DNA of 64,000 bases from Apus apus. Lineage: Eukaryota > Chordata > Aves > Apodiformes > Apodidae. The notes beneath the pieces were generated by a model. That model worked only from the letters and a program-made list of their open reading frames with translations, was not told the origin of the DNA and searched no databases. Below are positions 1-64,000 of the stretch, piece by piece. The stretch spans positions 2,222,056-2,286,055 of the forward strand of contig NC_067304.1 in assembly GCF_020740795.1 (NCBI RefSeq). The letters are read 5' to 3'. Each line of letters begins with the position of its first letter. The stretch's first letter is position 1. The position numbers and the translations under genes are program-made.

Positions 1-1200
1 AACAAATTAGACAACAGTGCTCTCTGGTACTTTACAAATGCAGAAGAAAGGAGGGCTGGTTTATTGAACGTAGCCAACAAACCTTTCTGTCCAGCCACAC
101 CGAGCAGCCCCGCGCCTCTGCGTGCCCCAAGTAGCCTGACGCTGCTAACACAAAAGCTCAGTTTGGCAATTCCAGGCATTTTCAGTGTTCAACATACGCC
201 AAAACTACCCACTCTCTGACTTTGGTCTCGTTCCAAAAGGTCCTTTTTTTTTTTTCTTTTTTTTTCCCCTCTCTTTGCTCTCTCTCTCTCCCTACAGCCG
301 GTGCCACGTAGAGACGGGAGAGTTGGGCTCGGACGTGGCCGCAGCCTCCAAAGAAAGAGCCAAGTCCCAGCGTCCTGGCTTCCCCCTTCCAGACGGAAAA
401 CAAAATGGCCATGCAGCAGCCATTTTGTTTGCTGCGGGATGGGAGGGAGAAGGGAAGGGAGGGGAGACGCAGGCCAGGAGGGAAGGATGGAGGGGGGGAG
501 AGGGGAGGGAGGCAGCACAGCAGGAACCCAAAAGCTCGGCAGCGATGCCTCGTCCTCCCTTCCTCCCACCAGGGCTGAGCGGCCCCGTCCGGGACAGACG
601 TGGGGTTGGTTTTCCAGCCCTCCCGGGCTGGTTGAGCTCCAGCTGCCCGGCCTGACAGGGCTGATGTTTCCTTCCCCAGGCCTGGCTGGCACCTCCGTCC
701 TGCCCGCTGGCCCTGCCGGCACCGCGGCCGTGCCAGAGCTCCCGGTGGGAGCCAGGCGGGAGAGCGGAAACCAGCCCCGAACGTCAAACTCCTCAACTTC
801 CCCGGGCAGGAAACGGCGTCAATAACACCCGCGGGGAAGGGAGAGGAACCCGGAGCAGGCGAGGAGGCCTCGGGGAGGGCGGCTCAGCATGGCCCCCGGG
901 GAGGAGCCATGCCAGGACAGCCTGCCTCAGGGATGGAGGAGCGCGGCCAAGGTCCACGCGGGGTCCGGGCAGCCTGACACGACGTCTGCCCGTTCCCGAG
1001 CACCCAGGGGACAGCGTGGGCAGCTCCCTGGGCCAGGGGTGCAGGGCTGGCCACGTCCCTCCGAGCTGCACCTGGCACAGGCAGCCCTGCCTGCCTCACA
1101 CCTCGAGCTCCACGGCATCGACCTGCCTCTCTGCCCTTCCACACACCAAACTGCCCACCCAGCCCACGGCTTGAGGGACCAGAGAAGACCAGAGTGAAAC
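1..1200. other. GC-rich, CpG-containing patch at left edge
   Basis: No gene supported. An AATAAA on the minus strand (positions 65-60) could mark the 3' end of a minus-strand transcript. A poly-T run at 244-267 is followed by purine-rich sequence. Overlapping frames on both strands come from skewed composition and look non-coding. Confidence 0.5.
401..427. promoter_or_regulatory. Inverted pair of YY1-type motifs
   Basis: CAAAATGGC at 401-409 and its exact reverse complement GCCATTTTG at 419-427, nine bases apart. The AAAATGGC core matches the YY1 motif. Lies in the CpG-rich patch. Confidence 0.45.
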
Positions 1201-4200
1201 CTCCTCAGCCTTTTCCTCCCTAAGGCACAGGGCAGAGCTCCTGGTTAGCAGCCTCACCGGGAAAAGCCAACAAGGCGCTTAGATGAAGCCCACGCTCCAC
1301 CACAAAGGTGAAGTGCCTTCAAGAAACCAGACAAGGGGTTGTTAGAGCAGGGCAAGCACCTCACAACCTTAGGGGAGAGTAACCAGTGTGGGAAGACCCT
1401 TCAGAGCACACCAAGCAAACACCTCCTGGCCCTTCTGCTTCTGTAGGCGAGACGAGCAGTAAGAATCGCTGCCATTCCCAGGCTTTAGGATGTGTAAGAG
1501 TTCCTAGTTACCCCCTAAGGATGCAGGGAACTGGAAATGCCAAAACCTAGCTTGGTTTTGAAGCTCTGACAGATCTTGTAGGGAAATCCTGTCATGAAGG
1601 TTGCTAACTGGAGAAGTCATATTGATGCAGGATAAATTTAAGCTCCGGAGGCTGGACCTGCTGAGCTGTATCTGGTCAGTGGGGAGGACAAGTTCTTTGC
1701 AGAGTAATTCAGAGCAGAAACATAATGCCAACACTTTGAATGATCCTGTGAAGAAACCTAAAATCTTAAGATTTTTTTTTTTTTTTCTTCACTAGTCCTT
1801 GCTCTCTGGTCCTCAACAACTTCCTGCAAAGCAGCCTAAGATGAAAATTTCCAGGTGAAAGTTGTTACGGATTTATTGCCTGGTCATTTGCTGTGATTGA
1901 TTAATCTCATTAGAATGTCCCTGAACATCAGCATCACCTGGAGCAAACTCTTATCAAGTGCCTGCCCATCCTCACCTCTCTCTTGTGGGCAGCCGTGCTG
2001 CCTCAGAGGTGTGTTTGTGCATTTATGTTAACCTCGTGGTTGGGGAATTTTGAAGGTATTTGAGAAAACTCAGGCCTGTTTTCATAGGATTTGGGAAGGG
2101 GAGGCTCCCTTTAAAACCCTGGTGCTGACAGAACATTGCATTTCTTGTGCAATGCTCTTCCAGGAGAAAGAATGAAGACCAAAAGGTTCTAGATGTCTCT
2201 AGCAATAGATCAAGAAATGGCCACATGCAGCATGGCAGTTGGAAGCTCAGGGTAAGAAACAATTCCTGCTGCACTGGCACCAGTGCTTTCTTCTAGAAAA
2301 CCCTGAAACCCTGAGGAACTTAAATGTTTTTATCCTTATTTTAAGTGAAAACTTCTGGGCAGGGTAAGATCCATTTATAAGGCAGATAATGGGGCCCCTA
2401 GATCATCTGGGCAGCAGTTTCCTGGTGGGTCCTGAGATGGAGGGAAGAAATTAAGGACCTGGGATCTCAGAAGGCATTAATAGCCCACAGCAGATTGTAT
2501 ATATCCCCTCAGCACTAGTTGCTTATTCAGTGTATCTCAGGGGGGTGTTTGCAGATGGGAAAAAGAATGTGGAGTAAAGAAGAGGGTGTGTGCACCAGGG
2601 AGGGTTGTTAGCATGGAGGAGAAGGTGTCTGCTGGGTAAGGGAAGGAGGTCACAAATGGACAGGTTTTGTGGGCCTGAGAGCTGGGAAGGTTTGTGTCAG
2701 GAGAGGGAGGTGTGAGCACAGTGAAAATGCTGGGGCTTTACAAAGGACAAGGGAGGAGCTGCTGAGCAGGGGCATGTTTTTGCAGCCTCTAATCTGGGCT
2801 GTTGTGGGCAGAGTTGATGGGTGGCAGGTTAGGATGTGGTTGTGAAAGGAGTCCCTTCTACAGGACAGGCCACTTGTTCTTGCTGCTTTCTGCTTTCAGA
2901 TGCTGCTGTGGCCTCACCAGAGCTCTGATTCAAGGCACACCCTTGGCATTGCTGCCCCAGCTTCCAGTGGTGGGAAGGGCTCACTGCCTGGGAAGAAAGC
3001 CAGTTGAAAGCCAGGAGCAAAGGACTGGTAAGGCACGTGGGCCCCTACTTAAGTCCCAGGAGATTCCTTTCCTCAGGGATGAATCACTGAATGCAGGAGC
3101 TGGTTCTCATTCTTCTACACACTGTCTTTGCTACAAGGGTTGTTGGGTAGCAGGAGTAGCAAAGTGTGCTGACTTCAGGTCAGAGCTGGGTGAGGAGAAC
3201 AAGGCTCTGTTTCTGTTTGAGATCAGGACTCGTGAGAAAGGGGCTGTGATGCCATCATGGGGCTTGCAAGCCAAAGAACTCTCTCCTTGTGCTTTAGCTC
3301 TGTTGGTTTTTTTTCCCCCCTCTCATATCATCATCATGTGTTCAGTCTTCCTCAACATCAAAGCTTCCCCTCTGGGCGTGTGCTGGAGTCTCTTTGGGTC
3401 TCATCCTCCTGATCTCTTCACATTTCAGCAAGCCTGGACAAACACAGCCCCACCATCACCTCTCACACCCTCTCTCCTCTCCCCACCGGCCTTTTTGCTG
3501 CTGGTTCATTAAACAAAGAGTGGATGAAAATGTAAGTAAGAAACAAAGGAGGGTTATGGATTTGCTGGTGAGAAAAATCTTTCCTTGTGAGCCAGGAGAA
3601 ATGGTATTAGCTGCTTTTCCTCGGTTGGCGTGAGCATGTGGGGGAACCAAATGGCCCTTTCTGGGTCTTTGGATGGATTCTTCTCCAGGTTTGTGCAGCA
3701 GTACCTTTCCTCACTGGGCATCAGCACTCCCTCAGGAGTCTTTAGGACTCCTGTTCCTGTCTCAGGGGAACTGTGTGCACAAGGCAGCAGCCACCACAGC
3801 AGAATCATTTGGGAAGGAAAATCTGGGTTTAACAGCTGCCTTGCTGAGCTCCTGCATCCGGTCTCAGTCACTTTGCCTCTATTTCCTCCTTTGGGAGACA
3901 GATCCTCCCCACCTGGGATGCTGAGGATGTTAATTAGCTCATATACTAATTAACCAAATGTGCTTTGAGTGATGGAATTGCTTGAGGCAGTAGATCTTAG
4001 AAGGTCTATGTCTAACACTGGCTTGAACAAGGTTGGGCTCCAAGTTCTTATCAGCTGGGACAACTTTCCCTCAGCCAGAGAGAAAAGAATTGACCTTATC
4101 TGCATTATTTATACTGTTGCCACAGCACCTCTGAAGCACAAATGGCCAGAGTCCATCCAAGCTCTTTCCTGCCTGCTTCTCCCACCAAGGCTGAAGATCC

Positions 4201-6120
4201 AGCTGACTTTCTTCTCACAGACACAGCTCTGGGGCTCCAGACCAGATGGAGGAATCCAAAGTGGGGTTTTTGACAAGGTTGCTGGGCTTTCTGGTGTATG
4301 CCCAGCCATCTGGGACCCAAATCCCACCTTGCTCTGGAGGACTGCACACACCCAAGGCAGTTCCTCCTCCCTTTTTCAGATTTTTCAGCAGGCAAAGTGC
4401 TCTCTGCCACCATCTGAGAGGCAGCTTCACTTTCCACATCACTGGGACCCATCCCAGACTGGATTTGGAGCTGCAGCTGCAATGAATCCCACAAGCCAAG
4501 ACATCTTAGACTTGGCCAGTCCTGAGCTCATCCCAAGGCCACTTCAAGCAACTTCTGTGTCTATGGAGATAACTGAAGAGTGAGTCAAGCTCCACAGTGG
4601 AGGCTGTAACCTACTTCTGAAAGGTTCTAAGCAAGGTGTAACCCCCAGAGCTGAGGGAGGTTGTTTGCCTTACTCAATACATCAATCCATCTCAGCCCTG
4701 CACTCCCTCAGGGTGCCAAAAGTTCCCCCTTCACAGTGACACTGTCCCCAGGCTGTCCTGTGTGGGCTGGACAGAAGAGAAATCCTGCCAGTTTTGCTCA
4801 GGGAACTGAGACTGAGTTTGTTTTCCAAATGTGAAACCAAATTCTCCTTCCACATCAGTTTTGTGAGCTCTGAAGCTCAGCAGGTTGAGCTGGGTTCCCC
4901 CCCAGCTGGAAAAGAAAACACAAGGCAATGTCACGGCCACTTCTGTGTCACATTCACACAATGCAAAGGCCTAATCTTTAGAAGCTGAACATAATTAGTC
5001 AGGCAAGAATCTACAGTCTGAAAAATGCATCCCTGTTTCCAGTCTAGTCTGAGGCACATATTGTATTAGAGATTCAAGGGCTGATTTTTTTCAGAGCTGC
5101 ATTTTCAGGAGTCAATTCCTGCTGAACACCAGCCCTTAAAACAAGCAAGCTTAGCAAATGTTTCCCACCTCCAGCACTTCTGACAATGACACCAACAGAC
5201 AGATTTTCATCAGCCCCTTTTGGCTGAGCCCTCCTGGAACTGTGGCCATATTTTCTACAGGCAGATTTCTTTACAAAACTCCTTTTTATTATTTTTTTTT
5301 TTCCCCAACACAGAAACTATTCCTGCTGACAGCCAAGTTTGACCACAGATACCATAACATGGATCCATCTCTCTCTTCCCTCTTTGATGAAGAAATGCCT
5401 TGGAAAAATAATATCAATATGTCTTTGCTAATTGGTGGTGGTGTGCTGGCTTCAACCCATGGCTTGATTGGCCATCCTCAACTGTCATTTCTGAAACCCA
5501 ATGTTTTTCTGCTTGTTTATCTTCCCTGGCCTTGTTTGCACCACCCAAAAACCTCTCTCTGTCCAGGGAGTAGGATTTATTGCCTCTGTTTCAGTAGCAG
5601 CAGAACACAGAACAATGTCAGGCCTATGTAAACAAGAACTGTTTTGCTTTTACTTTTCATTTATCCCTTACTGGTAAATCAGTGCATTCCAAACCCAACA
5701 AAAATCAGAAGATTTAAGACCCAAAGGGCAGTCCAGAACAACAGGACAGGGGCTGGAGACAGGTTGCATCTAGAAGTTAAGCAGTAAGTACCCCTTGGAA
5801 GCAAGTGAAATGTTTAATTTGTGATGCATATCTCAAATAGTTTCTGGCTGGCAGGGATGTTCTGGCACTCTGGGCAGAAGCTCAAGTGCCTGGATCACCT
5901 CAAACTACACACAGGAGACACCTGGGCTGAGCATGTAAGAAGCTGCTCCAGGTAGGAACTGTCTTTATCTTCCCCTTGAGGCCAGCACTTAGTCCAAGGG
6001 ATCCCTCAAAACACTCCAACGACCAAATGTGACAGAAGTAGGAGCTAATATAACTGCAAGTTTACACAGTTTGAGTTTGGAGGACAACAGGACTGGGAAC
6101 TGTAACCCTTTGTACTGGTT
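1201..6120. other. Intergenic, no gene seen
   Basis: Moderate GC, ordinary composition. A 236-codon open frame at 2802-3512 (plus) and a 157-codon one at 5158-5631 show no recognisable domain and no splice support. I see no repeats of note apart from short homopolymer runs near 1770 and 5290. Confidence 0.5.
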
Positions 6121-6158
6121 TCTGCTGGGATAGAGCTAATTTTCCTCTCAGACACTCA

Positions 6159-6286
6159 GATTTTGTCCTACCTCTGGCACCAAGACTTTCAGAAAGCCTT
6201 AAAGGACCATGCGAGCTTGAGCCACTGAATGGCAAAAAAAAAAAAAAAAAGCCTTGATCCACACACTGGCTCCTCCTTGGACTTCA
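6159..6286 (+). repeat. Local direct repeat, copy 1
   Basis: About 128 bases sharing roughly 85 percent identity with 7163-7286 (common blocks: AAAGGACC.TGC.AGCTTGAG, GCCTTGATCCACACAC, CTCCTCCTTGGACT). This copy has a run of 18 A (about 6235-6252) where the other has six. Just upstream, CTGCTGGGATAGAGCTAATT (6122-6141) resembles the start of a common avian long terminal repeat, so this may be a degraded LTR piece. Confidence 0.7.
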
Positions 6287-7162
6287 TTTCAGCCTGAGCT
6301 GACACGTTGGCCTGGCATCTGCAAGCCAAGGCAGGGCTACCTCCTGCTTTTTGCATAGTTGGATGAGATTGCCAAGGAAAAGAAGGTGGAATGAATCCTC
6401 AGGAACCTGCACCAGCATCTCTGGACTTTAAGCAGCATTCCTCCAGAAATCCCAGTGCCTTCCACAGCCACGTGGGACCGTGTAACTGGGAATTCCACGT
6501 GATGAACAAGACTTTACAAGCCTGGAAACCAAAACAATCCACCTTGACCTGCTTGTGGGAAAGCCGAGCTCAGATGAGCAGTCTGGAAAGCTGAGCTTAT
6601 CAGTAGGTTACAAAGATCCCTTTGAACTTGTGTTCAAAGCCCTTTGGAAGAAGCTTTTCCTGGGCTTGGTCCTGCTGTTTGGAGCAGGTTTGTTGGCTGC
6701 AGCTCTCCAGGTGCTCCCTCTGGCCTGGCCCAGGCTGCTGAACCTGGCAGGGAGAGGCATCCAGAGCTCAGCAAGGTTTGTGCTCAGCCTGCCTGGAGTG
6801 GCCGTGGCAGACTGGGGTAAAACCAGTGCCCAGGAGGCAGCTACTGCATGTGCTGCTGATGCACAAGGGTGAACAGATGGGTTGATTACACAGGGAGAAA
6901 TGGACACTAATCGTATCCAGATTCACCAGCTGCAGGATTTCCTCCTGAGCCCTAAAGGACAGGAAGCCCTTTACCTGCTTTGTTATCCTGGCTCTGGTCA
7001 TTAGCCCCTTCCCCCACCCTGGGAACCAACATCTCTGCTAATCCCCTGGGCCTGGGAGAGCCCCGACTGCAAAGCTGAGATCCAGATGGGAATTCCCACA
7101 GCGCTCAGGCATGGCTGGATCCAGCCCCAAGTCAGGGCCCTTGTCCTCCAGCACAGCCAGGA

Positions 7163-7286
7163 GATTTTTGTCCTGCCTCTGTCACCACGCTTGACCTTTC
7201 AGAAAACCCTAAAGGACCGTGCAAGCTTGAGCCACTGAGCTACAAAAAATGCCTTGATCCACACACCAGCTCCTCCTTGGACTCCA
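7163..7286 (+). repeat. Local direct repeat, copy 2
   Basis: Same orientation as the copy 1 kb upstream. Lacks the LTR-like flank seen there. The two copies bracket about 0.88 kb that includes a short frame with a hydrophobic segment. Confidence 0.7.
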
Positions 7287-7289
7287 CTG

Positions 7290-10200
7290 CCTCACGTTTC
7301 CCAACTTTGGGAGCTCATTGCTGGACTCTTCTTTTGCTGCTGCCTCTCTGAAGGGCTGGGAAGATTTCAGGACTAACAAGAGCAAGTTGTGCAACAAAGA
7401 CTGCGTTGGGGTTCGACACGTCGTGTGTCTCCACCTCTCTGCTGAGATGCAGCTGCTTCTGGGCTGCGTCCAGTGGGTGTTGAACAGCAGGAGGCTGGTG
7501 GAGCTGGGAAGTGAATGAGCTTTTGCAGATTTAAAGCAGCAGAGGCATGTTCCCAGCAGGCTGTGGGACAACTGGCCAGGCTGGACTGGGAGGCAATGTT
7601 GGAGACCTTATCTGTATTCCTATTCCTGGGAGTGTTGGGTTTTATCACCTGCTGAACTCTTCTGCAGTGCCAGCTTGGAGAAAGGAGCAAAACCCTCCTA
7701 GATCCCTTTATCCATGTTCCTCTGGGTCCATCCCAGCTCTCTTCAGCCACAGTGCTGTGCTTCCAAGGCAGTGCAGCTGGAGGGACAATCCTCAGCCTCC
7801 TCCCTGTGGGGCTGCTGAGCTCCCCAGGTCTCAGCCCAACCTTTCTCCCACAGCCAGGAGCCCTGGGAGCAGATGTGCAGAAGTTCAAGCTGTTGATGAC
7901 ATTGGTGTCAGCACCCACTGCCTTTCAGTGGAGTGTCCCACAGGAGAAGTGCATCCTGCTTCAAAAATGTGATAACCCAAGCTGGTGGGCTTTTTGGGAC
8001 CCTCTCTCCTTGCATGCCCAGGGTGCCTCCATTCCTGGCCCTCAGGATTGTGTTGTCAAAACCTGCAAGCAAATTATCCTGCTGCCTCCTCACAAGCCAT
8101 CCCAGCTCCACGTGCTGTGACCTCTGTTCCCTTCTGCAGAGCTGGTGCCCAGGGCTGAGCAAGCCAAGACTGAAGGAGACAATTGCTCCCTGAATTCTTG
8201 GTGTTACTCCCAGAACCTCCTTGTGCAGCCAAAGCCACTTCAGGTCCACAAGCCTGGCACTGAAATGTCAGCAGGGGCCATCCTGCAAGGTCAAACCAGG
8301 CCCTCAAGATCCTGGCTGAGCAGCTGACCAAGTCAAAGGTGAAGGTGGAGCTCGAAGGAGAAGGAAGCACAATGCTTGTCATGGTCTTGTAGGTGAAGAG
8401 AAACCTCTTGCCTGGTCCTGGGATACACAACCACCTCCTTCAGGCTGCCCCTCTGTCCCCAAGCCCAGCAGGATGGTGACACTGACGTGCTGGCAGCAGC
8501 CACAGGACAGAGCAGCACTGGTGGGAATGAGCAGGAGAGCTGCTTGCAAAGCTCCAGCCCCACAGCCTGGCTACAGACCCCCCAGAACCATGGGGTGAGA
8601 TTGGGTCCTCACCAACACAACAATACAGTACCTACCTCTTAGCCCCACAGACCTCACTTTATGCAGCAGGTTGGTGGTGCCCTGGGCTGGGCCACTTCTT
8701 CTCTGACATTTTTCTGCAGGCAGGACTATCTGGTGAGCAACTCTGACATGCCAATCCCAGCGGGCATGAGCCCTGGATGGGCTTTCCAACTGCAAATCCA
8801 GACAGCACAGCTCAGTGCCCATGAGCAACCCTACAATAACAAACCAGCTGCCTCCTTTTGTCCTCCCAGACCTCACCTTTCGCAGGAGCCAAGTGACATC
8901 AAAGATAAACAGTAGCCATGAGCAACTCCACAATAATGAACCAGTACTACAGAAAAGAAAAAGAGGAGGGAAATTAAGGAATGAAAGAGGTGGCAGTGGA
9001 GACAGAGAGGGGGAAAATACTGCAGGAGGGAAAATAAATGATATTGGTTCTTCTGAGGAGCAGCTGTGGGGTGGCACGAAGGGGGAATCAAATCTGGGCA
9101 CCTCTGGATACTGCGTGTTCCCCAAGCTGTTGGCACCACCTCTCCCTTGGATCTGTTTCTACCAGGATCCTGTGCCCTCAAATCCATTGGAATGATGAAT
9201 GGAAAGGCTAAGGATGGAACCCACAAAGGCCCAGCTCAGTCTCCCTGCCTTCTACTCCTTCTTTTCCCACCAGAAGTGGTTGCTGGAAGGGTGAAGCTGA
9301 TGACAGGGATGGTCCAACATGGGGGAACCAGCTCCCCTCGGGTCTGGCCTGCAGGGACACAGAGCACAGCCCTGGCTGCAACTGTAAACCCAGAGACTTT
9401 CATCAGTGCAAGTTTTGCTCTGAGTTTTTTGGGTGGTTGTGTGTTTTTTTTAAAAAAAAAAAAGAAAAAAGGAAATCACAATCCAAACTCTGCCTTGGCC
9501 AAACCTGGCCCTTTTAAGGAAAGGAAATTTCCCAGAGCCACCCTCAACAAACCTGGAGGCCTGATCCTGCTCTCAGGAATGTCAGTGCAAATCCAGCGTG
9601 GCTCTGCTGGCTGCTGGGGGTTTATAGCAGCTGAATGAGGCTCCAGCCTTGAAGAAAAGCTCCTGATCTCCCACCTGGAGATGGAGCAGAGCTCACACCA
9701 GAGCAGCCTGGGAGCAACTCCCGATTCAAAGGCACTAAACAACGGAAAGATTCAACCCCCCAGTTTCAAGATTTCATCCTTTTGGCTGAGCCATGTTCTG
9801 GTAGCAGGAGCTCTGTTTTGCTGTGAGCTGTGTGGAGTAAAGCAGCTGTGTCCCCTGGCTGGGTGGCTCTGCCAGAGGTGCCAGATGTTCTGCTTAGGAC
9901 ACATCAGAAGTGTCTTACTTGAGTTCAGATTTTCTCTCCCCTCGGGCTGCCCACTGGAGTCATCAGCTTCAGTGGTTTGTTGGGGTTTTTTATATCCACT
10001 TTCCATTAGCTTTTCCTAGGGATTGGGGAGAGATTGGGGAAGGTTTGGTTCCACCCCATCTCCTGTTTGTATAAATAATGTGTAAGGAGAAAGCTGGACT
10101 GACCAAAACCCCAGTGGAGCCTTCTCACTAGCATTAGGTGTCTGGATGTAAACCAGAGTGCAAATGCACCTTGCTGAAGAGGGCGTCCCAACACATTTTT

Positions 10201-10680
10201 GGGCTCAGCCCACAAGAATGCCTGACTGACTGTTCCCAGCTCCCACAGCACAGGAGTTTCAGCTTCCAAATCAACTGTTGGGTACTTGGAAAATCCACCT
10301 GTGCTGAATGGCAAGGTTCAGAGCCAGGGTCTGGCACCTTGGCCACCAAACCTGGGTGCACGAGGCCATGCAGCACACTGGAAGATGCTCAACACCTGGG
10401 ACAGCATCTCTGGGAGGTGAGGGGTAGGAGAGACAATTTTGGGAATGTCCCTGGAGCACAGCCCTGATGGCCAGAGGGTCACGGAGGCAAAAAAGCAGAG
10501 GCAGGGTGTTGGGGTGCTTTGTGGCCAGTTCCAAGGCTGTACTGTAGGTCTGTGTGTCGCTCACTGAAAGAGGGGTTTTTTTGGAGTGAGGAGGAGGAGG
10601 AAGGGAAAAGCCAGGCAGGGGGAGGAGGAGGAGGAGGGAAAATTTGGTTAAGGAGGAGGGGCAGCCTCCACAGCTCCTGC
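7290..10680. other. Intergenic, no gene seen
   Basis: No recognisable domain on either strand. A run of T8 followed by A11 at about 9443-9463 forms a perfect small palindrome. Short open frames here look like chance. Confidence 0.5.
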
Positions 10681-13600
10681 GAAGTGCAGGGCGGCGGGAA
10701 GGAGGACCCTGCCCTGCAAACAAGCTGCTTTTGTTGAGTCCCAAACGGGCCTAAATTAAGTTTGACAGAAAGAGGGCAAATTCACACATGCTGGGGCCAA
10801 ACCCCCGGGCTGGGTTAGGGCCGGGCAGACCTGGAGGGTTTTGGCACGGTGGTGCCAAGGCTGTGAGGGGAGAGGCGAGAACCTCCACGAGGCAGGAGGT
10901 GAGGGAGGCCCTGTTAATGGTTCCGATGCCTTCGTAAAACTCCTTCCTCACAGGAGCAACCGGGTCTCCAAAGCCTAAAGGGAAAAGCAGCCACCGGGGC
11001 GCTGCCTCGGCCAGCTTTGCCTGTCGGGGCTGGCAGAGCCTCCCACCCCAGTCCCGGGCATCTCCCCAGCCCTGCCACCCGCCCTGGCACTCTGTGCCAG
11101 CGTGAAAAACAAGCCAGCTTCTAAACAGTTAACGCTGACAAAACCAGACCGCTCGAGTTCCCTCCTTCCCGAATTGCTCCTGGTGTAATTCGCCCCCCCA
11201 AAATGATATAAAATTATCCTCCTCCTCTGACCTCGCCCGGCGTCCTCCCACCCTCCCGGTCTCTCCTTCCACCCTTCCCTGTCTCTCCTTCCACCCTTCC
11301 CATGCCCCTGCCCTGTGCTGGCAGGGCCGGCCGGGGAGCGCGCGTGCCCGCTGTGCTGCTCAGCACCAGGAGCTCCCACCACGTTAGCTGTGGCTGCCAT
11401 GTTGAATTGCAAATCCGACATGATTCGACATTATTTTTCTTCCTCCCCCCCTTCAGCGGTGCCCAGTGGGGAACTCAAGCAGCACCCGTGGGACACACAC
11501 CCAGCCCCGGGTGGTTCTCGGGGACATCCCGGGGTGAGGGCAGGGAGAAAATTCTCCCTCCGTTCCTGCTCCAAACGCTGCACGTAGGGACCTGCCAATC
11601 TGCTACACATCCCTCCCTACAGGAGACTGATTTTAAAGTGGGATGTTTTAGCACCAAGGGCCGGAGAACTCGATGGGGAAAGGGGTTTTGGGGAACAAGG
11701 CAGGTTACAGCAACAACAAAACGCCTGAGCAACTGGAGGAACAAAACCTGACTTCAAATCAAAGGCAAAAAAAGACCCAACCGCACGACCGGAAAAAAAA
11801 AAAAAAAAAAAAAAAAACACCAAAAAAAAAAAACCACCCCAAAATTAAGAGTGAGGTTCGATTTCGTACCAAGGCAGCAAGAGAGACGCACCGTGGAAGA
11901 GAGTGGTTTTGTTGTGGAGTGGTGGCTGGATTTAGCTCCGCTTATCCGGACAATCACCAGGGAAGGATCCTTTGCCGAGAAAGGCCAGTTTGAGTGAGAC
12001 AGCTTTTTTTTTTTTCCCTTCTCTCGCTCGCTCTCTCCCCTTTCCTTCTCCTCGCAGCTCAACGCCAAGAAATGGGCGGTGCCTGGATGCCAGGCTCCAT
12101 CCGAACGAGACACCCAAGGCCAACGGAGGCTGGCACAAAGGCAAGCTGGCAGGAATTCCTGCACTCGGAGCCGCGCGCCCACGGGACGAGCTCGACACCT
12201 CCCAAAAAAATCAACCTCCGGCACCGCCCGCCCCGGAAAGTTGCCCCGTTGGGCTCAAAAACACCCTGCCAGGCTCAAGCATGGAGGAAAAAAAGGACAA
12301 GGGAAAAAAAAAAAAGAAGGCAAAACCTTCCTTTGCATCGATGCAGGTTAAACAAAAGGCCTGGGGAGGTGGATGATTGTTTTTTTGCCCACCCCTTTGG
12401 TCTCCTTTTCCCGCCTGGTTGTTCCCTCCTCCCTCCTCACGCCTTCGTTGCCGTCGCCCCAGCGTCTGGGCAGAAATGAGCCCTGGGCTCCCTCCTTCCT
12501 GGTTTTAGCACGACAGGAGGTGGCGGGTCCTTGAATAGGAACACACACCCAACGCGAGAGGGATTCGACGGGGGGGGGGGAAGAAAAGAAAAAGGGGCCC
12601 AAAAAAATGTGTTTACACAAACAACAACCCACCCGCCATGGAGGCAGGTTGGGCACAGTCCCAAGGGGAGCGGATTGGGGGTGGTCTGGGTGCCAGGGGG
12701 TGTTTTTGGCCTCTTGTTTTGCTGCCCGAGCACCTGGGTCGCGCCGATTGTAAAGATGGGAGTCGCGACGGGTTGGAGAAGGGACTGGAGAGAGAAGGGA
12801 AGGGATGGAGCAGGGCTGGGGAGGGGGGAGAAGGAAAGGTGGAGGGCCGCCTGGGTTGGTAGCTCTGCTGGGGAGATGCCAAAAAAACCAAAACAAAACA
12901 CGTTTTCATTTTGTCTGCACCAGCCTGGGCGCAGGCGAGAGCGGGAGAGAGGGAGGGAGAGGGCGGCCCACGCCGCCAGAAAGCCGCCGGGCTCAGACAC
13001 GGGCCTGCGGCCACGTCCCTTCCACAGCCTCCCCGGCGCAGCCTCTCCCTCATCCCCTTCTCCCTGCCCACCCGGCTGCTCCTGCCAAGTCCCCGGAGTT
13101 GGCACAGCTCCCCCGGCAGCGCCGAACAAAGCCGTCACCCATCCCCGCGCCGACGCTGACAGTAAGCAAAGTGACAGGCGCATCTTCCGCATGTTAATCC
13201 AAACAGCAAGAAGGCGAAAGAGCAGCACCGGGTGGGGGGGGAGGTTTGGAGGGGGCTAGGGAGGAAGGGGGGGCCCCCCCCTTTTTTTTTTTTTTTTCCT
13301 TCTTGTTTTTTTTCCTTGCCATGCACCCACCCACCCCCCCCTTTCCCCGCCGCCGACCTGCACACCCCACCCTTGGCACCCGCCGGCCTCGTGCGGCCAG
13401 GCCCCCGAAGCACCGAAGCCTTCCCCGCCGGCCAGGTTGAAAATCGAGCCGAAAGCCGCGCTCGGCGGGCAAACCAGGCCACTCGGCATCTGCTGTACCT
13501 GTTCCCGCTGCCTTCATCTCGCCTTGGAACCGTGACAAGAGCGCACTCGCCTCTGGTGGGCTCTCAAAGCCGCGGGTCTGTAACCCTTTGCAGGAAGTTG

Positions 13601-14915
13601 GCACCGATCCCAGGTAGGACTTTACTCCCCGGCTCTCGGTCTCTCCCCCCACCTCCGCCTCCCGCTCCCTCCCCTCCGCATCCCCCACCCATCCTGTCCC
13701 TTGGGCCCCTCTCGCCTTCTTCCCCCCCCCAACACACACACACACAAACACCCCCCTACAAAAACACCCCCCTGCTCGGTGGCCAGGGGGGTCGGGCGGG
13801 GGGCGCCGATGGCTGCTGGGCACCCGCCGAGCCCCTGGTGCCCACCGCTCTTCCACACGTACCCTTTAAGGATGACCTGGGCAAGACAGAGAACAACAAC
13901 TTCCTGCTCCAGCTCCCTAAAAACGCCTGTTTCCACGCAGGGGTTAGGCTGTGCGGCGAGATGGGGGGAGCTGGGAGGAGGTTTGGGGGTTTGTCGTCAT
14001 TGAACCATGCTTCTTTTTTTTTCCTTCTTCTTTTTTTTTTTCCTGTCTTTGCCTTTTATGCCTTTTTTTTTTTCCCTTTGGCCTTTTCCCCCCCCTTTTT
14101 ATTATTATTTTATTATTATTATTCTTTTGGAACATCTCTATTTTTTGCCTGCCAGCCCCAACCCAAGGCGGAGGGAAAGGAGAAGGAAGAGAAATGGAAG
14201 AGAACAGCTCTGAGTCGGCAGGACAATGCCCGGGAAACAGGGAAGATGAAACGTAGCTCTCGAAACCCATCCCTCCCACCCCTGGTTCTGAACCCTTCGC
14301 CCCCACTCCTCCTCTTTTTTAATACTCCTGAATTATTCCAGTCCACGAGCGGGAGGGGAGCGCACAGTCCGGAGTCCCTCGGAGCTGCCAAGAGCGTTGC
14401 AACAGGAAAGAAAGAAAGAGAGAGAGAGCGAGGGAGAGGGAGCCAGGCAGAGCCTTCACAATTGAGCAGCGAGAAGAGCAAGGAGAAATTAACATCCAAT
14501 TAGTGCCGTGTTTAACGAGGGAGACAGAGGCGGCTGTTGTTTTATTGCCCTGTTCTTTTCAGGCGCATCTGACAGGCAGCAGGGAAGGCACCCCTGCTCC
14601 AACTGACGTCATCATATTTTATTTTTTAATTATTTCCCACCCCCCCCCCCGCCTCCAGCTTCCCCTCCCTATTCCCCCTGTCTTTCTTTCCTCCTCCAAG
14701 TTTCACCGGGACAGACTCAGCAACTCGGGCAGGGAAATTTGGGACATTCTCACATTCAATCCACCCGTTCCCCCCTCCGCTTCCAGCCTCCTTTCCTTTC
14801 CCCCTCCAACCCCCCCCCCCTCACCTCCCAGTCCATCCGACACCAACCCCGGAAAAACAAACGTGCCAAACCCACCCCGAAGTCTTTGTTCTTCCAGAAA
14901 AGAAAAATAAATTTA

Positions 14916-14947
<32 letters not shown>

Positions 14948-15560
14948 AATAAAGGTTGGGATCAGAGCTGGTGGGAGCCTGGAGGAGGTTTCTCCGAGTG
15001 CGTGTGTCTGTCCCCTCTCCCGTCCCTCTCCCCAGACAACTCGTTCTCCCTGTAAAACTTCGTGGCATGTGACGCTGCTCCGGCCTCCTCTGGCAGCCTG
15101 ACAAGGAGCCGCACAGCGCAGGCAGCTTTTAAAGGGAGAAACTCCATTCCTGGAGGTTGGAGAATTCACACGTTTTCCAGCACGGAACGGCGCCTCGGAC
15201 GAGGGCCGCCGAGGTGAAGACCGACCCTCTCCACGCCGGGTGGGCTGAGGGGAAGCAAAACTGGAGAGACTTTTTCCCCCCTGCCCCCTTCCCCGGCTCC
15301 CTGGGCCTCCTGCTTCTCCCCCGGGATGGGGGGCCTGGCACCACGTGGAGGAAGCGTGTGAGGGCCACGGTGGCCATGGGGAAAGGCCTCTCAGCTGACC
15401 CCAGCCAGCCTGGGCCACCACCGCTTTCCCCCTCCACGCCCAGGGTCTCCTCAGGGTGGGATGAAATGCCACCAGCTCACCCCGAGAGTGCTGCCATCCA
15501 GGAGGGGATGGGGCAGCTGTTTGGGGGGTTTTGAGGGACTGACACCCCCCCCAAAAAAAA
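10680..15560. promoter_or_regulatory. CpG-rich, polypyrimidine-rich island
   Basis: About 5 kb with many CG dinucleotides, long T or A runs (11793-11816, 13281-13297, 14017-14090), a (CA) run near 13735, AAT/ATT microsatellites at 14100-14125 and 14917-14945, and a full CRE at 14604. It resembles a CpG-island promoter or first-exon region of a developmental gene, but I could not identify a coding exon. Direction of transcription is unknown. Confidence 0.5.
14604..14611. promoter_or_regulatory. Consensus cAMP-response element
   Basis: TGACGTCA, a perfect CRE palindrome, followed directly by an AT-rich stretch (CATATTTTATTTTTTAATTA) that could act as a TATA-like region. Inside the CpG-rich island. 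Confidence 0.5.
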
Positions 15561-18540
15561 AAAGAAAGAGCCTGCAGCAGGCAAGGGGGAGCGTGGAAGC
15601 AGCTCTTCCCCTCCTGTCACAAGCCACTGGTGACGGATGGAGCTGCCAGCGTGGCGGGTCAGGCCACCAGGCTGGACTTGCCCGCTGTGCCCTTTGTGGC
15701 CTTTCCTCCTTGTTTCCAGCCAGAATTGCCCTTATCCAGGGAGACCGTCCAGCAGGACCCGGCTCCTCTGTAACCTCCTGCCTCAGCCAAAGGCCACCCC
15801 AGGGGATGGGGCCACCCCAGGGGATGGGGCCACCCCACACCCACCGAGGACCGGGGACAGGTCCGGGGCCACCAGGCTGCCAGCACTTGGGGCTGGTCCA
15901 AGTCCCCACCCTGAGCATTTCCCAGCACCAGCCGGTCCCACCTCCCCAGCAGCAGGATCTCCTCCACCAGGGCTGTTATTTTATTATTTCTTTAACTGAA
16001 TTATTTGCCCACGTGGAGCAGCACAAACAGCCTTATCGAGGGCAGCCGCGCCACGGCGACACTTCCTTGTGCGCCGTGCTGAGCTGGGGCCTCTCCGTGG
16101 CTGCTGCGGCTGGAGGGGGGAACCAGCAGCCCCTGCCCTCCCCGCTGAGCAGGCACCAGGGTGATGGGCACCGAGGTGCCACTGGGAGAGGTTTGCTCTG
16201 CAGCTTCTCCTCCCGGGGAGAGCAGCAAGGCCCGGCGGGGGGGGTTGGTTTTAACCGCGGGGTCTTCAGCTGGAGAGCTCTGCAGGGGAAAAGGGAAGGA
16301 CTTTCTGCTCTGCTGCACTCTCCCTGGGCACAGGGGCTTCACCAGCACCTCCTTGGTCCCCAAATCCTGCCAGACCCAAATATTCAGGCACTGCGGAGAG
16401 TCATGGCAGCCTTGACCTGAGCTTCCCTCTACCAGCTGCCGATGCTGCCTCCATTTTCGCCCCGGCAGCTGGGAGCAGATGAGGCCAAAGTCCCAGGGCT
16501 CTGTTTTCCACTGAGGGCTGATAAAGCAGGCAGGCACAGAACAGCCACGATCTCCACCCATCCCGGCTTTTGTGTAGGAGAAAGTCAATATTTAAACCCA
16601 GGTTTGTTTCCTGGGCAGATAGGAGAGCACTGGGGCTGTGCATGGGAGAAATCCCCAGCTCCATCCCAGATGCCAGGCCCCAAATTCCCCCTTAAACTTA
16701 AACCATCTTTCCAACAAACGTTCTCCTGATGATGGGTTTCACCTCCTGAGGGAGCAGGGCCCATCCCCATCACCTGTGTCCCACCAGGACCAGCTGCAGG
16801 GCTGGGCACCTGCTAATGGGGCAGCAATTTAAGAGACAAACCCAGGCTGGGTCTGGGTTGTTTCCTTGCTTGTTCTTGCTGCAGACACTGTCTCCATGAT
16901 GTGGCACCTCAAGTGAAGCATTGAAGAACCAGGGTTAGAAAGAGGAGGTAAGGAAATATTTAATCATCCCATAAGTGGCAGCCCCTCCTTTGAAGTGAAA
17001 GCTTTGAAACCTGGTTTTCATTTAGATGGACCAAAAACTGTGTTCAAGTGGTGGGTTTCCAGCAAGGCTTGTGGGTGGGTCCGACTGGACTGGGGAGAAC
17101 CTGCTGGCAGTGTGATTGCTCTGGTGCAGATGTAGGTGAACTCCTCAGGTGAATTCCTCAAAGGAAATGGTGCTCAGCCAGGTTGTGCACAGGGTGTAGG
17201 AGGTTTTATAGGTGTGTGACCAGCAGAAGGTCGCCTTAATTTTGAGGGGAAAGGTGTATGTTCCTGAGCAGCCATTGTGTGAGCAGGGAAGTGGGGTGCC
17301 CGGTGTTGGGGTAGGCAAGAAACCAGCTCATGGGCTAAAAGGCTGGTGGGTGAGGACCCTGTGAATTGTGCAGGGGAGGATGGAGAGACAGCCCACCCAA
17401 AGGCCTCAGAGTGGGTCTGTCAGCAGCAGAGTCTCCATCACCCTTTCCAGGATTGCTCAGGTCCATCTTGACTCCAAATATCAACTTTCATGTATGTTGT
17501 CTCAAGCAGCCCAGCCCACTGCTGCCTCCACCCTCCCTCCAGGTGCTCCCAGTTTGCTCAGCCTAAACCTGCCTGACCTCCTGTGGGGCTGAGAAGGTCA
17601 GAGGGAATCTGAGTTTGCAAGAGCTGGTTTAGTCTTGGCTTTGGGGGAAGAAACCAAAGGCAATTTCTGTCTTAAACTGAAGCCTTCCCTGAGTGGGGGA
17701 GCCCATTGTGGAAAAAAAACAACAGTTTTTAACAAAAGAAACACTCAAGAGTTGTTTCATAGCTGTATTTTGGAGCATGGTTAAATCCTCTTGGAAATAA
17801 TCTCTGGTGTTAGGGAACAGGGCCATGCATTATTGAACTTCTGTTACTGTCACATAAACTGCACGGGGAGGGAGGACGCGACTGACTTCATGACACTGAA
17901 GGGAGCTGGGTGGGGACTGCTGGTCCCAGCATGGACCAGCACTGACCCACAGGTCCTGGCTAGAAGGTGCAGATCAAACCTGTCTGATGGGGAAAGTCCC
18001 CTGTGCCACGGGAGGTTGGGGTCTCCAGAGGACCAGGATGAGATGTGACCCCAGCTGCTGCTGCAGCAGCACACAAGGACCTGCTCAAGGACCCCAAAAC
18101 CTCTTCCCAGGGAGTGCAGCAAGACCTCTGTGCAAAAGACTGCTTCGTGGGGGAACCAAAATGGGGGGAAATCTGCCTGGCTGCCATGCCAGCACAGACT
18201 GCTGCAAAAGAACTTGTCTGGGGAGTCGAGGACAAATCCTGCCCAGCTGCCCCTGGTGAGCAATGCTACACAAGGGCCAAACATGCTCCTGTGTGTGTGA
18301 GGAGCCCTGGACTCCAACACTTTACAAGCCTTTGGCCAGCTCAAGGTTTATCCCTTCAGACATTGATGGACAGAGTGGCCCCTTCCTGCTTGGCCACCCC
18401 TCTGGCGTGGAGCTGCCAGGACGCTCGACGCGCGGCTCCGTGTCGGTCGGCAAAGCGGTGATGCCCGGGTTGGGCAGGAGCCCGTGGGGATCGTGGTCCT
18501 GCCAGCTGAGGGACAGTCGTGCTGGTCTGACCCAGGACCC
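15560..18540. other. Intergenic, downstream of MTCH1
   Basis: No gene recognised. Three tandem copies of an 18-base GGGGATGGGGCCACCCCA unit lie at about 15789-15838. The rest is ordinary GC-rich sequence. Confidence 0.5.
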
Positions 18541-19268
18541 AACTCACAGAATCCCAGTGTGGTCAGGGTTGGAAGGGAGCTCTGGAGATCATCTAGTCCA
18601 ACTTTCCTGCACCAGCAGCTTGTACAGGATCGCAGCCAGGCAGGTCTGGAATGTCTCCAGAGAAGGAGACTCCTCAACCTCTCTGGGCAGCCTGTCCCAG
18701 GGCTCAGTCACCCTCAAAGTGTACAGAAATTTGTTCTCATGTTTAGATGGAACTTCCTGTGTCCCAGTTCATGCCTGTTGCCCCTTGTCCTGTCACGGGG
18801 CAGCTCTGAGAAGTCTCACCCCATCCTCCTGACACCCACACTGATAGGATCCCCTCTCACTTCTCTCTTCTCCAGACCAAACAGGCCCAGCTCTCTCAGC
18901 CTCTCCTCCTAAGAGAGATGCTCCAGCCCCCTCATCATCTTTGTAGCCCTTTGCTGGACTCCCTCCAGTAGCTCCTTGCCTTTCTTGTGGTGGGGTCCCA
19001 GAACTGGACCCAGTTCTCCAGATGTGGCCTCATCAGGGCAGAGCAGAGGGGCAGAACCTTCCTTGACCTGCTGGCCACACTCTTCTTAATACACCCAGGA
19101 TGCCACTGGCCTTCTTGGCCACCAGGGCACATTGTTTGCTCATGGTGAACTTGTCCAGCAGGACTCCCAGGTCCTTCTGCCCAGAGCTGCTTTCCAGCAG
19201 GTCAACTCCTAACCTGTCCTGGCCCCTGAAGCACGTGCACAGGCTGCCTGCCCAGGTCACACCTGGGG
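18541..19268 (-). mobile_element. CR1 fragment downstream of MTCH1
   Basis: About 0.73 kb. The plus strand starts with the reverse complement of the CR1 3' region (GGTTGGAAGGGAGCTCTGGA, CATCTAGTCCAAC) and runs back through the 3' part of the element towards the end of ORF2 (CAGTTCTCCAGATGTGGCCT, CCAGGTCCTTCTGCCC). More diverged than the other copies and without a clear terminal octamer. It starts about 410 bases past the MTCH1 stop, so it may lie in the 3' UTR. No intact reverse transcriptase frame. Confidence 0.88.
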
Positions 19269-19679
19269 CTACAGGTTCCTGTAGTGGGTGGCCTTCCCAG
19301 CAAGGTGACCTTGGATCTCTTGCCTGCTCCTCAGCTCAGGCAGACGAAGCAGACTTTTGTCCCTGCACCTCAGGGCTGGCTCACTTAGTACCTGGACACT
19401 TTCTGGTTTCCCAGCCTTCCCCAGCGCCTCCAGAGCTCCAGCTTGGACCAAAGAGACAAGACTCTTTCTGCTACACATCCCGGTTGAGGATGGGGCTTTG
19501 GTCCAGCTGGAGCTTGAAGCCAGATCTCCAGAAGCCAACTTGTTGCTGGCCTTGCTGGAGACAAGGTGTCTTGTTCTGGCATCACGGACTTTGGATTGAA
19601 AATCAAAAATACACAGGTATTGAAACAAGCTTAGGGTTTCATGAGGAGTCCAAGTTCATCACCTCTCCCTGCTGAGGAG

Positions 19680-19754
19680 TCAGTCGAGGGGGAAGGAGGA
19701 GGCTGGCATGGGTGCCCTGCGGAAGAGCAGGCTGGAGCCACGGAAAAGCTGCCC
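19680..19754 (-). CDS. MTCH1: MTCH1 exon 12 (C-terminus and stop)
   Basis: Encodes [13 protein letters not shown] then a divergent tail [11 protein letters not shown], ending in TGA at 19682-19680. The recalled mammalian ending after FRR is VSSGSCFALE, so the tail differs. I found no canonical AATAAA on the minus strand in the next kilobase; a GATAAA variant lies at 18353-18348. Confidence 0.92.
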   Translation of the reverse strand, partial: GQLFRGSSLLFRRAPMPASSFPLD

Positions 19755-22700
19755 CTGAGGAGGAGAGAGCAGAGGGTCAGGGCAGCCCTGCTGGGACCTG
19801 CCCGGGAACTGCGGCTGCTTTCGAGGGAACCCTCCAGAGGACTGTGAGGCCTCAGCACCCTGGGTTGCTGTGGAGAAATCAAGATTTCAGCCCTGTCAGC
19901 ACCAGGGATGGGCATTTTTCCCAGGGGTGACTGCTGGAGAGGGCAGAGCCACCTTGGCTGGCTGTGAGCAACACGTCTGCCAGAGGTTTGCAGGCTGCAA
20001 GGTCAGGGCGTGCAAGGGGCAGCCCGGTACCGCCAAGCCTGGTACTCCTGCTGGAACTGAGGGATAGAAACACAACAGGGATGCAGCACAGGCACTTCTC
20101 GGGCAGCACTGGAGACCTCAAGGAGCCCAGAGTCCCACATGTGTCCCACTCCCTCACCTGAGCACTGAGATACCTCCAGCAGTGGATCCAGGAGGTGAAG
20201 GCAGGAGCGTAGGGAGGGAGGCCGGCGCGCAACCTGCGTGACAGGGAGGGAGGGCTGAGATGGTCTGCAGAGATGTCTCCTCATCCAGGCAGAGGTAACA
20301 CAAGAGCAGCAACAAGTGCAAGTGAGGACACAGAAACAGTGTCCACACTGGGCTGAAGGCCAAATGACCAGCTCGTTATTTACAATGCAGCAGATCATGT
20401 AATTTAATTACCCCTGGAGTGTACAAACAAGGAGTGTCACCTGGATACCTGAGGAGTCCAGGACTGTTCACTCTATCTACACCTTCAAGAGGGAGCAGAT
20501 ATGGAGATGCTGTACCAGCAGCTTGGATCTCAGTGCAGACTTCTTGCAGCAGTAGGAGTGGGGAAGCAAGCTTGGCCCTGCTCCTGCCTGCACCCAGTGC
20601 TGCATTAAGAGCTTTCTTTCCCTCAGGCCACTCCCTGGAACCAGCACAATCCCTTTGATCCCTTCTGCCTCTGGCCTAGTACAGATCAGACCACACCACC
20701 ACGACTCTCCCTGTTTCTCTCCATTTGAGTTTTTATGCTGCTCTTGGCTGTGCCCTCTGCTCTCAAATTATAAGCAACCTGGGACAGGAAACGAGCCCTG
20801 TAGTGGCACCGCCTGCCAGGTGCCCTGGAGTTTATGGTTCTGTGTGAAAGGTTTACGATGGTTTGGGGAGGATTCAGACAACAAGGGGCTGGAAGAAAGG
20901 AAGGGAAAGACAGATCTTAGATGGACATACCCACAGTTGTTCACTGCCATGAGATCTCCCACCAGAAGGAATGGGTAGGTCAGCATGCTCACAGCAATCT
21001 GAAAGCACAGAAAACCAGGAGCCTCTCTAACACTCACCATGTCAAACATGCTGGTTCCAGCTTTTCCATCTTAGCAAAGTTACCCTCATTTGGATATCAA
21101 GTACAAACCAGCTGTTGTGCCCAAACCATGAGTTCCCAGCCCAGAGATGGCAGAAGAGGAGAAGTGGTGTGGCAGTGGCCTACGTACCCCCATCACAAAC
21201 TTTGTGTAGCTCCGGATCACCGATGCTTGGCTGAACTGGAAAGAGAAACCAAAGGCACTGTGGAGGAGGTGGGTGACACCAGGCTGTCACTGACACTACA
21301 GGACATCCCTCTGAGCCTAAGATGATGGGCACGGGAAGAAGGCAGAGAGCAGTGGTTAACCCTGCATGCCAGTGAGAATCAAGGAGGATGTTTGCTATCA
21401 AACCTGATCCCCTGAAATGCAGCTGGAACCCAGCCCTGAGCAGACATGGCATCTTCACCACTGTCACGAGGTTTTATCCAAAGCCAAGTGTCTGCTTGTC
21501 TGAAATTAGCCATTAACCTCCTATTAACTCCTCACAACTGCAAGTGCTTTGCATGGGCTCCCTGAACCCTCCAGCAGCCACTTCCACTCACGTTATCATC
21601 CACGGCGTAGGTGTTGATGAAGTGAGCCAAGAGGTTGCAGCACCAGAGGAAGATGACATCCCCCAGGATGTGAGGGACTAAGCCACTGCAGAGGCAAAAA
21701 AAGAGGGGAATGAAGTGCAGAAGGGTCCCAGCCCTGCCTTCTGAGGTGCCCAGCCTTCCCTCCCTCCTTCCAGCAGCACGGGGAAGGTCCACTCCCCCCA
21801 GAATGCATCTTTACTTTGAGAGGAACTGAAGGGAAACAGGGAAGTTTCAGGGAAGAGCTCTCCTGGCCTTCAAACATGTGCTGCCTGCTGCTCCAGCCAG
21901 GAGATTCCCTGGAGTAGGAAGCTTGGGATCTGTCATTTGGTCACAACTTGGCCAAGTCCCCTTTTTCTACCCCAAATCCCTTCTTGGCCCAACTCCTGCT
22001 CTGAAACCCAGGCAAGACACAAAAGAAGCAGGTTTCTGTGAAGCTCCTGTCGCAGATGCTCTTCGGGATGCAGAGTGAGGAGTTCATCTCTTGGGGGAAT
22101 CTCCCTCCTTTTAGAAATGAAAATCAGGGGGGTTGTTCCTGCAAAACCTGCTCTACTGCAAAGCGGGATTAGCTGGGGGCAGCACCCCAGCCCCTCTGGC
22201 CCTTCTTCCCAGCCCCTCTGGCCCTTCTTCCCAGCCCCTCTGGCCCTTCTTCCCAGCCCCTCTGGCCCTTCTTCCCAGCCCCTGCTGCCACCTGGGAGCA
22301 TGGGGACACAGAGTGACATTCTGCTTTGGCTGACACCTCTCATTAGCTCCCAGCAGCACGAGCACCCCCCCGAGATTCTGCCTCTCAGGGCACTCAAACA
22401 TTAACAAAGCATTTCCAAGGGGTCTTCCCCTTTGTTGGTGCCTCAGCAGCATCTGTTGCTCGGGTGCAGGGACGGAGCGCGGCGCCTCCCGCCTCGGCTC
22501 TGCGGCTGTTCCCCGGCAGAAGGACCCAGGTGTGTGTTAAAGCTGCTTGTTTCACCAGCAGATGATTTCAGACAGCTCTTACGAAAATGAGCCCGTCAAG
22601 TGTTTGCTGGGCTGGGAAAAGCTGAGGTCTCAAGGGCCTGGCCCAGCAGAAGCCTCCAACAGAAGATCCTGGCTTAAAAGCTGTGATACGTGAGAGCAAC

Positions 22701-25700
22701 GGGCGGGATGAAGCAACCAAGGCTCTCTGGTCCCAAAGAGATGGTCTGTTTGCATTTAGCACTCAGCCTTTGTAAAAAAATCCTTTCTCTAACTCCAGGT
22801 CAAGTCTGAAGCTGCCTCCTGGGCTGCTGCAGATACAAGAGGGGCTTAATAAAGCCCAGGAACAGAGGAGGGGCCAGGACTGGGCCACAAGACACCTACA
22901 TAAAACCTCACCCATCTGCCCACAGAGAATGGGATCTTGGTTTGTTCCATTTGCTGTAAGGATTCCATCCCTCTCTGGTCTCCATGATGGAAGTAAAAAG
23001 GGGTGCTAGACCTGTGTTTATGGGATGCCTGGAGACCAGAGGTCTGAGAGTTGCAGAAAGGGACTAAAGAACCCAAGTTAATTTGTGCTCCAGCCCTCAT
23101 GCCTATTGAGATGTCCAAGATCTGGACTAGGAGTATTTTTAGAAGATGACAAGTCATTAAAAGCTGAAACAGCAGCAGGAAGATGGTGAAGCCTGTGGTG
23201 TGCAGTGATGCAACCCAGCAGGAAAAACCCTAGTGCTGGGGAGCAGCAGTTTTGGAGCCCCAGGAATATCTCCCAGGCAGGCAGGACCCTGCTGCAGATA
23301 GGAGGGGAAGCAAGAGGTGACCATCCTGAGAAGTCTTTATCTCTAGCCAGGCACACACCCAGAGGTTGTGCTGCTGTTACTGCTGTGCAGAGGTTACAAA
23401 GCCATGAGAAAGAAGTGCATGGTGGTGATTTGAAGGGAGGGGAAGTGCTTGGGTTGTGTCAGGAGGGCAGCAAAGCAGCAGTTTGGTCCTACAGATGCAG
23501 TGTGTTCCCCTTCCCAGCAGCGTGATTTCCTCGTGGGGTTGTAGAGCACATATAACTTCAGAGCCCTCCTGAGACACTTTGGGTTGTGTTAAAGCCTTTC
23601 CTGTGAACTATAAAGTTTAATTAGGCTCCCAACAGTGTTTATTTTATGTGGAGGAAGGGAATGTGGTGGCTCCTTTCACGTTGTTTCCTCGGGAGGTGGA
23701 GGAGAGGAAGGGCTGCTGGGCAACGTGTTCCAGCCTTGCCCCAAGGACAGGGAACATCCCAGAGGAACCTCTGTTTACTGGAAGAGATTTGGGGCTGCAC
23801 AGCTCAGCAGGGAAGCTGTGGACTGCAAAAGGAAGATGTGGTGATACCCAACTGATGGGGTCTCTGCAGACCTTTCCCCCTGGGGAAGCTCAGGATGAGA
23901 CTCCCTGTGATTGCTCCCCCCTTCCTGATGCATTAGTGATGTCAGTTATTAATTGGAATAAGTAAAACTTTTGAGACGTTTGTTTCATCTGGAGGCCCAA
24001 ATTTGGTGACTGCAGAGCCCAGGATATCAGGCCTCAATGCCCCTCCTGAAATTTCAGACCTGCCTTTACAGTTATTGACATCACAAAGTGAGTTACCTCC
24101 CCAGCAGGGGCAGAGGGTGGTTCTGCTTTTATATAGATGTGAAAAAAGGCAGGAAGCTTTAATTAAGGATTTAAGCAAAAAGGTGCTGGCTAGACTGCCA
24201 CGTCAGCAACATCATCAATTTGTTGTGCTTCATAAACAGCTCAAAAGAGCCTTTCAGCTCCTTATAGTCCAGGCAAACCTGCTGCCAGCACCAACCACCT
24301 GCTCATTCCAAGCACCCATCAGTGGAATGTGCTTCTTATCCAGGCCCTGGCTTTTATTTCAACAAGAGGTCTCATTGTTGCACTTGATCTTGGTGCCTGC
24401 TGCACAAACAAATGCTTTAAATGGCCCTTCACTGAAACACTGAGAGGAATCAAGGGAAAAAGAAAGGTAAGGGAAAAAAAAAAAAAGGGTTTTCCCTGGG
24501 CTCTGAAGGTTTGATTGAAGATAAGATCTGGGGCAAACTTAATGGATTTGATCTGGGCTCATGGGAGTGATGTGAGTCCCGTGGTCAGACAAGGTTGGGG
24601 AGGAGCTCAGGGGGGGTTGGCAGAGCAAGCAGGAGAGGGATCAGCACCTTCAGGCTATGGGAGACAGGATGTAAACAACAACTCACGTACACAAAGAACC
24701 CCAGGATCCCTTCTTCCTTCAGTATCCTGCCGATGGCGCTGAACACGCCGCTGCGAGGGAGGACAGAGCTGTGAGTGTGCAGGGCTTGCTCCACCTCTAT
24801 CCTGTATGCTCTGCAGCCACCACCTGTGGCACTGTGTGTGTTCCCCCCCACCAGCCACCAAGCCACAGCTTCTCAACCCCTGGAGGAGGAGCTGCACCCT
24901 GCCAGGCTGCAACAACACCCAACTTGCTGACAGCTGCTCCAGCGCTGAAGCTGGAAGAGCTCTGCTTGGTTGGATGTGAGTGGTTGCATGTGCCACCACT
25001 GTGGCACATCAGTGTGCTCTGATCAGGCCAATTCTCAGCCCAAAACCCCTGTCCTGGCTCTGGGAACTCGTGCCAGCAGTCATGGTTTAGCTGTGGTCAT
25101 GTCCAGCAAGCTGCCAGGTGGCTGCAAGAGCAGTTTTGCCCTGCAGAGAGGCAGGTGTCACTGGAAAAGGTTTGGGAAAATCCTGCAGACTGCCAGGGCT
25201 GCAGCACCCCTTCCTACCCCCTCCTCTGCCTCCCTGCTGCCTTCCCTTCCACCAACACCTAAAGCACAAAGGCAGGAGACTTCCCTGTGACCAGCAGGGT
25301 GTTACACCCACCAAAACCCCCATGGGCACAAGGAGGAACAGAGGCACACGGGGGACAGAGCCCAGCCGGTCCCTTCAACCCCCTCACCCACCCCTTAATC
25401 GTGGCTCAGATTCACTTATTTGGTCTCTCAAACCTCCTGGGTTGCCATATCCACTGTTGCACGGGAGCATCAGGCATGGCTGAGTCCCAGATTTGTGCTT
25501 CCATGTGCCCAAACCCTGCAGAGCTGCAGCCATTCACCTGTATTTGACTTCCCGGCCTACGAACTGGACCATGCAGCGCATGGAGATCACTGGGAGGAAA
25601 GAGAGAGAGAGAGACAGGGCTGAGAAAGCAACAAAGCAGTCTGGGATGTGATGGATGGGAAGGAAAACACCATCTGATGCTTCTGCCCCCAATTTGCATC

Positions 25701-28700
25701 ACCTCCAGCTCCTCTAGGTGATCCTGATTGCTGCAAGACTTGTTAGAAACTGGAGCTCTCCCCCAGGATGCGATGGGAAGGATTTTTGGCTCTAACCCCA
25801 ACAGGATCTCTAGGATGAGCTCTTGGATGAATGGGAAGAGCATCTTGCTGCTTGGCTGGCTTAGTTCCTGAAGGCCAACCCAAGATCCAGCCTCCCTAAG
25901 CAACCCCTCAGCCCCACATCTGCTCTGTGGTCTCATACGAAGCCGTTTCTGAGGAGCACGTCGAGGCAACGGGGTTTTGGGGTGCTCCTCAGTCTGGAGA
26001 GGAACCCCTGGGAGAGGCCAGGACTCACCGTGCAGCGGGTGGGAGACAACCCTGGACACACACTGCATCATCATCTCGTGAGAGGTCTGGGGAGGAGAGA
26101 GAAAAAAAAAAACAACCCACACCTGTAGGAAAAGCTGCAGGAGGAGACCCTTTCCCTCAGTGCAGTGAAACCCACCTCAGGTCCTGCTTCTGACACCTGC
26201 TGCTCGTGGTGAACCTCTGCTCCTACAAAACACTTCACAGCTGGACACAGTGGCTGCTAAACACCCCAGGGCCTTTTCACCCAGAGTTTCTCTCCAAGTG
26301 ATTTCACCCCAGCCCACAGTTTCAGCTTCCTTTGCTCTCCAGGCACATCCCTCCTGCCAGCTCCCTGGTCACTCATCAACATGGAACATCCCCTTCTCAC
26401 CTCTTTCACCACTTTCCTAAGGGAGGTCTTCACATCATCCTTGTTAGACACGTGCTCCATGTCTTCTGGTGGAAAAGCCTGAGTGGGGGGAGAAGAAACA
26501 TGGTCAAAACAGATGGAGATGCTGACCCACAAAGCCTGAGGAGAGGAGGAAGCCATGAGAAGTTGTGTGCCAGGTGGGAGAAGAAAGGCAAGAAGGAACA
26601 TGGGAAAAGGAAGGATGGAAAGTACAACAGGAAGAGAGGGGTCATGAAACTGCTCAAAAAAAAAAAGGCAAGTGGCTGTTCACGTTATCAGAGAATTATG
26701 GAATGGTTTGGGTTGGGAAGGGACCTTAAAGATCATCTAGATCCAACCCCCTGCATGGGCAGGGACACCTCCCACCAGCCCAGGCTGCTCCAAGCCCCAT
26801 CCAACCTGCCCTTCAACACTTCCAGGGGCTTCCACAATTTCCCTGGGCAACCTGGACCAGTGTTTACTAAATCTGTTTAGAAAGTAAGTTCTGGAGATGG
26901 GGGCACTGCTCTCCTCCTGTCCTGGAGGACTATTCCAAGCCCTTAGGAGTCTTGGACTGAGATGGAGAGGGATGGGTACTTTATTCCTCCCCGTGCAGGG
27001 GTGGCTGGGTGCAGGCATGTGCAGGCTCCACTGCAGTAGCACCAAGGAGCTGATTGATGGAAAGAGAAGATGACCTTTTACCTTCTTCACACTCCCCCTG
27101 GTGATGGTTGACAAGGTGCTTGAGATGAGGCGAGGAGTCAGACCACGGAAGAGGCCTCTTTTCCCATCCACTTCCACAATGTGTCTGGCTGGAGAAGAAA
27201 ACACCAAGGCTGCTGTCAGCTGGGAAGCAGCCAGCTCCTGGAGAGTCCCCAAACACCTCCAGCATTTGGCCTAAAACCACTCTGGAGCTCAGCACAGCAG
27301 CTGCTTGCTCTGCAGTCCCACTGTAAGTGCTTTGTTCTTTTAAATCCATTTCACACAGGATGCAAAGAAATCCTTCAGTATTCCCTGTTCTATCTGAGCA
27401 ATCTGAAAGGATAGCCCCAGGATTTGGGGCTACTTGTTGGTTTTTTTTGATTGGTTTGCTCACCCAAAACAAGGCAGTTTGGACCAAACCAGAGTGGGGA
27501 GGGATGATCTTGTATGTTGAGTGGTGTCACCTCCACCCTGGGGGCTCAGACTTGGGGTTAATCTGGATCTCACCAACCCAAGGGTTCAGTTCCTGCCCCA
27601 CCACCTTCTTCCCTGGCAAAATTCCTCAGGTCTCCAGCCAAAAAATGATGCCAACAGATCCAACTTCTCCCTGATATAACATGGTGGGCACTGCCCTCCT
27701 GCTGTCCCACGGGAAGCTCTGCACATCTCCACCCCCCAACACTGTAAATCCATCTGGAAATTGGATTTCCCAAAAGGGCAGCACATTTCCAGCCCTGGGT
27801 GTCTCCCAGGATGGATTTGCAGAGCTTTTCTCCTGCTCCTCTGCTGGGTCCCCCTCACACCCATTGTGTGGGGCCCATTTTGGGGTCAGCCCAACTCTGT
27901 GCTCCCCTTCCCTGCTGGGCAAGGTCACAGAATGTTCATCCACCTCTCCTGGGCTGCTCCACCCATCAAAAACCAGAAAAATAATCCTTTTTATTCTTTT
28001 ATTCCTCCCCCCTTCTAAACCTATTTCTTCCCCTCTCAGTCCCTTTAGGGCTTGACCTACAAGACAAATGAGCAGGGCAGGGGGATGAGTTATTGCAGGG
28101 CTGTTTTGGGAGGACAAAATAATGGGCACTTTGTTACCTCTAATAGACAAAACCTCCCACCCCAAGCCCCACCAGCCCCTCTGTGCTTGTCACAGGAAGG
28201 GGACACAACCTCAGGGCCACCCTCTCCTTGTCCCTGGCAACAGGGAGGGGTAAATCTGACAGCTCTGCAACTGGTGGTAGCAGTTTTATGTCTCGTTGCA
28301 GCCTCAGGATGATCCCAAGGGGATGGAAAAGTGTTGCTGGAGGTCGGCTGGGAGGACCCAGCAGCTCCCAGCCCTGGTTTTGGGCAGGATGGTTGCTCAC
28401 CATAGGTGAAGAAGCCAGGCAGGTACAGGACCTTCCTTCCCAGCACGTTTCTTCCCACGACTGGAGGTAGTGGCTCGTGCCCCACCTGCCAAAGGACACC
28501 CTGTGAGTAGGTTCCTGTCCCTGTCCTGGTGTTCCTGAAGCCACACGGCCTCAATCCCCCCCATCCATGAGCTCCCCCCACCATCACCCTCAGGGACATG
28601 ATGGTCCCATGACATGGGTGGTCCTTTTCCCATCCTCCAGGGTCCCCTGGGGACAGAGGGGGGGTCTTCAGGTCCTCAGGGTACCCATTCTATAGGGGTT

Positions 28701-29643
28701 TCCCACCCCACCTCCTATAGGAGCCCCATTGCAGAGGGAACCCTCAGCCCCCCCATTTTAAAGGGGTCTCCTCTCTACAGGGTGTCCTCATCCCCTGTCA
28801 TGGGAGGGGGGTCTCTGCTACAAAGGAGTCCCCCCTTTATAGGGCTCCTCACCTCTCCAGGATATAGGATTTCCTATGCCCTGTTATATAGGGGGTCCCC
28901 ACAGCTCCCCTCATCCTCCCAGTTCCATAGGGACCCCCAGGACAACTCACCCCGTTATACAGTGGGTTCCTGATGCACGGGGGTGTCCCCCATTATAGAG
29001 GGGTGTCCCCCATTATAGAGGGGTCCCCCCCCATTATAGAGTCGTGCCCCCCCATTATAGAGGTGTCCCCCATTATAGAGGTGTCCCCCATTATAGAGGG
29101 GTGCCCCCCCATTATCCAGCTGCCCCCCATTATACAGGTGCCCCCCCATTATGGAGGGGTCCCCCATTATAGAGGGGTGCCCCCCCATTATCCAGCTGCC
29201 CCCATTATACAGGTGCCCCCCCATTATGGAGGGGTCCCCCCCCCATTATAGAGGTGCCCCCCATTCCCCCCCCTTCTCACAAGGGGGCGGAGCTGCCCAT
29301 ACAGCGGTCCCAGCGCCCAGAGGTCCCCACAGGGTCACTCTACAGGGGCTCCCCCCTCCCCGCGCTCTATGGGGGTCCCGATCCCCCGTGACCCGCGGGC
29401 TCTCCCCGCACCACCCACCCCCTGCCCCCCCAACCCCCCCCAGACCTGAACGAGCAGCTTGACGTAGAGCAGCGGGTGGCTGGCGGCGGCCAGCCCCGCT
29501 CCCAGCACCACGAACAGCCCCTCGGCCCCCTCGGCCCGGCCGGGGGTCCCGGCGCTGCCCCCCGGGGCGCTGCCCCCCGGGGCGCTCCCGCCCGCCGCGC
29601 CACCAGGGGGCGCCAGGGCCGCGCGGGGCAGCGCCGCCGCCAT
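19680..29643 (-). CDS. MTCH1: MTCH1, mitochondrial carrier homolog 1 (spliced CDS, 12 exons)
   Basis: Degenerate member of the SLC25 carrier family in the outer mitochondrial membrane. The family (MTCH1/MTCH2) is known for inserting alpha-helical outer-membrane proteins and, for MTCH1, for promoting apoptosis. Exons on the minus strand: 29643-29446, 28485-28401, 27188-27082, 26478-26401, 26086-26029, 25589-25538, 24750-24691, 21685-21592, 21235-21188, 20998-20931, 20233-20158, 19754-19680. All have GT-AG borders and compatible phases, giving 332 residues. Carrier signatures are degenerate, as expected: [12 protein letters not shown] (about 54-65), [14 protein letters not shown] (about 174-187) and [15 protein letters not shown] (about 267-281). 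The match is closer to MTCH1 than MTCH2: [17 protein letters not shown] and [13 protein letters not shown] are recalled MTCH1 sequence. The start at 29643 is a choice. An in-frame ATG at 29703 would add 20 residues, but an NRF1 motif lies between the two. The C-terminal tail after FRR differs from what I recall of mammals. Confidence 0.95.
20158..20233 (-). CDS. MTCH1: MTCH1 exon 11
   Basis: Encodes G283 to Q308 ([20 protein letters not shown] and RYLSAQ). The donor is GTGAGG. Confidence 0.95.
20931..20998 (-). CDS. MTCH1: MTCH1 exon 10
   Basis: Encodes I261 to C282 ([20 protein letters not shown] and NC) plus two bases of G283. The donor is GTATGT. Very high similarity to the family. Confidence 0.95.
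21188..21235 (-). CDS. MTCH1: MTCH1 exon 9
   Basis: Encodes F245 to G260 ([16 protein letters not shown]). Begins after TCTTTCCAG and ends at GGG before GTACGT. Phase 0 at both ends. Confidence 0.93.
21592..21685 (-). CDS. MTCH1: MTCH1 exon 8
   Basis: Encodes V213 to N244 ([20 protein letters not shown] then [12 protein letters not shown]). The donor is GTGAGT. In the human long isoform, as I recall it, reading continues past this donor for 17 residues; here the read-through frame meets a stop after 19 codons. Confidence 0.95.
22188..22289. repeat. 22-base tandem repeat in MTCH1 intron 7
   Basis: Four almost perfect copies of a 22-base unit containing CTCTGGCCCTTCTTCC and a fifth partial copy. 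Pyrimidine-rich on the plus strand. No function visible. Confidence 0.9.
24691..24750 (-). CDS. MTCH1: MTCH1 exon 7
   Basis: Encodes S193 to F212 ([20 protein letters not shown]) plus two bases of V213. The frame requires the donor GTACGT at 24690. A better-looking GTGAGT donor starts four bases further on and would break the frame. Confidence 0.92.
25538..25589 (-). CDS. MTCH1: MTCH1 exon 6
   Basis: Encodes V176 to Y192 ([17 protein letters not shown]) and two bases of S193. Second degenerate carrier signature. The donor is GTGAAT. Confidence 0.95.
26029..26086 (-). CDS. MTCH1: MTCH1 exon 5
   Basis: Encodes residues 157-175 ([19 protein letters not shown]) plus one base of V176. The donor is GTGAGT. 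Confidence 0.95.
26401..26478 (-). CDS. MTCH1: MTCH1 exon 4
   Basis: Encodes residues 131-156 ([20 protein letters not shown] and RKVVKE), the charged loop typical of MTCH1 rather than MTCH2. The donor is GTGAGA. Confidence 0.95.
26688..26885 (-). mobile_element. CR1 fragment in MTCH1 intron 3
   Basis: The plus strand reads as the reverse complement of a CR1 3' end (GGTTTGGGTTGGGAAGGGAC, then CATCTAGATCCAACCCCC and CTGCCCTTCAACACT-type sequence). About 200 bases of a 5'-truncated copy. Its sense strand is the same as MTCH1. Confidence 0.9.
27082..27188 (-). CDS. MTCH1: MTCH1 exon 3
   Basis: Encodes residues 95-130, starting [20 protein letters not shown]. The GLFRGLTPR stretch is the carrier-family G-x-x-x-G type matrix-loop motif. 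Ends phase 0 at GSVKK. Confidence 0.95.
28401..28485 (-). CDS. MTCH1: MTCH1 exon 2
   Basis: Encodes [20 protein letters not shown] and on to FFTY, residues 67-94 plus one base. The acceptor TTTGGCAG and donor GTGAGC are good. Strongly conserved in the family. Confidence 0.95.
28978..29262. repeat. Minisatellite in MTCH1 intron 1
   Basis: About 14 imperfect copies of an 18-20 base unit, CCCCCCATTATAGAGGGGT, some with ATTATCCAGCTG or ATTATGGAGG variants. Read on the minus strand each unit has a TATAAT-like core followed by a G run. It ends about 185 bases downstream of the exon 1 donor. Confidence 0.95.
29446..29643 (-). CDS. MTCH1: MTCH1 exon 1 (N-terminus)
   Basis: Encodes residues 1-66, an Ala/Gly/Pro-rich N-terminus followed by [20 protein letters not shown], the first carrier-like helix. 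The donor after CAG is GTCTGG, weaker than consensus. A 15-base repeat encodes GGSAP units. The exon also carries a CTCF-type motif. Confidence 0.9.
29600..29613 (+). promoter_or_regulatory. CTCF-type motif inside MTCH1 exon 1
   Basis: CCACCAGGGGGCGC is identical to the core of the CTCF consensus as I know it. It sits inside coding sequence of MTCH1 exon 1, read on the plus strand, so it points towards FGD2. Occupancy cannot be seen from sequence. Confidence 0.65.
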
Positions 29644-29671
29644 CGCCCCCCCCACCCGCCGGTAGCCGCAC

Positions 29672-29682
29672 TGCGCATGCGC
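29672..29682. promoter_or_regulatory. NRF1 motif at the MTCH1 promoter
   Basis: TGCGCATGCGC matches the palindromic NRF1 core (YGCGCATGCGC). It lies 29 bases upstream of the chosen MTCH1 start codon. NRF1 is a known activator of nuclear genes for mitochondrial proteins, which fits the neighbour. It suggests transcription begins close by, favouring the ATG at 29643 over the one at 29703. Confidence 0.75.
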
Positions 29683-29703
29683 CGCCGCGCCGGGCGGAAC
29701 CAT

Positions 29704-30560
29704 CGCGGGGGGGGGAATGGGGGGGGGGAGCGTGGGTGGAACCACTGAGGGGATGGGGGGGGTGGAGATGGGGGGGGGGGGCGTGGAGGGGGGGAGGGGG
29801 TGTGGGGCACGGGGGGATGGGATGTGGGGATGGGATGGGGGGGATGTGGGGATGGGATGTGGGGATGGGATGGGGGGCATGGGAGGGATGGGGGGATGGG
29901 ATGGGGGGATGTGGGGATGGGATGTGGGGATGGGATGGGGGGATGGGATGGGGGGATGTGGGGATGGGATGGGGGGCATGGGGGGATGGGATGTGGGGAT
30001 GGGATGTGGGGCATGGGGGGATGGGATGTGGGGATGGGGTGTGGGGCATGGGGGGATGGGATGGGGGGGATGTGGGGATGGGATGGGGGGATGGGATGTG
30101 GGGATGGGGTGTGGGGCACGGGGGGATGTGATGTGGGGGTGTGGGGATGGGATGTGGGGATGTGGAGATGGGATGTGGGGATGGGATGGGGGGATGGGGT
30201 GTGGGGCATGGGGGGATGGGATGTGGGGATGGGATGGGGGGGATGTGGGGATGGGATGGGGGGATGGGGTGTGGGGATGGGGTGTGGGGCATGGGGGGAT
30301 GGGATGTGGGGATGTGGAGATGGGATGTGGGGATGGGATGGGGGGACGAGGGGCACAGGGGGATGTGGGGATGGGATGTGGGGCATGGGGGAACCCGGGG
30401 GGATGTAGGGCACGGGGGGATGCGGTGTGTGGATGGGATGGGGGGACATGGGGCATGGGGGGACGGGATGTGGGGTGGGGATGTGGGGCACGGGGGGATG
30501 TGGGGGTGGGATGTGGGGCACAGGGGAATCCGAGGGGATGTAGGGCACGGGGCGATGGGA
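29704..30560 (+). repeat. G-rich minisatellite between MTCH1 and FGD2
   Basis: About 0.85 kb of tandem units built from GGGGATGGGATGT and GGGGATGGGATGG variants, with G runs of 3-10 on the plus strand throughout. It is nearly free of stop codons in several frames on both strands, so long false reading frames (up to about 600 residues of His/Pro/Ser or Gly/Met/Trp) cross it. The plus strand has very high G-quadruplex potential. It fills most of the divergent intergenic region. Confidence 0.95.
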
Positions 30561-30903
30561 TGTGGGGCACAGCCCTGTCACCCCAAAGCTCCAGCAGGAC
30601 ACACGCTAAGGGGTCGTGTGCGGGGCCTGCGGTGCTGGCAGGGTCTGCTCGGGCCCCTTCCCGCCCCCCTTGGCAGCAGGTCGCCCGTCGCTGGGTCCCT
30701 GCCGGCCCCTTCATGGCCCCACGAGGGGCAGCCCGGGCTGCGGGGCAGGCTGGGGGGCAGCCCACCCTGCTGCCTCCTGCCCAGCTTTGCACCATCCCCA
30801 CGGCTGCTGCGGGCTCGGCTGTGCCCCCAGGCTGGGGCACACACGGAAGGGCCTCTCCAGCTGAACCAATTCCCAGCGTTTTCTCAGCCTTTCTCCTCCT
30901 GTG

Positions 30904-30913
30904 CTTCCTCTTT
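30904..30913 (-). promoter_or_regulatory. PU.1-type motif upstream of FGD2
   Basis: CTTCCTCTTT is the reverse complement of the AAAGAGGAAG core of the PU.1 (SPI1) motif. It lies about 220 bases before the FGD2 ATG, in a pyrimidine-rich stretch. PU.1 drives genes of macrophages, B cells and dendritic cells, where mammalian FGD2 is expressed. Motif match only. Confidence 0.45.
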
Positions 30914-31126
30914 CCTTTTCCTTTAGAGGCCAGCCCTGAGGCATGCCCTCCTACCACACCAAGGACAGCAGACAGGCTTTGCCTTGTGCAAATCTTCCTT
31001 CCCCCAAACAACACCCTGGGTCCCGGGAACACCTTGAAGCAAAGAGAGGGAGAGGAGGGAGCCACAGCCATCACCACCTGCTCCTGCAGCTCCTGTAACA
31101 CCAGGAACCTGCTCCCAGGCTGTGCC

Positions 31127-31191
31127 ATGGAGGGAGAGGCTGATGGTCAACAGAGTGTGTTGAACCTGGTGGCTGTGTTTGAAGAGCACTG
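31127..31191 (+). CDS. FGD2: FGD2 exon 1 (start)
   Basis: [20 protein letters not shown] and H, then two bases of W22. Resembles the recalled mammalian N-terminus ending SNLVTVFE. Kozak context GCCATGG is ideal. The donor is GTAAGG. The frame stays open far upstream only because of the minisatellite; this ATG is the sensible start. Confidence 0.88.
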
Positions 31192-34100
31192 GTAAGGAGG
31201 GAGCATCTTGGGTGCTTTGGGTGCATTAGGGCTCCACGGAGTATGGGTTTTGGAAGGGAGGAACCTGCTGTGGGCTGGTTTGGAGGCTGTGGAGACACTG
31301 GCTGTTGGCTGTTCTTTAGCACTCAGATCTGCCCTGTTGTCTTCCCCCTGCTGTGGGTCACGGGCAGGAGTCTGAAAACCTCAGTGAGGTGTGAGTGACT
31401 TTGCTGGAGGTTTCTGTGCCGGGTTCAGGCTGTGTGTGCTTGTTCCCTCCACACTCAGCACTTTTGGTAGGGGTCTTCACTGGGAATTAGCTGCTTGGGC
31501 ATCTGGGAGGATCCGAGGCTCAGGCTGTCCAGTTGTTGGCAGGGATGTGGCTCCTAGGAAAGGGGAGAGAGAGAACTGCACGAAGGGGGAGAGTGAGTTC
31601 ACTTTGGGCTGCGTGGCAGCCCCATCAAACAGCACTTTTTGCTTGAAGCCTGAGCTGGGACCTGCAGACCATGTGTGCCAGGGTTGGACTGAGGAGATCT
31701 GCCTCATCCCTGATGGGGAAGTAATTCTGAGCCATGGGGCAAGCAATTGTTGTGGTCTGTGCCTCAGTTTCCCCACCTGTTGAATCAGGATAGCAGATCT
31801 TGACTTGCCCTCTCTTAGTGAGATGCTCTCAGTGAGCCTTTTGAGGCTGCTTGGTGGGCAGATGAGTGTGGCAGCACCTCCTGAAGATGCTCAAGCACAA
31901 GATTTCCTTCTGCCCCAGCAACTTCCCCTGCTCCAGACTGGTTGTCCCCATGGTCCCACCGTTGCAGTCTGGCCTGTAATGTTGCTTTGGAGCTCTAAGT
32001 GGTGGAGCTGTCTCCATTTTGCTGCAGCAGCATGTTTGTTGTGAAGCCTGAGTTTTATTTAGAGGAAACAAAAGTAGCTTAAAAGACTTTTGGAGGAAGC
32101 TGGGGAACCTGGAAACAAGTTTTCTGGAACAGAAAGCCCAAGTCCACACAAACAGAAAGAGAGAAGTTCCCTGTTGGATCTTAGTGGTGGATTCAGGCTG
32201 GGACAGGCCTGGGAGGCACCAGGAGGGACAGATGAAGCTCCTGTGTCCCATGAAGGGTCACACCAGCCTTCAGGGACAGGAGGGGATGTGTCCATGGCTG
32301 GGGATGCCCCCTTGAGCTCACAGACATGTTCACCAGCATGGGGATGGACCCACCATCCTCTTCTACCACTCAGGTCTTCTCCTATCCTTAACTTCACAAT
32401 TGTATGTCCAGTTTCATCCTTTTTTTTTCCCCTCTCTTCCTCATCCCACTCCCACCTGCAGGCCACCAGTGGATGTGTTTCCAGTTCCTGCTTGAACAGT
32501 TAACCCCAGGGACCAGCTTTTGGGTGGCAGCCTGTGTCCTGTGTGGCTCCTCCCCTGTGCCTGCTCTTCTCCTTTTCTTTACAAGAAAAAAAGGAAGAGA
32601 GCAAACCACCAAAAAAAACCAAAACCAGCCACCTGCTTCTCTGCAGAAAACACCTACACAAGCTTTTCTCTGGATTGATGCCTTTTGGCTGTTGGGCTTT
32701 TAAAGCCTGATGCCCGAGGCTGCTGGTCCCCGTGGTGGCAGAAAGCCAGAGCTGCCCTTTGGGAAAGAAATGGGATAAATGGTGGAGTTGTGCTGTTCTG
32801 GAGCAGGATGAGGGCTGAAGAGATCAGCAGGGAGGCACTGGGAGGAGCAGGGCTGGATCCTGGAGGGAATCCTTGGTGTCAGCAGGGTTGTTGGTGCTGA
32901 GGAGCTGCCGTGGCCTGGGTGGGTCACCCTGTGCTGAGGGAGGGGAGGGCTGATCACACCAATTCCTCCAAGCAGGGCTGGCAAACTTCTTCGGAGGGAC
33001 AAACAGGCTCCATACAGCCTGGCTGCTCCTGCAGCCAGGATGCCCCAGCAGCTCCCAGTGCTCCCCACCAGTCCTGGCCTCTCCCAGGTGGCTGCCAGGG
33101 AGCAGGAAGAGGAAGGGAAGGAGGAGGAGGAGCAGGGTCGGCGGGGTCTCAGCTTCAAGTGCCTCCGTTCTTTACGACACAAGCTCAGGGAGAGCAACTG
33201 GAGGAGGCAGGAGGAGCCAGGGCTGGAGCCCAGCAGCAAGGTGAGCTCTGGAGGTGGCCCAGGTGAGGCTGGTGGGTGCCCACGCTCAGGCAGGGGAGCT
33301 GCCTGGGCTGGTGAGGGAGAAGTGGTCCCTTCCCTGGTGCTCCAGGCACAAATTCCTCACAGTCAGATGGATCCAAAAGCAGACCTTGTCTCTTCCAGCT
33401 CTGATGCAGCTGTGCCATGGGTGTCAGACAGGCAGGTGGGCCCAGCCAGGTCTGTCCCAGGCTGTCCCCAGGGCTGTGCTGACCGTTTCCAGCTGCAGAC
33501 ACGTTGCTGCAGGATGGCATCCAGTTCCTTGGTGGAATTGCAGACCATGGGGTTAACCCACCCCACCCTTGGGGGGAAACAGGCACCGAGAAAGGGTTGA
33601 CCTAGAGGGGCACAACCCAGACATCCTGGCAGTCCCAAACCCACTTTATTTTCACCCTGCTTTTTACCACGTGCTTTATTAAGGTCCTTTCTTTGCCCTC
33701 ACATGGAGCGAGGTCCCGTTTTGAGGTGGGCTGTGAACTCTGGGGAACAGAGCTGCATCCCCTCAGGCTGGTGGGGAAAACTCACATGATAAAGACCAAA
33801 CCCTTCTCCCCATGCAGGAACCAGAGGAGAAGAAAATTGCTCTGGAGCTGCTGGAGACAGAGCAGGCTTATGTCAACCGCCTCCACCTTCTTGACCAGGT
33901 GAGCTGGGGAGCAGAGGAGCCCACACAAGCCTGGGGGGTGACAGCCCTGCTGCCATCTGTCCCCACCAGCACAGCTCAGCCACCCCAGGCTGAGAAGCCA
34001 GGCAGGACACAGTACAGCTCCACACTGACCAGTTTTCCTGTGGGATCCTGTGGCAGTGGCCAGGCCCAGCTCAGGGTGTGGACAGGCCTGTGCCCTGGGG

Positions 34101-37100
34101 GTTTTGGAGAGAATGAAGCTGCACAGATGAGAGTCACACTGGGCTGGTCTTCACTGCCAGAGAGTGGGTCTGGCCTTTGCCTGTCCTACACCCCAGGTCT
34201 CCAGGGAGAACATTTGTTCCAGCAAAGCCTGCCACCCTCCTTACTTCCCTCTTTGGACCTGGGATTTCCCTCCTGCACAGTCAGGCCTTTTCCCTGGGTG
34301 AACTTCCAGCCTCAGAGTGGGAATGGTGGGATCCTCAAGCCTCTTCCCGACCCTTTTTATTCAGCCCTTCTTTCTTCCAGATATTTTATATAGAGTTGAT
34401 GAAAGAAGCCCAAAATGGGAAAACAGTCCCAGAGGAGGTGGTGAAAATGATCTTCTCCAACATCTCCTCCATCTACCAGTTCCACTCCAGGTTCTTCCTG
34501 CCAGAGCTGCAGAAACGCATGGAGGACTGGTGAGCTGCAGGGGGGCAGGACACCTGGAATGTTTTCCCAGAGTGGTGGTGCTGGTGAATTTGGTCTCCCA
34601 ACAGGACCAGGGGGCTTGGGCTGTTTTGCTTCAGATGTCTTTGTGTTGGGAAGCACTTCCTTAAAACACTTCCTGTCCTTTCTGACAAGGATATCTCAGG
34701 TGGTTTAGGGATGTGCCCAGGCTGGCTGCAAGCTGGGGACATTCCCATTGTGGAGAGTGGGAAGTTCTCTGGGGATGTAGCTGGTAAACCTCTGTTCTCC
34801 ACCATGCACAAGCCACCCTTTGCTTCATCCCTCCCTGTCTGAGGAAGCTGCTGGTCTGTGGTTCCTTCCCACAGGAGCTGCAACCCCAGGATTGGGGATG
34901 TGATCCAGAAGCTCGCGCCGTTCCTCAAGATGTATGGAGAATATGTGAGGAACTTTGACAAGGCCATGGAGCTCATCACTGTCTGGTCAGAGAAATCCCC
35001 ACCCTTCCAGGAGCTCATTGCTGACATCCAGGTAATGGGGACAGCAGGGAGGGGGACTTGAGCAACCTGGGCTGGTGGGAGGTGTCCCTGCCCATGCAGG
35101 GAGGTTGGATCTGGATGATCTTGAAGGTCCCTTCCAAACCATTCTATGACTTCAGCAGTGCTCCCAAAATCTCCCTGCAAGGAAGAAGCAGCACAGGGTG
35201 GGAGCTGCCTTGGTCACTGTTTCTCTCCCTGGTGTCTCTCCCCAGAAGAGGAAGGTCTGCTCTAACCTAACACTGCAGCACCACATGCTGGAACCTGTGC
35301 AGAGGATCCCACGCTACGAGCTCCTCCTGAAGGATTATGTCCAAAAACTCCCAGCCCAGTCCCCAGACCGGGATGATGCAGAGAGTAAGGGCTCCAGGGA
35401 GTGGTGGGGAGAGTTTGTGGGGGGCAATAACCCCTGATTTGGGACACCAGCCTCAGGATCAACCGAGTTCCCTCACCAGCTGCCCCTTGCCCTTGGATAA
35501 TCCTCTCAGTCTGACCCTTTCCTTGCAGGGAGAGGGATTGATCTGCCCTTTCAGGGTCTGGGGAGGTCAGCAGGGAGAGCGGGTGATGATTCAGGATAAG
35601 GACAGACCCCCCAGAACGTACCCAAGGGAGACCTGAGGTGGCCGGGGAGCTATCAGACCCCTGCAGATGGCAGCAGCTCCCAGCCCTGCTGGGATGGTGG
35701 GATAAAGGAGCTGCTTGTCAGTCCCAGACCAGGGCCATTCGGGTTGTGTCCAGGGGAGGGCAGCAGCCACCGCGCCTCTGCCTTCCCCGGCAGGGAGAGA
35801 GATCCAGGGGGTTTCTCCAACAGCTTCCCAGCAAGCGTTTAACCCTCCTCCCTTTCTCTTCTCGTTGCAGAGGCCCTGGAGATGATTTTCATGGTGGCCA
35901 AGCACTCCAACGCAGCTATCGCCGAGATGGTGAGTGCCTGTCCCAGCCCGCAGTGCTTCGTGGCTCCTGGGGCAGTGATGTGTCCTCCTGGAGCACAGCC
36001 CTGCCCTGGGTGGGACACTGTGGGTTCAGCAGAGGAGGTTAGACCCTGCTGTTGATGCTGACCCCACCACCCCAAGCCTGGGGAAGTCACATCTCCCACG
36101 TCAGCTGGGATGAAACTGGCTGTTTTGAGGCTGGGAGCTGCTCTGGAAGATCAGTCTAGGGTGAGAGATGTGCCACATCTCCTGGTACTCAGCAGCTGGC
36201 CTGGGAGGTGGAGACAGAGGGCACCCAGGGGTGACAAGGTTGTGGCTGCTCAGGCCCCCACAGGAACGGGTCCCTCTGCCTCCCCCAGGAGCGGCTGCAG
36301 AACCTCTGGGTGGTCTATCAGCGCTTGGGCCTCGAGGATGACATCGTGGATCCCTCCAACGAGCTGATCAAGGAGGGGCCAGTCCAAAAGATCTCCACCC
36401 GCAGCAGCAGCACGTCGGAGAAGTACCTGTTCCTGGTGGGAGCCGGGAGACCCAGGGGAAGGGGCAGGGAGCAGACAGGATGGGAGTGGGGAGAGAGGCA
36501 GCACAGCTGGCCCGGGGTGTTGCTGGGTCATGTCTACACAGAGGGGACAAAAGCAGAGCTGGGGGTTTGATGCCCCCACGTGCAGGGCATCCTGCATAAG
36601 ACGTGGTTGGGAACCTGGGGGCTGCTGCAGTCCCAGAAGAGCTTCAGCTGGGCAGGGTGGGAGAGGGCTGGGCAGAAGCAGTAGCTTTTTAGGCTGAATT
36701 TCCTCCTAAGAGACCAGCTCAGCCCTGGGACAGAGTGAAGGACTGTAGCTCCCAGGGAAGCCCCCAGCTCTGAGCAGGCAGGTGCTGGGCTCCAGCCAAC
36801 CCTCTCCTCCTCTCCTGCCCCCTTCCCAGTTCAACAACATGCTGCTCTACTGCGTGCCCAGGGTCATCCAGGTGGGCTCTGAGTTCCAGGTTCAGCTCCG
36901 CATCGACGTGGACGGCATGAAGGTGAGACAGGCACCTCGTCTTTGTCCTTCCCCCAGAGCTGGGCTCCCCTAAAATGCACCCTGCTCTGGGGTGTAATGT
37001 GGCTGCACTCCCAAATTTCTGGGAAAGGAGGGAGGAGCTGGAGCCAGGGGTGGCTTGGTGGGTGAGGAGACCCAGCTGACATGCTCTGATCCTGTGAAGT

Positions 37101-39222
37101 AGCAGTGACATCTTGTGCAAGGAGGATTGGAGGGGCTGAAGGGCTTGTGCCCAAGGGAAGTCTCCGTCCCCCACATGGTGGAGGAAGGTCCCTGTGTGTG
37201 CTGGAGGTGGGTTCAGCTGCTCCACATCCTTTCTTTGGTGTCTCTCAGGTGCGGGAGCTGAAGGACACTCAGTTCCCTCACACCTTCCTGGTCTCGGGAA
37301 AGCAGCGGACGCTGGAGCTACAGGCCAGGTGAGGGGAAAGGTGACAGGGCTGCAGAGCCCTGGGGAGGGGGGACAACAGCTCATCCAGCTCCCTCTTTGT
37401 ACCCAGCTCTGAGGAGGAGATGAAGGCCTGGATCAAGGTACCACAGAGTGCTGGGAGAAGCAGCACATCTCCCAGACCCCAGCTGGATGCCCTGTGTCCG
37501 GGCAGCCCCCAACTGCCCCTCCAGCCCTGCCTTCCCCTCTAGGCCTTCCAAGATGCTATTGACAGGAAGGAGAAGAGGAGTGAGACCTTTAAGGCAGCAG
37601 TACCTGGGCTGGAGACAGACACCCCTGCACTGAAGGTATCCCCCCCTGTCCCTTCCTGCCTCCCTCCACCAGCAGCTCAGCAGAGCCCACCTTGCCGTGC
37701 CTCAGTTTCCCTAACAGAGCTGGGCGGTGCGGGAATACACCAGACAGGGAGACAGACTGAAGGGAAAGGCAAGAGCAGAGGGGCTGGGACCACCCCAGGT
37801 CATGGGAGGGGTGTTCCCATGCCATCTCCCACCCCCAGATGGAGGAGCTGGGCCGCCGAGCCCCGCAGTGGGTGCGGGACAACCTGGTGTCCATGTGCAT
37901 GCGCTGCGGGGAGCCCTTCAACCCCATTGTGCGCCGGAGGCACCACTGCCGCGCCTGCGGATACGTGAGCCACCCCCCTGCTCCTGCCCGGCCCCGGGGG
38001 CTGCAGCACGACTCTTCCCTACACCCACACCCCCCCCCCCCAGCTCCTCCTGGAAGCTGTCCCAGCAGTGTCCCTGTCTTTGGGGTGCAGGTGGTGTGTG
38101 CCCGCTGCTCCGACTACAAGGCCGAGCTGCCGTACGACGGGAACCGCGCGAACCGCGTGTGCCAGGAGTGTTACATCTTCCTGACGGGACACACGGTGCT
38201 GGAGGATCGGGAAGGGAAGCACAAAGGGGTCCTGGAGGTGGGCTCTGCCCCTCTCTGCCCATCCTCCCCACGCCCTGCTCCTCTGTCCCTCTTCCTACAG
38301 GGAAGCAGGGGAGGGGCTTGGGACAAGGGCTTGTAGTGAGAGGACAAGGGGGAATGGATGAAAACTGGGAGAGGGAGATTGAGATATTAGGAATTCTTGG
38401 CTGTGGGGGTGGGGAGACCCTGGCCCAGGTTGCCCAGGGAAGCTGTGGCTGCCCCATCCCTGGCAGTGTTGAAGGGCAGGTTGGATGGGGCTTGGAGCAA
38501 CCTGGTCTAGTTGCAAGTGTCCCTGCTCCATGCAGAGAGGTTAGAATCAGATGATCTTGAAGGTCCCTTCCAACCCAAGCCTGTCTGGGATTCTGTGATT
38601 CCCCTGAGCCCTGTCACTCCCCCTGCTCCCTGGCTGGGACCCCCCCTTGCCTGCCCCTGCTTTAGGAGGGTTCTGTGGAGCAGGCAGGGAATTCCCCAGG
38701 AAACCACCTTTGCTCGGTGCCCTTTCTGCCTCCCACACAGGGTACGTAGGGATTTGTTTGCTGGTGTTTTGGCAGAAGGGAGCTGCAGAGGTATCGAGCA
38801 GGAGCTTGCTGTGCAGTTCCCTGCAGCTGCTGGACAAGAACGGCAAGGGGGGCACACGGGGCTGGTTTGTGATCCCCCAGGATGATCCCCTGGTGCTCTA
38901 CATCTACGCAGCCCCCCAGGTAAGGCCGGGCTGTGCTCCCGCTGCCGGGTACAGCCCCGTGCCCCCTGCCTCCCACCGCTGTCTCCACTCCCTCCAGGAT
39001 GTCCGAGCCCACACCTCCATCCCACTGCTGGGCTACCAGGTGAGGGACCTGTCCCAGGGTGACTCCCGCCACCAATTCCAGCTGGCTCAGTCCGGGCAGG
39101 TCCACACCTTCGTGGCTGACACGGAGGAGCTGAAGCGGCGCTGGATGAGGACCATGGCGCGCTGCGCCGCCGGGGCCCCGCGGGAGGGCGAGGATGGGGA
39201 CTCCTGCCAGCAGGCAGAGTGA
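31127..39222 (+). CDS. FGD2: FGD2, FYVE, RhoGEF and PH domain-containing protein 2 (spliced CDS, 16 exons)
   Basis: Guanine-nucleotide exchange factor for Cdc42. Mammalian FGD2 is found in B cells, macrophages and dendritic cells, on early endosomes and ruffles. Exons: 31127-31191, 32976-33240, 33818-33898, 34381-34529, 34875-35031, 35246-35384, 35871-35929, 36289-36435, 36830-36922, 37249-37328, 37407-37437, 37543-37635, 37839-37964, 38091-38237, 38776-38919, 38998-39222. The total is 2001 bases, 666 residues (human about 655). DH about 113-305 ([38 protein letters not shown]). First PH about 328-428. FYVE about 463-525 with [14 protein letters not shown] and RVC motifs and all eight zinc cysteines (473, 476, 490, 493, 498, 501, 519, 522). 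Second PH about 555-650. The start of exon 2 is the least certain border. Confidence 0.95.
32976..33240 (+). CDS. FGD2: FGD2 exon 2
   Basis: Linker before the DH domain, low in conservation: residues 22-110, ending [20 protein letters not shown] and then [13 protein letters not shown]. The end (33240, then GTGAGC) is firm. The start is inferred: acceptors at 32976, 33072 and 33099 all keep the frame with exon 1; 32976 gives a length like the mammalian exon. Confidence 0.7.
33818..33898 (+). CDS. FGD2: FGD2 exon 3, start of DH domain
   Basis: 27 codons, [20 protein letters not shown] then RLHLLDQ: helix 1 (conserved region 1) of the DH domain. Both borders phase 0. Confidence 0.95.
34381..34529 (+). 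CDS. FGD2: FGD2 exon 4, DH domain
   Basis: Encodes [40 protein letters not shown] and [10 protein letters not shown] (W split). [11 protein letters not shown] is a hallmark of the FGD family. Confidence 0.95.
34875..35031 (+). CDS. FGD2: FGD2 exon 5, DH domain
   Basis: Encodes W187 to Q239, including [20 protein letters not shown]. Acceptor CCCACAG, donor GTAATG. Confidence 0.95.
35059..35150 (+). mobile_element. CR1 3' end in FGD2 intron 5
   Basis: About 90 bases: GAGCAACCTGGGCTGGTGGG, then GGTGTCCCTGCCCATGCAGG, GATGATCTTGAAGGTCCCTT and the terminal ATTCTATGA. Sense with the gene. Occupies almost half of the 214-base intron. Confidence 0.92.
35246..35384 (+). CDS. FGD2: FGD2 exon 6, DH catalytic helix
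   Basis: Includes [20 protein letters not shown] and LKDYVQKLP, the conserved region 3 helix that contacts the GTPase. Starts after CTCCCCAG; KRKVCSN at the front replaces a different mammalian stretch. Confidence 0.95.
35871..35929 (+). CDS. FGD2: FGD2 exon 7
   Basis: Encodes K286 (split), then [19 protein letters not shown], the end of the DH domain. Donor GTGAGT. Confidence 0.95.
36289..36435 (+). CDS. FGD2: FGD2 exon 8, DH-PH junction
   Basis: 49 codons from [20 protein letters not shown] through [15 protein letters not shown] to EKYLFL. Links the DH domain to the first strands of the first PH domain. Confidence 0.95.
36830..36922 (+). CDS. FGD2: FGD2 exon 9, first PH domain
   Basis: 31 codons, [20 protein letters not shown] then [11 protein letters not shown]. 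Both borders phase 0. Confidence 0.95.
37249..37328 (+). CDS. FGD2: FGD2 exon 10, first PH domain
   Basis: [20 protein letters not shown] then TLELQA and two bases. Donor GTGAGG. Confidence 0.95.
37407..37437 (+). CDS. FGD2: FGD2 exon 11 (31-base microexon)
   Basis: Completes S412 and adds [10 protein letters not shown], the C-terminal helix of the first PH domain. Phases on both sides require it, and it matches the family sequence. Confidence 0.93.
37543..37635 (+). CDS. FGD2: FGD2 exon 12, PH-FYVE linker
   Basis: [20 protein letters not shown] then [11 protein letters not shown]. Acceptor CCCCTCTAG, donor GTATCC. Confidence 0.93.
37839..37964 (+). CDS. FGD2: FGD2 exon 13, FYVE domain first half
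   Basis: Residues 454-495 with [19 protein letters not shown]. Supplies four of eight zinc ligands and the basic phosphatidylinositol-3-phosphate pocket. Confidence 0.97.
38091..38237 (+). CDS. FGD2: FGD2 exon 14, FYVE domain second half
   Basis: Residues 496-544, [20 protein letters not shown] then NRVCQECY, with the other four zinc cysteines. Confidence 0.97.
38330..38602 (+). mobile_element. CR1 fragment in FGD2 intron 14
   Basis: About 270 bases of CR1 3' region: GGACAAGGGGGAATGG, CCCAGGTTGCCCAGGGAAGC, GTTGAAGGGCAGGTTGGATG, ending GATTCTGTGATT. Sense with the gene. Confidence 0.92.
38776..38919 (+). CDS. FGD2: FGD2 exon 15, second PH domain
   Basis: 48 codons from [20 protein letters not shown] to [13 protein letters not shown]. 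The acceptor TTTTGGCAG has a short pyrimidine tract. Confidence 0.95.
38998..39222 (+). CDS. FGD2: FGD2 exon 16, end of second PH domain and stop
   Basis: [15 protein letters not shown], then [28 protein letters not shown] and a variable tail ending QQAE; TGA at 39220-39222. A CAG|GTGAGG donor look-alike lies inside at 39040 but the family sequence reads through it. Confidence 0.95.
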   Translation, partial: DVRAHTSIPLLGYQVRDLSQGDSRHQFQLAQSGQVHTFVADTEELKRRWMRTMARCAAGAPREGEDGDSCQQAE

Positions 39223-42120
39223 GGCTGTGGTCACCTCCTGGGCCAGCCCCCCTCCCCCTGCTCGGGCAGACCCCCCAGCTTCTCTGCCGTTTGGTTTTTC
39301 AACACTTAAAAACCTCAAAAGGCAGCGGCGCATTTGCCGCCGCCTGGACAACCAGGATCATCCTGCCCCTTCCTCCTGGCTCTCCACGCTGGCTGGAGGT
39401 GATGGAGGAAGCCGAGCTGTGATGTGGGGGGAGAGCCAGGGGGTTTTGGGGGGCTGCCCCCCCTTGCAACCAGCCCGGGCAGCCGTGCCTGCCACCCGCT
39501 GCCGCCCGAGGGCAGCAATTCCTCAGCCTCCCTGCAGCCCGGATGGAGCAGGGAGGGGGGGCGGGAACGTCTCGTTTTCTGAAAGCATCTGTGGAATCGG
39601 GACTGCTGTGATAAATCCTGCCTGCAACGCCCGCGAGCCGCCCAAGGAGCCTGGTTTTATTGGGGAGGGGGAGTGTGTATTTTGCAGAGCGCCCCGTGGG
39701 GTTGTCAGCAGGTCCCCGCGTTGCCTGGTCCCTGCCAGCCCCTGCAGAGACCCCCCTCGGGGACCCTAGTGCTGGATCTAGGATGTTCCTCTTCAGCCTC
39801 TCACCCTCCTGGCCTCACCCTACTGCCGGCCCACGGTGGGGGGTACCCCATAACCACAGACACCCCCAGTATGAGGTGCTGAGCCAGTGCTCCTGCCCAT
39901 GCCAAGGCTTCCCTGCACCCCACCCTGCCCGTGAGCACCTTCCACCCTTGCACCTCTCTCAGTCACACGTTTCCTGGGGGGGAACACTCTGGGATGAGGC
40001 TGGATCCACACAGGTGGTGCTGCTGGGGGGACACAGGGGGATTGCCCTCCCCATCCCCAGCATAACGAGCACCCCTCCTGCTGTAGCCCCACGGATTTCT
40101 CTCCGTATCCTCTTGAGCTCCCCAAAAATGTTGCCCAGGCAGAAAGTTACCACACCTGAGCCTGCCAGGGGCTGGAATGGGAGGCAGGAGCCCAGTGTTC
40201 CCAGGGATTGCTGCCTGCACCCGGACCATGCAGCAGCTCCAGCCCAGCAGCCCTGGCTGAGCCCAGGGGTGTCACAGGCTAAATGGAGCCATGGAGAGCA
40301 AGAAAGGAAGGGAACTGGATCCAGATCCTACAAATGGGGACAACACTCGGGGAAAGGATGGAGAGCAAAGATGAACCACAGCCAATCACCACTCTAGGGG
40401 GGGGAGAAAGCTGTGAGCATCATCCCCCTTCCTCGGTGTACCCAGATCAGCTCATCCTAGGAAAGGGCAAACTGTGGTGGCTTTAACTCCTCCAACTCCA
40501 GAGGTATCATCAAGGAAGTGGGCAAGGAATTAGGTATCAGGGGGAAGGAGAGCTCTGCCAAAGCAGCTGCCCCTCAGGGTGCCACCCACCACGGGGCTGA
40601 GCCCAGCAGCAAACAGCAACGGCGGGGTTTCCAGAGACACCCCAAAAACCTCCCTCACCTCTCACCACCACCTCAGGTGAAAGGGAAACCCCAGTGGCCC
40701 CGGAAAAGCCGGGGAGGGCAGGGAAAGAGTGAGAGCAAGGGGAAACCCGTGGGGCTGGAAGGTTCAGCGTGGTGGCCTCAGTGTCACCCTGTGTCAGCCA
40801 GGAACAAAACAAGCCCCGAGCAGGGAGCTGCCCTCAGCCAGGGCTGCTGAATGGGCCTAAGAATAGATTTCCTGTTTACCCAGAGAGAAATTGCTCCTAG
40901 GGCAGAGGGCACCTGGGGACTATTTTTACCAGCTCCTGCCACACCCCCCCTCCTGGTCCCCAGCCACCCTTGGGGCTGTAGCATCCAAGGAAAGGGGAAG
41001 GGAGGTGGCCAAGGGGTGATGGGGCAGCAGGGTGGGTTCGTGCCACCACCTTGGCATCCCTCTGTCCCCAGGGATAGCTGGCTGGGAGTTGGCATCCCTC
41101 AGCAGCCCCGAGCATCCCTACAATTGTCTGGTGGGAGACCCACCCCCCTGGGGTGTTCTGTGATTCCCGAGCTCTGCTTTTCTAGGGAAAAATCTTTTTC
41201 AAAGGAGATTTATTTATTTGTTTTTATTTATTTTGCACCCCAGACTCGCAGCAAAACACCCTGATGAGTTTGGTGTCTTTTCCAGGCCCCGGGGCTGGTG
41301 CAGTGAGGGTCAAGCAGAGCAGTTTGGCCTCTTTCCTCCCCGCCCAGAAAGTGAAACCCCGAGGAGAAGTCACAGTTTCCTATTCTCAAGAATGAGGAAG
41401 GTTCCGAGGCCATTTACTGGAACATCCCCCCCACCCCCCCGCCCGGCCACATCCCTCCCCGCGGCCTCTTCTTGTAAGCACTGACCAAAATACCTTGTGA
41501 AACCCACGCTGGGGGCCGGGCCACCCCTCATTGAGAAAACCCTGCCCGAGGCAAAGGGACAGAGGCTGCTGCAGCTGCTGCTCTGCACAGGCTCCCTGGC
41601 TCCATCCTCATCCCAAATCCCCCCCCCACCTGCCCTGTGCTGCAGGAAGGGGGCTCAAGGGACATGGAGCCAAGGGAGAGGTGACCAGCAGGGACCTGGA
41701 GAAGCAGGGGGACATGGTGGTCCCACTGCAGGGCTCTCTCTACATGTAATCCCAGCCCTGCTGCTCCCTGGGATGTGGCTCTGAAGGCCCCAGGGTCCCT
41801 TCCCCCACGTGTCCCCCCAAGCCTGGGGTGGGATCAGGACCATGTGGGCCCTATAAAACCCTACACCCCCAACCTGCAGGGCTGCTCCCCCTGGCCCTGG
41901 GAGCTGCTCTGCCTGCTCTGCATGCTGGGGGCTCTGCCTCCATAGGGACGGGGTCTGTAGGGGGTTCCCTACAGGGGCAGGCATCCCCCCTCTGTGGGGA
42001 TTGCTCTGTGGGGCATATTCTCTTGCAGGTCCTTATAGGGACTGCACTCTGCTGTGTGAGGTGGGCTTTCCTGCTTTGTAGGGGCTGGTCTCTAGGGGAT
42101 TGCATCCCTGGGGCTGTAAC
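39223..42120. other. Intergenic, downstream of FGD2
   Basis: Probably includes the FGD2 3' UTR. An AT-rich stretch at 41205-41236 reads as overlapping ATTTA on plus and repeated AATAAA on minus in otherwise GC-rich DNA. No coding exon recognised. Confidence 0.5.
39610..39615 (+). terminator. Possible FGD2 polyadenylation signal (GATAAA)
   Basis: No AATAAA is seen just after the FGD2 stop. GATAAA, a known variant, lies about 390 bases downstream and is followed within 40-80 bases by GT-rich sequence (GTTTTATTGGGGAG, GTGTGTATTTT). Plausible, not proven. Confidence 0.35.
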
Positions 42121-42124
42121 TCTT

Positions 42125-42430
42125 GCCCTGTAACACCTGGGGTTGGGTTCTGTAGGGTTTGGGTTCTGTAGGGGTTGGGTTCTATAGGGGTGGCAGAGGG
42201 GTTGGTTCTATAGGGGTTGGGTTCTATAGGGGTTGGGTTCTACACAGGTTGGGTTCTGTAGGGCTTGGGTTCTATAGGGGTTGGGTTCTGTAGGGGCTGG
42301 GTTCTACAGGGGTTGGGTTCTATAGGGGTTGGGTTCTATAGGGGTGGCAGAGGGGTTGGGTTCTATAGGGGTTGGGTTCTATAGGGGCTGGGTTCTGTAG
42401 GAGTCGGGTTCTACAGGGGTTGGGCTCCAC
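42125..42430. repeat. 17-base minisatellite TTCTATAGGGGTTGGGT
   Basis: About 17 imperfect copies, with variants TTCTGTAGGG and TTCTACAGGG and two internal GGTGGCAGAGG interruptions. G-rich on the plus strand. Confidence 0.95.
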
Positions 42431-43087
42431 AAGGACCAGCCCTCTGCAGTGTGTGGGGGGGTCTTGATCTATCGCTGTCGGGCTCTGTCGGTGTCAGGCT
42501 CCACGGGTGCGTCCCCCTGCTCCACACCCCGTCCCGGGGGTCCCGGGCAGCTCTGCTCCCCGCCCCCCCAACAACCGAAGTGTCGAGGCCGAAGGCAAAA
42601 GCCGCGGAAGCCCCGGAGCGTGTGACCCCCCCGCAGTGCCCGGGGCTGCGGGAACCTGCCCCCTCTGCGGTGCTGGGATACAGGGGGTGACGCTAAACGA
42701 TGCCAAACATCTGTGATGCCCCCTCCCTCCCCCCCAAAAAACCCCACAACACCCCACACCCAGGATTGTTCAGCCTTAAATCTGGGGTGCCCGCCCCCCC
42801 CCCCCTCCCGTGCCCCTCTGCACCCCCAAACCCCCCCAGGGAGCAATGAAAAGGGGACCCCCCAGGACCCCGCCAGCCGCACCCACTTTTGCACCGCACT
42901 GGCAGGACCGGGGGGGCATCCCCGGGCTCAGGGGAGATTTAAGGGGGGGTCCCCTCGTTTTAGGGGGTCCCTCCAGGCTGCTGGCAAAGGGCGTTTCGTG
43001 CCATCCAGACCCAAATCGTGCCCCTGGCGAGGCGGGAGGTGCTTCCCGGTGGCGCGGGAATTCTCTGCTTTGCGCCTGTGCTGGGGG

Positions 43088-43130
43088 AAGGAAGGAGGAG
43101 GAGGAGGAGGAGGAGGAGGAAGGGAGGAGG
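43088..43130. repeat. GGA trinucleotide repeat
   Basis: GGAAGGAGGAGGAGGAGGAG-type purine tract of about 40 bases. Confidence 0.85.
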
Positions 43131-43373
43131 AATGTGCTGGTGGTTGTTATGATTTAATTTTCTTTTCCTGCCTCCATCCAGGAATCCCCGCCGCGCTCTC
43201 CCCGCCAGGCTGGGCCCCCCGGGCTCACCCGCTGCCGCGGGACGTGACCCAGCCCCGGTGCCCGGGGGGGCACGAGCGGGATGACACGGGCAGGGAGAAG
43301 CCCCCAGAGCCGCCCACCCGGAAAGCTCAGCCCCTCCGTTCCCGCCGGGATAGCAGCCCGTCGGTGGAGGGCG

Positions 43374-44125
43374 GAGCTGAGGATGGGGGGCAGAGCTCAG
43401 GATGGGGGGCAGAGCTCAGGATGGGGGGGCAGAGCTGAGGATGGGGGGCAGAGCTCAGGATGGGGGGGCAGAGCTGAGGATGGGGGGCAGAGCTCAGGAT
43501 GGGGGGCAGAACTGGAGAACAGAGCTCAGGATAGGGGGCAGAATTAGGGGCAGAGCTCAGGATGCGGGGTAGGATGGGAGGCAGAGCTCAGGATGGGGGA
43601 CAGAATTGGAGAAAAGAGCTCAGGATGGGGGGCAGAGCTCAGGATGGGGGGCAGAATTGGAGAACAGAGCTCAGGATAGGGGGCAGAATTAGGGGCAGAG
43701 CCCAGGATGCGGGGTAGGATGGGGGGCAGAGCTGAGAATGGGGGGCAGAGCTCAGGATGGGGGGGCAGAGCTCAGGATGGGGGACAGAATTAGGGGCAGA
43801 GCTCAGGATGCAGGGCAGGATGGGGGGCAGAGCTCAAGATGGGGGGCAGAATTGGAGAACAGAGCTCAGGATGGGGGCAGAGCTCAGGATAGGGGGCAGA
43901 ATTAGGGGCAGAGCTCAGGATGGGGGGCAGGATGGGGGGCAGAGCTCAGGATGGGGGGCAGAGCTCAGGATAGGGGGCAGAATTAGGGGCAGAGCTCAGG
44001 ATGCAGAGCAAGATGGGGGGCAGAGTTCAGGATGGGGGGCAGAATTGGGGAACAGAGCTCAGGATGGGGGGCAAGATGTGGGGCAGAGCTCAGGATGTGG
44101 GACAGAGCTCAGGATGGGGGGACCG
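43374..44125. repeat. Minisatellite GGGGGCAGAGCTCAGGATG
   Basis: About 0.75 kb. A basic 20-base unit alternates with variants (GGCAGAATTAGGGGCAGAG, GAGAACAGAGCTC), making a higher-order pattern. Contains many SacI-type GAGCTC palindromes. Open frames across it are artefacts. Confidence 0.95.
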
Positions 44126-44900
44126 AATGGGCTCTTCATTTTTATGTACTTGTATTTATTTCTGTTTAATTTTTTCTTATATTCTAATCTATCTTTTTTT
44201 TTTTTCCCCATCTCTTTGTGTTTGTTCATTTCCCAGCCAGGAAACCCCTCCCCACCCAGGCTGGCTCTCCCATCCATGGGTTGCCCAGGCAGGTAACCTC
44301 CCCAGGGTTTTGCTGCTCCATCTTCCAGGTTTTATGGGAAAGCAGGGAAAGCTCCTGGCACTGTTCCTGCCCCAGTTCCCGTGCCTCAGTTTCCCCATCC
44401 AGTGGGGAGGGGAGATTTCCCCATCGGGGAGCAGCAGGACAGGGGTTACTTCAGGTTGTGCTTTGAGGTGGGTGAACAGCAGCCACGAGGGGTTATTGTT
44501 AATATTAATATCAGGCTTGGGCAGGGCTCAGGTGGTAGGGAGTGACAGGGGGGGGACACGAAGCTGTCCTGAGTCACAGGGCAGGAGCAGGGGGTGACCC
44601 AGCCCTGTGCTGAGCCCCAACACACTCACTGCACGCCAGGTCCACAACAACCAGGGGCTGAGACCACCCTGTTCACCTCCCCAGGGGCTGGATGATGCGG
44701 GGAGAGGGGATCCCTCCTCATCCTCACCCCACTGCTGCTCAGGGAAAGGGGCTCTGGGGTGGGAGAGCAGCAAAGGTGGCCACGGGGCCCAGCTGAGCAC
44801 TTGGGGCACTCATCACACCTCAGGCCACCCGGTGCCTCCGTGGCCACAGCTGCCTCTGTCAGCCGTGATGGAGAGCCAAGCTGGGCTGGCAGGCCTTCTC

Positions 44901-44980
44901 TGTGATCTTGTTAATTAAGAAATACATTTAATTAGCAGCACCCCAGCTGTGACTCAGCTAATCATCATGATCGAAACAGG
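44901..44980. promoter_or_regulatory. AT-rich island with AP-1/MAF, E-box and homeodomain motifs
   Basis: In GC-rich surroundings: TTAATTAAG, TTTAATTAGC, CAGCTG, TGACTCAGC (44950-44958) and TAATCATCATGATC within 80 bases. Looks like a conserved enhancer. Confidence 0.4.
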
Positions 44981-45261
44981 AGCCGGACTCCAGCACCGGG
45001 GGGGGGGGGGGGAGCACAGCAGCACCAAACCCCCCCAACTCCACCAGCCATCGCCCCCCCAGCTCTGCCATGGGAGCCCATTGCCCACCAGGCACAGCCT
45101 GATGCTCCCCTGGGATATTGGGGTGAGTTTTCCCCCAGGCTGGAGCGGGGGTTTTGGGGCTGGGAATGTCCCCATGCAGCACACACAGGGTGTCATCCCC
45201 ACCTGGGGCAATTACCCAGTGCCACGCTGCAAAGAATGATATGAATAAGCCCTTTACTGGG

Positions 45262-45271
45262 CTATAAATAA
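45262..45271 (+). promoter_or_regulatory. MEF2 or TATA-type motif
   Basis: CTATAAATAA fits the MEF2 consensus YTAWWWWTAR and also contains TATAAATA. No clear transcript start or exon follows, so either reading is possible. Confidence 0.35.
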
Positions 45272-45424
45272 CCTCGATAATAGCAGCCTGGGCTTTCCAG
45301 GAATAGAGTGTCCAAAAGGCAGGGAAAACCATTCCCACTCTGGCCTGGATGGGGAAACTGAGGCACGGCTGGTTTCAGGCACAACTCTCACCCACTGCAC
45401 CGAGGGCTCTGCCAGGCAGCTGTG

Positions 45425-45530
45425 GAATTTGCTCCTGAATAAACTGTCATGGAAATGAGCCCTTATGTGTATTTATAGGTGCTGTCCTGCCAGCTGGAAT
45501 CTAATAGGGGAGAAAATAAATTGGGAAACT
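45425..45530. promoter_or_regulatory. AT-rich island, possible conserved element
   Basis: Contains CTCCTGAATAAACTGTCATG, GAAATGAGCCCTTATG and GTATTTATAGG in a GC-rich background. No coding frame. Confidence 0.3.
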
Positions 45531-45579
45531 GCCTGGAACAGGAGGGTGGTGCTTCAGACTCTGGCCCCACACCCTGCTG

Positions 45580-45718
45580 GGTATGTCTGTCCCTGGGGTG
45601 TCTGTCCCTGATCCCTGGGGTGTCTGTCCCTTATTCCTGGGGTGTCTGTCCCCGATCCCTGGGGTGTCTGTCCCTGGGGTATCTGTCTCTGGTCCCTGGG
45701 GTGGCTGTCCCTGGTCTC
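45580..45718. repeat. Short tandem repeat CTGTCCCTGGGGTGT
   Basis: About eight imperfect copies of a 15-24 base unit (GGGGTGTCTGTCCCTGATCC variants). Confidence 0.85.
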
Positions 45719-46049
45719 AAGTGCCCAGCTCTGCACCCCAGGGTGCCCAGCCTTGCTCCTGGGTTCCCAGATCCCCAGAGGATGTGGCCCTGGGCTGCCC
45801 AGGAAGCCAACACTGGGTGCTCCTCTCCATCTCCCACAGGCTGCAGTTGGCTTTGGGGTCTGGGAAATTAGAGGGTGTTGCCAGCACTGGGTGTATGTGT
45901 GTGTGGGGGGGGAGGGGGGTCACAGTGGGTGAAGCTACAACACGTTTGGCACCTCTGTCCCTGGGGCTCCTGGTGGGTGCTCCTTCCTTGCTGTGCCAGT
46001 GACACACACGTGCGTGTGTGTGTGTGCACAAGTGGTGGTGCCACAGGGG

Positions 46050-47260
46050 GGGCTGCAGAGCCCCCCACCCCTCGGGCAGGGGTGCCCATGGCAGCGGGGC
46101 CAGTGCCAGCCCCCGTGGCCGGTGCACCGAGCCCCCGGGGGGGCCCTCACTCCCATTTCCCAGCCGTGAAGGGATGTGAAGACCCCCAGGGCCAGGCGTG
46201 ACCCTGCAGCCATCCCGGGATGGGCTGGGGGGGGGGGGGTTTCCTCTCCGAAAAGGGCGGGCGGCGGGGCCGGGGGGCTGGGAGCAGCGATGCTGGCAGC
46301 GCTTTGTGTCTCTGCTTCCCTCCTCCTGCTGCTCCCGAGCTCTCGCCGCCGTGATTCCCTGCAGAGGGCTAAAAATATCCCCGGGAGCTGCCGCCGCACA
46401 CGGGCACGGGGGGGGTTGTAAATCACCCGGGGGGGTCGTGTCGCTGCGGCCCTTCCCCATCCTCGCTGCGACGGGCGGGCGGAGTGCGGGGAAACAGGGA
46501 CAAAGCGGCCTCTGCCCCTTGGCCACGTGGGGAAACTGAGGCACGGGTGGGCGCAGATGGGGCTCTGCGGGGGGAGGCGGGGGGTCCGTTTGTCTGCGAT
46601 GCTGGGGGAGAAGGGAGCGGCCCCGTGGCGGCGGCAGGGCTGGGCGGGACGCGGACCCCGCGCTCGTGGCACTGTCACATCCATCGGCCCCAGGTACGTC
46701 CCTCTGCACCAGAGCCGCCCCCCTGCAGCAGGACCAGCCTCCTGCGTCCCACCCAGCCCCCTGCGCTGGAGCCTTCCCTGCCGCAGCCTTCGGCTCCTGC
46801 TCCTTCCCTCCGCGCCAGACCCGCCCTCCTGCCTTGGATCCGGCCCCTTCCACCGCATCCACACCGGGACCGCCTCCCTCTTCCCACACTTCCCTCCTCC
46901 TCGGGCTGAGGGACGAGCTCTGGGGACCAGCTCGGGGCGGGGGGGCCGTTCCCTTCCCTCCCACCTCTCCATCCCCCCGTTCCCCACTCCCACCCCCGCC
47001 CCACGCACTGAGCTGGGCAGTTCTCATGCCCCTCAGCCAGCTCCGGCTCGTGGCCCGTTTCCTCCGAGGCCACAGGGAAGGGGCTGCAGGAGGGGGGTCC
47101 TGTGCAAGAGGGGGGCGTCCCCAGTTCGGTCCCATCACCCTGGTGGGGCCCAGCATCCCGAGGGAACCTCCCTCTTCCCACCGTCCCTCCCTCCTCGCTC
47201 CCGTTCCCGCCGCGTTCCAGCCCAGCCCGGCGGAGCTGCCAAAGCTCGGGGCAAACGGGG
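46050..47260. promoter_or_regulatory. CpG-rich patch
   Basis: Dense CG dinucleotides at about 46240-46700 and again to 47260. A short frame at 46291-46421 (plus) starts MLAALCVSASLLLLLPSSRR, which resembles a signal peptide, but no following exon was recognised. Confidence 0.4.
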
Positions 47261-47269
47261 ACAAGTCGG

Positions 47270-47490
47270 GAGAGAGAGAGAGAGAGACAGAGAGAAATTT
47301 TTGTGAGCGTCTATTTTCCTCCCATCAAAATCCACCAGCCGGAGAAAGCAGCGGGGGGAGGAGGAGGAGGAGGAGGAGGAGGAGGATGGGGAAACCCATC
47401 CCGGGGGACGCTGCCGAACCCCGCGCCGGAGCTGGATTTATTCTCACACACACACACACACGCACAAACACACACACACACCCTCCTCTA
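47270..47490. repeat. Cluster of GA, GGA and CA microsatellites
   Basis: GAGAGAGAGAGAGA at about 47271-47286, a GGA run at 47357-47386 and two CA runs at 47445-47480. Confidence 0.9.
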
Positions 47491-47614
47491 TCCTCGCACC
47501 ACGTTTTGATGTCGGCCCCGTAATGAAGCCAGGTAATAAATCCCAGCCTGCTGGGAAGTGGTGAATCAGCGGCCGGACACGCTGCCACCCCCGCGGTGGC
47601 ACCCGCCGCTCCTG

Positions 47615-47935
47615 TCCCCAGCCCTGTGTGCCCAGCCCTGTGTCCCCAGCCCTGTCCCCCCAGCCCTGTGTCCCCAGCCCTGTGTCCCCGGCCCTTTCCC
47701 CCCAGCCCTGTCCCCCCAGCCCTGTCCCCAGCCCTGTCCCCCCAGCCCCGTCCCCAGCCCCGTCCCCAGCCCTGTCCCCAGCCTTGTGTCCCCGGCCCTG
47801 TCCCCCCAGCCCTTTCCCCCCAGCCCTGTCCCCAGCCCTGTCCCCCCAGCCCTGTCCCCCCAGCCCTGTCCCCCCAGCCCTGTCCCCAGCCCTGTCCCCA
47901 GCCCTGTGTCCCCAGCCCTGTGTTCCCAGCCCGCC
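47615..47935. repeat. Minisatellite CCCAGCCCTGTCC
   Basis: About 24 imperfect copies of a 12-16 base unit (CCCAGCCCTGTCCCC, CCCAGCCCTGTGTCC). C-rich on plus. It creates false Pro/Ser/Gln-rich and Gly/Thr/Gln-rich frames on the two strands. Confidence 0.95.
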
Positions 47936-48734
47936 CCGGGGCCCCGGGCAGCGAAGCCCCCGCCATCCCCGGCTCCATCGGGCAGTTTCGGCCACGGCAC
48001 AAACACGTTTGGCCACATTCCCCTGGATCCCGCCCAGGGCTGGTGCCAGGAATCGGCTCCAAAAAAACATGTTCCGTGGGAAGGGCAGGAACGTTTGGCT
48101 GGTGGATGGGGAGGCTGTGGGACACCCGGGGATGCTGAACCCCACGGTCACCCCCATGCCCTGTTAGCCCCAGAGCGTCTAACTGGTCCCAGTGGGTTCA
48201 TCCCACCCTGGGGCATGTGTCTGATTTTGCAGCTTCTCCCCCCAAAAACAACCTCCCTGACACCCCCCAGCCCCGGGTTCTGCCACCTCCCCGCACCCAC
48301 CCTGCACCCTTTGGTCCCTGAGGACCCCAGTCCCGCTGCAGTTTCCCTCTCCACTGGGTCAACATGTCCCTGGTTGAAGAGCCAAGGTGACACATCTGGA
48401 AGGTGCAACCACTGGCAGGATTCCCTGGACTCAGGGAACACCTCCCACCACCCCCCAGCACCAAACCCCCTCCACAGCAGTTCCCCAGAGACCCCAAACC
48501 CACCTCAGACCCCAAACCCAGCCTGTGCCCAACTGCTGCAAAGGGGCCGGCACATCTGGGACGCACATCTGGGGTCTTACATCCCCCTCTAGCTGGGTGT
48601 CACCATCGGTGGCGAGTGACACAGACCATCCCAAGTGCCACCGACATCACTTGGTCCCCGGGAGCTGGAATTCAAAGTCCCCCCGAGTGGCTGATCCCCT
48701 CCACAAGTTACAGAAGGTCCTTGGACCTCGTGAG

Positions 48735-48830
48735 CAGCTGGTGTGAAGCTGTAATTACCTTAATTAGCTCTGGGATTGCATTCCCTCCCTGTGCTAATTT
48801 CGTTTCTACAGTAACCAGCCCGAGAGGTGT
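48735..48830. promoter_or_regulatory. AT-rich island with paired homeodomain motifs
   Basis: TGTAATTACCTTAATTAGCT then GGGATTGCATTCC and GTGCTAATTTCG. Several TAAT cores within 60 bases; enhancer-like. Confidence 0.4.
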
Positions 48831-49119
48831 TTGTGAGCTTGGAGCAAGCTGGAGGCAGGAGCCTCAGCAGCCAAACCAGGCACCCCGAAACCACCCTGAA
48901 ACTGGGGGCCACCCCCAAATCCCCCTGCCCAGGGGCTCAGCCAGCCCTGCTTCCCCCATCCAGAGGGTGTTTCCCATCATCCCAAGGCGGGGGGGCTTTG
49001 CTGCATCCATTCAGCTCCTAGGAAGGGGTGGGAGGAAAGCAGGACAGGGGGCTTGGTGGTCCCCAGATGAACGGGTGGATTTGGGAGCAGGCAGAGCCAG
49101 GGCTCGTTCCTCCCTGCTG

Positions 49120-49225
49120 GTATTTGCTGTAACCCAATATCCTCCCCGGTGCAAGAGCCATTGGGGAGGAAACCATAAAAGCTTCAGGAAATGGGTATTA
49201 ATTCACCTCGTGGCAATAAAAGGGA
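49120..49225. promoter_or_regulatory. Possible conserved noncoding element
   Basis: TAACCCAATATCCTCC, GAGCCATTGGGGAGGAAACC, ATAAAAGCTTCAGGAAATGG and TATTAATTCACC in a GC-rich region, including a CCAAT-box palindrome half (CCATTGG). No frame of interest. Confidence 0.3.
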
Positions 49226-49606
49226 AGAAGGGCTCCCGGGCAGCCCGGCTGCCTCAGGGGAGCGGGGAGCACAGCCCCTGCGGGAACCCCCCTCACCACT
49301 GGGAATTAACACACACACACCCCGAGTATTTTTTGGACTGAAAGGAGGGAGGTGCAAGGGGGAAGCAGCCACTCTCCTCCCACCCCGCACAGGGACAAGG
49401 ACAAGGTGGATCCCACTGCCGGGCTGGGCTGGTCCCTGCACTGCAGCATCATCATCCTGCAACAAAAGAGGTTTCTGGGATGGGTAGAATCCGTCCTGCT
49501 GCTTGTGGGGGGAGCAGGTGATGGTTGGGGGAGCCCGGGGGGGGTGATGTGTGCGGGGTCCCCCCCGCCCCCACTCCACTGCCCTGGGAGCCCCGGCTCG
49601 TGGGGA

Positions 49607-49614
49607 TATAAATA
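49607..49614 (+). promoter_or_regulatory. TATA box, orphan promoter candidate
   Basis: TATAAATA followed by G. A perfect MEF2-type site (TTAAAAATAA) lies 240 bases downstream at 49855-49864. No coding exon found after it. Confidence 0.4.
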
Positions 49615-51769
49615 GTGCTGGAAAGCAGGTTGCGATGCTCCCATCACTCCACAGAGGATTCAGCATTCCCCAAAAAAACAGCGGAGCCCAGGGAGGGGGC
49701 CGGGATTGTTCAGGGAAGGACCCACATTCCTCCCCCTTCCCCGCCCCGTTGCAAGCATCCAAGAGGAGCATTTCCCGGGACGGATTTCTCCCTGGCGGCC
49801 GGCAGCGGCAGCAGGACAGGCGGCGGAGGCTGAATTCTGCTGAGTGGTCGCTTTTTAAAAATAACTCTGCCTTTGTCAGCAGGTCAGGGTTGCTCCAGAT
49901 TGAATAATCGCAGCCGGGCTCCCGGCCCTTCCCTGCTCCCGGGTCCTCCCCTGCTCCCGGGATCCCTCGGATGGACCTTGGACCACAGCCCCTTCACCAG
50001 CATCACTTGGCCCCAGGGGTTGAACATCTCCCCTGGCGGGGGGGATACACTCTGCATCCCCCCCAAACCCAGCCCAAAAGCCGCAGTGGGTGGTGATGCC
50101 CCCCCCAGCTGGCACCCCCAGGGCTTTGGGGGGGGTGGGTTAATGGGGGGAACTGGGGCACGGGAGGATGGAGCTGTTGGGTGTTTGCCGAACTGGCTGA
50201 CTCATGCAGTAATTGCTCCTTCAATGTGAGCACGTTGGTGCAGGGAGGGAAGATGCTGGCAGGAGGGAAGGCAGGGAGCTGGGCTGCTCCCTCATGCCCA
50301 GGGAAGGAGCAGCTCCAGCTGCCTCACACCAGGAGCAGGGAAAACGTCCCAGCTTGGGGGCAGGAGATGAAGGATGGACAGAAGGGAGGGTGGGGGAGGC
50401 TGGAGATAAGTGGGAACGTGGCAGGAGAAGGAAGGTGGAACCCTGTGGAGCAAACTGTGATGGCAAAGAGTGGTGGGTCCAGTGATGCCTGGCATGGCCA
50501 TGGCCATGGCTTGAGGGCCAGGCTGGTCTCAGGTGGGCAACGTTTGGAAAGAGATGAAGCAATTTAGCAGCACTGGGGACCTATGGCATTGGGAGTGGGA
50601 ATCAAGCACCCAGGGAGGAAAAGCTCAAGTGGGAAAAGCAGTGAGCTTGGCTCCAAGCTCGGATCCAGACTGGCTGCAGGAGGTTGAAGTAGATTCCTAC
50701 ATCCTTGCAGCTGGAACACAGCTGGCCTGATGTGGGGCAAATGGAACTGGTGGCTGTCTTGGCAGCCAAAGGGGAGGATTAGGGCAGGAAAGCAGCTCCC
50801 TGGGTTTGTCCTCATTGCCACGGGGCCCAGGATGCTGTGCTACCCGTGGCCACCCCAAAAGGATGCTGAGGAAAACAAGGAGAGGGGAACAACCCTCCAC
50901 CCCAGCATGTCCCCCATCCTGCCTGGGACAGGGGGACAGGCCACCTGCAGAGGCCAGACCCCAGGGCCCCCCAGAGTGCCCCCTTCTCCAGCCCTGCCTC
51001 CCTCTGGGGCAGCTCGGGAGCCAAGGCTGGTGCTGCCGGGACAAACCCCGGGGCTGGGAAGGGGGAGGAAACCGCAGGTGCCTCGTCAGTCCCTGCAGAG
51101 CCCCCTGGGGACGCGGCGGGTGGGGGGACGTGGCTGGGACCCCATCAGTAGGACACGGGAAGGTGGAAAACCAGGATATGCTGGAGAGGGGTTCGGAGTG
51201 CTGGGAGCTGCCCCTTGGGGCTTTTCCCCCAAAAACTCCCGCAGGGTCCTCACCTTCCCCCCCGAGGGGGGGATGGGGGGGACACACCAGCTCCCCCGTC
51301 GCGACGCCGATGCCAACGGGGAGAACAGATCTCCCAGAGCAATAAACCCTCACCCTTCTTCAGGTGGGATCCACACCCCGGAGTCGCTGCCGCTGCCCCG
51401 GGGACAGGGGCACCCACCCCGCAGGGGGGGGCCCCTCCTGCCCCATCGCCACCCCGAGCTGCCCCCCGACCCCGCCACCGGCACAGGGGGATGAAACCCC
51501 CTCCCAGCACCCTCGGACACCCCCATCCCCGCGGGGCTGTGGAGGGACCGCGCACCCCGGTGCGACCCCCGCTCCGGGGAAGCATCGCCGGGGGGGCACG
51601 GACCCCTGGCCGCGGGTCCCGGTGGGTCCGGCTCTACCGGGGGCTTTATCCCTTTCCACACCCCCCGCCCCGCCCCCCCCCCCGCAAAATGTCACCCAAA
51701 AGAAGTCACAAAATGCCTTCCCTGAGCCTTTTTTTCCTCCCCATCTCTTTTATTTCCCCCCCCCCCCAT

Positions 51770-51870
51770 TAAAAATCAAACGTGTTCGGATTTGGGGTGA
51801 ACCCTGGGCGGGGGGGGGGGGGGGGGGTCCGGTCTCCCATCCTTCATCCTCAAACCCCCCCCCCCCCCGG
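51770..51870. repeat. Long C and G homopolymer runs
   Basis: A C run near 51757-51768, about 18 consecutive G near 51811-51828 and a C run near 51857-51868. Prone to sequencing error, so local lengths are unreliable. Confidence 0.8.
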
Positions 51871-52044
51871 CATTTAAGAGGTGAGAAAGGCAATCGCAGC
51901 TTTTGGTTTTCCTCCTGGATTGAGTTAATTATTTTTTGTTGCTAAATAATAAAAGCAGGGAGCGATTTGGGGCTTGTGCCCCTCGGGGGGAAAATGGGGA
52001 AGGGGTTGGGAAAATGGGGGGGGGGGTGGGGGGGTGGGGAGGGA

Positions 52045-52053
52045 TATAAAAGG
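52045..52053 (+). promoter_or_regulatory. TATA box with initiator and splice donor, orphan promoter candidate
   Basis: TATAAAAGG at 52045, an initiator-like GCACTC with its A at 52074 (29 bases downstream, the expected spacing), then a consensus donor GGTGAGT at 52100-52106. This would make a 27-base leader exon of a plus-strand transcript. I could not find the next exon. Confidence 0.5.
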
Positions 52054-52109
52054 TTTCGTGCGGTGAGCCGGGCACTCAGGGAAGAGGCTGAAAGGGGGTG
52101 GTGAGTGCT

Positions 52110-54290
52110 TTGTGTTTCATGCTTGAAGGCATCGAGGCTTTTCCCAGCCTTCCCACCATGATTTAAGACCAGCTCTGCGGCTCAGGAGGGGATCAGAACT
52201 GCTGGGGGCAGCTCGGCAGGGACACCCCCCCGCCCCCCTCCGCCCCCCCAGGTCTGCCTGGTCTGGTCCTGGTTTGGGAATACCCTGTCTGGGGGGAACT
52301 AATCCTACCCCCCCACACATTGGGCAGCTCTGGGGGATTCAATTGGGGCATCTCCAGGGTAGATACCAGCCCTGGGATGGGCTTTCTGGGAGCAGTGACA
52401 AGTCCCTGCTGTCCCCCTCGCCCTCATCTGCAGCAGGGGGGGGTCTCATCCCTCCCCAGAGGGTTATTTACCCTCTGAGTGCATCAATCCTCTAGACGAG
52501 GCAGGATGAGGACCCAGGACCTTCAGGTCCTCCTGAGCCAGGACCCCAAAAGGCAGAGCCCCCCCCCCCCCGCCCCCGAGTGGGTTATTGCCTCTGGGGG
52601 GCACAGGGGGTAGGAAGGTTTGCAGCCCAGCTGCTTCCCAGCACAGGGATCTGGGGGGGGGGGGGGACACATTGACCAGTCACATCCCCCAAGACCCCTT
52701 CCCCCCCCCGAGCACGGGGTGCAGCCCCACGTTTTGGGGTGCATTTGGGGCCCAACCTCACGCTTCAGCCGCAGCAGTGAAGTGTTTGGGACAGAGGGTT
52801 TGTCACCCCCAGGGGCTCTGCCAGGCAGTGTGGGCTCCAGCAGGGCTGTCCATGTCTTGGGACCTGGCATCTCAGAACACCCAGGTGCACCTCGGGGCAA
52901 GGACACCTCCTCCAGGCCCCCCCAATTCCCCACCCTCCATCCCAGCTGTGGGTCTCCCAGCCCTGCCCTATCCCACCTCCCCAGCTGGTCTGGATCCAAC
53001 TCAATCCCCCTTTTCCCACCCTCCTCAGGGCTCTATAAACCCTGAGCAGCCCCAGCTGATTTTCCCCTCTCTGGGTTTTTGCTGTTTTCTTTCTAATTCT
53101 GCTTAAAACCAGGCCTGGGGCTGCTCATCTCTGGTGCCAGGGCTCTTCTGCTTCATCTGCCTTCAAAATACAGATGGGAAAAGGGGCTGGAAACATCAGG
53201 GATGCTGCAGGATGGGGTCGAATCACAGGAAGGGAAGGATGTGAGTGGCAGCAGAGGCTTTTTCCCTGGAGAGGTGAGTGGCTGGGGACTGTGAAGGGGA
53301 TGGAAGTGGGGTAAATCCTGCAGGAAAGCTGGTGAAGAGGCTGCAGGTTCTTCTGCAGCTCAGGGTGGGGGAAACTGGGAAGGAGAAGTGAGGGTGGGAG
53401 CAGCAGTTGGGTGGGACCTGAGGTCAGGGTGAGAGGGAGGAAAGGATGAGCCCTGAATGCAGGCTGGGGGGGTGAGAGTGGCCAAGGATGGGGCTGGGGG
53501 GGCTGCAGCAGGGATGGAGGTGAGAGTGTTAATCTGAATGGGGGGGGGATGCATCAAGGGAGCAGCTCAGTTTGGGGTGCACCTGGATGGGGAACGGGAA
53601 GAGCTCATCACTATGGGGGAAAACAGCCCCCCTGGACCCCTCCCCCAGTTCTGCTCTATCCTCCTGGCAGCCTGGAATGGGGTCTGGGGGCTTCACCCCC
53701 ACCCTGGCTCTGAGGAGCTGGGCCAAGGGCTTTGTTCCCCAGGGGAATTCAATGTCAGGGTCGTCCTTTTCCAATGGATGGGAGACCCTCCAGGGGGGTC
53801 CCCTCCACCCCAGCCCAGGGTTGGGGGGGCTTGGGGGCCATGGCAGGGGCCGGGCAGAGCTGATAACCCCCTGGCTGCCCTTCCCTGAGCAGAGGGAGCT
53901 GCAGATAAAGGCACCACAGACAGAGCTGGGCTCAGCTCCAGGCCTGGCTGGGCTTGATACTGACCTCAAGGGGCAACCTCTCCCTTGGGCTCAGCCAGCA
54001 AAGCTCTGATCACCTCCCTCACTTCACCCCAAATTTCTTCCACCATCCCCCCCCCCCCTTCCCTGGATAAGCAGCTTGAATCACTCTGAGCAGGGTGATA
54101 CCCCAGCCATGCCCTTCCCCTCCTCTTCCTCAGGTTTAGACCAAGCTTTGGGCTGGAGTGGTGGTGGGGGAAACCAACAACAAAACAACCCCCAAATCAT
54201 CTTGTTTCACAGAGCAGAAATGCCCAGATCTGCTCACAAACCCCTGCAAAAGGCTCCAGCATCTCGGGTCGAGGAGGAGCTGGGGGGAGG
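52110..54290. other. Intergenic, no gene seen
   Basis: GC-rich with several long C or G runs (52560, 52658, 52703, 54047). No recognised domain on either strand. Confidence 0.5.
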
Positions 54291-54299
54291 GAAGTGGCT

Positions 54300-54530
54300 G
54301 CTTTGGGGATTATTAATGAGCAGCCAGTGATGGGAAAGGAGAGGATCAATTGAAACAAAGGAGTTCAGTGGTAAAAAGAAACGTTTGGGGAGTAATGGGA
54401 GTCCATTTCTCCAGCCGACTGTCGGAAACGCATCCTGTTAAACATCCATCAATTATCCCAGCTTGCAAATGCATTAAGGTAATGAGGAATTATCCATCAA
54501 ATACACTTAAAGCCAGTGCCCTGCTCTGCC
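54300..54530. promoter_or_regulatory. Strong candidate conserved enhancer
   Basis: About 230 bases of AT-rich, low-repeat sequence: GGATTATTAATGAGC, GGATCAATTGAAACAAAGG, TGTTAAACATCCATCAATTA, TTGCAAATGCATTAAGGTAA and GGAATTATCCATCAAATAC. Octamer-like, SOX-like (AACAAAG) and homeodomain cores are packed together. Confidence 0.5.
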
Positions 54531-56399
54531 AGCGCCCTGCAAAGAGCCACTTCAGGAAGGGAAAATGGCCTGAAGGTGGATGGAAACGGGAGGAGGGGCA
54601 GGGAGGAGGCCCTTGGGGCTGTGTCCCCCCCCAAAAAGCTTGGTTCAGCCTTTCCCAGCTCCAGGATCAGCTCCTGGGTTCAGCTGCTTCCTTGGGTGCC
54701 TGCTTGTCCTTCAGAGAGCTGCAGTGACACCAGCTGGTGTCCCCTGTGGGCAGCCCACCTACCTGCTCGTGCCTCAGTTTCCCCTCCCTCCTGGCAGTGG
54801 CTGCCCGGGGCCACCCGTGGGTGCTGCTCATGTCTGAGCCATGTCCCCTGTCCCCTCTTTTTCCCAGGAACAAAAGGGGTGGTGGATGTGGTGTGCAGTT
54901 GTTAAATTCCCCCAAACCCAGCCTCCCCCATGTCGCCCACCCCCCACCCCCCCCCCCCTTGGCACCCAGGATGGCCCCATGTTGGCAGAAGAGGGGTCTG
55001 GGGGGTGGGAGTTCAGGGTCTTGCAGCCCCTTTGGATGCCAGTCCCTGAGCTGGGTGCACTAAGCACAAAAGGAAAGGATCTGGGTGGCAGGATGGGGGT
55101 CCTGGAGCCTCCTGGTGGGGTCTGGGGGCTGTAGGTCCTGTCCCCAAGTGTCTCAGGATGAGCCTGTCCCCGTGGAGGAAGGGGGAGTCTGGAATGTGGC
55201 TGGAGTTGTGCCATTGGGATCTGAGCACAGAGGAAAAAGAGGGATGCATCCCAGCACAGAAGGCTCTGGGGGTCCTTGGTCCTGGGTAATTAAACGGGTT
55301 TGATCCTTTCAGGGCTGAATTTGGGGCCAGTCCTGGAGTTTTCCAACCTGGGTGATGTAACCTGAGGTTTTGGTGCTGTGCTGTGAGGGGGCACGTCCCC
55401 CTGCCCAGGGACAGGGCTGGGTTTATCAGGGCGTTCCCCCAGCAGCAGGATTTGGGGAGCTGGGGCTTTGGTGTAGATTCTCTGATGTCTGCTGCTGTGG
55501 TTGTGGGCAGGCTCCTGCCTCTCCCTTGGTGTGTGGGGAGGGTTGAAGAGCTGAAGTTGGGGTGTCTCCTGCCTCTACCCTTGTCTGGCTCATCCCAGGT
55601 GTGGGGTTGGAGGTCACCAGCACATTCAGAAATCCTGGGAGCACAACCAGCACAGTCACAGCTTGTGCTTCCATAAGGAATGGGGTAAAAATAACAGCTC
55701 TTGGGCTTGTCTTTCCCATCTCCATCCTCCAAACCCCTCTGGCAACCCAGCAGGACCAGCCTGGGCTGAATCCCAGAGCATCCCTGGATCCTTGGCTCCA
55801 TGGCAAGCTGAGCCTCCCTGGGAGAGCACGGGGGTCTGGTAACAGTACCTGCCATTAGGTGTCACAAGAGCATCAGGCCTTTGCTCTTCCCGGGAAGAGG
55901 AGCAGTGCTGTGGGCCAGGAGGAATGGCAGGATGAGGTGGCACCTCGGAGCTGGTGAGAAGAGCTCTGACTGCTGGAAGGGGAAGCCCTGTGTCCCTTGT
56001 GATGCCACTGTCACCCCTGAAGGTAACCACCCTTCTGCACCCAGCTGTTCCCTTTCCTGTCACCTCCTGGGTCACCTGGTGCTGGGGACAAGCAGGAGGT
56101 GGCAACAGGTTCCTGCTGTCCCACTCTTGGCCCTTCATTAACCCAGTGCCTCCTGTTGCACAAAAGCAAGAGCAGAATCAGTGGCTGCTCTTGAGGAAGC
56201 AGCTGGTGCTGGTGCCTTGCTCAGCACCATGGCTCCTCCCTGCAGCCATTCCCACTTGCCACCAGTATCCTCCCAGCAACCAGGAGAAGTCCAGAGCTGA
56301 GATATTTGCAAAACCACAGCAAATTCCTCCCCATTCAGGGTGCATCCAGCCATGGAGGCACAGCTCAGGGTGCTCCCCCAGGAAGGGGTACTCTGGGAC

Positions 56400-56504
56400 C
56401 AGCAGCCTGGGCTGGTGGGAGGTGTCCCTGCCCACGCAGGGGGGTTGGATCTAGATGATCTTTAAGGTCACATTCAACCCAAACCATTCCACGATTCTAT
56501 GATT
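56400..56504 (+). mobile_element. CR1 3' end, intergenic
   Basis: CAGCCTGGGCTGGTGGGAGG, then GTTGGATCTAGATGATCTTT and the terminal CACGATTCTATGATT. A short 5'-truncated copy. Confidence 0.92.
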
Positions 56505-58004
56505 TGTCCCTTCCTGGGATCCCTGCTCCATGCTCACCCCCAGCAAGGTCCTGGCCTCATCCCACCTCCCCGTGCCGGGGGCAGCTGCCGAGCTTAGATA
56601 ATCTTCTAGGAATTTCCAATTCTTCCTTTAAATGCCATTTCCCTCTTGCATTTTGCAGCAGGGGCCTGACACAAAAGCAGCAGCCGGGGCTCAGTGCCCT
56701 GATAAAGGCACCACTGGGAGGGAAAAAAAAGAAAACCAGCCACCTTTCCCTCCTCTCCAACACCAGGCAGGAGCTGATAAAAACACCGGCTGCCCCAGGG
56801 GAGGGCCGGGAGCAGGACCCGCCTCAGGGAGCATCTGTCCCCACTTCCCGCCCACGGGATGGAGGTGACCAAGTGGGAGAGCCAGGCTGGGATGACTTCC
56901 CAGCCCCGGGTGACCTCCCAGCATCACGTCATCTCTCCCTGCTTGGAGAAGCTGAGTTCATGTCTGGCCTGAGTGGAGCTGGGGACCGTGCCCGGCTTGC
57001 CCGCCCCATCCTGCCCCGACGCTGGGGTGATGGTCTCCTCGGGTGGGTTCACAGCCTTGCAGGGGGTCCTGCATCTCCCCAGGGGGATGTGCTGGGGGTA
57101 GAGGGGGGTACCACGCACTCCTGGCTCACCCCAAACCCCTGAGCGCAGGACCTGGAGTCCCAGTGCCCCGGGCTGCTGGCACTGCCGGGCTGGCCGGTGG
57201 GGATGCTTTCCCGGTGACTCACGGCATTCCTGGCAGGTCAGCGGCGCTGGAGGACACCCCGACAGCCCTGCCTGGCCGTGCCCTCTCTCTGAACTCTGCT
57301 GGCAAAGCAAAACTTCCCCCTGTGCCGGATGCTGGGGAGGGGGGAGGCCGTGGGGTCCTCCTGGGGTGGCCCTGGGCAAGTGGGGAGGGGGAACGTGTAT
57401 TCACATCAGCAAACCCGCCTCTCTGCGACCTGCAGGTTTCCTCCTCTTCCACCACCAATTCTGCAGAACCCCGAAGAGGAAGGAGCTGCCTGCACCCTTC
57501 CTGGCTCCGTGCCTCAGTTTCCCTTCCCCAAGATGAAGGGAAGTGGTGCCAGCGCCTCAGATGCCACGCACAGTTGCTTCTCACCCTTCCCAGCTCTTTT
57601 TGGGCACATCCCGTCCTGTTTGCTGCTCGGTTTTCCTCCTGATGGAAAGAGTTCCCATTATCTTTTTCACCTCCAGCCCTCTGAACCCACTCCTGGGGAC
57701 CCTCAGGGTGCTCCTCTCCTTGCACAACCATTTGTTTTGCTGCACATCCATCCATTCCCACCCCTCAGCCCTTCCATCTCATTGCTGTCCACGTTGCATG
57801 TCACGAGTGGGTTAGTTCTCTTCACTGCTACAGGCACCTTTTCCTGAATGGACCGGGGCAGGATGAGTGTGGAGGAGCAGGATGAGTGCGGAGGGGCAGA
57901 TCCAGCAGCAGAGAAGTGGCCCCACAGCCTGGAGGACCCACGGTGGCCACGGCCTGGCCGCCTGCCCTGGCGCTCAGCACGCAGGAATGCCGTGAGTTTG
58001 CAAA

Positions 58005-58135
58005 GTGGTTTCAGCCAGACGTTATCTAATGGAGGAGGAGGAGGGTGGATTAAGCCAAACCCACAGCACCAGCTTTCAATTAAGCCCAATGAATTTACAG
58101 CTTCTCCTCCTGACCCAGTAAACACCCTCTCCAAG
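58005..58135. promoter_or_regulatory. Candidate conserved element with OTX/CRX and GATA cores
   Basis: GACGTTATCTAATGG, GTGGATTAAGCC, TTTCAATTAAGCCCAATGAA and TTTACAGC. A GGATTA core and a TTATCT core lie near each other in a GC-rich background. Confidence 0.4.
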
Positions 58136-58454
58136 CAGCCGGCAGGATCCTGACCCGGCGTTTCCCGGCCGTGTCCCGGCAGGCAGAGGGAGCAGCATCC
58201 CCTGGGTGCTCAGCCCGTGCAGTGAGAAACCCTCTGGGTTCTGCGTTATTTACCACTGTGCAAAGTGTGGGGAAATGTGGGGGTCACTGGTGTGGGTAAC
58301 CGTTCCCCAGAGCTGTCCCAGCTCAGGGATAGGGGAGAGATGGAGACCTTGGGATGAGAAACGTCCCGGCAGCATCCACCGGGATGAGACAGGGAGAGCC
58401 CTGGGGCTTTGAGTGTCCCTGCAGCACCCCGGGATGGAGGGTGCTGGGGTCTGT

Positions 58455-58885
58455 GGATGGGTGATGCTGGGTGCAGGCAGCCCCGGCGCCAGGCTCAGCC
58501 CTCCCCGGCTGCCCCACATCAGCTCCCTTCCCACATCCCTGCTTCACTCCTGCACATCCCGCTGCCTCCTTTTCCCCCGGGAGCAGGGAAGGGTGCAGGC
58601 ATTCCGGGGGTGGCGGGAGGAGGGCGAGCCGGGTGAGCCAAGGGAGGATCTTGTGATCAGGGCTGGGAGCATCCTGCTGGCACCAGGGATCAGGGCTGGG
58701 AGTGAGGTGCACCTGCAAGTGTGCCAGGGCACGCCTGGCACCCGCTGCCAGCAGCTCGGCCCTGCCTGGCCACCTCCTCCCCCCGGGATGGGGGCTGGCA
58801 GCAGCCCCTCCTCCCTTCCTCTGCAGCAAAGGGATCCGGTGGGACCAGGACGGTGCCTCCTGCCACCCTGACTCCAGTGCTGCCA
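58455..58885 (+). repeat. Long inverted repeat, left arm
   Basis: 58455-58702 is the reverse complement of 59073-59320 with four mismatches in 248 bases and no gaps (98 percent). A 74-base excess then follows in this arm. 58786-58885 pairs more loosely (about 85 percent) with 58970-59066. Confidence 0.95.
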
Positions 58886-58969
58886 GGCACCTGAGGCTCC
58901 CCAGACTCTTTTGGCAGTGGTGGCATCTCCCTGGTCTATGGGCGATGAGGCCACGGTAGCCAGGCAAGT

Positions 58970-59320
58970 GGCAGCAGTCAGAGCAGCAGGATGCATCGTC
59001 CTGATCCCACCGGATCCATTTGCTGCAGAGGGAGGGGAGAGGGGCTGCTGCCACCCCCCATCCCAGCTGGAGCTCCCAGCCCTGATCCCTGGTGCCAGCA
59101 GGATGCTCCCAGCCCTGACCACAAGATGCTCCCTTGGCTCACCCGGCTCGCCCTCCTCCTGCCACCCCCGGAATGCCTGCACCCTTCCCTGCTCCCGGGG
59201 GAAAGGGAGGCAGCGGGATGTGCAGGAGTGAAGCAGGGATGTGGGAAGGGAGCTGATGTGGGGCAGCCGGGGAGGGCTGAGCCTGGCGCCGGGGCTGCCT
59301 GCACCCAGCATCACCCATCC
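58970..59320 (-). repeat. Long inverted repeat, right arm
   Basis: Reverse complement of the left arm. The unpaired spacer is about 85 bases (58886-58969). Outside the arms similarity stops at about 58450 and 59325. Mirror-image open frames on the two strands (including GWVMLGAGSPGARLSPPRLP read in both arms) come from this symmetry. Confidence 0.95.
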
Positions 59321-59394
59321 CCGGGGCACGGCCGCGCTGCTGCTGCAGCGCCCGCACCCTGCCCGCAGGCACCTGGCCAGGAGGGTGACGGAGG

Positions 59395-59480
59395 AGCCCG
59401 GCGAGGCTGCCCCGGTGACGTCCCAGCACCGCTGCTGACGTCTGAGGAGGGAAAAGCCCTCCCTAGAGCAAATAAGCGGC
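59395..59480. promoter_or_regulatory. Pair of CRE-like sites next to the inverted repeat
   Basis: GGTGACGTCC near 59414 and CTGACGTCTG near 59437, 23 bases apart in CpG-rich sequence, followed by AGAGCAAATAAGC, a weak TATA-like stretch. No exon recognised downstream. Confidence 0.35.
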
Positions 59481-59499
59481 CGGGCTGAGCAAACCCGGC

Positions 59500-61017
59500 T
59501 CGGCGGGTGGCTCCGGGCGGGGAGCTGGGTCCCATCTGGCCGCTGTTTACCTGCCCGCTGGAATCCACCCTGCAAACTTCCTCCTTGCACGGCTCTGATA
59601 AGGTGAAGGAGCCGCGTTTGGCCTCGCAGGGAGGACCCCGAGTCCGTGGGTTGGTGGGGGTTTCCTGGGGATGCCTTCATGCCAACAGAGTGTGGGTCCC
59701 AGCAAGGTTTTGGGGGATGCCAGCACCCAGGGCTAAAACCTATCCAGGTCAGCCCAGCACTGAGTAGCCCAGGAGCTGCAAACCGGTGGGCAGGGCTGCT
59801 GGGTCCCTACCTGGAGGGTTGGGGTGGGTTGTGGCATCCCTGTCACTGCCTCAGATTCCCCCCTTGGCTGGGTTTGCCTGCCCTGCATGTCCCTCCCTGC
59901 CCTGCATGTCCCTCCTTGACCTGCAGCTCTGGCTACTGCAGCGTGCAGGGACCTGCCACCACGCCAGGAGGGGACCATGCTGGGGACTCACCTGGCTGTT
60001 CCCCTGCCTGCCAGTGCCACTGCTGGGGGTTTCAAAGGCAGCCAGGGCTGCTCAGCCCCTCAGTGCAAACAGAAGCCACCATCTGCACAGCTCTGGGCAT
60101 GGGGGGGGGGCAACCAAAAAGTCCCCAAACTCCTCCCATCCCATCTTGCAACTTGCACCCAGGTCCTACATCCACCCCACGGGGTGAGGGGACCAGTGGG
60201 TGCCTAGCCAACAAGCACAGCCCCATGGTTCAACCCCTGGGCCCCACCACCCCTTCCCTGGGTGCTGCCAGGGAAAGGAGGGACCCTCATTCCCTTGTCC
60301 TCACTCAAGGTTTTGCAGAGTGGAGTTTCCAGCACGGCCCTTACTCCTTGGGTGGCTGCGTGAGGGGGAAAGGAGGCTGAGACCCGACACACTTCACTAC
60401 ACCCTGCAGTGGGGCACATCCACGCTCTCACCCGCCTTGCAAGCACCCTGGGAGGGGGGTGGGGGGGGTGGGAATTGCAGCTCTCGGAGCTGCGCTCCCA
60501 CCTCTATGGGGAAGGGGAAACTGAGGCAGCAGAGCAGGGGGCACCCGCAGCCCCGCGCTGTGAAAGCAGCCGGTTCGCGGTGTCACGAGCGGCTTCCAGG
60601 AAAGGAAGGAAGTGTGGGGGTCACCCAGCCCCGCTGCTGCCCTCTTCCAGCAAACAGCCCGGCCGGGCCGATAACGGGGCCCCGCAGGAACTGGGGGCTG
60701 CTGGCTGCACGAGCTGCCTGGAATGTGGGATTTGCCCCCCGGATTCCTCCCCCCAGTTCTTGCCCCCTCCGAGCAGGTCGCGGTGCCGGAGCAGCAGCTG
60801 GTGCTGCCCCCGCTTCCCACCCCAGTGCCACTTACTGGTGGTAATTGGGAGTTGCTGGGCTGGGGTTTGGGCCTGGGCTGTGCTGGAGTAGGGGGAGGTG
60901 CCTGGGGATGTGTCTCCCCACCAGGCTGCCCAGAGTCAAGGTGGGTCACCCCGGGGCAAGGCTGAAGCTGGATGTGCCATGGGCAGCTGCTGCTCCTGCA
61001 CAGCTGGGGAGCTGAGT
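59500..61017. other. Intergenic, no gene seen
   Basis: GC-rich sequence without a recognised domain. A G-rich run lies near 60450-60471. Confidence 0.5.
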
Positions 61018-61445
61018 CGTGGGATGGTTTGGGTTGCAAGGGACCTTCAAGATCATCTAGAGCCAAACCCCCACATGGGCAGGGACACCTCCCACCAGCT
61101 CCAAGCCCCATCCAACCTGCCCTTCAACACTGCCAGGGATGGGGCAGCCACAGCTTCCCTGGGCAACCTGGGCCACGGTCTCCCCACCCTCACAGCAAAG
61201 AATTTCCTCCTCATCTCCAACCTCCATCTCCCTCTTCCAGTTTTCATCCATCCCACTCATCCCATCCCTCCCTGCCCTTGTCCCAAGTCCCTCCCCAGCT
61301 TTCCTGGAGCCCCTTCAGGCACTGGAAGGTGCTCTCAGGTCTCCCTGGAGCCTTCTCTTCTCCAGGCTGAACACCCCAACTCTCCCAGCCTGTCTCCAGA
61401 GCAGAGCTGCTCCAGCCCTCAAATAGTCTCCGTGGCCTCCTCTGG
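61018..61445 (-). mobile_element. CR1 fragment, intergenic
   Basis: The plus strand is the reverse complement of CR1: starts TCGTGGGATGGTTTGGGTTG, passes CCCATCCAACCTGCCCTTCA and CTGGGCAACCTGGGCCACGG, and ends in the region CTTCTCTTCTCCAGGCTGAA. About 430 bases, 5'-truncated. Confidence 0.92.
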
Positions 61446-61639
61446 TCCTCTCCCACCACCTCCCACAGGGCACAGGCCCAGAGGCTGGCAAACCAGCAGA
61501 ACATCAGGTAGTCCCACCAAAGTAACGAAGCCCTGGAGCAGCACCAGGGCAGGATCTGAGCCCCTGCCACCATCCTGCCGTGCCAAGTGCCCCAGGGGGG
61601 ATCAGGAACTGGAGCCTGGAGCCTGCTCCACCCCGATAC

Positions 61640-61735
61640 CGGGAATAATTAGATGATTATGTGATTTGGAAGCAAAGTGCAGATTAATCTCTGATCTCGT
61701 TAGTCTGTCTTTTACCATCTGCTTTGTGCAGGCAG
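61640..61735. promoter_or_regulatory. Candidate conserved enhancer with a palindromic homeodomain site
   Basis: GGGAATAATTAGATGATTAT, GTGATTTGGAAGCAAAG and the perfect palindrome AGATTAATCT at 61681-61690 (two facing TAATC cores, OTX/PITX type). AT-rich in GC-rich surroundings. Confidence 0.45.
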
Positions 61736-61745
61736 GAGCCCCGCG

Positions 61746-64000
61746 GCGCAGCCGGGCAGAGGGGAAGAAATTCCCCAGGGAGGGCCAGAGTCCCTGGGTG
61801 CATCAGGACCTGGGTGCTTTAGGAAAAGGGTGCATCGGGACCCAAGCACGTCAGGACAAGCAGATGCCACCCAAAGCACCAGCTGTCACCCACGGCCACC
61901 CGTCCCAGCCCTGATTCCTGGAAGCCAGAGCGGATCCGGCTCAGCGAGGGGCAGGGCTGCGCTGGGGCTCCTCCCTAGACCAACAAGGGCAGGCGACAGC
62001 GGCGACAGTCCCGACAGTCCCCAGGGGCTGCCAGGAGGGAGATGCCGGGGTTCAAGCCACGGGGAGAGGTTTATGGTGAGATAAAGAGATGGAGGGATCA
62101 GACTGAGGCCGCACAGCGGGAGCTGTGGCAGAGGAGGGGACAGCCCCACATCTCCTGGGCTCCCAGGGGGCTTCCCCACAGCTCCTTGGCTCAGGGATTT
62201 TTTTGCCAAGCAGGCAGGGAGGACGAGAGCTGCCTTTTATTATGCTCTTGCCAAGAGACCCTCTCCTGCCCCAGCAGCCCTGTGCAGCATCAGGCCCAGC
62301 TGCTCTGACCCTCCACACCCAGCATGGGGGGCAGCCTGGTCTGCAAGCTGCCCTGACAGGGCTAGACTTCTACTGGGATTTCTCCAGGGTGGGAGCAGCA
62401 CCCTAGCCCAGCTCCCTGTGGCACCCAGACCCCCTCAGGGTGATGTCGGGGCAGTGACTGGTAGCCAGGGACCTCCATGTCACCAGTGGGGCTGAGCCAC
62501 CAGGACCAAGTCACGGGCACCACTGGGGACAGGGACAATGTCCCTTCACCCCCGTCTCTCCAAGGTGTGGGGGGTTCCAGCATCCTCCTGTGCCTCACAA
62601 CAGGATGACCAAGGACCAGCCTAATTGCCCATCGCCTGTCCCGGGGGTCACTGCTGTGACCTGTCCATCCCATCTCCACACCATCCACCCCGCGTGGCAA
62701 ATTGAGCCTCCTCCGGCTTGGAAACAGCATCCGGGTTTCCTGGGAGCTTCCCCTTTTTCCAGCCACAGACAAAAACCTTCTCCTTCTTGCCCCAAGGGCT
62801 CCCGGGGCCTCACGTCGGCTCCTCCAGGCCTCGGGGAAGATGAAAGGGATTTCCCGGCTGACCTCCTCACCCTGCACTATTTGCACCTCCACTCCTGCAC
62901 CCAGACAGGCATTTTTCCCATGCTCGGGGGGTCAGTGCCCTCCCCGCACTCCCGGCAGGAGCAATGTCAGGAATGTACCTGGGAATAGGCAGGGCTTTGC
63001 AGGGTGGAGGGGGGGGAGAGGAGAGCCAGGCACCCTCCTGTTCCCCATCACCCACCTAAATCCATTTGATGAGATGGAAAAGGTGCTTTTCTCATGCAAA
63101 CGCGCTGCAGAAACGGAGCTGTTCTGTCAGGGGGTGCCCAGGGACCCTGAGCCTTGGAGACTGGTGTATTTTTCTGTCCCCTCAAGTGGTGCCAGCCCAT
63201 GGTGCTGGTCACCAGGCTGGATGCTGAGTCCCCAGGCAGGGTCAGGGGTCTTCCCTGGGTGCTGAAGGGTCTCTCCAGCACAGCCCAGCTACACTCTCTC
63301 CAAACATCCACATTTCCCTGGCTTCCAAACCTTCTCATCCCCTTTTTAGGATGGAATAAGCCCATCTCCTCCAGCTCTGCACGGGCTCCATGGGCCACCC
63401 ATGCCTCAGTTTCCCTGGGCTAAATCATGAAGAACAGCCTGTCCCTAGCACACATTCCCTGGAAGTGGAGCTTGGCTGCCCACAGCACCTGCCAGCATCT
63501 CTGCCATCCCAGGGTGGATCCTGCAGCATCCCTTGGTCCTAGGGGCTGCACTTCCACCCTCTGATGGTCCCTTCCCAACTGTCAGCTCAGAGAGGGAGGA
63601 TGACAGGGAATAACACTGGAGAAATGTGTTTCCCTACTCCTCCCCACCTTGAATTTTCACCATCCAAAATAGTGATAAAAGGGGAATGAAAATTACCTGG
63701 TTTAGGACAAAACCTGGGCCCCAGCTCAGGAGGTGGTGGGATGATGCCCAGGTCTGGGTCCTGCTCCTGTCACCCAACAGGGTACAAACCCCACGTCCCC
63801 TGCACTGAGTCCTGTGTCTCCAGCTGTCCCTTCTCCCTGCCCCTTTCCTGGGCACACAGTGGGTGGCACAAGCCCCCCCTGAGAAGCAGATTTTCCTGCC
63901 TGTGCACAGGGATGATCCGTTCTCTGCAGCTCAGGGGGACAGGAGGGATGGAAAAGCTCCTGGGGCCACAGGAGGACACAGAGAGGAAGCCAGGCTGGGC
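61746..64000. other. Intergenic, no gene seen
   Basis: No recognised coding exon, CR1 copy or tandem array. The 176-codon minus-strand frame at 62362-62892 has no recognisable features. Confidence 0.5.

Follow-up and report, generated by a model that had tools for sequence, protein, structure and literature searches.

Geometry of the inverted repeat

How do the two arms of an inverted repeat come to be nearly identical over one block and clearly diverged over the next? The question is raised by a repeat at positions 58455 to 59320 of a 64,000-nt window of Apus apus DNA (the window being the whole stretch that was analysed). The outer blocks of the left arm (58455..58702, + strand) and the right arm (59073..59320, - strand) are each 248 bp long and align to each other without a gap, with 98.4% complementarity and four differences (58570/59205, 58615/59160, 58647/59128 and 58656/59119, in window positions). 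The inner blocks, 97 bp each (58777..58873 on the + strand and 58976..59072 on the - strand), are 86% complementary and differ at 14 positions, which amounts to 14.4% compared with 1.6% for the outer arms. Between the outer and inner blocks, the gapped alignment places 74 bases that are found in the left arm only (58703..58776, + strand), either as an insertion here or as a deletion from the right arm. The centre comprises 102 bp (58874..58975, not assigned to a strand) if the ungapped inner arms are taken as its limits, and ~83 bp if the gapped alignment, which extends slightly further inward, is followed. The original prediction had described outer arms of 248 bases with four differences, inner arms of ~100 bases diverged by ~15%, an extra 74 bases in one arm and an 85-base spacer; all of these were recovered, the spacer length corresponding to the gapped alignment.

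The central spacer is not palindromic, as 419/500 shuffles scored as high. Outward of the arms no significant homology was detected: the local score was reached by 102/500 shuffles, and the anchored score was 0, reached by 200/200. For the homology and palindromy comparisons we shuffled two-letter blocks, a simpler procedure than a true dinucleotide shuffle. Gapped alignment could be extended outward to 58419/59348, which added 14 matching letters (CTGCAGCA and CCCCGG) by way of 14- and 22-base gaps. Longer ancient arms were rejected, given that the outward matches need gaps of this size and that shuffles score equally.

Divergence between the arms changes at the indel

Per base, the inner block is ~nine times more diverged than the outer block (14/97 vs 4/248; Fisher p = 9.9e-6), a contrast that is not due to chance. 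When the mismatches were ordered along the arm, the best change-point fell at arm position 252, 4 bases beyond the 74-bp indel, and a step of this strength was reached in 0/5000 runs with permuted mismatch positions. An abrupt, highly identical block thus sits next to diverged, collinear arm sequence, the arrangement expected of a homogenised inverted repeat. No rise in GC, as might be left by biased conversion, was seen in the outer block, for which GC was 0.685 and 0.690 in the two arms; the inner block had 0.701 and 0.639, and the 300 bp to the right of the repeat had 0.693. The lack of a GC rise counts against conversion, although a single short tract would not have to produce it.

The arm sequence is found at this locus only

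The window is part of contig C24 (6.88 Mb). Using the left outer arm as query against the 1.10-Gb assembly (110 contigs), we recovered only the two arms at the locus. The middle 370 bases likewise matched only themselves and, over bases 75-370, their own reverse complement. For very common repeats, match counts from this assembly search are lower bounds. A single 24-base probe, run to look for other bird sequences, found no exact match in either viral_contigs or genome_contigs. Since the arms were found at this locus only, an abundant repeat that inserted twice is not their source, and a MITE or foldback transposable element was rejected because no dispersed copies were found in the assembly. 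Judged by eye and with no statistic, the letters directly outside the repeat ends disagree, and thus no target-site duplication was seen there. The presence of two inverted copies at one locus, with no further copy found, is as expected for a local inverted duplication that is not transposon derived.

The repeat was also compared with other inverted pairs in the surrounding 264 kb, listed using blastn (E <= 1e-8, low-complexity filter on). The list held 32 inverted pairs with a spacer <5 kb, two of which (2/32) belong to the PIM1-upstream repeat, and no other inverted pair in the 264 kb combined a spacer <1 kb with arms >=200 bp long and >=95% identical. As a control for copy number, one arm was searched for each of 11 of the 30 other pairs. 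Each of these arms was matched 25 to 62 times in the 264 kb; for each block of the PIM1-upstream repeat there were 2 matches. Every one of the other inverted pairs that were checked (11/11) holds dispersed-repeat sequence, and several of the control sequences resemble what we take to be CR1.

The repeat lies between a probable FGD2 gene and PIM1

In a codon scan, a gene for a RhoGEF/PH/FYVE protein, which we take to be FGD2 by synteny, had exons at ~34.3-39.2 kb of the window. PIM1 follows on the contig's next stretch, at ~69.6-71.0 kb in window coordinates; an 86-aa piece of it matched structures of PIM-1 (2e-42) and PIM-2 (2e-29). When six peptides were compared with Pfam, the RhoGEF and FYVE pieces scored just below the curated cut-off and the PH and kinase pieces above it, while 2/6 had no match, one of them an MTCH1-like piece at 24.7 kb. 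Database support covers PIM1 and the RhoGEF, PH, FYVE and kinase domains, the other gene names being read from peptides. On this reading, we assume the gene order to be CDKN1A, RAB44, PI16, MTCH1, FGD2, PIM1, TBC1D22B, BRPF and MAPK13/14, presumably in agreement with human 6p21. The repeat is located ~19 kb beyond the last FGD-type exon found and ~10 kb ahead of the first PIM1 coding match and, given this position, is most likely intergenic.

The 300 bp that follow the right arm (59321-59620) are CpG-richer (o/e 0.72) and include two TGACGTC sites on the + strand (59416-59422 and 59436-59442, 96 and 116 bases beyond the arm), which match 7/8 bases of the motif and which we take to be CRE-like. 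A pair of such sites 90-120 bases past the right arm had been predicted; the sites are present at these distances, but by count the pair is weak and not significant, with 4 matches to TGACGTC in the window vs 1.79 expected and at least 4 in 15/100 shuffles. From its position, the pair adjoins the inverted repeat and is only a putative member of it. At window 60594-60602, ~9 kb short of where the PIM1 coding matches begin, a TTCCAGGAA motif, assumed by us to be of the STAT type, was noted by eye as a candidate regulatory site.

The predicted RNA hairpin follows from the repeat itself

It had been proposed that the locus, if transcribed, would fold into a dsRNA hairpin of ~250 bp. Such a fold was obtained: the + strand is predicted to give a near-continuous 248-bp stem at -874 kcal/mol, compared with a mean of -449 kcal/mol for 20 shuffles, and RNA from the - strand would have to form a similar stem. 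The low energy is a consequence of the near-perfect inverted repeat, and any such repeat would fold in this way. Searching the whole window against Rfam at the gathering score gave 0 matches (an undescribed family would not show), and no tRNA was found; on these grounds an RNA gene was rejected. Mismatches that preserve wobble (G-U) pairing numbered 2/4 on the + strand and 1/4 on the - strand for the outer block, and 3/14 and 6/14, respectively, for the inner block. With no G-U lean on either strand, selection for RNA pairing was also rejected, the numbers being too small to speak against a weak effect. A hairpin-RNA role for the repeat is unsupported.

Origin of the repeat

We suggest, with a probability of roughly 0.6, that a local inverted duplication took place here long ago and that gene conversion or template switching between the arms has since made their outer 248 bp alike. 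In this scheme, a single-locus inverted duplication of intergenic DNA would have arisen once, through template switching during replication or through break-induced copying, and the duplicated arms would then have aged to roughly 14% difference. One arm would subsequently have had its outer 248 bp overwritten from the other, by gene conversion or by template switching within the hairpin, and the copying would have ended where the arms stop aligning, at the 74-bp insertion or deletion. Which event came first, and how the copying took place, we infer from this one genome. Had the arms arisen by a single inverted duplication and exchanged nothing since, they would be of the same age throughout; because the inner part is the more diverged by so wide a factor, later overwriting is the simplest account. 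The original prediction had offered either a recent inverted duplication followed by an indel or ongoing gene conversion of the outer block; a recent duplication and an indel alone do not account for 14.4% vs 1.6%, and the version with conversion probably fits best. With neutral change at ~2e-9 per site per year, a difference of 14% would correspond to tens of millions of years and one of 1.6% to a few million. If the duplication is tens of millions of years old, related birds should share it. The structure is most simply explained by an ordinary process, with no need to assume a function. A structure of this kind may favour inversion of the 370-bp middle as well as the mis-mapping of reads.

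The step in divergence could also come from a second duplication or from selection. Growth in two steps would begin with an older 97-bp inverted pair, to which a later template switch added the inverted outer 248 bp, the copy being placed beside the right inner arm and omitting 74 bases of the left arm. This accounts directly for the divergence step falling at the 74-bp gap; however, the second copy must land collinear with the first, and the junction letters, inspected by eye, have no shared bases that could prime the switch, such that we consider two-step growth unlikely. Selection would be responsible if the outer block acted under constraint as a regulatory element in the FGD2-PIM1 interval and had been inversely duplicated, with the copies kept alike while the inner part drifted. 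The distance of ~10 kb to the first PIM1 coding match and, directly past the repeat, the CpG-richer stretch and the two CRE-like sites are compatible with such an element, but the outer block is itself CpG-poor (o/e 0.31 and 0.27) and this model does not predict that the block should end at the indel, which makes this explanation improbable in our judgement.

Explanations that invoke the hairpin are more doubtful. A hairpin-RNA locus, whose arms would be co-transcribed and kept complementary for use as dsRNA (siRNA, miRNA-like or ADAR substrate), agrees with the near-continuous stem and strongly lowered energy of the + strand fold, but any inverted repeat like this one would fold likewise, and with the Rfam search negative at the gathering score and the mismatches devoid of a G-U lean on either strand, we give it very little credence. 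It seems scarcely probable that in this lineage the 248-bp outer stem has been actively kept complementary as a working cruciform or dsRNA element upstream of PIM1, in which case arm-to-arm copying would be selected and not incidental. Long reads can carry inverted artefacts, and an inverted read-through joined into the contig would be a further way to obtain two arms. The possibility of an assembly artefact had been raised in the original prediction, but it fits poorly: the arms of a one-molecule artefact would differ by read error only, whereas the present arms show 18 substitutions, with 14 in the 97-bp inner block, together with the 74-bp indel and a non-palindromic 102-bp centre, all on a 6.9-Mb contig. 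We therefore assign an artefact only a slight chance.

Comparison with known systems

The proposed history of the repeat can be compared with known systems. In yeast, template switching has been described as homogenising the arms of inverted repeats, and this is said to occur in other organisms including humans (PMC8604942). There, as here, the arms of imperfect inverted repeats grow alike over part of their length; unlike the present case of 248 bp of intergenic DNA with putative conversion, the repeats covered in that paper are short and lie in yeast coding genes. The gene-converting palindromes of mammalian sex chromosomes similarly have inverted arms that are kept similar (PMC3723533, PMC8981503). 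They are large and located on the X or Y, in contrast to the 248-bp arms beside PIM1, where conversion is suggested by a single genome. Template switching has also been proposed to create and maintain the hairpin stems of RNA genes, with a single mutational event yielding a perfect stem (PMC8794818). The stem at the present locus is comparable in this regard but comes without a known or supported RNA gene. The PIM1-upstream repeat offers a compact, one-locus case in which the divergence step lies at a heterology, and bird relatives could show whether copying between the arms stopped there. In other respects it is an ordinary inverted duplication.

Other repeats and a PIM1-like match

A second inverted pair was found about 107-113 kb to the left of the PIM1-upstream repeat, near a gene that we take to be RAB44-like. 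Its arms (L018:5851-6475, equivalent to G000:C24:2167906-2168530, and G000:C24:2173232-2173856) are 625 bp long, 98% identical and separated by a 4.7-kb spacer; the pair is among the 11 used as copy-number controls. With 40 of 1371 candidates scored, the first ~167 bases were found at at least 41 further places, and the full length at two places only among the candidates scored. The 625-bp pair is a second local inverted duplication within the same 264 kb, only partly composed of repeat, and its presence counts against the PIM1-upstream repeat being unique in kind here.

A 69-aa piece of a PIM1 exon gave 10 matches. Besides PIM1 itself, one was close (L026, G000:C1:186374492-186374665; 90% over 58 aa) and the remaining matches were at 40-48%; with only one close match outside PIM1, the exon shows no large expansion of the PIM family. 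Within the window, positions 61014-61500 are presumably CR1-like, and 61014-61099 also form an inverted pair with 56411-56497 at 87%. Large G- or C-rich minisatellite arrays are present at window 28982-29265, 29747-30526, 42139-42424, 43365-44121 and 47611-47932.
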